Of a stretch of DNA of 54,033 bases, positions 1-54,033 are shown one piece after another. The DNA is from Lachnospiraceae bacterium (GTDB lineage Bacteria; Bacillota; Clostridia; Lachnospirales; Lachnospiraceae): the NCBI GenBank assembly GCA_910575155.1, contig CAJTDX010000022.1, positions 1 through 54,033 on the forward strand. The letters run 5' to 3'. A program made the position numbers and the translations under genes. The notes beneath the pieces were generated by a model that was not told the origin of the DNA, made no database searches, and saw only the letters and a program-made list of their open reading frames with translations. Positions within the stretch are counted from its first letter, which is position 1. Every line of letters starts with the position of its first letter.

Positions 1-1128
1 TCCTGACTGACCGCTCCCGGCTCCCTTGATGGCATCCAGTATCTTCAGTATCTTTCCGCCATACCCGGCTCCGGCAGCCCATCCCTTGCCCTTCGGGTTC
101 TCCTGTATCCCAAGGTACTCCACATACGGGGCACAGCCACGGGATACAAGGTCAAAGCGTGGGTCAATGCAGTCCTGCTTCAGCTTCGTGGTGTTGGCGT
201 ATGCCTTGAGGTGCTGCACCTGTGCCCGGATGCCAAGCTGTGGTGTGCTGAAGCTGTTCCCGGTCTCCCCGTTCTTGGTCACTCCCATGCCACAGAAGTT
301 ATTCTGTGAGAGCTTCACCGCACTCCCGGAGAAGGTGAAGTTGCCCGTCTCAAGACAGCTCTGTGCAAAGGCAATGTCACCCCGGATGTTCTCCGCCTCG
401 CCCTCGGACAGGTACAGCGGTATCATGTCAATTACACTCTGTGCAACGCTGCCATTCTTCGCCTTGATGTATGCCGCCATCTGCTCCGCTGTGGCTTCCG
501 CCTTCCCGGTTATCTTGGTCATGCTGCCCTTGTCCTCTGCCTTGCCGCTGTCCATCCCGTAATGCTCTGCTATGACCCTGCACTCTGCCTCTGCAAGCTT
601 TCTAAGGTTGGAGTCATTGAGCAGCCATCTCGTCATCTTGGCATTGGTGTGGAAGGAGTGCTCAACAATATAGTAGTCTGTCAGCCCGGCAGCCCTCGCT
701 CCTCTAAGCACCCCGTAATACTCACCACCGGAGGAGCCCCTCCTTGTGGCTGTCCTCCCTGACTGCACCGTTCCCATGGTGGAAGCTATCACCTTTGCAA
801 GCTTCAGGGCAAGCACGTCACAGTTACCAATGTTGTCATACCCACGGTACACCACGGGATAGTCCACGCTCTCCGTCCCACAGGCATTGGAGTGGTCACT
901 GATGAAGAGCACACACCCCTTCGCCGCATATCCCCGGTCATAGAGCCCCCGGTCTGTAGCCTGATTGCCTCTTGTCAGGATGACCTCAAAGCCATAGCCT
1001 TCCAGTATCTCCTTCTGCATCAGGTGGAGCTTCCACACCATGTCCGACTCATAGTATTCCGGCACTACCGGAGACCTGTTATACTTGCCACAATGTCCGG
1101 CATCAATACATATCTTCTTCTTTGCCAT
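1..1128 (-). CDS. phage endolysin: N-acetylmuramoyl-L-alanine amidase plus glucosaminidase-like domain (partial)
   Basis: Reading frame open to the window edge, so the C-terminus is missing (376 residues visible). The start is the ATG at 1128, preceded by AAGGAGG. Residues 1-175 form an Amidase_3 zinc amidase: IDAGHCG (first zinc His, residue 12), a Glu in EYYESDMVWKL, SDHSNA (zinc His) and the catalytic Glu in VEHSFHTNAKM. This domain cuts the bond between N-acetylmuramate and L-alanine. From about residue 225, RGDIAFAQSCLETGNF with a following NNFCGMGV resembles a glucosaminidase (lysozyme-like) fold with its catalytic Glu. The two activities together fit a lysis enzyme. It follows the 40-residue gene by 2 bases and sits just past the early genes. 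Confidence 0.9.
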   Translation of the reverse strand, partial: MAKKKICIDAGHCGKYNRSPVVPEYYESDMVWKLHLMQKEILEGYGFEVILTRGNQATDRGLYDRGYAAKGCVLFISDHSNACGTESVDYPVVYRGYDNIGNCDVLALKLAKVIASTMGTVQSGRTATRRGSSGGEYYGVLRGARAAGLTDYYIVEHSFHTNAKMTRWLLNDSNLRKLAEAECRVIAEHYGMDSGKAEDKGSMTKITGKAEATAEQMAAYIKAKNGSVAQSVIDMIPLYLSEGEAENIRGDIAFAQSCLETGNFTFSGSAVKLSQNNFCGMGVTKNGETGNSFSTPQLGIRAQVQHLKAYANTTKLKQDCIDPRFDLVSRGCAPYVEYLGIQENPKGKGWAAGAGYGGKILKILDAIKGAGSGQSG

Positions 1129-1130
1129 GA

Positions 1131-1253
1131 TTATTCCTCCTTGCCTTCCTCTTCGCCTTCGCCTTCGTTTGCGTGGTAGATGGGCAGCCCATCCACCTCA
1201 TTGATTTCCTCTTCCGTTGCCACTGCATCAAACAGCTCTTTCTTTTCCTCCAT
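1131..1253 (-). CDS. small acidic phage protein, 40 aa
   Basis: ATG at 1253 with a clear AAGGAGG six bases upstream, stop TAA at 1131, tightly packed between its neighbours (2 bases on each side). The product is very acidic, with about 16 Glu/Asp in 40 residues and a Glu/Gly-rich tail (EGEGEEEGKEE). No family is recognised. Its position in the chain and its strong ribosome binding site are the reasons to call it real; a role is not assignable. Confidence 0.7.
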   Translation of the reverse strand: MEEKKELFDAVATEEEINEVDGLPIYHANEGEGEEEGKEE

Positions 1254-1255
1254 GG

Positions 1256-1939
1256 TTATTCCTCCTTGTCTGTGTCATAGTCTAATGTGATGGATGTCTT
1301 GGTCTCCACCAAGATGCTCTTCCTGATGCCCTCTATGGTTGCATCAATCATGTCCTCCGGCAGAAAAGCCCGGATGAGCTCCCCGTTTTTGATACGGTAG
1401 ATGTACCACAGCTCCACATCAAAGTCCGGTGCCTCATGCCCCTCCTGACCCAAGACAGAGATGAGGGTCTCCTTGTCCTTCTCAAACTCTCCCTTCAGCT
1501 TCTTCAGCAGGAGCTTCTTCTGCTTCTCGTCCGGCTTGATGCTCATTTCATCAAGGAACTCTGCAAGCGTGGTCTCAAAAGTGTAGTCTCCCGTAAAGAT
1601 TGCCTTCAGAGCCTTCTCAAATTTGCTGTCAAACTTGTAGCTCGTCTTGGTCTCCTCCTTGACCTTCATGCTGTATACCCCCTCGCCCACAAGCTCCTTC
1701 AGCTTGTCCGGGTTCAGGATGTCAAGGCTCATGCTGTCCGTGATGGCAGCACTGCCCTCATCACCGTAAAACTTCACATACCTCACATTGTGGTCTTCCA
1801 TGAGAGCCAAGCCCCTAGCCTGAAGCTCCGCCTTGTAGCTGTTCAGCAGAGCCCGGCTCTTTTTCTGCTCCCTGTCAAGCCCCACACATGCCTCAATGAG
1901 CTGCTCATTGCTCATTGCCTTTGTTGTCTGCTCTCCCAT
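1256..1939 (-). CDS. conserved phage hypothetical protein, 227 aa
   Basis: The start is placed at the ATG at 1939, which overlaps the stop of the upstream AbrB-like gene as TAATG and has AGGAGG ahead of it; a longer frame to 2035 lacks support. The N-terminus (about residues 1-45) is helical and charged (LDREQKKSRALLNSYKAEL), followed by a mixed alpha/beta region and a Lys/Glu-rich helix near residues 130-160 (KQKKLLLKKLKGEFEKDKE). No catalytic motif is visible. The coiled-coil character and the place after gp16 could suggest a Gam-like DNA end-binding protein, but I do not see the Gam signature, so this is only a possibility. Confidence 0.75.
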   Translation of the reverse strand: MGEQTTKAMSNEQLIEACVGLDREQKKSRALLNSYKAELQARGLALMEDHNVRYVKFYGDEGSAAITDSMSLDILNPDKLKELVGEGVYSMKVKEETKTSYKFDSKFEKALKAIFTGDYTFETTLAEFLDEMSIKPDEKQKKLLLKKLKGEFEKDKETLISVLGQEGHEAPDFDVELWYIYRIKNGELIRAFLPEDMIDATIEGIRKSILVETKTSITLDYDTDKEE

Positions 1940-2190
1940 TACTGTCCGCCTCCTAACTTCTGATATGCCTTTGCTGCACAGGCTCCACAGATACCCTTCC
2001 CATGGAACTCCTGCACCCCGTCCGTCACGCCGCAAAAGTTACAGCGGAGCGTGTACGGTCTTATCCTGATTTCCCCCTGATGCTCCTCCACCACCATAGG
2101 GTCTTTTGGCTCAATGCCAAGCTCCCTCCGCATTGCCACCGGGATGCTGATTGACCCGTGGCTTGTCATCTTCTTATATGCTGTGCTCAT
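1939..2190 (-). CDS. AbrB/MazE-type DNA-binding domain fused to a small zinc-finger, 83 aa
   Basis: Residues 5-45 match the swapped-hairpin SpoVT-AbrB fold: SHGSISIPVAMRRELGIEPKDPM, ending in EIRIRPY. Residues 49-75 carry two Cys pairs, CNFC and CGAC, separated by about 18 residues, as in a small zinc ribbon. The N-terminal part would dimerise and bind DNA; the zinc part may bind DNA or protein (inference). The start ATG at 2190 has GAAAGGAG before it. Being between early and lytic genes, it could be a switch from early to later expression, where Mu uses Mor; there is no direct evidence for that. Confidence 0.8.
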   Translation of the reverse strand: MSTAYKKMTSHGSISIPVAMRRELGIEPKDPMVVEEHQGEIRIRPYTLRCNFCGVTDGVQEFHGKGICGACAAKAYQKLGGGQ

Positions 2191-2202
2191 GTCTGCTCCT
2201 TT

Positions 2203-2580
2203 CTAGGCATCCAAGATGTCCTTGATATAGTTGTACTGGTCAACCACCTTGTACTCATGCTCTCCCTTTGCCTTCAGCTCTTCAGAGAACTCACGGAGCC
2301 TCATGGCTATCTTCAGAACCTTGGCAGCCCCCACAGCCTCACGGGACAGCCTCATGCCCTTCTCCATGTGCCCCAACATGTAAGACATTGCCTGCATCAT
2401 ATAGGCATCCCACACATAACACTCTTCCCGGCTGTTCCATTCCGCCTTTGCCTCATCAATGAATTTCTTCCGGTTCAGCTTGGGCTTGTCCGGTGGTATG
2501 ACCCCCTTTGCCTGAAGCTCCTTTTTTGCCTCTGCATGGAGCTTCTTTTCCCTGTTTGTCAGTCTCTTCTTCTTTGCCAC
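2203..2580 (-). CDS. phage hypothetical protein, 125 aa, basic
   Basis: GTG start at 2580 preceded at 11 bases by AAGGAG. The N-terminal 50 residues are strongly basic and helical (KKKRLTNREKKLHAEAKKEL); the rest is helical with many Met residues (YMMQAMSYMLGHMEKGMRL). It lies 12 bases before the AbrB-like gene and 19 after the preceding gene, so it is part of the same transcript. No family recognised. Confidence 0.7.
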   Translation of the reverse strand: MAKKKRLTNREKKLHAEAKKELQAKGVIPPDKPKLNRKKFIDEAKAEWNSREECYVWDAYMMQAMSYMLGHMEKGMRLSREAVGAAKVLKIAMRLREFSEELKAKGEHEYKVVDQYNYIKDILDA

Positions 2581-2599
2581 CCGGCATCACTCCTTCCTT

Positions 2600-2848
2600 T
2601 TATGAGCTGTCATCCGGGTCAGGTGTGCCGCCCCGGAGCTGCTCCTCAAGCGTTTCCATGGCAGCAAGGTGGATGTCAAGCATGTTGTTCTTCACATCAT
2701 CCATGTCCAGTCCACGCTTCAGCCCCTCCATGCCAACGAACACCTGAAGGAAGCCTGCTATCTGTGCCAGCTCCTCAACGCTGATGTCCTGACCCTCAAA
2801 ATTCACCTTGTTATTCCTGACCGTTACAATCAGCTTGCAGTCCTGCAT
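2600..2848 (-). CDS. phage hypothetical protein, 82 aa
   Basis: ATG at 2848 with AGGAGGG before it, overlapping the end of the gp16-like gene by 38 bases. The product begins with a beta-strand pattern (CKLIVTVRNNKVNFEGQDIS), followed by helices and an acidic proline-containing tail (GGTPDPDDSS). No known domain identified. Tight coupling to the gp16-like gene suggests translation from the same mRNA. Confidence 0.7.
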   Translation of the reverse strand: MQDCKLIVTVRNNKVNFEGQDISVEELAQIAGFLQVFVGMEGLKRGLDMDDVKNNMLDIHLAAMETLEEQLRGGTPDPDDSS

Positions 2849-3275
2849 CCTGACCCTCCTTTTCCTCCTGCCTCTTCACCATGCTCTTGAGTGCCTCAAT
2901 GAGCTTGGAGCACTGCTGATAGTCAAGCCACTCCACCGCACTGACCCCGAACATCTTCCGGCACATGCCATTGACCCTTGCAGGCTTGTCCCACCCAAGC
3001 CCCTGCGTGAGCTTGTATATCTTCTTCCTTTGGTTCTCCGTGGATGTGTTCCCTCCACGGTGCTTCCCACGCTCCGACTTCTTCACGGAGTCCTTCATGC
3101 TTCCAAGCACCCGGATGACCGTCTGAAGCTCCCGTTTGTTGAGAGCCTTAATGCTGTCCTTCCCCGTGTGTGCCTGTACAAGGAGGTGGAGCTCCTCATC
3201 CGTGAGCTTCAGCTCCGGGCTCTTTGCAATGCCCCACACTCTCTTGATGCTCGGCTGTGATGTGTTCCCTGCCAT
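2811..3275 (-). CDS. gp16-like (GemA, DUF1018-type) phage regulatory protein
   Basis: Mu gp16/GemA proteins are early phage proteins that affect host gene expression. Here the 154-residue product has the family pattern: an N-terminal region in which short helices hold a KSPELKLTDEELHLLVQ segment, then TENQRKKIYKLTQGLGWDKP, followed by a small Cys-containing domain (CRKMFGVSAVEWLDYQQCSKLIEAL). The ATG at 3275 is preceded by GAGGAGGGG and overlaps the upstream gene's end. It sits two genes downstream of the MuB homolog, comparable to its place in Mu-like phages. The family assignment is from memory of the motif order. Confidence 0.75.
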   Translation of the reverse strand: MAGNTSQPSIKRVWGIAKSPELKLTDEELHLLVQAHTGKDSIKALNKRELQTVIRVLGSMKDSVKKSERGKHRGGNTSTENQRKKIYKLTQGLGWDKPARVNGMCRKMFGVSAVEWLDYQQCSKLIEALKSMVKRQEEKEGQDAGLQADCNGQE

Positions 3276-3276
3276 G

Positions 3277-3468
3277 CTATCCCCTCCTCTCTTTCCTCCG
3301 CTTCAGGAACTCCGGTATCTGAATACATCCTTGGTCTGCAATGGTATCCGCCCGGACAGACACGCCCATGCACCCATATTTCTGAATGACACCATAGATG
3401 CCTGACAGCATCTCACGCCCCATCTCTTCCTCATGCTCGTCTTTGATAACAACCTCCAATTTCTTCAT
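3277..3468 (-). CDS. phage hypothetical protein, 63 aa
   Basis: The start is the ATG at 3468, supported by AAGGAGAGGG just upstream; the open frame further out to 3600 lies inside the ATPase gene and is not used. The product begins with an acidic helix (VVIKDEHEEEMGREML), continues with a hydrophobic segment and ends in basic residues (FLKRRKERRG). No family identified. It is between the MuB-like and gp16-like genes in the same operon. Confidence 0.65.
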   Translation of the reverse strand: MKKLEVVIKDEHEEEMGREMLSGIYGVIQKYGCMGVSVRADTIADQGCIQIPEFLKRRKERRG

Positions 3469-3482
3469 ACGCCCTCTCCTTC

Positions 3483-4448
3483 CTACAGCATCATCATGTT
3501 GGATGCCTCGCTCACAATCTTCATGGTTATCCGGGTCTCGCCCTTCTGCTTCAGGATACGGAGCACGTTGTTGAGTGTCCTGTCCAACAGGCGGAAGCAT
3601 CCGCTCTGTGTGTTGGTTGCCCGGCTTATCATCTCGCCCATGGCTGCCTCTTCGACCTCATAGCCCTCAAGGTAGTCCGCCACCTCATTCTTGGACAGCC
3701 CCTTCAGCTTGTAGTAGAAGTCCATCCGGTTCGCAAAACGGGCAAGGTTGCCCTTCAGCTCCGTCTCAAGCCTCGGCTCCCCGGCTATGACAATGCCTAC
3801 ATCCGACTGGTCAAAGATGCCCCGGAGTATCTCCATCTTCTTCTGTGTGTACTTGTTGATGAGCTTGTCCGCCTCGTCAATGATGAGCAGGAAGCCCTCA
3901 TTGGTATTGAAAAACTCCCGGATACGGTTGACCCTCTTCCATATCGTTCCGCCATACCCTCTAGGGAGCCCTATCCCGTTCTCAATGGCTTCCACCAAGT
4001 CCCGGCAAGCCATGGTGTCATCACATTCAATGTATGCCACCCTCGGCAGCTCTGCATATTTCTTCAGGGCATGGGTCTTTCCCTGACCGGACTTCCCAAC
4101 GATTATCCCAAGCCCCATGTATTCCTGACACGCCTGACAAACTCCGATAGTCTGCACAAAGTCCCGGCTCTCAAAAAACTCCACCTTCTTTTTGAGGATG
4201 CCTGCCTTGCCTCCCTCCGGTGCCTGACCGCCTTCCATCCCTCCGGATGCCTCAAGGAACTCCCTGACCTTCTTTTCCAGTTCGGTAGGGTCACTTGCAT
4301 ACTTCCCGTTGAGGTATTGGCTAAGTGCCGCCCTTGAGTAGTTCATCTTGAGGGCTGCCTCCGCCTTGGTCATCTTCAGCTCCGCCAGTCTCTCGTTCAT
4401 CTGCTCCGCCAGTGTCTTCTCTGCTTTGTAGGTATTCAATGCTTCCAT
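3483..4448 (-). CDS. MuB-type AAA+ ATPase, transposition target-selection protein
   Basis: MuB binds DNA as ATP-dependent filaments, selects target DNA and activates the transposase. The 321-residue product has an N-terminal helix-turn-helix (residues about 15-60, KMTKAEAALKMNYSRAALSQYLNGK), as in MuB. The ATPase core follows: Walker A GKSGQGKT (118-125), Walker B FLLIIDEADK (D181/E182), and a sensor-like IVIAGEPRLE. The C-terminal helical part contains CFRLLDRTLNNVLRI. I chose the ATG at 4448 rather than 4478 because GGAAAGGAAGG lies about nine bases before it and the longer version adds only a short charged stretch. It is 53 bases after the transposase stop. Confidence 0.93.
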   Translation of the reverse strand: MEALNTYKAEKTLAEQMNERLAELKMTKAEAALKMNYSRAALSQYLNGKYASDPTELEKKVREFLEASGGMEGGQAPEGGKAGILKKKVEFFESRDFVQTIGVCQACQEYMGLGIIVGKSGQGKTHALKKYAELPRVAYIECDDTMACRDLVEAIENGIGLPRGYGGTIWKRVNRIREFFNTNEGFLLIIDEADKLINKYTQKKMEILRGIFDQSDVGIVIAGEPRLETELKGNLARFANRMDFYYKLKGLSKNEVADYLEGYEVEEAAMGEMISRATNTQSGCFRLLDRTLNNVLRILKQKGETRITMKIVSEASNMMML

Positions 4449-4501
4449 AATTACAACCTTCCTTTCCTTTTCCTTCACTAAAACCTAACCTTGTCTTCCT
4501 G

Positions 4502-6616
4502 TCATCCGCCTATCGCTCTAAGCTTCTTGAGTGCGTTCTCCGCCTGCCTGCTCATGTATTCGCTGTCACCTTCAGCCTCTTCCCTGCCTTCCGCCCGGAA
4601 GCCCTGCTGATAGGTTCTGTCCTTCGGGAGTGCTATGACCTTTGCCGCCTTCTCCTGCTTCTTGCCGCCTATCATCAGGTCAATTCCTCCCGTTGTCTCA
4701 TTAAAGCCAACATACTGCTCATTGAGCTCCTCAAACGGTCTCCTTGCCTCCTCAAGCCTTTCCCTGTCACGCTTCTGCTGCCTCTTCTGCATCTTCAGGT
4801 GTTCCTCAAGGGCTTTCTGCGTGACCTTCGGGGCTATCTGAAGGAGCTCCTGACAGTACGCCTCACAGATACGCTTGCCCTTTTGGTCAAAGACGTACAG
4901 GACAGCCATGTCATCCGGGTCATACTTGATGTCAACCTTCCGCCCGATATAGTCACACAGCTCATCAGAGCGGTACTCATATCCCCACTTGGTGATGCCT
5001 ATGTTGCGGACAAGCACGTTTTCTGACTTCATCATCAGCATGGTTGCATAGCTCTTAGGCGGTGCCGCCTTGAAGTACCTGTCCTCATTCATAAAGCAGT
5101 CATAGGGCTTTTTGTAGGTCTCCCCCATCTTCTTGAGCCCGGAGTGCTCCGTGTGCATGTAGACCGTTGTGAGCCACTCATGCCACTTCTCATAGAACTC
5201 TTCCAGTGTCAGGAGCTCTCCCCTCTCAAGCATCCGCTTGATGTCCTTCTCCACCTTGTCAGAGGTCTTGGAGCCCGTCAGCGTTCCCGTGTAGGACTTC
5301 ATCCAACGGGTGAACTTGTTGCAGACGGTACGGAAGAACCTCTCTATCTGACCCTTGCTCCATGGCTCATAGGGCAGTGCCCGGTGGTCATCCTTGATGC
5401 CTATGCTCTTGTAGAAGCCCTGTGTCTCATTGTCAAAGTTCAAGCCGCTCCGGTCATTCCGGTCTCTTCCCGTCATGGTCTTGGCTGTATAGTCCTTGCC
5501 ATTGTCTATGTAGAGGTACTCCGGAACCCCTCCCGGCTCTGAATAAATCATTTTGAGGAGGCTCTGCTTCAGGATGTCGGAGTTGGCATCCTTGCAGAGG
5601 ACATCACCCATGATGACCCTGCTCCGCATGTCCACCCATGCCGCCAAGTGCGGCTTGATTGCTATGACCTTGCCATTGGGCTGCTTATAGCTCACCCAAC
5701 AGTCAAAGGTATGCTCATCACCCATGACTATCTGCATCACCTGAAGCCCTTTGGTATCCCGGCTCCCCTTTACCATGACCTTGTTCTTGTATTCACGGGA
5801 GCCACGGGATGCAAGGAAGTAGGCGTTTCTCATGTTCTCATCCTCCATGAGGTAGTTGATATACCTCACCACCGTCTGATAGGACGGTATCTTCTCCCAT
5901 TCCGGCATCCCGGCTGTCAGGTTGATGTTGGCAATGGCTGTCAGCTTCTCATAGAGCATCTCACGGGTGCCTTGGTTCCGGGCAAAGTCCTCATTGAACC
6001 ATATATTTTTGATGACCTGTTTGACCTCCGGCTTGATGCTTGGGAAGCATCCGGTCTCTTTCGGCTTCCGGCACAGGCAGAGAACCTTGAAGAACTCATA
6101 CCCTGCCCCTTCCTCCTTCTGAAGCTTGTCCGCCCATGCGGATGCCTCAAGGTATGCCTTGGTGTATCGGTACAAAGTCCTCTGCCCCTTCCCAAGGTGC
6201 TTCTGTGCGAACTCTTCAGCGTACTTTGTCCGGTCTCCCTCGTCATACTGAAGGAACTTCCTGACCACGTTCCCAAGCTCAACAGCCTTGTAGTATCTCT
6301 CCTTGTAGTTTTCAATGTACCAGTCAATGTCCATGTTCACATACCATGGCACATCCGGCTTCTGCTCTGCCGCCTCCTGTCCTTCCGGAACTCCTTCCGT
6401 GAAGGATTTCAGCTTTTCCCTCTCCTTCCATGCGTTCCTTGCCTGTTTGGACAGTGAGGAGACCGCCACAAGCACCACGTCCCTTCCGCCTGTCTCTGAC
6501 TTCTCGGTCTTGGTGACAAAAGCGTCTTTCTTCCTCTGTGTCCGCCTTGCCATTGTGCTGTACGGAACGCCTTCCAGTTCCGCCGCTTCTCCCAATGTGA
6601 CATATGCTTCAGCCAA
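4502..6616 (-). CDS. MuA-type DDE transposase
   Basis: It cuts and joins phage ends in replicative transposition. An N-terminal winged-helix (about 1-75, LGEAAELEGVPYSTMARR) resembles the Mu internal-site binding domain. The catalytic triad is D305 (HTFD), D371 (YIDNGKD) and E425 (GQIERFF), spaced 66 and 54 residues apart, close to MuA (67 and 56). A beta-barrel domain and a basic C-terminal tail (KMQKRQQKRDRERLEE) follow, the latter expected to contact the MuB-like partner. Start: TTG at 6616 with AAGGAGGTGAGCGG before it, the same leader as in the upstream gene; the alternative ATG at 6634 overlaps the upstream stop as ATGA but has no good ribosome site. Confidence 0.95.
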   Translation of the reverse strand: MAEAYVTLGEAAELEGVPYSTMARRTQRKKDAFVTKTEKSETGGRDVVLVAVSSLSKQARNAWKEREKLKSFTEGVPEGQEAAEQKPDVPWYVNMDIDWYIENYKERYYKAVELGNVVRKFLQYDEGDRTKYAEEFAQKHLGKGQRTLYRYTKAYLEASAWADKLQKEEGAGYEFFKVLCLCRKPKETGCFPSIKPEVKQVIKNIWFNEDFARNQGTREMLYEKLTAIANINLTAGMPEWEKIPSYQTVVRYINYLMEDENMRNAYFLASRGSREYKNKVMVKGSRDTKGLQVMQIVMGDEHTFDCWVSYKQPNGKVIAIKPHLAAWVDMRSRVIMGDVLCKDANSDILKQSLLKMIYSEPGGVPEYLYIDNGKDYTAKTMTGRDRNDRSGLNFDNETQGFYKSIGIKDDHRALPYEPWSKGQIERFFRTVCNKFTRWMKSYTGTLTGSKTSDKVEKDIKRMLERGELLTLEEFYEKWHEWLTTVYMHTEHSGLKKMGETYKKPYDCFMNEDRYFKAAPPKSYATMLMMKSENVLVRNIGITKWGYEYRSDELCDYIGRKVDIKYDPDDMAVLYVFDQKGKRICEAYCQELLQIAPKVTQKALEEHLKMQKRQQKRDRERLEEARRPFEELNEQYVGFNETTGGIDLMIGGKKQEKAAKVIALPKDRTYQQGFRAEGREEAEGDSEYMSRQAENALKKLRAIGG

Positions 6617-6630
6617 TCCGCTCACCTCCT

Positions 6631-6834
6631 TCATGCTGCCATCTCAATGTCCAGTATCCTTGATATTTCCTCAATGTACTTCCTGCCGCTACGCTCACCG
6701 ACCAAAATCTTGTGGATGTACTGCTTGTTGCATCCAAGCAAAGCAGCAAGCTCCACCTGTGTCATGTTCTTGTCTATGAGCCTTTTCCTGACCATCATCC
6801 CAAAGGGTGTCAGCCTCGTCTGCTTTGTTTCCAT
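6631..6834 (-). CDS. small helix-turn-helix regulator, Ner-like position, 67 aa
   Basis: The product is almost all one HTH domain: residues 14-55 read like an XRE/Cro fold (MTQVELAALLGCNKQYIHKILVGERSG). It ends by overlapping the transposase frame. In Mu the small DNA-binding protein Ner lies between the repressor and A and damps early transcription, so position and size suggest the same role here, though Ner itself is not an obvious homolog. GAGGTGA precedes the ATG at 6834. Confidence 0.82.
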   Translation of the reverse strand: METKQTRLTPFGMMVRKRLIDKNMTQVELAALLGCNKQYIHKILVGERSGRKYIEEISRILDIEMAA

Positions 6835-6848
6835 CCGCTCACCTCACA

Positions 6849-7073
6849 TCACAATTTGTATACCCTCATCCCATGCTCTGTCAGGTCACATGTGTAGCCA
6901 TGCTCAATGAGGGTCTCAATCACCTTTGGAGCTGCCTGATGCAGGACAATCCCCTGACAAACCATCCTGTCCTTGTCCGTAAAGCCTATTGACATCCTGA
7001 TAGGGCTTGTACCCTCCTGAAGCTTCAGGAGCAGGGACATCAGCTCCACATCACTCTCCTTGTACTTTTCCAT
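6849..7073 (-). CDS. early phage hypothetical protein, 74 aa
   Basis: ATG at 7073 preceded by the leader AAAGGTAGGTTGTG shared with other genes here; a GTG directly before it would extend the frame by one residue. The product shows a helix, then strands such as PIRMSIGFTDKDRMVCQGIVL and a C-terminal GYTCDLTEHGMRVYKL. No known domain. The operon position and strong ribosome binding site support it being real. Confidence 0.65.
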   Translation of the reverse strand: MEKYKESDVELMSLLLKLQEGTSPIRMSIGFTDKDRMVCQGIVLHQAAPKVIETLIEHGYTCDLTEHGMRVYKL

Positions 7074-7095
7074 CACAACCTACCTTTCCAACCAG

Positions 7096-7275
7096 TCACA
7101 GGCTCTTTGATATAGCCCTTGTCCTTGGTTTTCCTCCAACCTTTTTCAGGGAGACCCGGCTCACTACCTCCAAAGAGTCCGGGAGGTTCTTGACCACAAG
7201 CCAATTCTCCGGCACCAACCCATGAGCCCTCATTATCTTCTTCTGTTCCCTTGTGGGAGCCTTTCCGTTCTTCAT
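7096..7275 (-). CDS. small phage protein resembling DUF6906, 59 aa
   Basis: The start is taken at the ATG at 7275, which overlaps the upstream stop as TGATG and is ten bases from GGAGG; a GTG at 7284 is too close to it. The motif is MKNGKAPTREQKKIMRAHGL followed by PENWLVVKNLPDSLEVV. This is the layout of small phage proteins known as DUF6906, of unknown function. The family call is from memory of the motif. Confidence 0.68.
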   Translation of the reverse strand: MKNGKAPTREQKKIMRAHGLVPENWLVVKNLPDSLEVVSRVSLKKVGGKPRTRAISKSL

Positions 7276-7457
7276 CAGTAGCACACCTCCGTCTTCCCTA
7301 TGATTTTGTCAATTATATTGAGAGCATGTTCCCTTCCCTCAATCTCCGCCTCAAGCTCCATCCGCTTCTCCCGGAGCCGCTCAAGTTCCACATCCATCTT
7401 CTCCCTATGCTCAACCAATGCCTCCATCTCATCACCTGACAGGTTCAGCAAGTGCAT
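7275..7457 (-). CDS. early phage coiled-coil protein, 60 aa
   Basis: Two consecutive ATG codons at 7460 and 7457 follow GAGGAG; I take the second because the first abuts the ribosome site. The product is predicted almost fully helical with charged heptads (VELERLREKRMELEAEIEG), a likely short coiled coil, ending KIIGKTEVCY. Function unknown. Confidence 0.62.
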   Translation of the reverse strand: MHLLNLSGDEMEALVEHREKMDVELERLREKRMELEAEIEGREHALNIIDKIIGKTEVCY

Positions 7458-7490
7458 CATCTCCTCTCTGTTTATCTGAACATCAGGGCA

Positions 7491-7661
7491 TCAAGCCAAA
7501 ACTCCGATACTGACAAGCAGCCTCTTTGTCATCCTCCGGTCACGTTCATAGAACCTCTGACCCTTAATCTCCTGATTGACATAGAATGTACCGCACAGGT
7601 ACCTCTTCACTACCCAAACCTTGTCCGGGTTATACTTATCCTGTATCCTTGCTACTTTCAT
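7491..7661 (-). CDS. early phage hypothetical protein, 56 aa
   Basis: This frame fills the otherwise empty gap between neighbours. ATG at 7661 is preceded by GGGAAAGGTAGGTTTGC, the same leader as two other genes, and the stop is TGA at 7491. The product is basic and starts KVARIQDKYNPDKVWVVKRY, ending MTKRLLVSIGVLA. No family known. The repeated leader is the best argument that it is translated. Confidence 0.68.
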   Translation of the reverse strand: MKVARIQDKYNPDKVWVVKRYLCGTFYVNQEIKGQRFYERDRRMTKRLLVSIGVLA

Positions 7662-7694
7662 GCAAACCTACCTTTCCCTGATGCTGCCTTCTGA

Positions 7695-7967
7695 TTATTT
7701 GCAGGACAGCTCTTCCATCTCTGCCCGTATCCGTTCCATCTCTGCTCTCGCATGGAGGAACTGACGTTCCAATTCACGGTTCTTTTCCGCCCTTGGAAGC
7801 ATGTCATGGAATATTGCCATCCCAAAGCTCTTGTATAGTTCAGCAACCTCTTCCTTTCCGGATACTTCCTTCACGGATGGATGCCATTGGTACACTGTCT
7901 CAATGACCTTGTACTCCTCATCTGATACAGGCTGCTCAATCATTTCCTCAAACTCTCTCTTCTGCAT
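7695..7967 (-). CDS. first early gene, hypothetical protein, 90 aa
   Basis: First gene after the early promoter. ATG at 7967 has AAAGGTAGGTTGTG upstream; a GTG three bases earlier could also start it. The product is acidic, with helical segments: EEYKVIETVYQWHPSV in the middle and a likely coiled coil at the end (FLHARAEMERIRAEMEELSCK). No domain is recognised. Confidence 0.66.
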   Translation of the reverse strand: MQKREFEEMIEQPVSDEEYKVIETVYQWHPSVKEVSGKEEVAELYKSFGMAIFHDMLPRAEKNRELERQFLHARAEMERIRAEMEELSCK

Positions 7968-8087
7968 CACAACCTACCTTTCTGCTTCCCTGCTTTTCCA
8001 ACAGTGCCTTCCTGATACCCTGAACCGGGTGACTTTCTTTGTGCCGGAGAGCTCCGGCTATTGAGATTTTCTTAGAAATTTGCTATG

Positions 8088-8116
8088 ATTATTGGGTTAC
8101 AAGTAACCCCTTGCAA
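8088..8116 (-). promoter_or_regulatory. early phage promoter (Pe-like) with palindromic operator between -35 and -10
   Basis: On the minus strand, TTGCAA (8116-8111) and AATAAT (8093-8088) are 17 bases apart. The 16-base palindrome GGGTTAC-AA-GTAACCC occupies 8094-8109, that is the whole spacer. A protein bound there would block polymerase. The repressor gene on the other strand is the likely source. The promoter is read by consensus only. Confidence 0.72.
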
Positions 8117-8127
8117 GTATAAGTATA

Positions 8128-8166
8128 TCTTCGTATCCGAAGAATGTCAAGGACTTTTTCTTCGGA
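8128..8166. promoter_or_regulatory. candidate repressor operator with TCCGAAGAA / TTCTTCGGA half-sites
   Basis: TCCGAAGAA (8136-8144) and its reverse complement TTCTTCGGA (8158-8166) are separated by 13 bases. Within the first half, TCTTCG-TATC-CGAAGA (8128-8143) is itself an inverted repeat. They lie between the early promoter and the repressor start at 8207, so autoregulation is likely. Which protein binds is unknown. Confidence 0.6.
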
Positions 8167-8206
8167 TGTGATGATTTTTATTCGATTATGCAGAAAGTGA
8201 GGTCTC

Positions 8207-8614
8207 ATGGATATTGGTATGGACAGTATTGGAAACAGAATTAGAGAAAGAAGAAAAGAATTAAGACTTACTCAAACGGACATGCACCGTGAATGTGGTA
8301 TTACCTCCGGAGCACTTAGTCAGATTGAGAACGGAAGCAGAGTCCCTTCTGCCATAGCATTTTTCTCAATTTCACAAGCCTTGAATTGTAGTATGGAGTA
8401 TCTTATGACCGGGGTTTCTTCGGAAATGAAGAATACTGAAATCTTCGGAAACGAAAAAAAGCTTTTAGATGGTTTTCGGGAACTATCTGAAGAAGACCAA
8501 GAGGAGCTCATAGAAATACTTGAAGTAAAGCTCCGTAAATCACAAAAGGCAAGAGGGACAAGTGCAAAATCATCCGGATTGACAGATACAGAAAAGGATA
8601 ACATGGTGGGCTGA
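8207..8614 (+). CDS. prophage repressor, XRE-type helix-turn-helix, 135 aa
   Basis: Only plus-strand gene of the prophage end, divergent from the early operon as Mu c is. Residues 8-62 are an XRE HTH (IRERRKELRLTQTDMHREC with ITSGALSQIENGSRVPS). Residues about 90-110 contain an acidic helix (FRELSEEDQEELIEILEVKL) of the sort used to pair subunits. The tail is polar. It has no visible protease-like domain, so induction would differ from LexA-type repressors. The start at 8207 follows a GAGG site, with two possible ATGs (8207 and 8219). Confidence 0.87.
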   Translation: MDIGMDSIGNRIRERRKELRLTQTDMHRECGITSGALSQIENGSRVPSAIAFFSISQALNCSMEYLMTGVSSEMKNTEIFGNEKKLLDGFRELSEEDQEELIEILEVKLRKSQKARGTSAKSSGLTDTEKDNMVG

Positions 8615-8632
8615 TTTTTTTATGGCTCTTTT

Positions 8633-8648
8633 GGGTTACTTGTCACCC
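8633..8648. repeat. second copy of the operator palindrome, after the repressor gene
   Basis: GGGTTAC-TT-GTCACCC lies 18 bases past the repressor stop and differs from the operator at 8094-8109 in the two centre bases and one arm base. It could be an operator, or a terminator helper because T-rich sequence precedes it. It suggests the repressor gene is framed by two binding sites. Confidence 0.5.
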
Positions 8649-9081
8649 AAAAAACACCACCATTTTGTTACTTTGCCCTTTTAGGAAAATACTTCCCGAA
8701 AAAGAGCCTTTTCCCTTGAAAACAAGCCAAAGTAACAGCCCTCTCTACATTGTTCCATTTTGTTACTTTGTCTTCACCTATTCCGGCTTCCCGGTATCGC
8801 TTGCTGATAACACGGAGTAACGCCCACCTTTTCCATGCGTTACTTCACGAAAAGCCTTAATTTATCGGCTTTTTCAGTCTGCACCAACACATTGACAGCT
8901 CTCAATCAGTAACGCAATAACGCCACGTTACAACGCTTGAGCTATTTTCAGAAGAGGATGGCTGATGTATAATGTTCTTACAACCTAACTTTGAGGTGTT
9001 GTGGAGAGGACAAGTGCTCAAAAACCAAGTAAAACCAATGCTTCCAAGCACTCTCTCCACTTCCCTCCCTTCCAAAGACAC

Positions 9082-9140
9082 AAAAAAAGCATCCGAAACA
9101 GCTTATTCTCAAATTCGCTGTCAAAGATGCTTCATTTTTT
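9082..9140 (+). terminator. stem-loop with T-rich tail in the prophage end
   Basis: AAGCATC (9087-9093) pairs with GATGCTT (9126-9132), with an inner ACAGC/GCTGT pair, and ATTTTTT follows. It could end transcription leaving the repressor gene before it enters host DNA. The stem is imperfect. Confidence 0.4.
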
Positions 9141-9240
9141 CTCTATCAAATTCGCTTTAACCCTTGATTTATCGGGGTTTCCCGTCATTTCCCACCTCTT
9201 CACGGATGGTCTCACGTTGACATGTCCTTTTTGTCAGTTA

Positions 9241-9260
9241 TTCTGTTAGGTTACATTCAC
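9241..9260. other. prophage terminus and predicted 5-base target duplication
   Basis: Plus strand ...TTAGGTTACA ends at 9255, giving minus-strand 5'-TGTAACC, the TG/CA end of Mu-like elements. The next five bases, 9256-9260 (TTCAC, GTGAA in the reading frame of the host gene), should be repeated at the other prophage end. The host gene code changes exactly here. Confidence 0.7.
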
Positions 9261-12200
9261 AACAATGCTCTTAAGCTTTGCAGTATTGTTGAATGCATTG
9301 GCGCCAATGGAAGTTACGTTCTTTCCAATGGTTACCTTCTGCAGTTTCTTATTTCCCTTGAAGGCATTCTTTTCAATGGCTGTTACTTTGAATGTAATAC
9401 CGTCTTTTTTCACAGTGGACAATACTTCAAATTTCTTATTGGTTTTTTTCGACGGTTTTACAAAAGATACCGTACCGCCTTTTTCGGCTGATTTCGTTAT
9501 TTTATAAACCGCGTTTTTATACTTGAAGGTGCTGTTTACTTTTGGAAGCTTCTTTAGTGCATTGATTGCTTTCTGTAAATCAGCCATAGCCGCCTGGATC
9601 GCAGATGCGTTTTCAGCCGCCTGGATTTGCGCGTTAGTCCTTACAGATTTTGCATTGTTATAAGCAGTCTGTAAAGCCTTGAGGGAAGCCGAAGTATAAA
9701 TCCTGGTCTGTTTTAACAGATTTTCAGCTTGCCCGAGTTTCTGATCCATAGCTGCATTTGCATCTAAGAGAGCCTGCTTTTTCTGCGTTACCAGACCGGC
9801 GAACGCCGCCTTCAGCTCATTCAAAGCCTGTGTAAGCTCTGCTTCTGTGGCGTTTGCGTTTTTGGCAACAGCGTCAGCTTTGTCAATTGCCGCTTTTAAA
9901 GCGTCTAAACTTGCTTTGGTATATACAGTTTCTTTTGCCAATTCTGCTCTGGCGCTTGTAAGCTGTGTGGTTATCTGTTCTTTTATCTGTTCCTCCGGAG
10001 TTGGTTCTGGATCTGGTGTTTGGTCCGTCTTTTGCTCCAGTTTGTCGATTGCGCTCTGTAATGCTTTGATGGCGTCGGAAATCTCTTTGTCTGTAGCGTT
10101 TTCTTTGTTTACGATTTCTTCTGCCGCTGCAATTGCTGCCTTTAAATTATCCAAAGATTCTTTCGTATAAACAGAATCTTTAGCAGCTTCCTCTTTAGCA
10201 GCTTTAATCTTGGCTTTAAGGTCAGCTTTTGGATCAGAAGGAGAAGGATCTTCGGGTTTTTTCGCCAGTTGATCTATTGCATCCTGCAGAGCCTGGATGG
10301 CGTCTTTAATTTCTTGTTCTGTGGCATTTTCCTTATTTGCGATCGCCTCGGCGTCTTTAATTGCGGCTTTTAAAGTGTCTAAGGACTCTTTTGTATAAAC
10401 AGAGTCTTTAGCGGCTTCTTCTTTAGCAGCCGTAATCTTAGCGGTAAGCGCAGCCTTGGGATCTTTGTATTCGAGTTCATCAATCGCTTTTTGAAGATTA
10501 TCAATGGCGTCAGTAATTTCTTTGTCTGTAGCGTTTTCTTTATTTGCAATCGCTTCAGCGTCTGCAATTGCTGCATTCAAAGCGTCCAGGGATTCTTTTG
10601 TATAAACAGAATCTTTAGCGGCTTCTGCTTTTGCTGCTACGATGGCGTCAGCAAGTTCTGCTTTTAGATTTCGTTCTGCCTCAAATCCCAGTTTGGCAGC
10701 CGCCATCTTGTCTGTCTGAGAGGTGACAGGCAAAAGACGGACAGTTTTTTCATAAACCTGATAATTTCCGTCTTCATCCGGTCTGGTATGCGGATAAAAT
10801 CCTTCTAATGGAATGTGGTTGAAGAAACCAGTGTTGCTTACGCCTCGCTGCATGGTATCCAGGCACAGGTAAATCTGTTCATCCATTGGTACTTCTGTAG
10901 AATGGCGGATACGTTCAGAGCCATTATACGGATAAGCATATGTGGAAGGATTGAGGTTTTCTGCCTTGACATGCAGTGCGGAGCTTTCCATAACGCCGTC
11001 TGCTGCAACCATCAGACCGTTTCCGTCTGCGTCTGTCAGCGCAATCCAGCGTACGTCCGTGTGGTTTCCGTTTTCCTGTGCGGTGAGCTGTTTGCGGTCA
11101 AACTGCTCGGTGACTGTGCTTTCATAAACGCCGATATCTGCAGCGGTTTTTCTGTCAATATAATTATCTTCCGGTCCGCGCCCAAAGTACTGCAGATTTT
11201 CGTATGCTTTGTCTACCGTCATGCGAAGCCCTACCTTTGGAAGTGCAAATTGTCCGGCGGTTCCTGGTGCAAAATTACTCTTTGGCGTAAAGCTGCTGCT
11301 GATTACAATTTCGCCGCTGCCATAGATATCATATACCAGGCTTTGATCTGCGTCTACAGGAAGCTTTACTTTTAATTCTACGCGGATATGCTTATTATTG
11401 GCGTCTTTTGTAATCTTGGGACTTTCTGCAAGCTCCATGGTATCATTGTCGTTTCTCATTTTGCTGTCATATTTTACCGGAGTGTCGTTATAGTTCTGCG
11501 CTCTCCAGAAGCTTGGAACAGGTCCTTTTTCCAATACGGTTTTGTTGTCAACCTTATAGTTTTTAATGATTCCGCTTGTTTTATCCACTTCCAGAGAATA
11601 TGTTTTGTCCGCTGCCGTGGTTCCTGTAATGGTAAGCGTTGTCTCAGTATCCTCTGCGGAGGTAAATGTTTCCATATCATTGTAATCTAACGGTGTTCTG
11701 GTTTGTTCTTCCGGTGTAAGATCAAACTGCTCATGTGCAATCACATTGTCGTAAGGTACAAGTTCTGTATCCCAGTCTGGTTTTGTCTTATTTGTCACGG
11801 AAAACTCAAGCATGTATACATCGCCGGCTTCGGGCTTTACTTCCGGAAGCTCAATGGTGACGGTTTCTTCAGAGAATTTTGTATTCTCGCCAAAAACAGA
11901 GGCAGGCATTGCCGGTGTAGAAAGTGATACGGTTCCATTTTTGATTTCTTTGTCGTCTTTTTTCAGGCTCCATTGAACGGCATATGCGTCAAGGCTCGTA
12001 TTTTCCAGCTCGTTGGCTACTTTAACTTTGACGGATCCGTCGGTTACTTTTGCATCTGCGTTTTCGAGATAGAAATTTACCTGCTGATGATCGTGGCGCA
12101 TCTGTATGGCCTTTGCACTTGGCGTGCGGTCTGCGTAGAACAATCCGTTTCCGCAGAAGGCGTCTGCGTTGCTGCCTTCATCAATCCAGTCTCCGCCGTA

Positions 12201-15200
12201 GCCCCAGAAGGCGTCTTTGCCTTCTCTCTTGGTGAGAAGCGACTGATCAATCCAGTCCCAGATAAATCCGCCCTGCAGGTTTGCATAGGTACGGTTTAAT
12301 TTCCAGAACTCATTGAATCCACCGAAGGACTGTCCCATTGCATGTGCGTATTCCTGTTGGAAATACGGCATTTTGCGGTTTTTATTCTTGGCATAATTTT
12401 CTACGGCCGATGCTTCTGGATACTGCGTGCTGTGTACGTCTACAATATTTTTACTTCTTGTCTCTTTGCCCCAGGGATCCGCGCCCTTATCTTTTGTATA
12501 CGGATGGTAGTAATTGTCGGATTCACGCTCGTACATACGAAGCCTGCTGGGATCACGGTTTAAAATTGCCATGGAAGCGGCCCAGAAACAATAATCATTA
12601 TTCCAGTCAATCTTTGTATAGGTTGCTTCATTTCCGAAAGACCAGCCGATTACGGAGGTATGGTTTTTCAGAAGTTCAAGCATATTCATATTCCGGTCTA
12701 CAACAGGAGTTACCCATCGGTTGTCGGCGCCTGGAATTGGTACGGAATGATCGCCGTATGCGCCGTAATGAGATTCAACGTTTGCTTCTGCGTAAACATA
12801 AATTCCCAGTTCGTCCGCCAGATCATACAAAAGCTTGTCATTGGGATAGTGAGAAGTACGCACGGCATTTACGTTAAACTGTTTCATCAGTTTCAAATCG
12901 TCGATGATATCCTGCCTGGTTACAGAGCTTCCGGTCTCAAGACTCATATCGTGTCTGTTTACGCCGCGGAAGATCAGTTTCTGTCCGGTAATCTGCATCT
13001 GCTCCTGCTCGTCGTCATTAATGTTAACTTTGTAAATTTCCCGGAATCCCACATGTTCGGCAACCGCCTCTACCACGTTTCCGGCGCTGTCTTTTAATTC
13101 AATGGTCAGCATATACAGATTTGGCGTATCCGGGAACCATTTCTTGGGATTTGTCACCTTGATGGTCGCTGTTTTGCGGTCGCCGAGATTTAATTTTTTC
13201 TCTCCGTCTGAGGCGGCTGCGTCAGGATTGGCTGCGCCGCTGCTGCCGTTGAGTGCGGTGAGGGAATCATAGGTAACCGTATTTGTGCCTACGGCTGCGC
13301 CTTTGTCGTCCAGAAGTTTTACTTCTGCGGTGTAAGAATCATTTCCTGCTGCTTTCTGCAGACTTCTTACATCAATATCAACATTCAGGGTTACATCGCT
13401 GTCTTTATCAGTTCTGTCATCAAATTTCGTCTGTACGAAGAAATCGCGGATTTCCGCCTTTTTATCTTTGGAATACAGATATACGTCGCGCATGATGCCG
13501 CTCTGCTGGATATAATCCTGGTTTTCCAGATAACTGCCGATGGAGAAACGGTATACTTTAAGCGCCAGTGTATTTTTTGTACCTTTTGCATTCAGGTACG
13601 GTGTAATATTGAAATCGTGCGCAGAATGGCTGTCTGCGGAATATCCTACCTGTTTTCCATTAATGTACAGATAGTAAGCTGATTTGACAGCCTGCAGGGA
13701 AATAAATATTTCACGTCCGTCCCAGTTTTCCGGGGTCTCGAACTCGGTTCTGTAATATCCAACCGGATTATAAGTTACGGGAGCCTGAGGGTCGTCGTAA
13801 TCAATATAATTTCCGGCAACGCTTCCCCAGGGATAGATACTGTTGGTATAGATTGCCTCGTCAAAGTATTTGAACGTGCCGTCTTCCTTGCGGTAAGTCT
13901 GCCATGTCTGGGGCACAAATTCTTTTGCAAAATCAGTTTGAGCCGCAGCCGGAAGCGTTTCCTGCAAGTATCCCTTTTTATCTGCCTGATCGGCTTCCTG
14001 TGGATTGCGGACCAGCGCGAAATCCCATGTTGTTTGTGTGAGAAGCTTATAGTAGGAACTTTGTTCCGGTCCAATTTGATCTAAGGCGCTTTTCTCACTT
14101 TCAACAGCCGCAGCCGCGTTTTGATAGGGGATTACGTCTGCGTGGGATGGCTCGCGGTTTACTTCTGCCACAGCAATATCTTTGTACCATTCATTTCCGG
14201 TAAAAACAGGTTCTTCCTCAGTGATGGTGAGTCCGACCGGAACAGAAGTATATGTCTCGCCCTCTACTTTGGCAGAAGCTGTAATTTCAACAGAGCCTGT
14301 TTTTACTCCGGTAATGGTGCTGCCGCTGATACTTGCAATCTCTGGATCGCTGCTGGTATATGTAATTTCATTTGCAAGCGTTTCTCCCATGCCGTTTTTC
14401 AATACGGCTTCGGCTTCTGTCGTAGTTCCTACTTTTAAATATTTGGTTTTTAAATCAAGTGAGATGGTGGCTTTCAGCTCATTCATGATCCAAAGGGATG
14501 AAGAAGCGTCTTCCTCGCACATTTTAATGAGCTTCTGGTTTTCATTATTTTCAGTTCCAATGTATTTACCGGACGCTTTATTTTGCAGACGGTAATGATC
14601 AGAAGAACTGTCTTTTACGATTTTCCATTTCTGTGCGTCGCTTGTTTCGTCAAAATCCTGGATCTGAACGTTTTCTCCTGCCTCGCCGTCTCCTTCTGCC
14701 GCGAGCGCAAGTTCTACCTTACTTGCCGGATGCCAGTATACATATCCGTCTTCTGCGTCGGAAAAGAGCCACATACGTGTTTTGGCAAGGCCGGTGTTCC
14801 ACAGATATAATTCGCTTCCTACAGTTACATTATCTGCTCCCGGCTCGATCAGATATCCTTCGAAGAGCGCGCTGTCGATGCGATATACGCCTTTCCACTG
14901 TTCTGAACGCTGAAATTCAATGATTTCCAGATTCGCAGTCGCTGTTTGGTCTTCAAGCGTTGCCGTAATGGTTACTGTTCCCGGAGCTTTTGCAAGAATA
15001 TTTGTCCCGCTTACGCTTGCAATTGTACCATCGGAACTGGAAACAACAGCTTTTGAAGTGTCTAATTTATTGCCGTTCGCATCGAAACCGTTGACAGAGG
15101 CCGCTACTGTGTCTCCCACCTTGGCTCTGGAGGTGCTCAGATTTAAGGTGAAAGAACTTTCTACCAGAGCAAGCGTCCACGGCTTCGGTGTCTCTGACAG

Positions 15201-15716
15201 GGTAATCTGCGTGTGTTTGTCGGTTGCAGAACTTACATATTTGCCGCCGTTTTTCAGATAAAACTGATTTTCCTGGTTTGCCACTTTTTCCAATATCCAT
15301 TTTTGTTTGGCATTACTTGCGTCTTTGTTATGCATACTGACAACATTGGTATCATCTGCTTCCATAACAAGATCTTTATTCTGTTTACTGATCCAATATA
15401 CAGAGCCGTCGTTGTCCCCTGTCGCCTCAAAGAAAAACATTTCGCAGTCATAGGAAGCGTTAGCGCCCTGTTCCCAGAGCCAGAGCGTATTGCCCTCTGA
15501 AGCGTTGTCTGCTCCCGGAGCCATTCGCTGGGTGGCGTCTTTGGTATTATAAATTCTGTATACTCCCTCTGTTACAGATATTTCTTTTGTTTCGTTTTGC
15601 GCGGTATTGTCTGTCCCAGCTGCCATTACAGAAACTGCGGGCACGTCTAAAATCAGGGAAGCTGCAATACACAGTGAAATTACAGAACGCAGTATAGATC
15701 TTAATTCTTTTTTCAA
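9246..15716 (-). CDS. giant secreted GH2 beta-galactosidase, C-terminus truncated by prophage
   Basis: A 2156-residue exported enzyme that would release terminal beta-galactose from glycans. Order: signal peptide (1-33, ending VMAA); a ricin-like lectin region, a Big_2 domain, a second lectin-like region and another Big_2 (about 45-500); GH2 sugar-binding and Ig-like domains (about 505-880); a TIM barrel with acid/base E1030 (SFGNEAT) and nucleophile E1122 (FQQEYAHAMGQ); a small-chain domain (about 1330-1665); five FIVAR repeats; and the start of a BspA-like leucine-rich domain. The frame ends within prophage DNA (last residues VT are phage-coded), so the natural tail is lost. Start is TTG at 15716 with AAAGGAG upstream. 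Beta-galactosidase is the best call; other GH2 activities are possible. Confidence 0.9.
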   Translation of the reverse strand: MKKELRSILRSVISLCIAASLILDVPAVSVMAAGTDNTAQNETKEISVTEGVYRIYNTKDATQRMAPGADNASEGNTLWLWEQGANASYDCEMFFFEATGDNDGSVYWISKQNKDLVMEADDTNVVSMHNKDASNAKQKWILEKVANQENQFYLKNGGKYVSSATDKHTQITLSETPKPWTLALVESSFTLNLSTSRAKVGDTVAASVNGFDANGNKLDTSKAVVSSSDGTIASVSGTNILAKAPGTVTITATLEDQTATANLEIIEFQRSEQWKGVYRIDSALFEGYLIEPGADNVTVGSELYLWNTGLAKTRMWLFSDAEDGYVYWHPASKVELALAAEGDGEAGENVQIQDFDETSDAQKWKIVKDSSSDHYRLQNKASGKYIGTENNENQKLIKMCEEDASSSLWIMNELKATISLDLKTKYLKVGTTTEAEAVLKNGMGETLANEITYTSSDPEIASISGSTITGVKTGSVEITASAKVEGETYTSVPVGLTITEEEPVFTGNEWYKDIAVAEVNREPSHADVIPYQNAAAAVESEKSALDQIGPEQSSYYKLLTQTTWDFALVRNPQEADQADKKGYLQETLPAAAQTDFAKEFVPQTWQTYRKEDGTFKYFDEAIYTNSIYPWGSVAGNYIDYDDPQAPVTYNPVGYYRTEFETPENWDGREIFISLQAVKSAYYLYINGKQVGYSADSHSAHDFNITPYLNAKGTKNTLALKVYRFSIGSYLENQDYIQQSGIMRDVYLYSKDKKAEIRDFFVQTKFDDRTDKDSDVTLNVDIDVRSLQKAAGNDSYTAEVKLLDDKGAAVGTNTVTYDSLTALNGSSGAANPDAAASDGEKKLNLGDRKTATIKVTNPKKWFPDTPNLYMLTIELKDSAGNVVEAVAEHVGFREIYKVNINDDEQEQMQITGQKLIFRGVNRHDMSLETGSSVTRQDIIDDLKLMKQFNVNAVRTSHYPNDKLLYDLADELGIYVYAEANVESHYGAYGDHSVPIPGADNRWVTPVVDRNMNMLELLKNHTSVIGWSFGNEATYTKIDWNNDYCFWAASMAILNRDPSRLRMYERESDNYYHPYTKDKGADPWGKETRSKNIVDVHSTQYPEASAVENYAKNKNRKMPYFQQEYAHAMGQSFGGFNEFWKLNRTYANLQGGFIWDWIDQSLLTKREGKDAFWGYGGDWIDEGSNADAFCGNGLFYADRTPSAKAIQMRHDHQQVNFYLENADAKVTDGSVKVKVANELENTSLDAYAVQWSLKKDDKEIKNGTVSLSTPAMPASVFGENTKFSEETVTIELPEVKPEAGDVYMLEFSVTNKTKPDWDTELVPYDNVIAHEQFDLTPEEQTRTPLDYNDMETFTSAEDTETTLTITGTTAADKTYSLEVDKTSGIIKNYKVDNKTVLEKGPVPSFWRAQNYNDTPVKYDSKMRNDNDTMELAESPKITKDANNKHIRVELKVKLPVDADQSLVYDIYGSGEIVISSSFTPKSNFAPGTAGQFALPKVGLRMTVDKAYENLQYFGRGPEDNYIDRKTAADIGVYESTVTEQFDRKQLTAQENGNHTDVRWIALTDADGNGLMVAADGVMESSALHVKAENLNPSTYAYPYNGSERIRHSTEVPMDEQIYLCLDTMQRGVSNTGFFNHIPLEGFYPHTRPDEDGNYQVYEKTVRLLPVTSQTDKMAAAKLGFEAERNLKAELADAIVAAKAEAAKDSVYTKESLDALNAAIADAEAIANKENATDKEITDAIDNLQKAIDELEYKDPKAALTAKITAAKEEAAKDSVYTKESLDTLKAAIKDAEAIANKENATEQEIKDAIQALQDAIDQLAKKPEDPSPSDPKADLKAKIKAAKEEAAKDSVYTKESLDNLKAAIAAAEEIVNKENATDKEISDAIKALQSAIDKLEQKTDQTPDPEPTPEEQIKEQITTQLTSARAELAKETVYTKASLDALKAAIDKADAVAKNANATEAELTQALNELKAAFAGLVTQKKQALLDANAAMDQKLGQAENLLKQTRIYTSASLKALQTAYNNAKSVRTNAQIQAAENASAIQAAMADLQKAINALKKLPKVNSTFKYKNAVYKITKSAEKGGTVSFVKPSKKTNKKFEVLSTVKKDGITFKVTAIEKNAFKGNKKLQKVTIGKNVTSIGANAFNNTAKLKSIVVNVT
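9545..10690 (-). repeat. five tandem FIVAR-type repeats in the beta-galactosidase gene
   Basis: Each unit is about 70-80 codons and carries AAKDSVYTKESLD or a close variant, then KENATDKEI and a helix ending in AIDEL. The three copies at about 10140-10665 are nearly identical in DNA, which favours recombination and change of copy number. FIVAR domains are found in cell-wall and sugar-binding proteins as helical spacers. Confidence 0.8.
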
Positions 15717-16080
15717 TTTCTTATGCTCCTTTCAATATTTACTATTGTCTGTAAGTCATAAACATTGTTTATCCTGACATCATGGTTCTCCTCCTTTCCT
15801 GCTGTTTTTTGGAATCTGTTTCCCTTAATGGGGAAATGTTCAGATTCTTTATTCCCGCAAATAATAAGCCAGGCGGCCATGCTTGCATGGACATCTGGCA
15901 AATAGTGCGGGGTCGAATACGCCGCAGCTTTGCCGCAGTGTATTTGACATCCAAAAACGAATTACTGATACAAAAGATCGTTCAGTTGTTTTTATATCAA
16001 TTTATAAGCTTGACGACAAATTGCATGTATTGTTCTGATGGGTAAAGTACATATTTAGTGAAAGCGTATAGTGAAATGTA
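15717..16080 (-). promoter_or_regulatory. long 5' leader of the beta-galactosidase gene
   Basis: From the predicted transcription start near 16079 to the TTG start there are about 360 bases without a gene. Visible items: a perfect palindrome CCATGC-TT-GCATGG (about 15877-15890); a strong AAAGGAGGAG followed by a four-codon mini-ORF (Met-Met-Ser-Gly-stop, near 15783-15769); and TGAAAGCGTATAGT (16059-16072), close to but not matching a catabolite-response element. No known riboswitch is recognised. Confidence 0.4.
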
Positions 16081-16085
16081 ATTTA

Positions 16086-16113
16086 ATTATAGCACTACTT
16101 TGGTAAATTTCAA
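16086..16113 (-). promoter_or_regulatory. promoter of the beta-galactosidase gene
   Basis: Minus strand TTGAAA (16113-16108), 16-base spacer, TATAAT (16091-16086). A good sigma-70/A match and the only one seen in the gap between this gene and the upstream hydrolase terminator. Confidence 0.65.
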
Positions 16114-16214
16114 GCAAAATAGACATAAATCAGATTCATAAGAAACGTTTTTGTACAAAAATACGAGCGATTAAGAGACGGATAAAAGTTGAAAGAATTT
16201 AAAAACAGGAATAA

Positions 16215-16262
16215 AAAAGGAATCCGGCGGATCAAAACATATTCTGCCGGATTCCTTTTTTA
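16215..16262. terminator. strong bidirectional terminator hairpin
   Basis: GGAATCCGGC (16219-16228) pairs with GCCGGATTCC (16246-16255); A-runs on one side and T-runs on the other allow termination in both directions. It follows the NlpC/P60 gene stop at 16282 directly. Confidence 0.88.
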
Positions 16263-16281
16263 AAAAATTGTTTATCGTACT

Positions 16282-18735
16282 TTATGGTACCGGTCTTGCA
16301 ACCATTACAAGACTGCTCTGCGGATAATAGTAACGCAAAGGTTTTTCGAGACGGTAGCCGTCGCCATAGTACATGGAAACATGGTAAATATTCTTATACC
16401 GTCCGTTGGAGTATGACGATCTGTAAAACAGCAGGTCGCCGGGACGAAGGCTGGAAGCGCTGATTCCGCGGTAAGCAATTACCTTTCCAGTCTTTTCCAT
16501 ATGAGCCGCCATGGAGGCGGCGGTAGGCGCCCAGGAGGGAATACCTCCTAAAAGGGCAGTGTCGCAGCCGTAGGCGCGGAACACCAGAGAGCTGCAGTCA
16601 TAATAGCCGCCGCTCATTCTTCTTGCCTGGCTGTATCTGGAACTGTACATGATATTGTAGCCGGTTTTACAGGCATTGATGGCGCGCTGGGAAGCGACGC
16701 TTACCTGGAATTTAAATACATTGCCGTCCACCGTGACGATAATATCCGTATTGCCGCCGCTGTGAGCCGTTACTACGCCGGACCTGCTGACGGTAGCGAC
16801 CGATTTTTTCTTTGAACGGTAACGGATCTGGCTTTGAGAGGAAACGCCGGACAGTTTGATTTTTGTGGTCTTTCCAGGCGCGAGCTTGGCAGAACTGGTA
16901 GTCAGTTTGGGATTGGTCACATGTACGGTATGGCGGATTGTTTTGCCGTCCACCTCAATGGTTACGGTGGATTTACCGGTAGTGTAGCCGGCGGAAACGG
17001 TGCCGTCATGACCAATAGAGACCAAGGATTTTTTTCCGGGTTTCCATGTTACAGTACTGCTGGGGCTGAGTCCGCTCAGGGCGATTTTCTGGGTATGCCC
17101 CAGAGTTACCACAGTACGGGAATATTTTGTTCTGGGATTGGAAACGTTCACAGTGGTCTTGTATTCTTTGGAGGTTTCGTCCGAATAGCTGACTACGGCG
17201 GTTATGGTTGCAGAACCAGTCCTTTTTCCAGTGACGCTTCCCGTGTTTGGATGAACGGAAACCGTTTTAGGATCAGAGGAGTTCCAGACAGTATTTACAA
17301 TTTCAGCGTCGGGCCTGTCCACATTTTTTAATGACAGTTTCTGCCGGGTTTTAACTGCTATGGACGCCTGCTGTTCAACGATTCCGGACCCTACAACTTT
17401 AATGGCGCAGCTTTGCTCGCCGCTGATCCACTGGTTGTTCTTATAAATGTTGTAGCGGGCAGTCAGGGTGGCGGTTCCGGTTTTGCGGGCTGTGATCTGA
17501 CAACTGTTTCCGGAAACAGACAAGTCGGCGATGGAGTCGTCTGACAGATCAAAGGATACGGAGGTATCCGCGGAGACATTTGATAAATAAATATCTGAGC
17601 TGCATCCTTTCATCAAAGTCTGAGAGTTACGGTTCAGTTTGAAATCATTTTTGATAACTGTCACTTTACAGGATTTTTTTGCGCCGGGCACGGAGGCCGT
17701 TATGGTAGCGGTTCCGGTATGTAAGCCGAGAATTTTCCCTTTTTTGCTGACAGACACCACCTTTTTATCCGAAGTGCGATAGGACAGGCTGCCGGCGGGG
17801 TGCGCTTTTGCTTTCAATGCGTAATCGCTGTCGGCAAAGATTGTGATTTCTTCCGTATTCATTTGAACGGAAGGTTTTTTCACTGTGATTTTGCAGGATT
17901 TTTTCAGTCCGTTACAGGTGGCGGTAATAGTAACTTTTCCGGTTTTCTTTGGAGTAACTTTACCAGAAGAATTTACCGCTGCTATCTTTTTATTAGAACT
18001 TTTCCATTTAATGGTGTTCTTTGGCTGAGCGTCGGCCTTAAGCGTCAGGGGATTATTGATATATAAGGTTTTCGATTTTGGCAGGCTCAGAGATGCTTTT
18101 TTAACGGTAACGGTACAGGAAGCGGATACGCCGTTTGCAGCGGCGGTAATAACAGCCGTGCCTGTTTGCTTTGGCGTAATGATTCCCTCGGGACTTATCT
18201 GGACAGTCTCAGAATCGGAGGAAGTCCAGGTTATTGCGCCTGCAGGTGCAGCGACAGCCGTTAATTGCCGGGGCTGGCCAATGTAAACGGTAAGCTCGCT
18301 TTCGCTTAGAGTGAGCGTGTTTGCCACAGTGATTGTGCAGGCAGCGGTTCCGGTAAAGGTGCCCTGTTCTGTTGTAACAGAAGCTGTGGCAGTAATAACG
18401 GCAGTTCCTGCCTGATGCGCTTTGACAAGTCCCTGGTCTGACACAGAAGCGACGTCTTCCTGGCTGGAACTCCAGGTGATCTTTGCGGGAGCAGAAAGGG
18501 AAGTTTTGTCATCGCTGAGGATGGCAGCCGTTAATTGTAAGGTTGACAGAGCGTTGAGGTTATATGTATTGTGATTTAAGTTTACCTTAAGACTTGTTTG
18601 AACATTCTGTTCATCGGAAGACGGATCCTCAGAGATTTGGGAGCCGGACGAAAAGCTGGCTGCCTGAACGCTTATCGGTGTTTCCAATAACATCAGGCAG
18701 CTGAGCAAAAGGGGAATCAGTTTTTTGCATTTCAT
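16282..18735 (-). CDS. secreted cell-wall hydrolase: Big_2 repeats and C-terminal NlpC/P60 domain
   Basis: An 817-residue exported protein. Signal peptide (1-25, MKCKKLIPLLLSCLMLL), then about eight Big_2 immunoglobulin-like repeats (roughly 50-685), recognisable by recurring VTVKK, TAT and SSNKKIAAVNSSGKVTPK motifs, which hold the enzyme away from the cell or bind wall or sugar. The last 130 residues are NlpC/P60: C714 in YYDCSSLV, PGDLLFY, and H785 in IYHVSMYYGDG. This family cuts gamma-D-Glu-diaminoacid bonds in peptidoglycan stems. GGAGG lies before the ATG. Confidence 0.9.
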   Translation of the reverse strand: MKCKKLIPLLLSCLMLLETPISVQAASFSSGSQISEDPSSDEQNVQTSLKVNLNHNTYNLNALSTLQLTAAILSDDKTSLSAPAKITWSSSQEDVASVSDQGLVKAHQAGTAVITATASVTTEQGTFTGTAACTITVANTLTLSESELTVYIGQPRQLTAVAAPAGAITWTSSDSETVQISPEGIITPKQTGTAVITAAANGVSASCTVTVKKASLSLPKSKTLYINNPLTLKADAQPKNTIKWKSSNKKIAAVNSSGKVTPKKTGKVTITATCNGLKKSCKITVKKPSVQMNTEEITIFADSDYALKAKAHPAGSLSYRTSDKKVVSVSKKGKILGLHTGTATITASVPGAKKSCKVTVIKNDFKLNRNSQTLMKGCSSDIYLSNVSADTSVSFDLSDDSIADLSVSGNSCQITARKTGTATLTARYNIYKNNQWISGEQSCAIKVVGSGIVEQQASIAVKTRQKLSLKNVDRPDAEIVNTVWNSSDPKTVSVHPNTGSVTGKRTGSATITAVVSYSDETSKEYKTTVNVSNPRTKYSRTVVTLGHTQKIALSGLSPSSTVTWKPGKKSLVSIGHDGTVSAGYTTGKSTVTIEVDGKTIRHTVHVTNPKLTTSSAKLAPGKTTKIKLSGVSSQSQIRYRSKKKSVATVSRSGVVTAHSGGNTDIIVTVDGNVFKFQVSVASQRAINACKTGYNIMYSSRYSQARRMSGGYYDCSSLVFRAYGCDTALLGGIPSWAPTAASMAAHMEKTGKVIAYRGISASSLRPGDLLFYRSSYSNGRYKNIYHVSMYYGDGYRLEKPLRYYYPQSSLVMVARPVP

Positions 18736-18777
18736 GATAAATTTGCCTCCTGTGTAATTTAATGTAGATTTATACTT

Positions 18778-18806
18778 ATCATAATATCTTTTTGACAGAG
18801 ATGCAA
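18778..18806 (-). promoter_or_regulatory. promoter of the NlpC/P60 gene
   Basis: Minus strand TTGCAT (18806-18801), 17-base spacer, TATGAT (18783-18778), about 45 bases upstream of the ATG. It stands back to back with the nrd promoter. Confidence 0.6.
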
Positions 18807-18848
18807 GAATTATATTAACTTATATGACAGAAAAATATTTTTTTCGGC

Positions 18849-18877
18849 TTGCTTTTTTGAATGGATAATAATATAAT
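18849..18877 (+). promoter_or_regulatory. promoter of nrdDG
   Basis: TTGCTT (18849-18854), 17 bases, TATAAT (18872-18877). Transcription would start near 18884, inside the first NrdR-like box. Confidence 0.65.
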
Positions 18878-18880
18878 GGT

Positions 18881-18927
18881 TGAGCACATTTAGTGTAGGA
18901 ATCTTCAAACGGCACAATATTTAGTCA
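18881..18927 (+). promoter_or_regulatory. pair of NrdR-box-like sites
   Basis: TGAGCACATTTAGTGT (18881-18896) and GCACAATATTTAGTCA (18912-18927) begin 31 bases apart, three helical turns, as known for NrdR tandem boxes. Against ACACWATATATWGTGT they match 10 and 12 of 16 positions. They lie directly after the -10. The protein NrdR itself is not in the window. Confidence 0.5.
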
Positions 18928-18943
18928 TTTCGGAGGCGAGAAC

Positions 18944-21106
18944 ATGAAAATTATCAAAAGAAGCGGTAAAGAAGCCGGGTTCGATGGGAGTAAGATTGTA
19001 GAAGCAGTTGCAAAAGCGAATCAGGAAGTGGCGGAGAGCGACAGGCTTTCAGGCGAACAGGTAGAAGCTATTGCACAGCGTATTTCGGAAATCTGCGGAA
19101 CCATGGAGCGAATCTATAACGTAGAAGAGATTCAGGATATGGTGGAAAATGAAATTATGGGTTACAAAGCTTTTGAGGTGGCAAGGAAATATATTACCTA
19201 CCGTTACAAACGCGCCCTGGTGCGCAAATCCAATTCGACAGACCAGCAGATTCTGAGTCTGATTGAATGTAATAATGAAGAAATCAAACAGGAAAATTCC
19301 AATAAAAATCCAATTGTGAACAGCGTACAGCGCGATTATATGGCAGGCGAGGTCAGCAAAGATATCACGAAAAGATTTTTGCTGCCGGAAGAGATTGTCC
19401 GCGCACATGAGGAGGGAATTATTCATTTCCATGACGCGGATTATTTTGCGCAGCATATGCATAACTGCTGTCTGGTAAATCTGGAGGACATGCTTCAAAA
19501 TGGAACGGTGATCAGCGAGACTATGATCGAATGTCCCAAAAGTTTTTCTACGGCATGTAATGTGGCAACCCAGGCCATTGCGCAGATTGCCAGTTCCCAG
19601 TACGGAGGACAGAGTATCACACTGTCTCATCTGGCGCCTTTTGTGGACGTGAGCCGCCAGAAGTTAAGGAGAGTGGTGCGCAAGGAATTTATGTCGGCGG
19701 GACTGCCGCTGTCGGAAGATAAAGTGAATGAAGTGGCGGAAATGCGGGTGAAGGAAGAAATCCGCAGAGGCGTCCAGATGATCCAGTACCAGGTGATTAC
19801 ATTAATGACAACCAATGGGCAGGCGCCGTTCGTGACCGTATTTATGTATTTGAATGAGGTGGAGGAAGGCCGTCTTCGGGATGACCTTGCCATGGTCATC
19901 AAAGAGATGCTGCTTCAGAGGATGCAGGGGGTCAAGAATGAGAAAGGAGTCTATATTACGCCTGCTTTTCCAAAGCTTATTTATGTTCTGGAAGAAAATA
20001 ACATCAGGAAAGGAAGCCGTTACTGGGAACTGACGAGGCTGGCGGCAAAATGCACTGCGAAGCGCATGGTGCCGGATTATATTTCTGAGAAAATCATGAA
20101 AGAAAATAAAGAGGGAAATTGTTATCCGTGCATGGGCTGCCGTTCTTTTTTGACCGTTTATCGGGATGAGAATCATAAACCTAAGTTCTACGGCAGATTT
20201 AACCAGGGCGTGGTAACGCTGAATCTGGTAGATGTCGCATGTTCTTCCAAAGGAGATCTGAACAAATTCTGGGATATTTTTGAGGAACGTCTGCAGCTAT
20301 GCAAAGAAGCGCTGATGCTCAGGCATGAGCGGCTAAAAGGGACGCTGTCGGATGTGGCGCCTATTTTGTGGCAGTATGGAGCTTTGGCCCGTCTGAACAA
20401 AGGAGAGGTGATAGACGAGCTGCTGTATCATGGGTATTCTACCATTTCTTTGGGATATGCGGGGCTATGTGAATGCGTCCGGTATATGACCGGGAAATCT
20501 CATACGAATCCGGAAGCCACTCCCTTTGCACTGGAAATAATGGAATATATGAATCAGGCGTGCAGAACATGGGCAAAAGAAACGGATATTGCATTCAGTC
20601 TGTATGGTACGCCGCTGGAGTCCACGACTTACAAGTTTGCAAAATGCCTGCAGCGGCGTTTTGGAGTAATAGAGGGAGTGACTGACCGGAGTTATATTAC
20701 CAACAGTTATCACATTCACGTGACAGAGGAGATTGACGCGTTCCGTAAGCTGACATTTGAAGCGCAGTTTCAGAAATTATCTCCGGGAGGCGCGGTCAGC
20801 TATGTGGAAGTACCGAATATGCAGGGAAATATCGACGCTGTGCTCACGGTAATGCAGCACATTTATGACAATATCATGTATGGGGAGTTAAATACCAAGA
20901 GCGACTACTGTCAGGTATGCGGCTATGAAGGAGAAATTAAGATCGTCGCTGACAGACATGCCAAGCTGGTATGGGAATGCCCCAATTGCCGGAATCAGGA
21001 TGAAGATCAGATGAATGTCGCCCGCCGGACCTGCGGGTATATCGGGACACAGTTCTGGAATCAGGGGAGAACGCAGGAAATACAGGAAAGGGTCATGCAT
21101 CTGTAA
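18944..21106 (+). CDS. nrdD: anaerobic ribonucleoside-triphosphate reductase (class III)
   Basis: It converts ribonucleoside triphosphates into deoxyribonucleotides without oxygen, using a glycyl radical. The 720-residue product has an ATP-cone at residues 1-95 (IIKRSGKEAGFDGSKIVEAV), a ten-stranded barrel core and a conserved CMGCRSFLTVY. A C-terminal zinc site follows (CQVC, CPNC), then the radical motif RRTCGYIG with Gly698. The start ATG follows GGAGG. The activating enzyme gene overlaps its stop. Oxygen sensitivity fits a strict anaerobe. Confidence 0.97.
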   Translation: MKIIKRSGKEAGFDGSKIVEAVAKANQEVAESDRLSGEQVEAIAQRISEICGTMERIYNVEEIQDMVENEIMGYKAFEVARKYITYRYKRALVRKSNSTDQQILSLIECNNEEIKQENSNKNPIVNSVQRDYMAGEVSKDITKRFLLPEEIVRAHEEGIIHFHDADYFAQHMHNCCLVNLEDMLQNGTVISETMIECPKSFSTACNVATQAIAQIASSQYGGQSITLSHLAPFVDVSRQKLRRVVRKEFMSAGLPLSEDKVNEVAEMRVKEEIRRGVQMIQYQVITLMTTNGQAPFVTVFMYLNEVEEGRLRDDLAMVIKEMLLQRMQGVKNEKGVYITPAFPKLIYVLEENNIRKGSRYWELTRLAAKCTAKRMVPDYISEKIMKENKEGNCYPCMGCRSFLTVYRDENHKPKFYGRFNQGVVTLNLVDVACSSKGDLNKFWDIFEERLQLCKEALMLRHERLKGTLSDVAPILWQYGALARLNKGEVIDELLYHGYSTISLGYAGLCECVRYMTGKSHTNPEATPFALEIMEYMNQACRTWAKETDIAFSLYGTPLESTTYKFAKCLQRRFGVIEGVTDRSYITNSYHIHVTEEIDAFRKLTFEAQFQKLSPGGAVSYVEVPNMQGNIDAVLTVMQHIYDNIMYGELNTKSDYCQVCGYEGEIKIVADRHAKLVWECPNCRNQDEDQMNVARRTCGYIGTQFWNQGRTQEIQERVMHL

Positions 21107-21630
21107 TGAATTATGGGGAAATCAAAAGGACAGACGTTGCCAATGGACCAGGCGTGAGGGTCACTTTGTTTGTGTCAGGATGCAGCCATCATTGTAAAGG
21201 CTGTTTCAACCCGGAAACATGGGATTTTTCTTATGGACAGGAGTTTACCGCCGATACAGAAGAGGAATTGTTAAAGCTGCTGCAGCCGGAACACATAGCC
21301 GGATTGACGCTGCTGGGCGGAGAGCCTTTTGAGCCTTCCAGCCAGCGGCGCCTGCTGCCTTTTCTCAGGAAGGTAAAGGAGCGTTATCCCGAAAAAACGA
21401 TTTGGTGTTATACAGGCTATCTGCTGGATCAGGAATTGTGGAAAGAAAGCCGCGCCAGATGCGAGGTCACAGACGAAATGCTGTCCCTTATAGACGTGCT
21501 GGTGGATGGAGAATTTATGCAGGAACAGAAAAATATAGCTCTGCGTTTCCGGGGTTCAAAGAATCAGAGGCTGATTGATCTGCCAGAGAGCAGAACGCAG
21601 AAAAAAGTGTGTTTGTATGAGTTTCCGTAA
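21106..21630 (+). CDS. nrdG: anaerobic ribonucleotide reductase activating protein (radical SAM)
   Basis: It makes the glycyl radical on NrdD using S-adenosylmethionine and a 4Fe-4S cluster. The cluster ligands are C26, C30 and C33 (CSHHCKGC), followed by GGEPFEP, a SAM-contact motif. Length 174 is usual for the family. It starts inside the nrdD stop codon (TAATG), showing translational coupling. Confidence 0.96.
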   Translation: MNYGEIKRTDVANGPGVRVTLFVSGCSHHCKGCFNPETWDFSYGQEFTADTEEELLKLLQPEHIAGLTLLGGEPFEPSSQRRLLPFLRKVKERYPEKTIWCYTGYLLDQELWKESRARCEVTDEMLSLIDVLVDGEFMQEQKNIALRFRGSKNQRLIDLPESRTQKKVCLYEFP

Positions 21631-21730
21631 GACAATCATGCATAAGCTTAAGAAAAGAATAAGAAATTATTTGCAAAATATCATATCTTTTGTAAGCAGC
21701 AGGAGATAAAATAGAAAAGGAAAACAGTAT

Positions 21731-22135
21731 ATGAGAATTGAGGATAAATTTTGGGGAAAAGAATATTATAAGATCATGATGGTGAGCCTTGTGCCGGACA
21801 AATGCAATCTCTTAAAGGGATCAGAGGAAGAGAAACGGCTGGCTGAGATTCTTAAGGATGATTACAGCATCAGCAGATATGAGAAAATGCTGCAGCTTGT
21901 AATAAAAGAAAAGGTGGCGCATGAGGATCAGGATTTCTGTTTTCGTCTGTTTTCACTGGATTTTCTGAAAGAGGCGTTTGAACATGGGAAGGACAAGGTC
22001 ACAGGTTCTTATCTCAGAGACATACAGGGAACCATGCAGAAAGTGTTTGTGTCCATTTATCCTCGAAAGCTGACCAGACAGATGGGACTGGAAGAGTTTA
22101 TGATTTATGTATCTGGCGGTCCGTCCGGTCAGTAA
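21731..22135 (+). CDS. hypothetical protein, 134 aa
   Basis: Stands alone after nrdG with AAAGGAAA before the ATG. The product is soluble and alpha/beta in character, with charged helices (EEEKRLAEILKDDYSISRYEKML) and a strand-like end (LEEFMIYVSGGPSGQ). No family recognised; no clear catalytic residues. Confidence 0.6.
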   Translation: MRIEDKFWGKEYYKIMMVSLVPDKCNLLKGSEEEKRLAEILKDDYSISRYEKMLQLVIKEKVAHEDQDFCFRLFSLDFLKEAFEHGKDKVTGSYLRDIQGTMQKVFVSIYPRKLTRQMGLEEFMIYVSGGPSGQ

Positions 22136-22226
22136 TCAGACTGTCTTTTGTCCTTGTATCGGAAGCAATTATTTTACGTGAACCGGGAATAAGTTTTATA
22201 TATTTTTGAGAAATTGAGGGATGGAT

Positions 22227-23717
22227 ATGCGAAGAAGAAAACAGAAGAGAAGACTGAAGATAATCCTGGCAAGTATTTTAGGCGTGTTTTTGCTGTTGGC
22301 GGCGGTGTATCTTTTCATGGGATATTATTTCAGCAGCCATTTTTTCTTCCGCACCAAAATCAACGGATGGAAGGTAGGCGGCATGGATTTGCCGGCTGCC
22401 GAGCAGAAAGTGGGAGACGGCGTGGAAGGTTATCTTCTGACTGTTTTCGACCGGGATGGAGAGAAGCATCATATATATGGAGAGGATATTGGCTGCAGCT
22501 ATGTGCCGGACGGCTCGGTAGAGAAGCTGTTAAAAAGGCAGGAACCCTTCCGTTGGCCGGTAATGCTGTTCGATCCCCCAAAAGCCGATGTTCCAATTAC
22601 TATGGAATATGAAGAAGAGCTGATTTCCAAGGCAGTGTCAGCGCTGAGCTGTTTTCGTAAAGAAAATATAACGGAGCCGGAAAATGCCCGTATCGAATTG
22701 GGGGAAGACGGTTATTACATAGAACCTGAGGTTCCCGGAAATCATATGATTTATGAAAATGTGCTTGCGAAAGTGCGGCAGGCGGTATCGGCGGGAAATA
22801 CCTCGGTGGAGCTTACAGATGAGGATTATGTCAAGCCTGAATATACCAGCGAGAGTCCGGAAATTACCCAGGTAATGGAGCGGATTAATGCTTATGAGAA
22901 CGCTGAGATCAATTATCAGATCAAAGATTATGAAGAAAAACTGGATAAGAAGCAGATACGTGAATTTTTAAAGGTGGAAGGTTTTTCTGTATCGGTTATT
23001 GAGGAAAAGATTGAGGCTTATGTCCAGGCTCTTGCCAGCAAATACAATACATATGCAGATGTGCGCTCTTTTAAGACGTCTTCCGGTGATACGATCGAAA
23101 TCGGCGGAGGCGATTACGGCTGGATTGTGGACAAACCCGCAGAATTTGAACAAATTAAGGCAGACTTAGAGGCTGGGAAACCCGTTAACAGAGAGCCGCT
23201 GTATTCCCAGAGGCCGTTTGTGGAAGGGAAGGACGATATCGGAACGACATATGTGGAGATTGATTATACCAAACAGCATATGTGGTATTATGAGAAGGGC
23301 GAGCTTGTGGTGGAGAGCGATATTGTGACGGGAAATATCAGCAGAAGTAACGGATCTCCCGACGGCGTGTTTAAAATCGTATACAAAGACAGCCCGGCAG
23401 TGCTGAAAGGAGAGGACTATGAGTCGGATGTGACGTATTTTATGCCGTTTGCCTATAATGTGGGAATCCATGACGCTTCCTGGAGAAATGGCAAATTCGG
23501 CGGTGACATTTATAAGACCAGCGGTTCTCATGGCTGTATCAACGCTCCTCTTGAAGTAGCTCAGAAAATATATGAAACTATTAAGGTTGGTACGCCGGTA
23601 ATTGCTTTTTACCGGGAGCCAGTGGAGCTGTCAGCGGAAAATGCCAAGATTTCCAATGCGTTTTCTTATGTAGATCCGGAGAAAGAAGATTCAAAGGGAC
23701 AGCCGCCGGCAGAATAA
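22227..23717 (+). CDS. membrane-anchored L,D-transpeptidase (YkuD) with peptidoglycan-binding domain
   Basis: It forms meso-DAP to meso-DAP (3-3) cross-links, or attaches proteins, in peptidoglycan outside the membrane. A single membrane segment lies at about residues 12-32 (IILASILGVFLLLAAVYLF) behind a very basic start. Residues about 60-300 form the putative peptidoglycan-binding part, with repeats starting INGWKVGG. The C-terminal catalytic domain has HMWYYEKGELV, FMPFAYNVGIHD and SHGCIN with Cys437. I take the ATG at 22227, not 22221, because GAGGG sits directly before the earlier one. Confidence 0.9.
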   Translation: MRRRKQKRRLKIILASILGVFLLLAAVYLFMGYYFSSHFFFRTKINGWKVGGMDLPAAEQKVGDGVEGYLLTVFDRDGEKHHIYGEDIGCSYVPDGSVEKLLKRQEPFRWPVMLFDPPKADVPITMEYEEELISKAVSALSCFRKENITEPENARIELGEDGYYIEPEVPGNHMIYENVLAKVRQAVSAGNTSVELTDEDYVKPEYTSESPEITQVMERINAYENAEINYQIKDYEEKLDKKQIREFLKVEGFSVSVIEEKIEAYVQALASKYNTYADVRSFKTSSGDTIEIGGGDYGWIVDKPAEFEQIKADLEAGKPVNREPLYSQRPFVEGKDDIGTTYVEIDYTKQHMWYYEKGELVVESDIVTGNISRSNGSPDGVFKIVYKDSPAVLKGEDYESDVTYFMPFAYNVGIHDASWRNGKFGGDIYKTSGSHGCINAPLEVAQKIYETIKVGTPVIAFYREPVELSAENAKISNAFSYVDPEKEDSKGQPPAE

Positions 23718-23760
23718 GCAGAGCTTATTTAATGCCTCAAGAGAAAAGGGAGAATGAACG

Positions 23761-24774
23761 ATGGATATTTATGGAACCATTGGCCCGGCCTGCGCCGATC
23801 GCAGAAGCCTTATGGAAATGTTTCGGCAGGGCATGACGGGAATACGGTTAAACCTTTCCCATACAGGATTGTCAGCCTGCCGGGAATGGACAGATCAAAT
23901 AAGAACAGCAGCCGAAGCTGTGGGCGTTCGCCCGCAGCTTCTTGTGGATTTACAGGGGCCGGAGCTTCGGATTGGAAGTTTAAAGGCGCCCTTAAAGCTG
24001 CAGGAAAAAGAGAGAATTATATTAAAATCTCATAAAGGAAAGACATTGGAAGAAGAAGGAACGGTACTGATACCGGAAGAGTTTTTTTCTGTGTCAGAGG
24101 CAGAACAGCAGATTTTGCTGGATGATGGAAAAATCCTATTACATGTGGAAGAGGCTGCCGCCGAGCAGATCATCTGCACGGTCAGACGCGGAGGAATCCT
24201 CACCTCCAGAAAAAGCATTGCAATTCCCGGAGTGGAACTTAAGCTCCCCACGCTGACGGAAAGTGATCGGGAAAATATCCGCAAGGCGAAAGAACACGGC
24301 GTTACCGGGGTTATGCTGCCGTTTGTACGTTCTTACAGGGATTTACAGAATTTAAAACAGGAATTAATGGACGCCGATGCAGAGGAACTGAAAATATTTG
24401 CAAAAATAGAAACCATGGAGGGGGTGAAAAATCTCAGATCTTTTTTGGCTTATGCAGATCAGATTGTGATTGCAAGGGGAGATCTGGGAAATTCTATGCC
24501 ATTGTGGGAGCTTCCGCCAGTACAGGCAGAAATTGCCAGTGTGTGCAGGGACAGGAGAAAGCCTTTTATGGTGGTAACGCAGATGCTTGCTTCCATGGAG
24601 AACAGCAGAGTGCCTACGCGTGCGGAGGTTTCAGATATTTTCCAGGCAGTGATCCAGGGAGCGTCCAGTGTGATGGTGACAGGAGAAACAGCGTCTGGAA
24701 AATATCCGCTGGAAGCAATGAAATACCTCTGCCGTACTGTAGAGAGTGCGCAGAGGTATTTAAGATGCAAATGA
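23761..24774 (+). CDS. pyruvate kinase-like protein lacking the C-terminal domain
   Basis: Pyruvate kinase transfers phosphate from phosphoenolpyruvate to ADP. The 337-residue product keeps core motifs: GTIGPA, GMTGIRLNLSH, DLQGPELRIG, KIETMEGVKNL, IARGDLG and TQMLASMENSRVPTRAEVSDI. Usual enzymes have about 470-580 residues. Here the C-terminal allosteric/tetramer domain (about 130 residues) is missing and the end YLCRTVESAQRYLRCK is complete with a stop, so it is shortened rather than cut. It could be an active compact enzyme or a paralog with another task. GGGAG lies before the ATG. Confidence 0.82.
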   Translation: MDIYGTIGPACADRRSLMEMFRQGMTGIRLNLSHTGLSACREWTDQIRTAAEAVGVRPQLLVDLQGPELRIGSLKAPLKLQEKERIILKSHKGKTLEEEGTVLIPEEFFSVSEAEQQILLDDGKILLHVEEAAAEQIICTVRRGGILTSRKSIAIPGVELKLPTLTESDRENIRKAKEHGVTGVMLPFVRSYRDLQNLKQELMDADAEELKIFAKIETMEGVKNLRSFLAYADQIVIARGDLGNSMPLWELPPVQAEIASVCRDRRKPFMVVTQMLASMENSRVPTRAEVSDIFQAVIQGASSVMVTGETASGKYPLEAMKYLCRTVESAQRYLRCK

Positions 24775-24780
24775 TTTGAT

Positions 24781-25647
24781 TTATGATTCAGACGATTCCC
24801 ATCTTCCGCTGGCGCCGCAGGGCAGTATCAGGCCGCTGGAAGAAACAGGAAGCCCGATTTCCTGGGCGTCAATAGTTCCTTTAAGATCTCCAAGCTCAGT
24901 TCCCAGCATATAGGCAAGCACGGCGGGCTGAAGCCCGGTAGTGTAAGAGTTGATCAGAAAGAAGAGCGGCTGATCGGTAAGAAGCTGTGTACAGAGCTTT
25001 ACCAGCGGATAGACTGCGTCCTCAATTTTCCAGATTTCTCCTTTGGGGCCTCTGCCGTAGGAAGGGGGATCCATAATAATGGCGTCATAGTGATTGTTTC
25101 GCCGGATTTCCCGTTCTGCGAATTTTACACAGTCGTCAACGATCCAGCGGATGGGAGCTTCTCCAAGATGGGAGGCAATGGCGTTCTCTTTTGCCCAGTT
25201 TACCATGCCTTTAGAGGCGTCCACATGTGTGACGGCGGCCCCTGCTGCTGCGGCTGCCAGAGTAGCGCCGCCGGTATAGGCAAAGAGGTTCAGTACTTTG
25301 ACGGGGCGTTTTGCCTGACGTATTTTTTTACTGAACCAGTCCCAGTTTACCGCCTGCTCCGGAAATAATCCGGTATGTTTGAAGCTGAAGGGCTTTAAGC
25401 GGAATGTAAGAGAATGATAATGGATTTCCCATTGCTGCGGAAGGTTAATAAATTCCCATTCACCGCCGCCCTTTTTGCTGCGGTGATAATGTCCGTTTTT
25501 CTGTTTCCATCCCGGATGTTTTCTGGTTGTGTCCCAGATGACCTGAGGATCTGGCCGTACCAGTATATAATCTGCCCAGCGTTCCAGTTTCTCGCCTTTT
25601 GAGCAGTCGATGACTTCATAATCGTTCCAATTATCTGCAATCCACAT
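24781..25647 (-). CDS. class I SAM-dependent methyltransferase, probably RNA-modifying
   Basis: It resembles the RlmI/RlmK type of rRNA cytosine or guanine methyltransferases. The SAM-binding motif LNLFAYTGGATLAAAAAG is at about residues 119-136, followed by HVDAS and the catalytic-loop motif MDPPSYGRG near 195-205. No PUA or THUMP domain is seen, so substrate is unsure. It converges on the pyruvate kinase gene with only 6 bases between their stops, so those genes terminate toward each other. Confidence 0.78.
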   Translation of the reverse strand: MWIADNWNDYEVIDCSKGEKLERWADYILVRPDPQVIWDTTRKHPGWKQKNGHYHRSKKGGGEWEFINLPQQWEIHYHSLTFRLKPFSFKHTGLFPEQAVNWDWFSKKIRQAKRPVKVLNLFAYTGGATLAAAAAGAAVTHVDASKGMVNWAKENAIASHLGEAPIRWIVDDCVKFAEREIRRNNHYDAIIMDPPSYGRGPKGEIWKIEDAVYPLVKLCTQLLTDQPLFFLINSYTTGLQPAVLAYMLGTELGDLKGTIDAQEIGLPVSSSGLILPCGASGRWESSES

Positions 25648-25755
25648 CGGTTTTTCCTTTCTTAATTTGGTTCACAAGTATTTTACCGCTTTTTGTATAT
25701 CAGGAATTATTATATCCCAGGAAAAAATCACCGTCAACTGAATTTGCCGCTTCTC

Positions 25756-25784
25756 TTGCAATAAAAACAGAAATTGCGTATAAT
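25756..25784 (+). promoter_or_regulatory. promoter of lgt
   Basis: TTGCAA (25756-25761), 17-base spacer, TATAAT (25779-25784), 40 bases before the start codon. Confidence 0.7.
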
Positions 25785-25824
25785 CGAAACGGTACAGAAA
25801 ATATGTAAATAGAAAGGAAAAAAA

Positions 25825-26574
25825 ATGATTAATAATATAAAGCTTGGACCTCTTACGATCCACATGTACGGAATAATGGTTGCGCTTGGATTTTTAAGCG
25901 CATTAATCATCTGTGAAAAGCGGGCGAAGAAAAGGGGCATGGATACAGATATTTTGTTCGGCATCTTCTGGTGCGCAATTTTTGGCGGGGCGGCAGGAAG
26001 CAAACTGCTCTATTATACCGTGAACCTGCCGGATGTTCTCAAAGACCCTTCCATTTTATGGAATTTCCAGAATGGCTGGGTAGTTTACGGTGGTATTCTG
26101 GGAGGGGTTTTTGCCAGTTTTCTTTATTGCAGGTATAAGAAAGCAGATTTTGTACAGTACCTTGATCTGGTGCTTCCGGCGGTGGCGTTTGCGCAGGGCT
26201 GCGGACGCATTGGCTGTTTTTTTGCCGGCTGCTGTTACGGAAGAGAAACAGAGTCTGCATTCAGTATACAGTACTGGCAGTCGGAATATGCGCCGAACGG
26301 CGTGAAGCTGATTCCTACGCAGATTTATTCCAGCGTCGGTGATTTTGCCCTGGCAGTTTTGCTGATGATATATGCAAGAAGGGAGCCTAAGAAAGGAAAA
26401 GTAGCGGCAGTTTATTGTATTTTATACAGTGTGGGGCGTTTTATAATAGAAATGATGAGAAACGACTACCGGGGCGAATGGGGGATACTGTCTACCTCGC
26501 AGATCATATCTGTCTTTATACTGGCGCTTGGAATTGGTATTTTTGCGGCGGCAGAGAAATATTCAGCCAGTTAG
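25825..26574 (+). CDS. lgt: prolipoprotein diacylglyceryl transferase
   Basis: It adds diacylglycerol from phosphatidylglycerol to the lipobox Cys of prolipoproteins in the membrane. The 249-residue, seven-segment membrane protein begins with TIHMYGIMVALGFL. The signature is GRIGCFFAGCCYG at about 126-138, with its conserved Arg, then SVGRFIIEMMRND. The usual HGGL loop is read here as VVYGGILGG, with Tyr for His, as is frequent in this class. GAAAGGAAAA precedes the ATG. Confidence 0.93.
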   Translation: MINNIKLGPLTIHMYGIMVALGFLSALIICEKRAKKRGMDTDILFGIFWCAIFGGAAGSKLLYYTVNLPDVLKDPSILWNFQNGWVVYGGILGGVFASFLYCRYKKADFVQYLDLVLPAVAFAQGCGRIGCFFAGCCYGRETESAFSIQYWQSEYAPNGVKLIPTQIYSSVGDFALAVLLMIYARREPKKGKVAAVYCILYSVGRFIIEMMRNDYRGEWGILSTSQIISVFILALGIGIFAAAEKYSAS

Positions 26575-26677
26575 TTTGGGACGGCCAAAGGTTTGTTGCT
26601 GTTCAGAATAAATAAATATCTTTTTCGTGCCGATATAAAGTAAAATGACAGATCGCACGAAAGGGAGGGTTTAAATT

Positions 26678-27322
26678 ATGAATATAATGCTGCCGGCTAA
26701 TAATATAGAAGAAACACAACGTCGCAATCCGGGAAAAACCATAGATATTTCCCGGGTAATCCGCAATGTTACAGGTGTGGAGCAGGATCAGGAGAAGAAA
26801 TCTGTGCTGCAGCAGCTTTTGGAGCCCAAGGAAGTGGACGAAGGGCAAAATGATGCGAAGAAAGCGGCGGAGATTGCCCGCCGGATTGCCAGAGGCGCGC
26901 ATGTATCGCCGGAAGAAAAGAAGTTTCTGATGGAGACAGATCCCAGACTTGCCCAGATGGCGGAGCTTGCAAGAAAGGAAGGGGAACGGATCAAACATGC
27001 GCTGTCTCAGGCAGCCAGTAAGGAAGAGCAGCAGACGGTTGTGCAGCAGGCGTATCAGATGGTACAGCAGGTAAGTAAAAGCAATGAGCAGTTTGGAATG
27101 CTTCTGGGAGAGGCCGTGAAATCGGCAGTGCAGGAAAGTCAGAAAAAGGGAAATGTTCTGGAAGAAATTCAGAAAGAGGATAAAACTTCTGCACAGACGT
27201 ATGAAATTGGGATAGACGAGTCTGCCGGAATGCACAATAAGCCTTTTAAAGATGAGCAGGAGAAGCTTTTGGAACAGTTTTTTCCGGATGAATGGATGTC
27301 GATGTTAGATTGCAGAAGCTGA
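26678..27322 (+). CDS. hypothetical helical protein, 214 aa
   Basis: ATG at 26678 has AAGGGAGGG upstream. The product is soluble, largely alpha-helical and Gln/Glu/Lys-rich, with ARRIARGAHVSPEEKKFLMETDP in the middle and an acidic tail (EQFFPDEWMSML). No domain recognised; the middle segment looks like a small helical bundle used in adaptor or phage-like proteins, which is inference. It ends against the decayed Rpn nuclease. Confidence 0.68.
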   Translation: MNIMLPANNIEETQRRNPGKTIDISRVIRNVTGVEQDQEKKSVLQQLLEPKEVDEGQNDAKKAAEIARRIARGAHVSPEEKKFLMETDPRLAQMAELARKEGERIKHALSQAASKEEQQTVVQQAYQMVQQVSKSNEQFGMLLGEAVKSAVQESQKKGNVLEEIQKEDKTSAQTYEIGIDESAGMHNKPFKDEQEKLLEQFFPDEWMSMLDCRS

Positions 27323-27339
27323 AAGGAGTAACAGTACAC

Positions 27340-27994
27340 CGGATCATAAATAACTGGCACACTTACTTTATTCGGCGTACTGGATTAAATCATATGGTGA
27401 CAGGGAATTTGGAAACACTGAGTTCTCTCCAATTATCTTCTGATTTGGAAGGAATGGATGTTGTTAGTAAAGATATTTTAAAAAATAAAGAGGTTTTTGC
27501 ATATAGATGTGGAACCACAGAGGAATTATAAGCCGGGATATCCTATTGAAAAACGGGGAGTGTACTATTTGGCCCGCAGCCTTTCTTCGCAGTTATCGTT
27601 GATTACAGAACATACGGATTATAATTTACTGGAGAAGTGTTATAGTATTTGGATTTGCAGAGACCATATTCCGCCAGAAGAGAGGTATAGTATTTCTCAC
27701 TTTCAGATGGAAAATAACAGAAATTACGGAACCTGCTACCCTCAAAAGGAAAATTATGACCTGCCGAGCCTTATTGTGATTCGGCTTGGAAAGGCGGATT
27801 GCGCATTGGAAGAGGGAATGGAAAAGGGAATAGAACAAGGGATAGAGCTTGGAAAGGCAAACCAGCTGGTAGGCAGCGTGGCAAGCCTTACGAAATCTTT
27901 AGGTTTGTTAGTGGAGGATGCATGTCTGGCCTTAAATATAGAATTGTGTGATTATGAGAGAGCGAAAGAACGCATAATCCTGCCTGTAAAATAA
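27340..27994 (+). pseudogene. decayed Rpn-family PD-(D/E)XK nuclease / putative transposase
   Basis: Two frames hold matching parts of one gene: LSSDLEGMDVVSKDILKNKEV in the frame ending at 27531, and DVEPQRNYKPGYPIEKRG onward in the frame ending at 27994. The join near 27496 changes frame and lacks about 90 residues found in intact members; the N-terminal part before GMDVV is also mostly missing. Later segments YSIWICRDHIPPEERYSI and a repeated Gly-rich EGMEKGIEQGIELGKANQL are typical of this group. It is therefore a remnant and not a working nuclease. Confidence 0.78.
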
Positions 27995-28041
27995 ATCATA
28001 CAGTATAGAAGCTGTTGTATGATTCCAAAATGGTTTATAAA

Positions 28042-28059
28042 TTTGTGAAAATTCACAAA
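28042..28059 (+). promoter_or_regulatory. palindrome upstream of the S10 operon promoter
   Basis: TTTGTGAA-AA-TTCACAAA ends eight bases before the -35. It could bind a regulator or act as an UP-like element. No protein is suggested by the sequence. Confidence 0.4.
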
Positions 28060-28067
28060 AAAAGTAC

Positions 28068-28096
28068 TTGCAATTTATGCAATAATGCTTTATACT
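28068..28096 (+). promoter_or_regulatory. main promoter of the S10-spc-alpha cluster
   Basis: TTGCAA (28068-28073), exactly 17 bases, TATACT (28091-28096). Transcription would start near 28103. Confidence 0.78.
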
Positions 28097-28102
28097 AATA
28101 TC

Positions 28103-28327
28103 TGCTGTGGCATGATAGCAATGAAGCGTGAGGTTGCTGCTAAGAAAATAGCAGGTTTTCCGTGGAGCGAATGTCAAGTTAGGAAACTGGCGACAAGTCA
28201 CTGTATCACAACAAGAGTCTGCATAAGAGCAGAAACGGCGTGTGTGAAGCATATGACACACACGGAGAAGTGTACAGTCACCGCTTGTCGTACTGAGGTA
28301 AAGTGCGAAAAGGAGGCGACTTTTTTT
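28103..28327 (+). ncRNA. S10 operon leader RNA (putative regulatory)
   Basis: About 225 transcribed bases before rpsJ without a good gene. Several hairpins can be drawn, for example GTGTGTGAAGCATATGACACACAC (arms GTGTGT / ACACAC) and a stem in GCTGCTAAGAAAATAGCAG. In many bacteria the S10 leader mediates feedback by a ribosomal protein (L4 in gamma-proteobacteria). Regulation here is an inference from length and structure. Confidence 0.55.
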
Positions 28328-28645
28328 ATGGCAAGTCAAGTAATGAGAATCACACTGAAGGCATATGACCATCAGTTAGTGGATGCATCTGCTAAGAAAA
28401 TTATTGAAACTGTAAAGAAGAATGGATCACAGGTGAGCGGACCGGTACCTCTTCCCACAAAGAAGGAAGTTGTTACTATTTTAAGAGCTGTTCATAAATA
28501 TAAAGATTCCAGAGAACAGTTTGAGCAGAGAACTCATAAGAGACTGATTGATATCATTACACCTACCCAGAAAACGGTAGACGCATTGTCCAGACTGGAA
28601 ATGCCCGCCGGCGTGTATATTGATATCAAAATGAAAACCAAATAG
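28328..28645 (+). CDS. rpsJ: 30S ribosomal protein S10
   Basis: First gene of the cluster; also known as transcription antitermination factor NusE. The start is ATG at 28328 after AAGGAGG; an upstream frame extension lies in the leader. 105 residues, with the typical [13 protein letters not shown] start and GPVPLPTKK and [11 protein letters not shown] motifs. Confidence 0.98.
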
Positions 28646-28788
28646 TTATTAATTTAGTAAGAATCCTGAAGGGTAATATATAGATGCAACATAAGAAGTT
28701 TCATCATTTTACTGTTCTAGGATGAACGGTTCCGCTTCCCTCGCAAAGGGTATGAAGCGTTCCGCTGTAGAGAAACAGGAGGTAAAAA

Positions 28789-29472
28789 ATGAAGAAAGCG
28801 ATCTTAGCTACAAAAGTCGGAATGACTCAAATCTTCAATACAGACGGCGTTTTGGTGCCGGTTACTGTATTACAGGCTGGTCCATGTGTAGTAACTCAGA
28901 TTAAAACTGTTGAGAATGACGGATACAGCGCAGTTCAGGTTGGTTATGTTGACAAGAAAGACAAAGTTGTGAACAAAGACGCCAACGGCAAGAAAGAAAT
29001 CAGAAACAGACATGGTGTGACAAAGGCAGAAAAAGGACACTTTGAGAAAGCCGGCGTATCCAGCAAGAGATTTGTCAGAGAATTTAAGCTTGAAAACGCT
29101 GCCGATTACAAACTGGCAGATGAAATCAAAGCTGATATTTTTGCAGAAGGCGATAAGATTGACGCGACTGCAATTTCCAAAGGTAAAGGATTCCAGGGTG
29201 CTATTAAGAGATATGGACAGCACAGAGGACCGATGGCTCACGGTTCCAAATTCCATCGCCATCAGGGATCGAACGGCGCATGTTCCAGCCCCAGCAAGGT
29301 ATTCAAGGGAAAAGGAATGCCGGGCCATATGGGTTCTGTGAAGGTGACAGTTCAGAATCTTGAAGTTGTCAGAGTAGACGCTGAGAACAATCTGCTTTTA
29401 GTAAAGGGTGCGGTTCCGGGACCTAAGAAATCTTTAGTGACAATTAAAGAGACTGTAAAAGCAGCGAAATAG
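28789..29472 (+). CDS. rplC: 50S ribosomal protein L3
   Basis: 227 residues (slightly longer than E. coli at 209). [12 protein letters not shown] start and GKGMPGHMG near residue 185, the loop that reaches the peptidyl transferase centre. Preceded by a 143-base spacer with a hairpin, then AGGAGG. Confidence 0.98.
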
Positions 29473-29547
29473 TACCGAGTGAACGCCTTGCCAGGCATCC
29501 CTTTATGCCAGAGAGCAGGCATGAAAGATGAAAGGAGGAACTTAACG

Positions 29548-30168
29548 ATGGCTAATGTAGCTATTTATAATATGAAAGGCAGCGAAGTAGGCAGCCTTGA
29601 GCTGAATGATGCAGTGTTTGGTGTCGAAGTCAATGAACACCTGGTACACATGGCAGTTGTACAGCAGCTCGCAAATAACCGCCAGGGAACACAGAAAGCA
29701 AAAACACGTTCTGAAGTTCGCGGCGGCGGAAGAAAACCATGGAGACAGAAGGGAACGGGACATGCAAGACAGGGTTCCATCAGAGCTCCCCAATGGACAG
29801 GCGGCGGAGTGGTATTTGCTCCGGTTCCACGCGATTATTCTTTCAAATTAAATAAGAAAGAAAAGAGAGCGGCTTTGAAGTCTGCCCTGACTACAAAAGT
29901 AAACGACAGCAAGTTCATTGTACTCGATGAGCTGAAGCTGGATGAGATCAAGACCAAAAAGTTCCAGGAAGTGTTAAATAACCTGAAAGTGAATAAGGCG
30001 CTTGTCATCATCAATGAGAATGATAAAAATGTGGTAATGTCAGCAAAGAACATTCCGGCAGTGAAGACTGCTCTGACAAATACCATTAACGTATACGATA
30101 TTTTGAAATACGACACCGTTGTAGCAACCAAGGATGCCGTGGCAACAATCGAGGAGGTGTATGCATAA
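29548..30168 (+). CDS. rplD: 50S ribosomal protein L4
   Basis: Start taken at 29548 after AAAGGAGG, giving 206 residues. The [16 protein letters not shown] loop, which lines the exit tunnel, is at about residues 59-74. L4 represses the S10 operon in some bacteria. The stop overlaps the next start (TAATG). Confidence 0.97.
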
Positions 30169-30467
30169 TGGCAAACGTACAATATTATGACGTAATCCTC
30201 AAGCCGGTTATTACAGAGAAAAGTATGAACGCAATGAGTGAGAAGAAATATACTTTCCTGGTTCATCCGGAAGCAAATAAAACTATGATTAAGGAAGCTG
30301 TTGAGAAAATGTTCGAAGGAACCAAGGTGAAAAAAGTAAATACCTTGAATATCGGCGGCAAAAAGAGAAGAAGAGGCATGGTAGTGGGAAAAACTGCCAA
30401 GACTAAGAAAGCAATCGTTCAGTTGACAGAAGACAGCAAGGATATTGAGATTTTTGCTGGCTTATAG
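30168..30467 (+). CDS. rplW: 50S ribosomal protein L23
   Basis: 99 residues, with [12 protein letters not shown] near the start and [12 protein letters not shown]. It stands at the tunnel exit where trigger factor and SRP dock. Translationally coupled to rplD. Confidence 0.97.
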
Positions 30468-30481
30468 AAAGGAGAAGAACC

Positions 30482-31327
30482 ATGGGAATCAAGACATATA
30501 ACCCATATACACCTTCCAGAAGAAATATGACTGGTTCTGATTTCTCTGAGATTACCAAGACGACTCCGGAAAAATCACTGTTAGTTTCTTTACAGAAGCA
30601 GTCGGGGCGTAACAATCAGGGTAAAATTACAGTGAGACACCGCGGAGGCGGCTCCAGAAGAAAATACAGAGTCATTGATTTTAAACGAAATAAAAAAGAC
30701 GGAATTCCTGCAACTGTGGTTGGAATTGAGTATGATCCTAACAGAACAGCGAATATTGCGCTGATCTGCTATGCAGACGGTGAAAAAACGTATATTATCG
30801 CACCGGAAGGACTCAAGGACGGAATGAAAGTCATGAACGGACCGGAAGCCGAGGTAAGAGTTGGCAATTGTCTGCCTCTTGAGAACATTCCAGTCGGTAC
30901 ACAGGTACACAATATTGAACTGTATCCGGGTAAAGGCGGCCAGCTTGTCCGTTCCGCAGGAAACAGCGCGCAGCTTATGGCTAAGGAAGGCAAATATGCG
31001 ACACTTCGTCTTCCCTCTGGCGAAATGAGAATGGTTCCCATTATCTGCCGTGCAACCATTGGCGTGGTTGGAAATACCGACCATAACCTGGTGAAAATCG
31101 GTAAGGCCGGACGTAAGCGCCATATGGGTATCCGCCCGACAGTACGCGGTTCTGTTATGAACCCCAACGACCATCCGCATGGTGGTGGAGAAGGTAAGAC
31201 CGGAATCGGCCGTCCGGGTCCATGTACGCCCTGGGGCAAACCTGCTCTTGGTCTTAAGACCAGAAAGAAAAACAAAGCATCTAACAAGCTTATCGTAAGA
31301 AGAAGAGACGGTAGAGCAATCAAATAA
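30482..31327 (+). CDS. rplB: 50S ribosomal protein L2
   Basis: 281 residues with [13 protein letters not shown] start and the conserved [16 protein letters not shown] loop near residue 226, important for peptidyl transfer. AAAGGAG is upstream. Confidence 0.98.
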
Positions 31328-31390
31328 TACGAGGTACCCGCGGGCAAGATTTCTGCCCGGTACACGGGACCAGATCAAGGAGGTTAAATA

Positions 31391-31672
31391 ATGGCTCGTT
31401 CATTGAAAAAAGGACCATTTGCTGATGCAAGTTTATTGAAAAAAGTAGACGCTATGAACGCTGCTGGTGAAAAGAGCGTGATCAAGACATGGTCTCGCCG
31501 TTCTACTATCTTTCCGCAGTTCGTAGGTCATACATTTGCTGTACATGACGGCAGAAAACATGTGCCGGTATATGTGACAGAAGATATGGTTGGACATAAA
31601 TTAGGAGAGTTCGTTGCTACAAGAACTTACCGTGGACATGGAAAAGACGAAAAGAAATCAAAAGTTCGTTAA
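31391..31672 (+). CDS. rpsS: 30S ribosomal protein S19
   Basis: 93 residues: [11 protein letters not shown] start, [11 protein letters not shown] and [13 protein letters not shown] hairpin of GGTACC/GGTACA arms lies in the spacer before it. Forms a complex with S13 in the 30S head. Confidence 0.98.
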
Positions 31673-31701
31673 TCTACAGAATCTGAAAGGAGGTTTCATC
31701 C

Positions 31702-32088
31702 ATGGCTAAAGGACATAGAAGTCAAATTAAGAGAGAGAGAAATGCCCAGAAAGACACCAGACCTTCTGCGAAGTTATCTTATGCCAGAGTGTCTGTTCAG
31801 AAAGCTTGTTTCGTACTGGATGCAATTCGTGGAAAAGATGTGCAGACCGCACTTGCAATCCTGGCTTACAATCCCAGATATGCGTCAAGCGTGATAGAGA
31901 AATTACTGAAATCTGCTGTTGCGAATGCAGAAAACAACAATGGATTGGATGCAGAAAACCTTTATGTTGCAGAGTGTTATGCAAACAAAGGACCAACAAT
32001 GAAGAGAGTTAGACCAAGGGCACAGGGCAGGGCTTACAGAATTGAGAAGAGAATGAGCCACATTACAATCGTGCTTGATGAAAGATAG
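31702..32088 (+). CDS. rplV: 50S ribosomal protein L22
   Basis: 128 residues; GPTMKRVRPRAQGRA hairpin loop reaches the exit tunnel and is the site of macrolide-resistance changes in this family. AAAGGAGG is upstream. Confidence 0.98.
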   Translation: MAKGHRSQIKRERNAQKDTRPSAKLSYARVSVQKACFVLDAIRGKDVQTALAILAYNPRYASSVIEKLLKSAVANAENNNGLDAENLYVAECYANKGPTMKRVRPRAQGRAYRIEKRMSHITIVLDER

Positions 32089-32097
32089 GAGGCAGAC

Positions 32098-32754
32098 ATG
32101 GGACAGAAGGTTAATCCTCATGGTTTAAGAGTCGGTATTATCAAAGATTGGGACTCTAAATGGTACGCAGAATCAGATTTTGCAGACTTTTTAGTAGAAG
32201 ACTACAACATCAGAACATTTCTGAAAAGGAAGTTATACGCGTCAGGCGTTTCTAAAATTGAAATTGAAAGAGCTTCTGACCGCGTGAAAGTAATTCTCTA
32301 TACAGCAAAGCCAGGCGTGGTAATCGGCAAGGGCGGAGCTGAGATCGAGAAGGTAAAAGCAGAGCTTCAGAAATATACAGACAAGAAATTAGTAGTAGAT
32401 ATCAAAGAAGTAAAGAGACCGGATAAAGATGCTCAGCTCGTAGCTGAAAACATCGCTTTACAGCTTGAGAACCGTGTTTCATTCCGCAGGGCTATGAAAT
32501 CCTGTATGGGCAGAAGCATGAAGGCAGGCGCTTTGGGAATTAAGAGTTCTGTTTCCGGACGTCTGGGCGGCGCTGATATGGCGCGTACCGAGTTCTACAG
32601 CGAGGGAACAATCCCACTTCAGACATTAAGAGCAGATATCGATTATGGATTCGCCGAGGCAGACACCACTTACGGAAAAGTAGGCGTAAAAGTCTGGATC
32701 TACAAAGGCGAGATACTTCCAACAAAAGAAACAAAGGAAGGGAGCGATAAATAA
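32098..32754 (+). CDS. rpsC: 30S ribosomal protein S3
   Basis: 218 residues with the KH motif [14 protein letters not shown], part of the mRNA entry gate. The stop overlaps the next start. Confidence 0.98.
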
Positions 32755-33191
32755 TGTTAATGCCAAAAAGAGTAAAACGTCGTAAACAGTTCCGTGGTTC
32801 CATGGCAGGTAAGGCGTTAAGAGGTAATAAAATTACAAATGGTGAATACGGTATTGTAGCTTTAGAGCCTTGCTGGATCAAATCTAACCAGATTGAAGCA
32901 GCCCGTATTGCAATGACACGTTATATCAAGCGTGGTGGTAAAGTTTGGATTAAAATTTTCCCTGACAAACCAGTAACAGCAAAACCAGCAGAAACACGTA
33001 TGGGTTCCGGAAAAGGAACATTGGAATACTGGGTGGCTGTAGTAAAACCAGGACGCGTGATGTTCGAGATTTCCGGAGTGCCGGAAGAAACAGCTCGTGA
33101 GGCATTACGTCTTGCTACACACAAATTACCTTGTAAATGTAAAGTGGTTTCGCGTGCAGACTTAGAAGGCGGTGAATCAAATGAAAACTAG
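32754..33191 (+). CDS. rplP: 50S ribosomal protein L16
   Basis: 145 residues: [14 protein letters not shown], then [18 protein letters not shown]. It helps to position tRNA on the 50S. The start overlaps the rpsC stop. Confidence 0.97.
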
Positions 33192-33387
33192 TAATTATGT
33201 AAAAGATTTAAGAGAAGAATCCGTAGCAGCGTTGCAGGAAAAATTGGTAGCTGCTAAGAAGGAACTGTTTAATTTAAGATTCCAGAATGCAACCAATCAG
33301 TTGGATAATACCGGAAGAATCAAAGAAGTTCGCAAGAATATCGCTAGAATTCAGACGATTATTACTGAGAAAGCAAAACAGGCTTAA
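33181..33387 (+). CDS. rpmC: 50S ribosomal protein L29
   Basis: Start taken at ATG 33181, overlapping the rplP end by 11 bases; a GTG nine bases earlier gives a longer frame. 68 residues with [11 protein letters not shown] and [13 protein letters not shown]. Confidence 0.95.
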
Positions 33388-33414
33388 GCATCCTAGAAAG
33401 GAGATTCTAATATC

Positions 33415-33672
33415 GTGGAAGAAAGAAATCTTAGAAAAACACGTACCGGTGTTGTTGTAAGTGACAAGATGAATAAGACCATTGTAGTTGCAGTAAGAGA
33501 TAATGTAAGACATCCTCTGTACAACAAGATCGTTAAGAAAACCTATAAATTGAAGGCTCATGATGAGAACAACGATTGCAAAATCGGCGATACCGTCAGA
33601 GTAATGGAAACAAGGCCTTTATCCAAAGATAAGAGATGGAGACTTGTAGAAATCATTGAGAGAGCGAAGTAA
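33415..33672 (+). CDS. rpsQ: 30S ribosomal protein S17
   Basis: GTG start. 85 residues with [18 protein letters not shown] and [18 protein letters not shown]. Primary 16S-binding protein. Confidence 0.97.
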
Positions 33673-33689
33673 AGGAGGAGGCTACCAGC

Positions 33690-34058
33690 ATGATTCAACA
33701 GGAAAGCAGACTGAAAGTAGCTGATAATACAGGAGCAAAAGAATTACTGTGTATCCGTGTTATGGGCGGTTCTACCAGAAGATATGCAAATATCGGAGAC
33801 ATCATTACTGCTACGGTTAAAGATGCAACACCAGGCGGCGTTGTAAAAAAAGGCGATGTGGTAAAAGCTGTAGTAGTTCGTACCAGAAAAGGCGCTCGTC
33901 GGAAAGACGGTTCCTATATCAAATTTGATGAAAACGCGGCTGTTATCATTAAAGATGACAAAACTCCAAGAGGAACCCGTATCTTTGGGCCGGTTGCAAG
34001 AGAGCTTCGTGAGAAACAGTTTATGAAGATTGTTTCCCTGGCTCCGGAAGTATTATAG
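33690..34058 (+). CDS. rplN: 50S ribosomal protein L14
   Basis: 122 residues, [19 protein letters not shown] start and [14 protein letters not shown]. Forms an intersubunit bridge and is a target of ribosome silencing factors. Confidence 0.98.
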
Positions 34059-34069
34059 GAGGTACAAAG

Positions 34070-34381
34070 ATGGCAACAATGAAGATTAAAAAGGGCGATA
34101 CCGTAAAAGTAATCGCTGGAAAAGATAAAGACAAAGAGGGCAAGGTAATTGCTGTAAATAAGAAAAAAAATACCGTACTGGTAGAAGGTATCAACATGGT
34201 TACCAAGCATACAAAACCCAGCATGGCTAATCAGCAGGGTGGCATCGTTCATCAGGAAGGACCCATTCATATTTCTAACGTAATGTATGTCCATAAGGGT
34301 AAGGCTACCAGAATAGGCTTCAAAATGGACGGAGACAAAAAAGTGCGTTTTGCCAAATCCACTGGCGATGTCATTGATTAA
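34070..34381 (+). CDS. rplX: 50S ribosomal protein L24
   Basis: 103 residues. KOW motif [13 protein letters not shown] near the start; assembly initiator. Confidence 0.97.
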
Positions 34382-34404
34382 TTCAGGAGAGGAGGTCCAT
34401 TCAG

Positions 34405-34950
34405 TTGAGTAGTAGATTAAAAGAGATTTATCAGAACGAGATGGTTGACGCTCTGATGAAGAAATTCGGATATAAAAACGTGATGCAGGTGCCGAAGCTG
34501 GAAAAAGTAGTAGTCAACATGGGCGTTGGCGAAGCAAAAGAGAATGCAAAGCTTCTGGACGCCGCTGTCAGCGATATGGAAACCATTACCGGACAGAAAG
34601 CAATTGTTACAAGAGCAAAGCATTCTGTGGCAAACTTCAAGATCAGAGAAGGTATGCCGATCGGATGCAAGGTAACGTTAAGAGGCGACAAGATGTATGA
34701 GTTCGTTGACCGTCTCATTAACCTGGCTCTTCCCCGCGTACGTGACTTCAGAGGGGTAAATCCCAATGCGTTTGACGGAAGAGGAAATTACGCGCTTGGA
34801 ATCAAGGAACAGTTGATTTTCCCGGAAATCGAATACGATAAAGTTGACAAAGTTCGTGGTATGGATGTAATTTTCGTTACTACAGCGAAAACAGACGAAG
34901 AGGCACGTGAGTTATTGACACAGTTCAATATGCCATTTGCAAAACAGTAA
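34405..34950 (+). CDS. rplE: 50S ribosomal protein L5
   Basis: TTG start at 34405, nine bases from GGAGG. 181 residues including [17 protein letters not shown]. Binds 5S rRNA and forms part of the central protuberance. Confidence 0.97.
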
Positions 34951-34963
34951 GGAGGGAATTTCA

Positions 34964-35149
34964 ATGGCAAAAACATCTATGAAAATAAAACAGCAGCGTA
35001 AACAGAAATTCTCTACCAGAGAATACAGCCGCTGCAGAATCTGCGGCCGTCCACATGCATATTTAAGAAAATATGGAATTTGCAGAATCTGTTTCCGTGA
35101 GCTGGCATACAAAGGACAGATTCCAGGCGTAAAAAAGGCAAGTTGGTAA
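34964..35149 (+). CDS. rpsN: 30S ribosomal protein S14, type Z (zinc form)
   Basis: Start at ATG 34964 after AAGGAGGG, 61 residues. Zinc ligands C24, C27, C40 and C43 show the short zinc-binding form typical of Firmicutes. Joins the head of the 30S subunit late in assembly. Confidence 0.96.
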
Positions 35150-35164
35150 GGAGGAAAATACATC

Positions 35165-35566
35165 ATGACAATGAGTGATCCAATCGCAGATATGCTGACA
35201 AGAATTCGTAATGCAAATACTGCCAAACATGATACCGTAGATGTTCCGGCTTCCAAGATGAAAGTTGCAATTGCCGACATTCTTGTAAATGAAGGATACA
35301 TTGTGAAATATGACATCGTGGAGGATGGCAGCTTCAACACAATTCGCATTACATTAAAATATGGTAAAGACAAGAATGAAAAAATCATTACAGGTCTTAA
35401 GAGAATTTCCAAGCCAGGACTTCGCGTTTACGCTGGCAAAAATGAAATTCCCAAGGTTTTAGGCGGACTGGGAATTGCGATTCTTTCCACGAACCAGGGC
35501 GTTGTAACTGATAAAGAAGCAAGAAAATTAGCAGTAGGCGGAGAAGTTCTCGCCTATGTATGGTAG
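35165..35566 (+). CDS. rpsH: 30S ribosomal protein S8
   Basis: 133 residues: [15 protein letters not shown] start and GGEVLAYVW end. In other bacteria S8 is the feedback repressor of the spc operon. Confidence 0.98.
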
Positions 35567-35577
35567 GAGGTACGGGC

Positions 35578-36117
35578 ATGTCACGAATCGGAAGAATGCC
35601 AATCGCGGTACCGGCAGGCGTTACTGTTGATATTGCAGAAAATAATCATGTGACTGTAAAAGGTCCGAAGGGAACTTTAGAGAGAACCCTTCCTGAAGAA
35701 ATGGAAATTAAATTAGAAGGATCTGAAATAACTGTAACAAGACCAAACGACTTGAAGAGAATGAAATCTCTGCACGGTCTTACCAGAACACTGATCAGCA
35801 ACATGGTGGTTGGTGTGACAGACGGTTATACCAAAGAGCTGGAAGTAAACGGCGTCGGTTACAGAGCTTCCAAATCCGGAAAAGATCTGACATTGAACCT
35901 GGGATATTCCCATCCGGTTGTTATGACCGACCCGGAAGGACTTGAGTCCAAGGTTGACGGAAATAAGATTATTGTTTCCGGTATAGATAAAGAGAAAGTT
36001 GGCCAATACGCAGCAGAAATCAGAGATAAAAGAAGACCTGAACCCTATAAAGGAAAGGGTATCAAATATGCTGATGAAGTTATCAGACGTAAAGTTGGTA
36101 AGACTGGTAAGAAATAA
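35578..36117 (+). CDS. rplF: 50S ribosomal protein L6
   Basis: ATG at 35578 after AGGAGG, 179 residues: [24 protein letters not shown] and [14 protein letters not shown]. Two related domains. Confidence 0.98.
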
Positions 36118-36134
36118 AATAGGAGGAACAAAAA

Positions 36135-36503
36135 ATGGTTAATAAAAAATCAAGATCAGAAGTTCGTATGAAAAAACACAGAAGAATGCGTAATCGTTTC
36201 TCCGGTACAGCAGAAAGACCACGTTTGGCTGTGTTTAGAAGCAATAATCATATGTACGCACAGATTATTGACGATACAGTTGGAAATACACTTGTTTCCG
36301 CGTCTACACTTCAGAAGGATGTTAAAGCAGAGCTGGAAAAAACCAATAACGTGGACGCAGCGGCTCATTTAGGAACTGTGATTGCCAAAAGAGCGTTAGA
36401 GAAAGGTATCACCACGGTTGTCTTTGACAGAGGCGGTTTTATCTATCAGGGAAAGATCAAAGCTTTAGCTGATGCAGCCAGAGAAGCTGGATTAGACTTT
36501 TAA
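36135..36503 (+). CDS. rplR: 50S ribosomal protein L18
   Basis: 122 residues, [19 protein letters not shown] and [16 protein letters not shown]. Binds 5S rRNA. Confidence 0.98.
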
Positions 36504-36520
36504 TAGGAGGAGACAAATAC

Positions 36521-37030
36521 ATGAAACGTACAATCATTGATGCTAGTCAATTGGAATTAACAGAAAAAGTGGTATCAATTAAACGTGTAACGAAAGTTGT
36601 TAAAGGCGGACGTAATATGCGTTTTACAGCTTTGGTTGTTGTTGGCGACGGCAACGGTCATGTAGGTGCAGGTTTAGGTAAAGCGACTGAAATTCCTGAG
36701 GCAATCCGCAAAGGAAAAGAAGACGCAATGAAGAAACTGATTTCTGTAAAATTGGATGATAATAACAGTATTACGCATGACATTACCGGAAAGCATACCG
36801 GAGCGTCCGTATTATTAAAGAGAGCTCCCGAAGGTACTGGTGTAATCGCAGGCGGCCCGGCACGTAACGTGTGCGAGCTTGCAGGCATTAAAAACATCCG
36901 TACAAAATCATTAGGTTCCAACAATAAGCAGAACGTAGTGCTTGCTACGATTGATGCTTTAAGTCAGTTGAAATCTCCGGAAGAGGTAGCAAAACTCCGC
37001 GGTAAATCTGTGGAAGAGATACTCGGTTAA
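36521..37030 (+). CDS. rpsE: 30S ribosomal protein S5
   Basis: 169 residues with [17 protein letters not shown] and [17 protein letters not shown]; helps fidelity and mRNA helicase activity at the entry channel. Confidence 0.98.
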
Positions 37031-37044
37031 GGAGGACAAGAAAG

Positions 37045-37227
37045 ATGGCAGAAAAATTAAAAATTACACTTGTGAAATCTACGATCGGCGCTGTTCCCAA
37101 GAACCGTAAGACAGTAGAAGCATTAGGTTTGAGAAAATTAAACCATAGTGTGGAAATGCCCGACAACGCAGCAGTCAGAGGTATGATTCAGAAGGTCAGA
37201 CATTTAGTGAAAGTAGAAGAAATTTAA
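37045..37227 (+). CDS. rpmD: 50S ribosomal protein L30
   Basis: 60 residues with [17 protein letters not shown]. Follows rpsE by 14 bases with AAGGAGG. Confidence 0.96.
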
Positions 37228-37251
37228 TTAAGGAAGTAAGGAGGTGTCAGA

Positions 37252-37692
37252 ATGGACTTATCAAATTTAAAACCGGCAGAGGGTTCCAAACACAGCAATA
37301 ATTTCAGAAGAGGACGCGGACACGGTTCAGGAAATGGTAAGACAGCAGGTAAGGGGCATAAAGGTCAGAAGGCTCGTTCCGGAGCGCCAAGACCTGGTTT
37401 CGAAGGTGGTCAGATGCCATTATACAGAAGAATTCCCAAACGTGGATTTACGAACCGGAATTCAAAAGATATTGTCGGAATCAATGTAGACAGGCTGGAA
37501 GCATTCGACAATGATGCAGTAGTTACTGTGGAAGCTTTAATGGAAAAAGGAATTGTTAAGCATCCGCGGGATGGCGTTAAGATTCTTGGAAATGGTGAAC
37601 TGACGAAGAAGCTTACCGTACAGGTAAATGCTTTCAGCGCCGGTGCAAAGGAAAAGATTGAAGCCCTTGGCGGAAAAGCAGAGGTGATTTAA
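37252..37692 (+). CDS. rplO: 50S ribosomal protein L15
   Basis: 146 residues. The extended basic N-terminus [15 protein letters not shown] is typical, followed by [18 protein letters not shown]. The last stop base overlaps the secY start. Confidence 0.98.
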
Positions 37693-39011
37693 TGCTGGAG
37701 ACACTTCGGAAGGCATTTAAAGTAAAAGATATTAGAAGCCGTATATTTTATACATTTTTAATGTTAATCGTCATCAGGATCGGCTCTCAGCTTCCTCTTC
37801 CTGGTGTAAACGGTGAAGTGATCGCAAACTGGTTTGCAAGCCAGGGAGCGGACGGGCTGAATTTCTTCAACGCAATTACAGGTGGTTCCTTTGAGCAGAT
37901 GTCGGTATTCGCCCTGAACATCACACCGTATATTACGTCTTCCATTATTATGCAGCTTCTTACCATTGCGATTCCAAAACTGGAGGAAATGCAGAAAGAT
38001 GGAGAAGACGGGCGTAAGAAAATTGCAGAGATTACACGTTATGTAACAGTAGTTCTGGCGTTGATTCAGTCTACCGCTATGGCGATTGGATTCGGCCGCA
38101 GCAACTATCTGGATAAGTTTGACGCACTGCATGTGATCATGATGGTTGCAAGTTTAACCGCAGGTTCTGCAGTTCTGATGTGGATTGGCGAGCGCATTAC
38201 GGAAAAAGGCGTGGGAAATGGTATCTCCATTGTCTTGACTATCAACATTATTTCACGTATTCCCGAAGATTTGATGACGCTTTACACACAGTTTATCAAA
38301 AATGCGCCGAATGTAGGAAATGCAATTATCGCAGCGCTTGTGATTCTTGCAGTTATCTTAGTAACCGTAGTATTTGTTATTATTCTTCAGGACGGACAGC
38401 GCAAAATCCCGGTGCAGTACAGTAAGAAAATTCAGGGAAGAAAACAGGTGGGCGGTCAGTCCAGCCATATTCCGCTGAAAGTCAACACGGCGGGCGTAAT
38501 TCCGATTATCTTTGCGCAGTCCATTATGCAGTTTCCAGTGGTAATTGCAACGATTATGGGAAAAGGGAACGGCACAGGCATCGGAAGTAAAATCCTTCAC
38601 GGTTTGTCCCAGTCCTATTGGTGCAATCCGGAGCAGCCCATTTACAGTATAGGTTTGGCAGTATACATTGTTCTGGTAGTTGCCTTTGCATATTTCTATA
38701 CTTCCATAACCTTTAATCCGTTGGAGATTGCCAATAATATGAAACGTCAGGGCGGTTTTATTCCGGGGATCAGACCTGGAAAGCCGACCAGCGATTATCT
38801 GACAAAGATTTTAAATTATATTGTATTTATCGGAGCTGTTGGTCTTACGATTGTAGCGGTTATTCCAATATTCTTCAATGGAATATTTAATGCAAACGTA
38901 TCCTTCGGCGGAACATCTATTATCATTATTGTCGGTGTTATAATTGAAACCTTAAAGCAGATTGAATCTCAGATGCTGGTACGCTATTATAAGGGATTTT
39001 TAAATGACTAG
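37692..39011 (+). CDS. secY: preprotein translocase channel subunit SecY
   Basis: The main pore subunit for protein export and membrane insertion. 439 residues with ten expected membrane segments, starting [20 protein letters not shown] (segment 1). Characteristic GITPYI-like [13 protein letters not shown] and the cytoplasmic loop [13 protein letters not shown]. It is coupled to rplO by a one-base overlap. Confidence 0.98.
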
Positions 39012-39022
39012 TTGTAGGAAAT

Positions 39023-39078
39023 GTGTACCTGAGAGGCGCCTTGCGGCGTCTCTCATGGTACACTATAGTCGTTTTTTG
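39023..39078 (+). terminator. long hairpin with T-run between secY and adk
   Basis: GTGTACC...GAGGCGCC-TTGC-GGCGTCTC...GGTACAC (39023-39063) forms a long stem with one small mismatch region, followed by GTTTTTT (39071-39077). It may end or partly reduce transcription into adk, or be a processing site. Confidence 0.6.
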
Positions 39079-39130
39079 GGAACATAAATATGGTTTCATA
39101 TATGAAACAGCAAGAATGGAGGAACAGCTT

Positions 39131-39775
39131 ATGAAAATTATTATGTTAGGAGCACCTGGAGCAGGAAAAGGAACACAGGCAAAACAGATTGCGGATAAGT
39201 ATTCGATCCCGCATATTTCAACCGGGGATATTTTCCGCGCAAATTTAAAAGCAGGAACGGAGCTGGGCAAGAAGGCAAAAGAGTATATGGATCAGGGACT
39301 TTTAGTTCCGGATGAGCTGACATGTGATCTTGTTATGGACCGTATTAGCCAGGATGACTGCAAAAATGGGTTTGTACTGGATGGTTTTCCAAGAACCATT
39401 CCCCAGGCAGAGGCGTTGGATGCAGCGCTTACAAAAATCGGACAGAAGATGGATTATGCAGTCGACGTAGATGTTCCGGACGATAATATTATTAACAGAA
39501 TGTCAGGAAGACGCGCATGTCTCAATTGTGGCGCAACCTATCATATTGTTTCCATTCCGACTAAAACAGAGGGCGTATGCGACCGTTGCGGAAACCCGGT
39601 AGTATTAAGAGACGATGACCAGCCGGAAACAGTAAAGAAACGTCTGGAAGTGTATCATGCACAGACGCAGCCTTTGATTGATTATTATAAAAAACAGAAT
39701 ATTTTAAAGAGTGTAGATGGAACACAGCCAATGGAAGAGGTATTTCGTGCCATTGTGGAAATTTTAGGAGCGTAA
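39131..39775 (+). CDS. adk: adenylate kinase
   Basis: Interconverts ATP + AMP and 2 ADP. 214 residues from ATG 39131. P-loop [15 protein letters not shown], and the long LID with four Cys (CLNC and CDRC near residues 130 and 150) that bind zinc, as in many Gram-positives. A longer upstream frame overlaps the hairpin and is not used. Confidence 0.97.
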
Positions 39776-39778
39776 AAT

Positions 39779-40528
39779 ATGTCAGTATCAATTAAATCTG
39801 CCAGAGAGATTGAGTTAATGAGGGCAGCAGGAAAAATCCTGGCAAAGGTTCATGAAAATCTGGGAAAGGAGCTGAGAGAGGGAATGTCCACGCTGGAGAT
39901 TGATCGTCTGGGCGACGAGATTATCCGCAGTTATGGATGTATTCCTTCCTTTAAAAATTACAATGGATATCCGGCCTCGGTGTGCGTGTCAGTGAACGAT
40001 GAAGTGGTTCATGGCATTCCCACGAAAAAACGCCTGATTCAGGAAGGCGACATTGTAAGCCTGGATATCGGCGTAATTTATAAAGGCTACCATTCGGACG
40101 CGGCGCGTACCCATGGAATTGGTGAAATTTCTCAGGAAGCTGCATTATTAATAGAAAGAACCCGGCAGTGTTTTTTTGAAGGCATAAAATATGCAAAAGA
40201 GGGAAATCATCTGCATGAGATTTCAAATGCGATTAGTGCGTATGCGGAGAGTTTTGGCTACGGCGTGGTGCGCGACCTGGTTGGACACGGCATCGGCACC
40301 CATTTGCACGAAGATCCCCAGATTCCTAACTTTGCCCAGAAAAGCAGAGGAGTGCGTCTGAAAGCAGGAATGACATTGGCGATTGAACCTATGATCAATG
40401 CAGGGCGTTTTGATGTGGAATGGCAGAATGACGACTGGACAGTGGTAACCCAGGATCATTCTTTATCTGCTCATTACGAAAATACCGTTTTGGTTACATC
40501 CGGAGAACCAGAAATATTAAGCCTTTAA
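39779..40528 (+). CDS. map: methionine aminopeptidase, type I
   Basis: Removes the initiator Met from new proteins. 249 residues with metal ligands in SLDIGVIYKGYHSDAART, GHGIGTHLHEDP, IEPMI and an ETVL-like NTVLV (E to N in the usual E-N-T-V motif is normal alignment variation). It starts three bases after adk. Confidence 0.96.
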   Translation: MSVSIKSAREIELMRAAGKILAKVHENLGKELREGMSTLEIDRLGDEIIRSYGCIPSFKNYNGYPASVCVSVNDEVVHGIPTKKRLIQEGDIVSLDIGVIYKGYHSDAARTHGIGEISQEAALLIERTRQCFFEGIKYAKEGNHLHEISNAISAYAESFGYGVVRDLVGHGIGTHLHEDPQIPNFAQKSRGVRLKAGMTLAIEPMINAGRFDVEWQNDDWTVVTQDHSLSAHYENTVLVTSGEPEILSL

Positions 40529-40541
40529 GGAGGAGAACCGG

Positions 40542-40835
40542 ATGGACATTAAATTAGCGATTTCCAGGTCTGGACATGACAAAGACAGGATCTATGTAAT
40601 TATAAAAGAAGAAGCCAATTTGGTTTATCTGGCAGACGGCAAATTAAAGCCTGTGGAAAAGCCGAAAAGAAAAAACAGAAAACATATTCAAATAATTAAG
40701 AAGCTTCCGAAAGAGATTACAGAAGTCTTTACGCAGGAGAATTTTCGGAATGAAGAAGTAAAAAGAGCCATAAAGCTTTATCGGAAAAGCGTGGAATATC
40801 AGGAGGAAAAAAATGTCAAAAGCAGATGTAATTGA
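40542..40835 (+). CDS. KOW-domain RNA-binding protein, 97 aa
   Basis: A small basic protein with a KOW-like beta core ([21 protein letters not shown]) and a Lys/Arg-rich middle ([19 protein letters not shown]). Related proteins occur here, between map and infA, in Clostridia. Exact function unknown; likely binds rRNA or ribosome. AAGGAGGAG is upstream, and its end overlaps infA by 23 bases. Confidence 0.85.
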
Positions 40836-41031
40836 AGTAGAAGGAACCGTAGTGGAGAAATTACCGAATGCTATGTTTCAGGTTGAACTTGAGAACGGGC
40901 ATCAGATTCTGGCGCATATCAGCGGAAAGCTGAGAATGAATTTTATTCGTATATTGCCAGGGGATAAAGTAACCATTGAGATGTCTCCATATGATCTCAC
41001 AAAAGGCAGGATTATCTGGAGAGACAAGTAA
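40813..41031 (+). CDS. infA: translation initiation factor IF-1
   Basis: 72 residues with [18 protein letters not shown] and [13 protein letters not shown]. One OB-fold; blocks the ribosomal A site in initiation. GGAGG precedes the ATG. Confidence 0.97.
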
Positions 41032-41068
41032 AACTAAATAAGATACTATTTTACGAAAGATAAGTAAA

Positions 41069-41115
41069 GGGTATAAAAGATTTGAAGTTTTGCTTGAATT
41101 TTTTATACCCTGTTT
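41069..41115 (+). terminator. terminator-like hairpin after infA
   Basis: GGGTATAAAA (41069-41078) and TTTTATACCC (41101-41110) are perfect inverted repeats with a 22-base AT-rich loop, followed by TGTTTTAATT. It lies between infA and the sigma gene and may reduce read-through. Confidence 0.5.
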
Positions 41116-41134
41116 TAATTGGAGGGATTATAAA

Positions 41135-41695
41135 GTGTATCAATATCTGCTATTGCTGGATACTGAGCAGGAAAGGGAATTTTTTAAGAAGCTGTATAAG
41201 GAGCATTTGAAAGAAATGTATTTTACGGCTTTGAAGATATTGCACAATGAGTCTGATGCGGAAGATATGGTGCATGAGACATTTTTAACATTAACAGAAC
41301 ATTTGTCGAAGATGATGAATAATCCGCCGCAGAAGAGCTGGAATTTTATACTTACTATTCTGAAACATAAATGCTACAATTTACATAAAAAGAAGAAATG
41401 GGTAATGGATGACGATACAGAATTGGAGAATATAAAAGATATATTCAATGAAAAGCCCGACGACAGAATGGAACGGCTGGAGAAGAAAGATTTGGTGCTG
41501 AAATTAGTAAAACAGATGAAACAATCCTATCAGGAAGTATTGCTCCTGCAATATTATCATGAGCTGGAAATCGCAGAAATTGCTGAGGTTCTGGGAGAGA
41601 CGCCTGATAATATCAGACATATTTCCATGAGGGCTAAGAAGAAAATGTCTAAGATTTTAAAGAAATATGGAGTTGAGGATTCGCATGGGATTTAA
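41135..41695 (+). CDS. ECF-like RNA polymerase sigma factor, 186 aa
   Basis: GTG start at 41135, eight bases from GGAGGG; longer frame to 41090 is inside the hairpin. Region 2: FFKKLYKEHLKEMYFTAL and DAEDMVHETFLTLTEHL (residues about 20-60). Region 4: LQYYHELEIAEIAEVLGE then ISMRAKKKMSKI (about 140-180). An anti-sigma factor would be expected next to it; none is in view, and the next gene is a zinc-ribbon protein. Its place inside the ribosomal cluster is odd. Confidence 0.85.
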   Translation: MYQYLLLLDTEQEREFFKKLYKEHLKEMYFTALKILHNESDAEDMVHETFLTLTEHLSKMMNNPPQKSWNFILTILKHKCYNLHKKKKWVMDDDTELENIKDIFNEKPDDRMERLEKKDLVLKLVKQMKQSYQEVLLLQYYHELEIAEIAEVLGETPDNIRHISMRAKKKMSKILKKYGVEDSHGI

Positions 41696-41768
41696 ATTTC
41701 TGTAATAGTTCTGCTTTGGATTTTTGCGTTCAATTTTATAAAAGAGGGTGAATATTATTAGCCACGGT

Positions 41769-41798
41769 TTGTCGAAAACTCTTATATTAGTGTACAAT
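41769..41798 (+). promoter_or_regulatory. promoter of the zinc-ribbon gene
   Basis: TTGTCG (41769-41774), 18-base spacer, TACAAT (41793-41798), about 80 bases ahead of the start. Confidence 0.5.
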
Positions 41799-41881
41799 GA
41801 CAGAGAGTTATCAGAAAAACAATATATATTACAGCGATCTCCAGTTTACTGCTGGAATAGAAGCGTTTATAAGGAGTGGCT

Positions 41882-42325
41882 ATGGAAAATAATTATTTAG
41901 AAAAATTAATGTATAATAAGCCGGGCAGATGCAATAAGTGCGGAGGTGATCTGGAATATCTGGGACTCGGCGAATATCGCTGTCTGGAATGTGGGAATGA
42001 GGTTCTGGATGATTATGCAAAAATAAGAAAATATTTTTCAGTACACGGCCCGGCTCCGGCAATTATAGTCGCAAGGGAAACAGGTATTTCCAGGAACAGG
42101 ATAGAGAGCCTTCTCAGAAAGGGTATTTCCGAAACGCCTTTAAACAATGATTCGGGAACTGTCTGTAAAAAGTGTGGGGGAAGAATAAATTTCGGCAGTT
42201 ACTGCGCAGGATGTTCCGGCGTTTTTTCCCAGGAAAGGAGCGGAAATAGAACGGCGTCAGCATCGAAAGAGACGAACCCGGGAAAACAGAATGGATTTGT
42301 AAATTATTTAAAAAAGAATAAGTAG
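41882..42325 (+). CDS. zinc-ribbon / winged-helix protein, 147 aa
   Basis: ATG at 41882 after AAGGAG. Two Cys clusters: CNKC and CLEC (about 17-38), and CKKC with CAGC (about 96-113), each likely to bind zinc. Between them is a helical segment (IRKYFSVHGPAPAIIVARETGISRNRIESLLRKG) resembling a winged helix. The layout recalls the flagellar-operon protein YvyF of Bacillus, though no flagellar gene is nearby; this is a similarity by eye. Poorly conserved polar tail. Confidence 0.7.
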   Translation: MENNYLEKLMYNKPGRCNKCGGDLEYLGLGEYRCLECGNEVLDDYAKIRKYFSVHGPAPAIIVARETGISRNRIESLLRKGISETPLNNDSGTVCKKCGGRINFGSYCAGCSGVFSQERSGNRTASASKETNPGKQNGFVNYLKKNK

Positions 42326-42371
42326 AGTTTTATAATCAGAGAATTAAAAAAGGATTTTCAGATGAAAAGAA

Positions 42372-42402
42372 GAGCCGCCGCGATCATTACGGCGGCTTTC
42401 TA
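42372..42402 (+). terminator. terminator hairpin before rpmJ
   Basis: GCCGCCG (42374-42380) and CGGCGGC (42390-42396) with a short loop and TTTC following. It separates the sigma/zinc-ribbon pair from rpmJ. Confidence 0.7.
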
Positions 42403-42453
42403 TATGTAAGCAATTGTTATAGAATCAATCGTTTGGAATTAAACACAAAACCC

Positions 42454-42482
42454 TTGATTTTTCCAGGCTTGGGTGTTATAAT
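42454..42482 (+). promoter_or_regulatory. strong promoter of rpmJ-rpsM-rpsK-rpsD-rpoA-rplQ
   Basis: TTGATT (42454-42459), 17 bases, consensus TATAAT (42477-42482). It would restart transcription of the alpha part of the cluster after the inserted genes. Confidence 0.78.
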
Positions 42483-42566
42483 ACTAGCTGAATGCTTTTG
42501 GAGCATAGCTTTTTTGCGCAAAAAATTGCGTAAAATCAGGCAGGAAAGCAGAAAGGAGGAAACGCT

Positions 42567-42680
42567 GTGAAGGTAAGATCATCCGTAAAACCTATTTGCG
42601 AAAAGTGCAAGATCATTAAGAGAAAAGGAAGTATCCGAGTGATTTGTGAGAATCCAAAGCATAAACAGAGACAGGGATAA
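42567..42680 (+). CDS. rpmJ: 50S ribosomal protein L36 (zinc form)
   Basis: 37 residues, GTG start at 42567 after [28 protein letters not shown] carries the first Cys pair, followed by a third Cys and a His ([10 protein letters not shown]) for zinc. Normally directly after infA; here more than 1.5 kb away. Confidence 0.95.
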
Positions 42681-43003
42681 CCAGAAATCCTTATTGACTG
42701 TTTAGCAAATTTATTTATGTGCGGCTGTAGTAAATGTGCGTTAAGCATTTTTACTATTCATAATAACCAGCGTGTACGGCTGTGTCCCTGTTTTTTGATA
42801 CCGAGGAAGCAGGGATCAAACAGTGCAGGAAAGACCCAAATGACAGTATACACACATTTCAGGACGAGCAACCGTAGCTGTATATGGTCATCTGATGTCA
42901 GCAGATTCTGTTGCGGATTCTGCAAAAATAATTGGCAGAGTGTGCCATAAAATATTGGAGATAATTACCAATTAACAAAAAAATATGGAGGTGTACGACA
43001 CAC
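42681..43003 (+). ncRNA. rpsM leader (323 bases) with possible pseudoknot
   Basis: No gene is seen here. TCCCTG (42785-42790) pairs with CAGGGA (42810-42815), and TTTGA (42794-42798) pairs with TCAAA (42816-42820); the crossing order is that of a pseudoknot. In E. coli the S4-binding leader before rpsM is a pseudoknot, so feedback control is conceivable. A weak TTGACT near 42694 has no good partner. Confidence 0.4.
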
Positions 43004-43372
43004 ATGGCTCGTATTGCAGGTGTAGATTTACCAAGAGAAAAACGTGTTGAGATAGGATTGACTTATATTTATGGTATCGGCAGAGTAAGCTCGAACCGTA
43101 TCCTTGCAGAGGCAAAAGTAAATCCGGATACTCGCGTCAGAGATTTAACTGATGAAGAAGTAAAGAGAATTAGTGAAGTAATAGATAAGACTCAGACAGT
43201 GGAAGGTGATTTGAGAAGAGAGATTGCTCTCAATATCAAGAGACTTCAGGAAATCGGATGCTATCGCGGAATCCGTCACAGAAAAGGCCTTCCTGTTCGC
43301 GGCCAGAAGACAAAGACCAATGCGAGAACCAGAAAAGGTCCGAAGAGAACTGTTGCAAATAAGAAGAAATAA
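43004..43372 (+). CDS. rpsM: 30S ribosomal protein S13
   Basis: 122 residues with [18 protein letters not shown] and [19 protein letters not shown]. Bridges 30S and 50S in the head. GGAGG upstream. Confidence 0.98.
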
Positions 43373-43529
43373 GCGTTGAACACTCAGCGAACGCAAAGTG
43401 CAGGCCGGGCATAACGTTCCTGGCTGGAAAGCATATACAGGCAAAGGCAGCGTGACAGACGGGCGCAGCCGCCTTACAGGAAAACGTATCAGAATATATC
43501 AAATAAGAAGAAAGTAGGTTAGTTTAGAA
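43373..43529. repeat. rpsM-rpsK spacer flanked by a 14-base direct repeat
   Basis: The final rpsM codons contain CAAATAAGAAGAAA (43356-43369); the same 14 bases recur at 43500-43513 just before rpsK. The 144-base unit between them holds no gene; a partial duplication is likely. Confidence 0.5.
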
Positions 43530-43925
43530 ATGGCGAAAAACACTGCAAAAAAAGTGACAAAAAAGCGCGTAAAGAAAAACGTTGAACGGGGACAGGCGCA
43601 CATTCAGTCATCTTTTAACAATACAATCGTAACTATTACAGATGCTGAAGGAAATGCTTTATCATGGGCAAGTGCAGGCGGTCTTGGTTTTAGAGGTTCA
43701 AGGAAATCTACTCCTTATGCGGCACAGATGGCAGCAGAAACTGCTACGAAGGCAGCTCTTATTCATGGTTTAAAAACAGTAGACGTTATGGTAAAAGGAC
43801 CTGGTTCAGGACGTGAAGCAGCAATCCGTGCCCTTCAGGCATGCGGACTGGAAGTAACCAGCATCAAAGACGTTACTCCGGTACCTCATAACGGATGCCG
43901 CCCACCAAAACGCAGAAGAGTCTAA
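43530..43925 (+). CDS. rpsK: 30S ribosomal protein S11
   Basis: 131 residues: [19 protein letters not shown] and [13 protein letters not shown], ending KRRRV. Part of the platform that contacts mRNA in the E site. Confidence 0.98.
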
Positions 43926-43944
43926 TTAGGAGGTATAGGTTAAG

Positions 43945-44538
43945 ATGGCAATAAATAGAGTTCCAGTTCTTAAGAGATGCAGATCCCTTGGTTTAGATCC
44001 CATTTTTCTGGGAATAGATAAGAAGTCCAACAGACAGTTGAAAAGAGCCAACAGAAAGATTTCTGAGTATGGTCTTCAGCTGAGAGAGAAACAGAAAGCA
44101 AAATTTATTTACGGCGTATTGGAAAAGCCTTTCCACAATTATTATCTGAAGGCAGACAGGATGAAAGGTATGACAGGTGAAAATCTGATGATCATCCTTG
44201 AAAGCAGACTGGATAACGTTGTGTTCCGTTTAGGTCTTGCAAGAACCAGAAAAGAAGCAAGACAGATTGTTGACCACAAGCATGTACTGGTAAACGGCAG
44301 ACAGGTAAACATTCCCTCTTATCTGGTAAAAGCCGGAGATACAATTGAAATTAAGGAAAAATGCAAAGGTTCCCAGAGATACAAGGATATTCTTGAGGTG
44401 ACTGGCGGAAGATTAATACCAGACTGGCTGGATGTTGATCAGGAAAATCTGAAAGGTGCAGTAAAGGAATTACCGAACAGAGAAGCTATTGATGTTCCTG
44501 TCGATGAGATGCTTATCGTCGAGTTGTATTCTAAATAA
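43945..44538 (+). CDS. rpsD: 30S ribosomal protein S4
   Basis: 197 residues with an S4 RNA-binding fold ([19 protein letters not shown]). The N-terminus has only one Cys, so it is a zinc-free form. S4 controls ribosomal operons in other bacteria. AGGAGG precedes it. Confidence 0.97.
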
Positions 44539-44579
44539 TAAGTAACAAGCAACGATACCCGAAAAGGAGGGACTTTGTA

Positions 44580-45539
44580 GTGTTCGATTTTGAAAAACCG
44601 AAAATTGAAATTGCACAAATTTCAGAAGACAAAAAGTACGGCCGATTTGTCGTAGAACCACTTGAAAGAGGCTATGGTACTACACTTGGTAATTCCTTGA
44701 GAAGAATTATGCTTTCTTCTTTACCAGGCGCAGCTGTCAGCCAGGTAAAAATCGAAGGTGTTTTGCATGAATTCAGTTCCATTCCAGGCGTCAAAGAAGA
44801 TGTAGCTGAAATTATTATGAACATCAAGAATCTGGCATTAAAAAACACCAGCCCAACAAACGAGTCTAAAGTTGCTTACATTGAATTTGAAGGTGAAGGC
44901 GTAGTTACAGCAGCAGATATCCAGATTGATCCGGATATTCAGGTGCTCAATCCGGATTTGGTAATCGCCCATTTAAACGGCGGCACAGATTCCAGACTGT
45001 ATATGGAATTGACAATTACCAAAGGCAGAGGCTACGTCAGCGCTGACAAGAATAAGAGTGAAGACGTACCCATTGGCGTGATTGCAATTGATTCCATTTA
45101 CACGCCTATTGAGCGTGTAAATCTTACTATTGAGAATACCCGTGTGGGACAAATTACAGACTATGACAAGCTTACTCTGGATGTATTTACCAACGGTACC
45201 TTAGAGCCGGACGAGGCAGTCAGTCTGGCGGCGAAAGTTCTGAGTGAGCATTTGAATCTGTTCATTGATTTGTCAGAGAATGCAAGAACTGCAGAAGTTA
45301 TGATTGAGAAGGAAGACAATGCCAAGGAAAAAGTTCTGGAAATGAATATTGATGAACTGGAATTGTCTGTTCGTTCTTATAACTGTCTGAAGCGCGCAGG
45401 GATTAATACGGTTGAAGAACTGACAAACAGAACACCGGAAGATATGATGAAAGTTCGAAATCTTGGCCGCAAGTCTCTGGAGGAAGTTCTGGCAAAATTA
45501 AAAGAATTAGGATTACAGTTAAATCCTGGCGAGGAATAG
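44580..45539 (+). CDS. rpoA: RNA polymerase alpha subunit
   Basis: GTG start at 44580 after AAAAGGAGG. 319 residues. N-terminal dimerisation domain ([17 protein letters not shown]) and C-terminal DNA/UP-element-binding domain (residues about 250-310, [18 protein letters not shown] and [11 protein letters not shown]). Confidence 0.98.
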
Positions 45540-45792
45540 GATTCTTTGACAGGATCCTGACAGACGGAATATGGAGTTTCGTTTGGGTTCCATCATATAT
45601 GTGAGGAGTATTCAAAGCAGGATACTGCTCCGGCTCATAGACGGCAGGGTTTATAAGACCAAAAGGCGAAGCCCTGTATATCCCGGACGGGATATTGCCT
45701 CAATGAGTGGCGTGTAATGTAACAGCAAACAGTATTTGTTGAATAAGACCAAAAGGCATCGGCAGATATTCCACAAATGGAGGATTATTAAA
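45540..45792 (+). promoter_or_regulatory. rpoA-rplQ spacer with direct repeat and hairpin
   Basis: The 253-base gap contains ATAAGACCAAAAGGC twice (45653-45667 and 45743-45757) and ATATCCC-GGAC-GGGATAT between them. Such a gap is unusual for these neighbouring genes. It might be a leader for L17 control; no match to a known element is claimed. Confidence 0.4.
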
Positions 45793-46329
45793 ATGGCAAA
45801 ATATAGAAAATTAGGCAGAACTTCTGATCAGAGAAAAGCTTTAATCAGAAATCAGGTTACTGCGCTGTTATACAATGGCAAGATTGTTACCACAGAAGCA
45901 AAGGCAAAGGAGATCCGTAAAGTTGCAGAAGGATTGATTGCCATGGCGGTAAAGGAAAGAGATAATTTTGAAGAAGTAACAGTAATGGCAAAAGTTCCGC
46001 GTAAGGACGCCAATGGCAAGAGAGTAAAAGAAGTTGTTGACGGCAAAAAGGTTACTGTTTATGATGAAGTAGAAAAGAAGATCAAAAAAGACCTTCCTTC
46101 CCGTTTACATGCCAGACGTCAGATGAACAAGGTTTTGTACTCTGTAACATCTGTACCGGCTGAAAACGCAGGAAAGAAGAAGAACACCAAGAAAATTGAC
46201 GTTGCAACCAAAGTATTTGACGAGATTGCTCCAAAATATGCAGATCGTAATGGTGGTTACACCAGAATCGTTAAAATCGGTCAGCGTAAAGGTGACGGCG
46301 CTTTAGAGGTTCTTCTTGAGTTAGTATAA
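45793..46329 (+). CDS. rplQ: 50S ribosomal protein L17, extended form
   Basis: ATG at 45793 after GGAGG; longer frame to 45736 ignored. 178 residues versus about 127 in E. coli; the extra part is a Lys-rich insertion around residues 55-115 (VMAKVPRKDANGKRVKEVV). Core motifs KYRKLGRTSDQRKALIRN and GGYTRIVKIGQRKGDGA are complete. Last gene of the cluster. Confidence 0.96.
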   Translation: MAKYRKLGRTSDQRKALIRNQVTALLYNGKIVTTEAKAKEIRKVAEGLIAMAVKERDNFEEVTVMAKVPRKDANGKRVKEVVDGKKVTVYDEVEKKIKKDLPSRLHARRQMNKVLYSVTSVPAENAGKKKNTKKIDVATKVFDEIAPKYADRNGGYTRIVKIGQRKGDGALEVLLELV

Positions 46330-46357
46330 GAATCGGAAATTTTACAAATAAAATTTG

Positions 46358-46410
46358 AACCATTGAAGAGAATATTTGAAATGTATTCTTTTCGATGGTT
46401 ATTTTTTTCA
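46358..46410 (+). terminator. terminator of the ribosomal cluster
   Basis: AACCATTGAAGAGAATA pairs with TATTCTTTTCGATGGTT (one or two G-U/A-C exceptions), followed by ATTTTTTT (46401-46408). Confidence 0.9.
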
Positions 46411-46420
46411 GAATAACAGA

Positions 46421-46470
46421 ACTAAAAAATAAGACTATTGCCTGGTGATATAAAAGCAATAGTCTTATCT
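46421..46470 (-). terminator. terminator of the coiled-coil gene
   Basis: ATAAGACTATTGC (46429-46441) and GCAATAGTCTTAT (46456-46468) are perfect arms; on the minus strand the stem is followed by TTTTTTAG. Confidence 0.88.
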
Positions 46471-46478
46471 TTCTGCAC

Positions 46479-47309
46479 TTATGATCTGACGTCCATCTGA
46501 ATTGACTGAAAATATTTCGGAAACAGCACGCCGTCATTGTTATATAAGCCGTGTTCTTTAGCGCCTGTGCCAAAGTTACCGGCAGCAGACGCAGATTCTG
46601 ACGCTTTGTTATTTTGATTGCCAAATATAAATTTCTGCACAGTTTCCATGCGCTGCGTTTCTTTTTGAACGGATTCCTGCTCTTTTTTGAGACTGCCTGT
46701 ATCAGCGGTTCTGGCAGTGTCCTGACTCGATTCTGCTTCCTGTATTCTGGACGCAGAATCATTTTTTGCAATTGCGTTCTTTACGATGCGAAACTGTTGG
46801 ATAGACGAATTAGTGGATATAATTTTATGCATACCACCAGGAAGTATTTCCCTGACTTCCCCATCTGTTTCCGTATGTTCCGTTGGTCTGCCGTTGCCTG
46901 TAACGGATATGCTCTGCTGCTGTTTTGTATCTTCCGTTGCAGTCTGAACTTGTTGCTGCTCTTTTCTGGCAGTCTCCTGAGCTGCTTTTTCCCGCTGTTC
47001 TTCCTCTCTGGCGATTGCCTTCTCAGCTTCCTGCTGCTTTTTTTTCTCCTCAGCTTCCCGCTGTCTCAGTTCCCGCTTTAGATCGCTGATTTCCTGTTGG
47101 ATTTTCTGCCGTATATTTTCTTTTTCTTCAGCAGTCATTTCCATATTAAAGGAAAGTCCCTGTCTCTGTTTTTGAGCATCCAAAATTTTACTCTGAATAT
47201 CTTTACTGACAGAATCTGCCGCCGCATTTACCTGATCTGCCGCCGGACTCGTCTGTGATTTCACGGGCTGTACGGTTTTTTCCGATGATTTAACATTATC
47301 GACCTGCAT
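46479..47309 (-). CDS. coiled-coil hypothetical protein, 276 aa
   Basis: A soluble, highly charged protein. Residues about 55-130 form a long coiled coil rich in Glu, Lys and Gln (KRELRQREAEEKKKQQEAEK), followed by a low-complexity region and a C-terminal Tyr/Phe-containing end (YNNDGVLFPKYFQSIQMDV). No signal peptide. Family not recognised. Own promoter and terminator, so an independent unit between ribosomal cluster and signalling genes. Confidence 0.72.
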   Translation of the reverse strand: MQVDNVKSSEKTVQPVKSQTSPAADQVNAAADSVSKDIQSKILDAQKQRQGLSFNMEMTAEEKENIRQKIQQEISDLKRELRQREAEEKKKQQEAEKAIAREEEQREKAAQETARKEQQQVQTATEDTKQQQSISVTGNGRPTEHTETDGEVREILPGGMHKIISTNSSIQQFRIVKNAIAKNDSASRIQEAESSQDTARTADTGSLKKEQESVQKETQRMETVQKFIFGNQNNKASESASAAGNFGTGAKEHGLYNNDGVLFPKYFQSIQMDVRS

Positions 47310-47409
47310 GTTTTAACCTCCTTTCGTCTGTGTAATTTGAGATTTGAAATCGAGTTGCAAATCTTTTATAAAATATGCATGCGAATATAAGAAAATTATC
47401 TTTTATAAC

Positions 47410-47438
47410 AGTATATGAAATAAGAAAAAACTTGTCAA
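47410..47438 (-). promoter_or_regulatory. promoter of the coiled-coil gene
   Basis: Consensus TTGACA (47438-47433), 17 bases, TATACT (47415-47410), about 100 bases before the start. Confidence 0.78.
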
Positions 47439-47523
47439 GTAAAGTCACAAACTTGTCGGGATTTCGTAGCTGAAAGGTTGCTGTTTAAACACAATAAGGC
47501 TTATATAAAAGAAAACTTCTGCA

Positions 47524-48942
47524 TTACAGGGGATCCTCCGTCTTTGTCAAAGGCAGAGTAAAAATAAATTCGGTTCCCACGTCTTCGGTGCTGATGACAT
47601 TGATATTTTCGTTATGGGCAGAGATGATTTCCCGGACAATCGCAAGTCCAAGGCCGGTTCCGCGTTTATCTTTGCCGCGGGACAAATCTGTCTTATAAAA
47701 TCGTTCCCAGATTTTTTTGAGACTGTCTTTGGGTATACCGATGCCGGTATCCTTGACAGAAATAAAAACTTTGTCATTTTTTTCGGTAGTCTCAATGGTA
47801 ATGGAGGAATCCGGATGACTGAATTTGATGGCGTTATCAATAAGATTGTACAGCACCTGCTGGATTTTACTCATATCTGCCGAGACAAAGGAAGTCTGGC
47901 CGGTTAGAATCAGTTCAAAGGAAATCCGTTTTTTCTTACAGGTGCCTTCAAAAGACTGCACTACCAGTTTTATGGTGTTGTTGATATCAAAACTGCTGAC
48001 GTCAAGCATGGAACCTTTGGAGCCATATTTATTTAATTCTAACATTCCCTGGGTGAGTTTGTTCAGACGTTCTGTTTCAAACAAAATAATATTCAGATAT
48101 TTATCCTGCATCTCAGGGGGAATGGTGCCGTCCATGATTGCTTCAATATAGCCTTTAATGGAAGTCAGAGGGGAACGGAAATCGTGGGAAACATTTGCAA
48201 TAAATTTCCGCTGGTCTTCCTCTAAGGTCGATAGCTCTGTCGCCATGTAGTTGACAGAGCCTGCAAGATATCCAATTTCATCGTTTGAGTGGATATTAAT
48301 CTTAGTATCAAAATTTCCCTCAGAGTATTCTTTTGCAGCCTGTGTAATTTTGCGGATCGGGAGGTAAACAGTAAAAGTAAACAGGCCCAGCATTACAAAA
48401 GCGCATAGAAAAATAACGGCCAGTGTCAGGTAAGAAATGTTTAAAAAGCCATCCTTAAGAGGTTTCAGGTCAGATACAGGCTTATGTATTACAAGATAGC
48501 TCCGGACTTTATAATTAATCGTTACCGGAGAAAAAACGGATATGGTTGTTTCTGCAAAAGTATTAAAAAAAGAGCCTTTCTGGTAATAATTAGTACCGAA
48601 AGAGGTAATGTCAAATCCTTTTACATTACCGTCAGAAACAGAATCGCCGTTGGTACTGATTAAAATATTGCCCTTGTCGCCAATCAGCCAGATTTCAGCG
48701 TCTAAATAAGTGGAAACAGATTCAAACTGCAAGGTCATATCTTCAAGCGTCATGGTTCCGTGGTAATAATTGGAAGCATAACTGGACGCCAGCAGGTTGG
48801 ATTCACGGTACAGATTGGAGACGGCGACTTTTTCAATGTAGTTTAAGGTCTGACGTGAGGTAAAAGTGGCAATGGTAAGAAAAGCCAGAATTCCAAATAC
48901 CACATACCCCAATAGAAGTTTTAAATACAGCGTTCGTTTCAC
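47524..48942 (-). CDS. membrane sensor histidine kinase
   Basis: 472 residues, GTG start overlapping the regulator's TAG. Membrane segment 1 at about 8-30, an outside sensing domain of about 130 residues, segment 2 near 170-195, HAMP, then the dimerisation domain with phospho-His253 (NVSHDFRSPLTSIKGY). The ATPase domain has NLIDNAIKFSHPD, DTGIGIP and GTGLGLAI. The outside domain has no known signature, so the signal is unknown. It phosphorylates the partner encoded just upstream. Confidence 0.93.
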   Translation of the reverse strand: MKRTLYLKLLLGYVVFGILAFLTIATFTSRQTLNYIEKVAVSNLYRESNLLASSYASNYYHGTMTLEDMTLQFESVSTYLDAEIWLIGDKGNILISTNGDSVSDGNVKGFDITSFGTNYYQKGSFFNTFAETTISVFSPVTINYKVRSYLVIHKPVSDLKPLKDGFLNISYLTLAVIFLCAFVMLGLFTFTVYLPIRKITQAAKEYSEGNFDTKINIHSNDEIGYLAGSVNYMATELSTLEEDQRKFIANVSHDFRSPLTSIKGYIEAIMDGTIPPEMQDKYLNIILFETERLNKLTQGMLELNKYGSKGSMLDVSSFDINNTIKLVVQSFEGTCKKKRISFELILTGQTSFVSADMSKIQQVLYNLIDNAIKFSHPDSSITIETTEKNDKVFISVKDTGIGIPKDSLKKIWERFYKTDLSRGKDKRGTGLGLAIVREIISAHNENINVISTEDVGTEFIFTLPLTKTEDPL

Positions 48943-49640
48943 TATTTCACCTCAAATTTATAACCTATGCCCCAGACTGTGGCAAGACTCCAGGAAGTGT
49001 GATCTTTGATTTTTTCACGCAGACGTTTCACATGGACGTCTACCGTTCGTGTATCTCCAATATATTCATATCCCCAGATATGGTCAAGAAGCTGTTCTCT
49101 TGTAAAGACCTGGTTAGGGGAAGAAGCCAGAAAATATAAAAGTTCCAGCTCTTTGGGGGGCATGTCTACAGGTTTCCCATAATACAGCACAGAGTAATTG
49201 CTCTGGTTGATGGTGAGGTCCGGATATTCCACACATTTGATTTTGGCGGAAACAGCTTCCTGTTTGGCAGGCTGATAACGCCGCAGGACAGCCTTTACAC
49301 GGGCCACCAGCTCTTTGGAGTCGAAAGGTTTCATAATATAATCGTCTGCGCCCAGCTCCAGTCCCAGAACCTTGTCAAAGATCTCGCCTTTGGCGGAAAG
49401 CATGATGATAGGGAGATTTGATTTTGCGCGAATCTCCCGGCAGACCTGATAACCGTCAATGCCGGGAAGCATCAGATCCAGTAAAATCAGATTTGGTTCA
49501 TACTGCTCGTATACCTGAAGCGCTTCTTCGCCGTCATGAACCATACGGGTATCGTAACACTCTTTTGTGAGATACAGGGAAATCAGTTCTGCAATATTTA
49601 CGTCATCGTCTACGATAAGAATTTTCTGTTTTGCGACCAT
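48942..49640 (-). CDS. OmpR/PhoB-type response regulator
   Basis: 232 residues. Receiver with acidic pocket ILIVDDD and phosphorylation site D55 (ILLDLMLPG), and Lys in MKPFD. C-terminal winged helix (PPKELELLYFLASSPNQVFT and TRTVDVHVKRLREKI). AAAGGAGG precedes the ATG. Twelve bases downstream of the mutS2 stop. Confidence 0.94.
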   Translation of the reverse strand: MVAKQKILIVDDDVNIAELISLYLTKECYDTRMVHDGEEALQVYEQYEPNLILLDLMLPGIDGYQVCREIRAKSNLPIIMLSAKGEIFDKVLGLELGADDYIMKPFDSKELVARVKAVLRRYQPAKQEAVSAKIKCVEYPDLTINQSNYSVLYYGKPVDMPPKELELLYFLASSPNQVFTREQLLDHIWGYEYIGDTRTVDVHVKRLREKIKDHTSWSLATVWGIGYKFEVK

Positions 49641-49652
49641 GAAGAGCCTCCT

Positions 49653-52031
49653 TTACTTAAATTCTGCTATGGTGACGCCGGAATCTCCTTCTCCAAACTC
49701 ACCCAGACGGAACGATTTGATATAGTTCAGCCGTTTTAAATGACTTTGTACCGCTTTGCGCAGAGCGCCTGTACCTTTGCCGTGAACAATCCGTACAGAA
49801 GACATGTGCGCCAGATAAGCGTCGTCGAGATATTTGTCTAACAGGGAGATGGCTTCGTCGGTGGTTTTGCCGATTAAATTGATTTCGGAAGAAACAGAAG
49901 CCGATTTTGACATTTTCAGCTTTCCGGCTCCGGTAGTTTTTCGTTTATTTCCCAGAGCGGGAGTATCTTCCAGCAGCACTAAATCCCGGATATTTACAAG
50001 CGAGCGCAAAATTCCCATCTGCACGTACAGATCCCCTTTGTCATTGGGCAGCGTGTGTACCGTGCCTTTTAAGTTCATGCTCAGCACTTTTACAGAATCC
50101 CCAATCCGGAGGTTTTTGGGAATTTTATGACCAGGCGTCCGCTCTTTTTTCTTTAGAGAAATGTTTTTCTCCAGCTCATTCATTTTGCCGCGGAGCTTGC
50201 TGCGTTCCTGTTCCATTTCTCTGGCGGTAACATTTACCTGGCCAAATTTATTGAAATTTTTAATGGTACGGTCTGCGATTTCCTTTGCTTCCCGCAGAAT
50301 GGCGTGGGCCTCCTCGGTTGCCTGGCGGATAATTTTTTCACGCTGGCTGTCCAAACGTTCCTGTTTTTCCTGAATTTTTTGTTTCAAAGCTTCTGTTTCC
50401 TGACGGTACTGCCGGGCTTCTAAGCGTTCCTGTTCGATGGAAATCCGGCTTGCTTCCAGATCTGAGATTAAGTCTTCAAAGCTTTCATCCTGCTTTGACA
50501 TCTGACTTTTGGCGCCGGCAATAATATCGTCGGGAAGCCCCAGTTTACCGGATATGGCAAACGCGTTGCTTTTGCCGGGAATACCGATCAGGAGACGGTA
50601 AGTGGGAGTCAGTGTTTCCACTGAAAATTCGCAGCAGGCATTTTCCACGCCTGGCGCAGATAAAGCGAATACCTTCAGTTCACTGTAATGTGTGGTTGCC
50701 ATAGTGCGAATACCATAGCTGTGTAGTTTTGACAAAATAGAAATAGCAAGGGCGGCGCCTTCTGTGGGATCAGTCCCTGCGCATAATTCGTCAAACAACA
50801 CCAGTGAATTTTCATTTACTTTATCCAAAATAGAAATAATATTTGTCATATGGGAAGAGAAAGTGCTGAGACTCTGCTCAATGCTCTGCTCATCCCCAAT
50901 GTCTGCAAAAACTTCTTCAAATACGGAAAGTTCCGAGCGGTCGTTTGCAGGAATATGAAGACCCGCCTGCCCCATAAGCGTAAACAATCCAACGGTCTTT
51001 AATGAGACTGTTTTTCCGCCGGTATTAGGACCGGTGATAATTAAAAGATCAAAGTCATTTCCCAGATGGATGTCAATGGGAACGACTTTGCGGCTGTCCA
51101 GTAAGGGATGGCGGCCTTTGCGGATTCGAATACGACGCTCCGTATTGAAAAGGGGAGCGGTTCCGTTATAGTCTTTTGCCAGCGAACCTTTGGCGAAAAT
51201 AAAGTCCAGTTCCGTGAGCACTTCATAATTATCTTTCAGATAGGGAATGTATTCTCCTGTCAGACTGCTTAAATTGGCAAGGATAACTTCGATCTCATCC
51301 TGTTCTTTTAAAAAGAGTTCTTTTAAGTCGTTATTTAATTTGACCACCGCCATTGGTTCGATGAACAGGGTGGAACCGGTGGAAGACTGATCGTGGATCA
51401 TACCAGGTACCTGGCTCTTTGCCTCTGCTTTTACCGGAAGACAATAGCGTCCGTTCCGCATAGTGATCACGGTATCCTGCAGATGAGTGCGGGTATCAGA
51501 GCTGTTTAACATAGTATTCATCTGACTGCGTATTTTGTCGTTGATGTTCTTAATGGAACGCCGGATATTTTTCAGATTTGCCGAGGCGTCATCGGCAATC
51601 TCATCTTCTGAGAGAATACATCTGCGGATTTCGTCAAGAAGCGGCGTCATAGGTTCAATGCGGGCGAACAGGCTGTCCAGAGAGTCCGATTTTACATCTT
51701 CCCGTTCATTGCGGGAATAAGCTTTTACCCGTTTTGAAACTTCTAAAAGCGACGCAACTTTTAAAAGCTCTTCCATGCCCAGAACCCCGCCGATTTCCAG
51801 ACGTTTCAGGGAGGCGCCGAGATTGTGGACGCCGGAAAAAGACAGAGAACCTTTCTGGTAAATTCTTGTTAATGCGTCTGAGGTCTGCTGCTGGGCAAGC
51901 CGGATTTCCGCAAGGTTTTGGGAAGGCGTTAAATGCCTGCAAAGCTCCCTGCCTGACTGGCAGGTGGCGTGTTCGCACAGCAGATCGATGATTTTATTAT
52001 ATTCTAAAGTGTGAAATACTTTTTTATTCAT
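49653..52031 (-). CDS. mutS2: MutS2 ATPase/endonuclease
   Basis: MutS2 is a MutS-like ATPase with an Smr nuclease domain; it is linked in the literature to suppression of recombination and rescue of collided ribosomes. 792 residues: MutS core and clamp (about 1-300), Walker A GPNTGGKT near 333-340, LVLFDELCAGTDP (Walker B), a coiled coil (about 515-620), and C-terminal Smr domain (about 718-792, RIVHGKGTGALR). First gene of the operon with the two-component system. Confidence 0.96.
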   Translation of the reverse strand: MNKKVFHTLEYNKIIDLLCEHATCQSGRELCRHLTPSQNLAEIRLAQQQTSDALTRIYQKGSLSFSGVHNLGASLKRLEIGGVLGMEELLKVASLLEVSKRVKAYSRNEREDVKSDSLDSLFARIEPMTPLLDEIRRCILSEDEIADDASANLKNIRRSIKNINDKIRSQMNTMLNSSDTRTHLQDTVITMRNGRYCLPVKAEAKSQVPGMIHDQSSTGSTLFIEPMAVVKLNNDLKELFLKEQDEIEVILANLSSLTGEYIPYLKDNYEVLTELDFIFAKGSLAKDYNGTAPLFNTERRIRIRKGRHPLLDSRKVVPIDIHLGNDFDLLIITGPNTGGKTVSLKTVGLFTLMGQAGLHIPANDRSELSVFEEVFADIGDEQSIEQSLSTFSSHMTNIISILDKVNENSLVLFDELCAGTDPTEGAALAISILSKLHSYGIRTMATTHYSELKVFALSAPGVENACCEFSVETLTPTYRLLIGIPGKSNAFAISGKLGLPDDIIAGAKSQMSKQDESFEDLISDLEASRISIEQERLEARQYRQETEALKQKIQEKQERLDSQREKIIRQATEEAHAILREAKEIADRTIKNFNKFGQVNVTAREMEQERSKLRGKMNELEKNISLKKKERTPGHKIPKNLRIGDSVKVLSMNLKGTVHTLPNDKGDLYVQMGILRSLVNIRDLVLLEDTPALGNKRKTTGAGKLKMSKSASVSSEINLIGKTTDEAISLLDKYLDDAYLAHMSSVRIVHGKGTGALRKAVQSHLKRLNYIKSFRLGEFGEGDSGVTIAEFK

Positions 52032-52061
52032 GATGATCGTCCTTATAATTATAGTGCCTTC

Positions 52062-52090
52062 ATTATATCGTATAAATAAAAATCTTGCAA
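52062..52090 (-). promoter_or_regulatory. promoter of mutS2 operon (shares -35 with the divergent promoter)
   Basis: Minus strand TTGCAA (52090-52085), 17 bases, TATAAT (52067-52062), about 30 bases before the start codon. Confidence 0.78.
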
Positions 52091-52113
52091 CAACAGCAGG
52101 AAAAACGTATAAT
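52085..52113 (+). promoter_or_regulatory. divergent promoter with no downstream gene
   Basis: TTGCAA (52085-52090), 17 bases (52091-52107), TATAAT (52108-52113). Because TTGCAA is its own reverse complement, one hexamer serves both directions. Downstream there is no gene until 52707, so it may make an RNA or once served a displaced gene. Confidence 0.65.
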
Positions 52114-52199
52114 AGAGAAAGAGACTGATATTCGGGGCATAAGTTGAAGAGGAATTCGCGCCAAAGCGTGCAATCTCCGGGGATTGAAGGGTCAGAGGA

Positions 52200-52450
52200 G
52201 TTGAAACAGTGGGCTTGCCCGCTTTGTTCTCTTATAGGAAAGACCGTGCTGCTGTAAAGCGTTAAAGTCTATGACTTTCCTATAAGATAAAAACATGGAT
52301 GCGCACTCGTGCGAATAGAAGATGTCACTGCGTGACCGCACTCGGCGCAGCAAAGTGTCCAAGCCCCTCATGAGTGAGGGGATAGGGGCGCTCCAGTGGG
52401 CTTGCCCGCTTTGTTCTTTTATAGGAAATTCCTTCGGATTCCCTATAAAC
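52200..52450. repeat. intergenic repeat cluster (REP/BIME-like)
   Basis: CAGTGGGCTTGCCCGCTTTG followed by TTCT(C/T)TTATAGGAAA occurs at about 52207-52240 and 52394-52427. Each has its own hairpin (AGTGGGC-TT-GCCCGCT). TTATAGGAAAG (52232-52242) matches CTTTCCTATAA (52275-52285), and the second unit ends with another CCTATAA. GCGCACTCGTGCG and CCCCTCA...TGAGGGG add further hairpins. This fills the gap between mutS2 and the IS110 gene. Confidence 0.6.
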
Positions 52451-52562
52451 TTCCATGCTTCGGCTCTTAGCACCACCATAAATGAAACAGGTTCATGTAT
52501 ACATTTATTTTTCTGTCATTTTCATGTATATTAATGATGACGGCAAAAATCGTTTTTTACCT

Positions 52563-52680
52563 GGACCTATAGTCCGCCTATAAACTTGATTTTCGGCTTC
52601 CTCATTTGTACCACCATCTGTCCAGCCGTATTCGGCAAAAGGACGTACAGTAAAATAATAACAGACAGGAAGCCGTGCCG
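52563..52680 (+). ncRNA. candidate IS110 bridge RNA region
   Basis: Known IS110-family elements of the IS621 type encode a structured RNA next to the recombinase gene that pairs with target and donor DNA. Here the region just before the recombinase has nested inverted repeats: CGGCTTCCT (52594-52602) with AGGAAGCCG (52667-52675); inside it GTAC...GTAC and GTCC...GGAC; and GCCG-TATT-CGGC at the centre. GGAC-CTATA-GTCC (52563-52575) forms another hairpin. The RNA's ends and promoter are not determined. Confidence 0.45.
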
Positions 52681-52706
52681 TAAATTTCATCCGTGGAGGT
52701 GCCAGT

Positions 52707-53942
52707 ATGGAAAAAGTTTACGACAAATGTTGTGGTATTGATGTGCATAAAAAACTCATTGTTGCCTGCTTTAAATGCGGCAAAAAGCAGGAAATCCGTC
52801 AGTTCGGTGCAACAACCAGGGAGCTGCTTGAACTGGCTGACTGGCTCAAAGAAGGCGGCTGCATGATGGCTGCTATGGAGAGCACAGCCTCCTATTGGAA
52901 GCCCCTGTATAACATCCTGGAATCCTGTGATTTGAATGCAATGGTGGTAAATGCCCGCCATATGAAAGCCGTCCCAGGGCGCAAAACCGATGTCAAGGAT
53001 GCGGAATGGATTGCTGAGCTTCTTCAGCACGGTCTTTTACAGGCCAGTTATATCCCGGACAAAGACCAGCGGGAACTAAGAGAACTGGTTCGCTACCGCA
53101 AAAGTCTTGTGGGAGAACGCAGCCGTGAACTCAACCGGCTCCAGAAGATGCTGGAAGGAGCCAACATCAAAATTTCCGGCACCATTACAGACATCAATGG
53201 TAAAAGTGCCAGGAACATCCTGGAACACATCCTCACAGGCAAACAAATTGATTCTGCAAAATATGATGTTCTTTATAAAAAGAAGATCATTGCGCATAAT
53301 TTGAAAGCCTCAAAAGAGCAGATCATTGATGACCTGAACGGAGTCATGTCTGACCTCCAGCGCAAGATGATGCGGATTCTTCTCAACCATCTGGACGAAC
53401 TCAATGCACATATCCATGAACTGGATGATGACATTGATAACTTTATGAAGCCGGAAGAAAAGCGGGCAGCAAAAGCAATTCAGGAAATCCCCGGAATAGG
53501 AGAAACCAGCGCTCAGGCAGTCATCTCTGTGATAGGAACGGACATGGGACGGTTTAAAACAGACGGTCATATCTGCGCGTGGGCAGGTCTGTGTCCGGGC
53601 AATAACGAAAGTGCAGACAGACGCAGGTCCGGGAAGACCAGAAAAGGCAACGCTCTCCTGCGGGAGACACTGGTTGTATGTGCCCATAGTGCGGTGAAAA
53701 ACAAAAGCACTTACTTTTCCGCCCAGTTTGCCCGGATCAGCGCCCACCGTGGAAAAAAGCGGGCATATGTTGCGGTGGCCCATTCCATGCTCATAGCAAT
53801 TTATCATATCATCAAAGACGGTGTTATTTACCAGGATTTAGGCGCCGATTATTACACCCGGTTTAACAGGGAACGTAAAATCAATGCATACCTGAAAAAG
53901 TTAAAAGCACTTGGCTGGGAAGCTCCTGTAGTTGCCGTATAA
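52707..53942 (+). CDS. IS110-family recombinase (DEDD transposase)
   Basis: 411 residues. N-terminal RuvC-like DEDD domain: D12 (CGIDVHKK), E58 (AAMESTASYW), D95 and D98 (KTDVKDAEW). C-terminal part: IPGIGETSAQAVISVIG (helix-hairpin-helix) and WAGLCPGNNESADRRRSGKT, which includes the serine region used in strand cutting. The GTGGAGG before the ATG is a ribosome binding site. It is complete. Confidence 0.95.
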   Translation: MEKVYDKCCGIDVHKKLIVACFKCGKKQEIRQFGATTRELLELADWLKEGGCMMAAMESTASYWKPLYNILESCDLNAMVVNARHMKAVPGRKTDVKDAEWIAELLQHGLLQASYIPDKDQRELRELVRYRKSLVGERSRELNRLQKMLEGANIKISGTITDINGKSARNILEHILTGKQIDSAKYDVLYKKKIIAHNLKASKEQIIDDLNGVMSDLQRKMMRILLNHLDELNAHIHELDDDIDNFMKPEEKRAAKAIQEIPGIGETSAQAVISVIGTDMGRFKTDGHICAWAGLCPGNNESADRRRSGKTRKGNALLRETLVVCAHSAVKNKSTYFSAQFARISAHRGKKRAYVAVAHSMLIAIYHIIKDGVIYQDLGADYYTRFNRERKINAYLKKLKALGWEAPVVAV

Positions 53943-54033
53943 GTTTTCCAGTTAGGTTCAAAAAAACCATTAAAGTTTGTATAGGGGTAGTCTGCGCTTT
54001 TTTGGCCACTCAGAAGTTAATGTTTCACAGTAA

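Follow-up and report, generated by a model that had tools for sequence, protein, structure and literature searches.

A predicted bridge RNA with apparently permuted guide order in an IS110-family element of a Lachnospiraceae bacterium

According to the text of Hiraizumi 2024 (PMC11208158), the loop layout of the IS621 RNA is a stem, a left guide, a stem-loop and a right guide. The text of Siddiquee 2024 (PMC11187229) describes opposite guide orders for IS1111-type elements and for one IS110 element, ISEc21: in ISEc21, whose order is that of IS621, the bottom-strand match comes first in the 5' to 3' direction, whereas in the IS1111-type elements examined it is the top-strand match that does so. 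The same text mentions exceptions to the rule on where the RNA is located, and gives the usual extensions outside the IS1111 subterminal inverted repeats as 7 bp on the left and 3 bp on the right; the repeats themselves are put at 7-17 bp in the text of Durrant 2024 (PMC11208160). REP sequences have been reported as targets of IS110 elements (Durrant 2024, PMC11208160), and ISPa11 is likewise described as targeting REP sequences (Siddiquee 2024, PMC11187229). Here, we describe an IS110-family element in a Lachnospiraceae bacterium (positions 52450-54031 of the analysed DNA) and, in its left end just upstream of the recombinase gene, what is with high probability the coding sequence of a bridge RNA, some 146 nt long. 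To judge by the sequence evidence, this is a bona fide bridge RNA of a Lachnospiraceae-type IS110 element, with a permuted order of its guides.

The element, its recombinase and its target

The DNA analysed, referred to below as the window, is a whole contig (C22) of 54,033 bases, which ends at the presumed right core of the element. The left end runs from 52450, directly after the presumed left core, and the right end stops at 54031. The left non-coding end (LE; 52450..52706, + strand) starts with the right-donor sequence CTTCCATG, as defined from the junctions of seven copies, while the right non-coding end (RE; 53943..54031, +) terminates in the left-donor sequence CACAGT, as seen at right junctions in the genome. 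Comparing the lengths of the A-runs at left and right junctions with those at unoccupied sites, we infer AA as the core dinucleotide at both junctions, that is, at 52448..52449 (+) on the left and at 54032..54033 (+) on the right, where the contig stops.

Between the two ends lies a gene for an IS110-family DEDD recombinase of 411 aa (52707..53942, +), which matches the Pfam families DEDD_Tnp_IS110 (2.6e-34) and Transposase_20 (2.2e-20) as well as NCBIfam NF033542, 'IS110 family RNA-guided transposase' (1.8e-83), and whose best matches among solved structures in the PDB are IS621 (2e-16) and ISCro4 (8e-16). Candidate recombinase residues, assigned from the alignment to these structure hits together with inference, are D12, E58, D95, D98 and S302, and the GxxPxxxxSG motif given in the text of Siddiquee 2024 (PMC11187229) reads GxxPxxxxSA in the window recombinase.

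The LE arm TGAAACA (52483..52489, +) and the RE arm TGTTTCA (54021..54027, +) form a subterminal inverted repeat, identified without a chance control. An exact inverted match of 6-9 bp, likewise without a chance control, is found in all 48 elements with both ends placed; it is of the GAAA type in 43 of the 48, and it sits well away from the left end. A second hairpin, of the TGCC..GGCA type (52455-52479), lies between the right-donor sequence and the subterminal repeat; it is weak in the window itself and shows compensating changes between elements by eye. It is followed by a CACCACCA motif in common with the donor loop of the RNA, a likeness noted without a control; judged by eye, this sense match between left end and donor loop shows no covariation, and we do not include it among the guides. 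At the other end, a motif around GGGGTAGTCTGCGCTTTTTTGGC (window 53970-54010) is present in many of the loci listed.

The same genome contains 22 stretches matching the element, many of them at contig ends, and among these are seven distinct left junctions. Its identical copies suggest that the element has recently been active. The closest named relatives, among 80 fetched loci, are mostly Lachnospiraceae. Older, decayed copies are also found in the genome, namely L002 on contig C29 of G000, in which the RNA is kept (166 bits), and L004 on contig C11, which gives no match to the covariance model described below. Elsewhere, in L029, the recombinase match covers residues 1-411 and the bridge RNA is internally deleted (2931-3000), which makes it a natural RNA-less derivative, and in L101 a second RNA match (4437-4564) comes soon after the first element, whose right flank starts like a left end, as in tandem copies.

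The left half of the occupied target, TATAGGAAATTCCTTCGGATTCCCTATA (52420..52447, +), is the 3' foot of a dispersed palindromic repeat, an assignment based on its recurrence at junctions and on unoccupied copies of the repeat. With at most one mismatch, the same left half precedes five of the seven distinct left junctions of the genome, and the right half of the repeat follows several right junctions. The pattern CCTATAA-N(0-4)-ATAAAAA occurs 24 times in the genome, compared with once for the reversed control pattern, and by count 12 of the 24 matches are unoccupied copies of the palindromic repeat type TTATAGGAAATTCCTTCGGATTCCCTATAAAATAAAAAACAATGATCGCACTGCG, which are paralogous rather than orthologous empty sites. 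The repeat halves at the junctions, taken together with the unoccupied repeat copies, thus indicate that the element targets the foot of a dispersed repeat. A family of such palindromic repeats is present at window 52222-52440. A query covering 51900-52470 was matched in 21 of 21 same-genus genomes searched, the genome itself included, with at least 27 matches in 12 of them, and among the matches listed most lie at the repeat.

Structure and conservation of the predicted RNA

A possible bridge RNA just upstream of the recombinase had been proposed in the initial annotation, at 52563-52706, on account of nested inverted repeats. All of these repeats are present where they had been placed: CGGCTTCCT (52594-52602) with AGGAAGCCG (52667-52675), GTCC (52620-52623) with GGAC (52641-52644), and in the centre a hairpin of GCCG (52625-52628), TATT and CGGC (52633-52636). 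They also exceed chance, in that the RNA at 52541-52686 folds with -40.2 kcal/mol (z -3.9), a value that none of 200 shuffles equalled. The interval first proposed folds less well (z -1.9, 10/200 shuffles as good); it misses the start of the RNA, which we place about 23 nt further upstream, and so omits the 5' strands of two stems (P1, 52540-52545, and P2, 52547-52552) along with the right-target guide. The predicted extent of the bridge RNA is 52540..52685 (+), about 146 nt, on the basis of its fold (z -3.9), of covariation and of a covariance-model score of 176.5 bits, the window being in the training set of that model.

In the predicted architecture, an outer stem, P1, encloses a target loop, consisting of P2 and a hairpin, and a donor loop, consisting of P3, P4 and P5. 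The 5' strand of P1 (52540..52545, +) pairs with 52676-52681, with 93.5% of the cells of the alignment paired. The target loop extends over approximately 52547-52592: the 5' strand of P2 (52547..52552, +) has its partner at 52587-52592 (96.3% paired, two pairs changed on both sides), and the apical hairpin lies at 52563..52575 (+; 89.6% paired). The nested repeats seen earlier make up the donor-binding half. Its stem P3 (5' strand 52595..52601, +; partner 52668-52674) shows changes on both sides in five of its seven pairs, varying from CTTCC/GGAAG to TACTC/GAGTA and other types with the partner strand following, while the apical stems P4 (GTCC/GGAC) and P5 (GCCG/CGGC), at 52620..52644 (+), are paired in 99.3% and 84.3% of cells, respectively, with no pair of P4 changed on both sides.

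These figures come from an alignment (A1) of 36 upstream regions, the window plus 35 of the 80 fetched loci, which excludes near-identical copies from strain 28-4, loci whose upstream region is incomplete, L029 and most of the distant loci, and from a hand-written structure of 31 pairs that combines the alignment with the fold of the window. Over the 36 sequences, 93.7% of cells are paired, as opposed to 86.8% after shuffling and 30-44% when the structure is slid by 1-3 columns. The covariation expected on homologs for the initial reading is borne out, with 14 of the 31 pairs changed on both sides compared with 7.7 in shuffles. Four of five measures were reached by none of 500 shuffles, and the fifth, which counts further pair types, by 6 of 500. 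RNAalifold on its own recovers 22 pairs, 8 of them changed on both sides, and lacks the innermost stem P5.

With a covariance model (R1), 37 of 68 sources give a match at E <= 0.01; five of the 37 served to train the model, and some others are nearly the same as these training sequences. Scores are strong in near relatives and weak in several Firmicutes loci at about 50% identity. Of the 31 sources missed at this threshold, ten lie outside the 21 family loci at 41% identity or less, in none of which the RNA was found by the model. Stems not kept alongside a conserved recombinase would have told against the initial reading; the 37 matches support it, though not for those 21 loci. Rfam at gathering scores gives two matches in the window, both away from the RNA region; a RAGATH-25 RNA (8016-8065, -) and an S10-Clostridia ribosomal leader (28113-28196, +) are found in the window.

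A putative internal promoter at 52504..52532 (+) consists of a weak -35 box, TTTATT (3/6), a spacing of 17 nt and a -10 box, TATATT (5/6). A hexamer resembling a -10 box in five or six of its six positions stands 7-9 nt before P1 (column 25) in 36 of 36 sequences, whereas any other distance accounts for three of 36 at most. The position of this box suggests that the RNA likely starts at about 52540. The -10 box is absent from the output of a simple promoter scan and emerged from the alignment.

Guide segments in the two loops

To look for guides, each column of the RNA was compared with each flank position on both strands, using flanks permuted among elements as the reference. Element ends were placed by pattern, with manual resetting of the left end in 15 loci and of the right end in L092; six loci (L061, L063, L064, L070, L073 and L078) were used without a left end. 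On the left-target side (n 33), the strongest diagonals are in sense orientation at columns 62-72, with z up to 10.5 (0/400 permutations), and the top diagonal points to a left-target guide (LTG) CCTATAAA at 52577..52584 (+). This segment matches the genome's own junctions, with 8/8 positions at six of the seven left junctions and 7/8 at the seventh. Across elements, the LTG matches its own target at 6.26 of 9 positions, compared with 3.94 of 9 in non-cognate pairs (n 31; this 9-base count omits two rows that contain unknown bases). With flank exchange confined to clusters of RNAs linked at 80% or 85% identity, the match was reached in 0 of 5000 permutations. Because the match holds under such within-cluster exchange, the signal is not mere relatedness, with the proviso that permutations do not wholly remove relatedness or base composition. 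At fixed register the LTG is poor in some elements, with 2/9 in L049 and 3/9 in L040; in L026 and L051 (1/9 each) and in the window (4/9), the pattern resembles a one-base shift.

On the left-donor side (n 32), the scan gives a sense signal at columns 164-174 (z 7.7; match 0.97 compared with 0.84 shuffled), which points to a left-donor guide (LDG) ACAGTAA at 52647..52653 (+). The segment is identical to the right end of the element, and the two covary. Target and donor guides differ in variability, the former having 0.29 bits (columns 65-69) and the latter 1.67 bits. The prediction that loop segments would match insertion flanks and element ends is thereby confirmed for the LTG and the LDG, and with the covarying stems this upholds the bridge-RNA reading at the level of sequence.

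These matches bear directly on whether the RNA could instead be a cis-acting leader of the recombinase mRNA, controlling translation or transcription and containing no guide. The RNA does sit directly upstream of GGAGG and a start codon and may share a transcript with the recombinase, but a leader gives no reason for loops that match the left flank and the right end, each changing with its partner. By covariation this explanation is strongly disfavoured, and we consider it very improbable. The matches might also be remnants of homologous sequence common to flank and element, such as a duplication would leave, rather than functional guides. By pattern the left targets of L056 and L094 resemble an IS110 right end, as that of L026 does by eye; the targets of L056 and L094 come without the upstream right-end motif. 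The right flanks of L053, L076 and L101 resemble a left end. Against a duplication, the matches occupy set places within the loops of the RNA, and where closely similar RNAs diverge in the guide, the flank diverges with it: the near-identical RNAs of L030 and L048 have different bases at guide position 5, and the two targets show the same difference there, among others. We give this explanation hardly any credence, even less than the leader, and retain the reading of the loop segments as guides.

The right-target guide (RTG) is predicted at 52552..52562 (+), antisense to AA-ATAAAAAAC, on the basis of covariation and matches to right flanks. Its reverse complement, AGGTAAAAAAC, was compared with the core plus right flank at 12 right flanks of this genome: three flanks match at 9/11 positions, one at 7/11, six at 6/11 and two at 5/11. 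In several of the six, the same TAAAAAAC is present but shifted by one base. In a test that allows for shifts, the match to the own flank is 4.96 compared with 3.97 (0/10000, n 28), and single cases show long right-target matches (L066, L072, L075 and L097). In the right-target scan (n 28), antisense signals appear at columns 39-48 with z 2.6-3.0, and the best diagonal of this main set belongs to another region of the RNA, columns 113-118 (z 3.3); when core and right target are taken together, a sense diagonal at columns 171-176 comes first (z 3.6).

A distant set of 18 separate relatives at about 50% identity was aligned separately, dropping L064, L070 and L073, in which the left junction could not be placed, and leaving out L083-L086, L091, L093, L100 and L102 of the same identity range. 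The top diagonals in this set have z 6.5 for the left target, 6.0 for the left donor and 3.9 for core plus right target, the last in antisense with a sense diagonal of z 3.7 close behind. Such sense diagonals plausibly arise because the query takes in the last bases of the right end. The shift-allowing test for the RTG gives 4.44 compared with 3.30 (1/10000, n 18), with the segment cut by patterns, including variants for single loci. Along the RNA, RTG (columns 63-71), LTG (88-99) and LDG (158-168) come in the same order as in the main set. Overall, the sequence evidence argues strongly for the LTG and the LDG, and more weakly, at a moderate level, for the RTG. No right-donor guide (RDG) was found in the main set (n 33; scattered diagonals up to z 4.3) or in the distant set; the right-donor sequence varies little, so that covariation could miss such a guide. 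Motifs resembling box C/D, with CTGA after the LTG, were followed as a lead from the text on TIGR-Tas (PMC12045711) and dropped, as the TGA pairs in P2.

Taken together, these findings suggest a model in which the RNA would allow the recombinase to deliver the circularised element to the foot of the dispersed palindromic repeat, with recombination at the putative AA core. We infer the transcription, binding, circle and strand chemistry of this model, the strand chemistry being taken from the text of Hiraizumi 2024 (PMC11208158) on IS621.

Guide order compared with known systems

In the target loop of the window RNA, the right guide comes first, then the stem-loop and then the left guide; in the donor loop, the stem-loop precedes the left guide. 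The bottom-strand guide would thus occupy the 3' side of each loop, whereas the published text on IS621 places it on the 5' side; with the RNA still upstream of the gene, both loops look circularly permuted relative to IS621. The order could have been misread, the RNA being an ordinary IS621-type bridge RNA with the LTG 5' and the RTG 3' in each loop. An RNA in the left end is indeed the IS110-type layout, and the RTG gives the weakest of the three signals, outranked by another right-target diagonal in the main set. On the other hand, LTG and LDG each lie 3' of the hairpin of their loop, the apical one in the target loop, and the antisense right-target signal is found 5' of the LTG in the main and the distant set alike and ranks first for core plus right target in the latter. 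We therefore regard a misreading as unlikely, and compare the RNA below on the basis of the permuted order.

With IS621 and ISCro4, the latter compared as a protein match only, the element has in common a recombinase with DEDD and Transposase_20 domains. As in the texts on IS621, the RNA lies in the left end upstream of the gene and has two loops, and the target guide is variable and the donor guide conserved (Durrant 2024, PMC11208160). An LTG of 8 nt that includes the core is a further likeness to IS621. The likeness to IS621-type elements in the initial annotation therefore stands for the location of the RNA but not for its guide order, which is reversed in both loops. Further differences are that the outer stem encloses both loops here, whereas IS621 is described with a separate 5' stem-loop (PMC11208160); that the presumed core is AA rather than CT (PMC11208158); that the recombinase has 411 aa rather than 328; that the -10 box lies inside the left end, whereas the IS621 promoter is formed across the circle junction (PMC11208160); that the subterminal repeat has 6-9 bp rather than 2-3 (PMC11208160); and that no RDG was found in the window element. 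The ISEc21 seekRNA of the IS110 group is likewise described as upstream of the gene, with the strand order of the guides reversed relative to the window RNA.

It is with the seekRNAs of IS1111-type elements (ISEc11, ISPa11 and ISKpn4), as given in the text of PMC11187229, that the order agrees, the top-strand match preceding the bottom-strand match, and these elements have subterminal inverted repeats, which those of the window may resemble, ISPa11 in addition targeting REP sequences. In contrast to the window, their RNA lies downstream of the gene, their left repeat arm is 7 bp inside the end rather than about 33 bp, and their recombinases have 330-350 aa rather than 411 (PMC11187229). An IS1111 element had been suspected from the inverted repeats near the ends; the position of the RNA and the short right end speak against it, as only 89 bp separate the gene from the right core and the covariance model has no match there in the window. 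An ISArsp3 family element on a Pseudarthrobacter plasmid (L167, 37.5% identical) has candidates for RTG, LTG and LDG at 817, 854 and 922, in the same order as in the window; its RTG match begins immediately beyond the right end. The same search gave ten further antisense 8/9 matches, and this single copy is only suggestive of the order. In the text, figures aside, of PMC11208160, PMC11187229 and PMC11208158, we found no upstream RNA with the IS1111 guide order.

One could speculate, and we do so tentatively, that a large branch of IS110, from Lachnospiraceae to Paenibacillus and Alicyclobacillus and perhaps Actinomycetota, has circularly permuted bridge RNAs, with both loops re-opened so that the top-strand guide comes first, with the RNA made from its own internal promoter, and with the right donor side recognised via a DNA hairpin and the subterminal repeat rather than via an RNA guide. 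As the loops are pseudo-symmetric in the IS621 structure (text of PMC11208158), a swap of basal and apical stem could keep the geometry, and a joint permutation of both loops seems to fit this pseudo-symmetry. For a Firmicutes recombinase that has many insertions in nature, the locus also supplies predicted guides together with target and donor sequences that could be used as they stand. The combination of the IS110 location and the IS1111 order in one branch would mean that the order of the guides and the location of the RNA, which are opposed between the IS1111-type elements and ISEc21 in the text of Siddiquee 2024, are separable.
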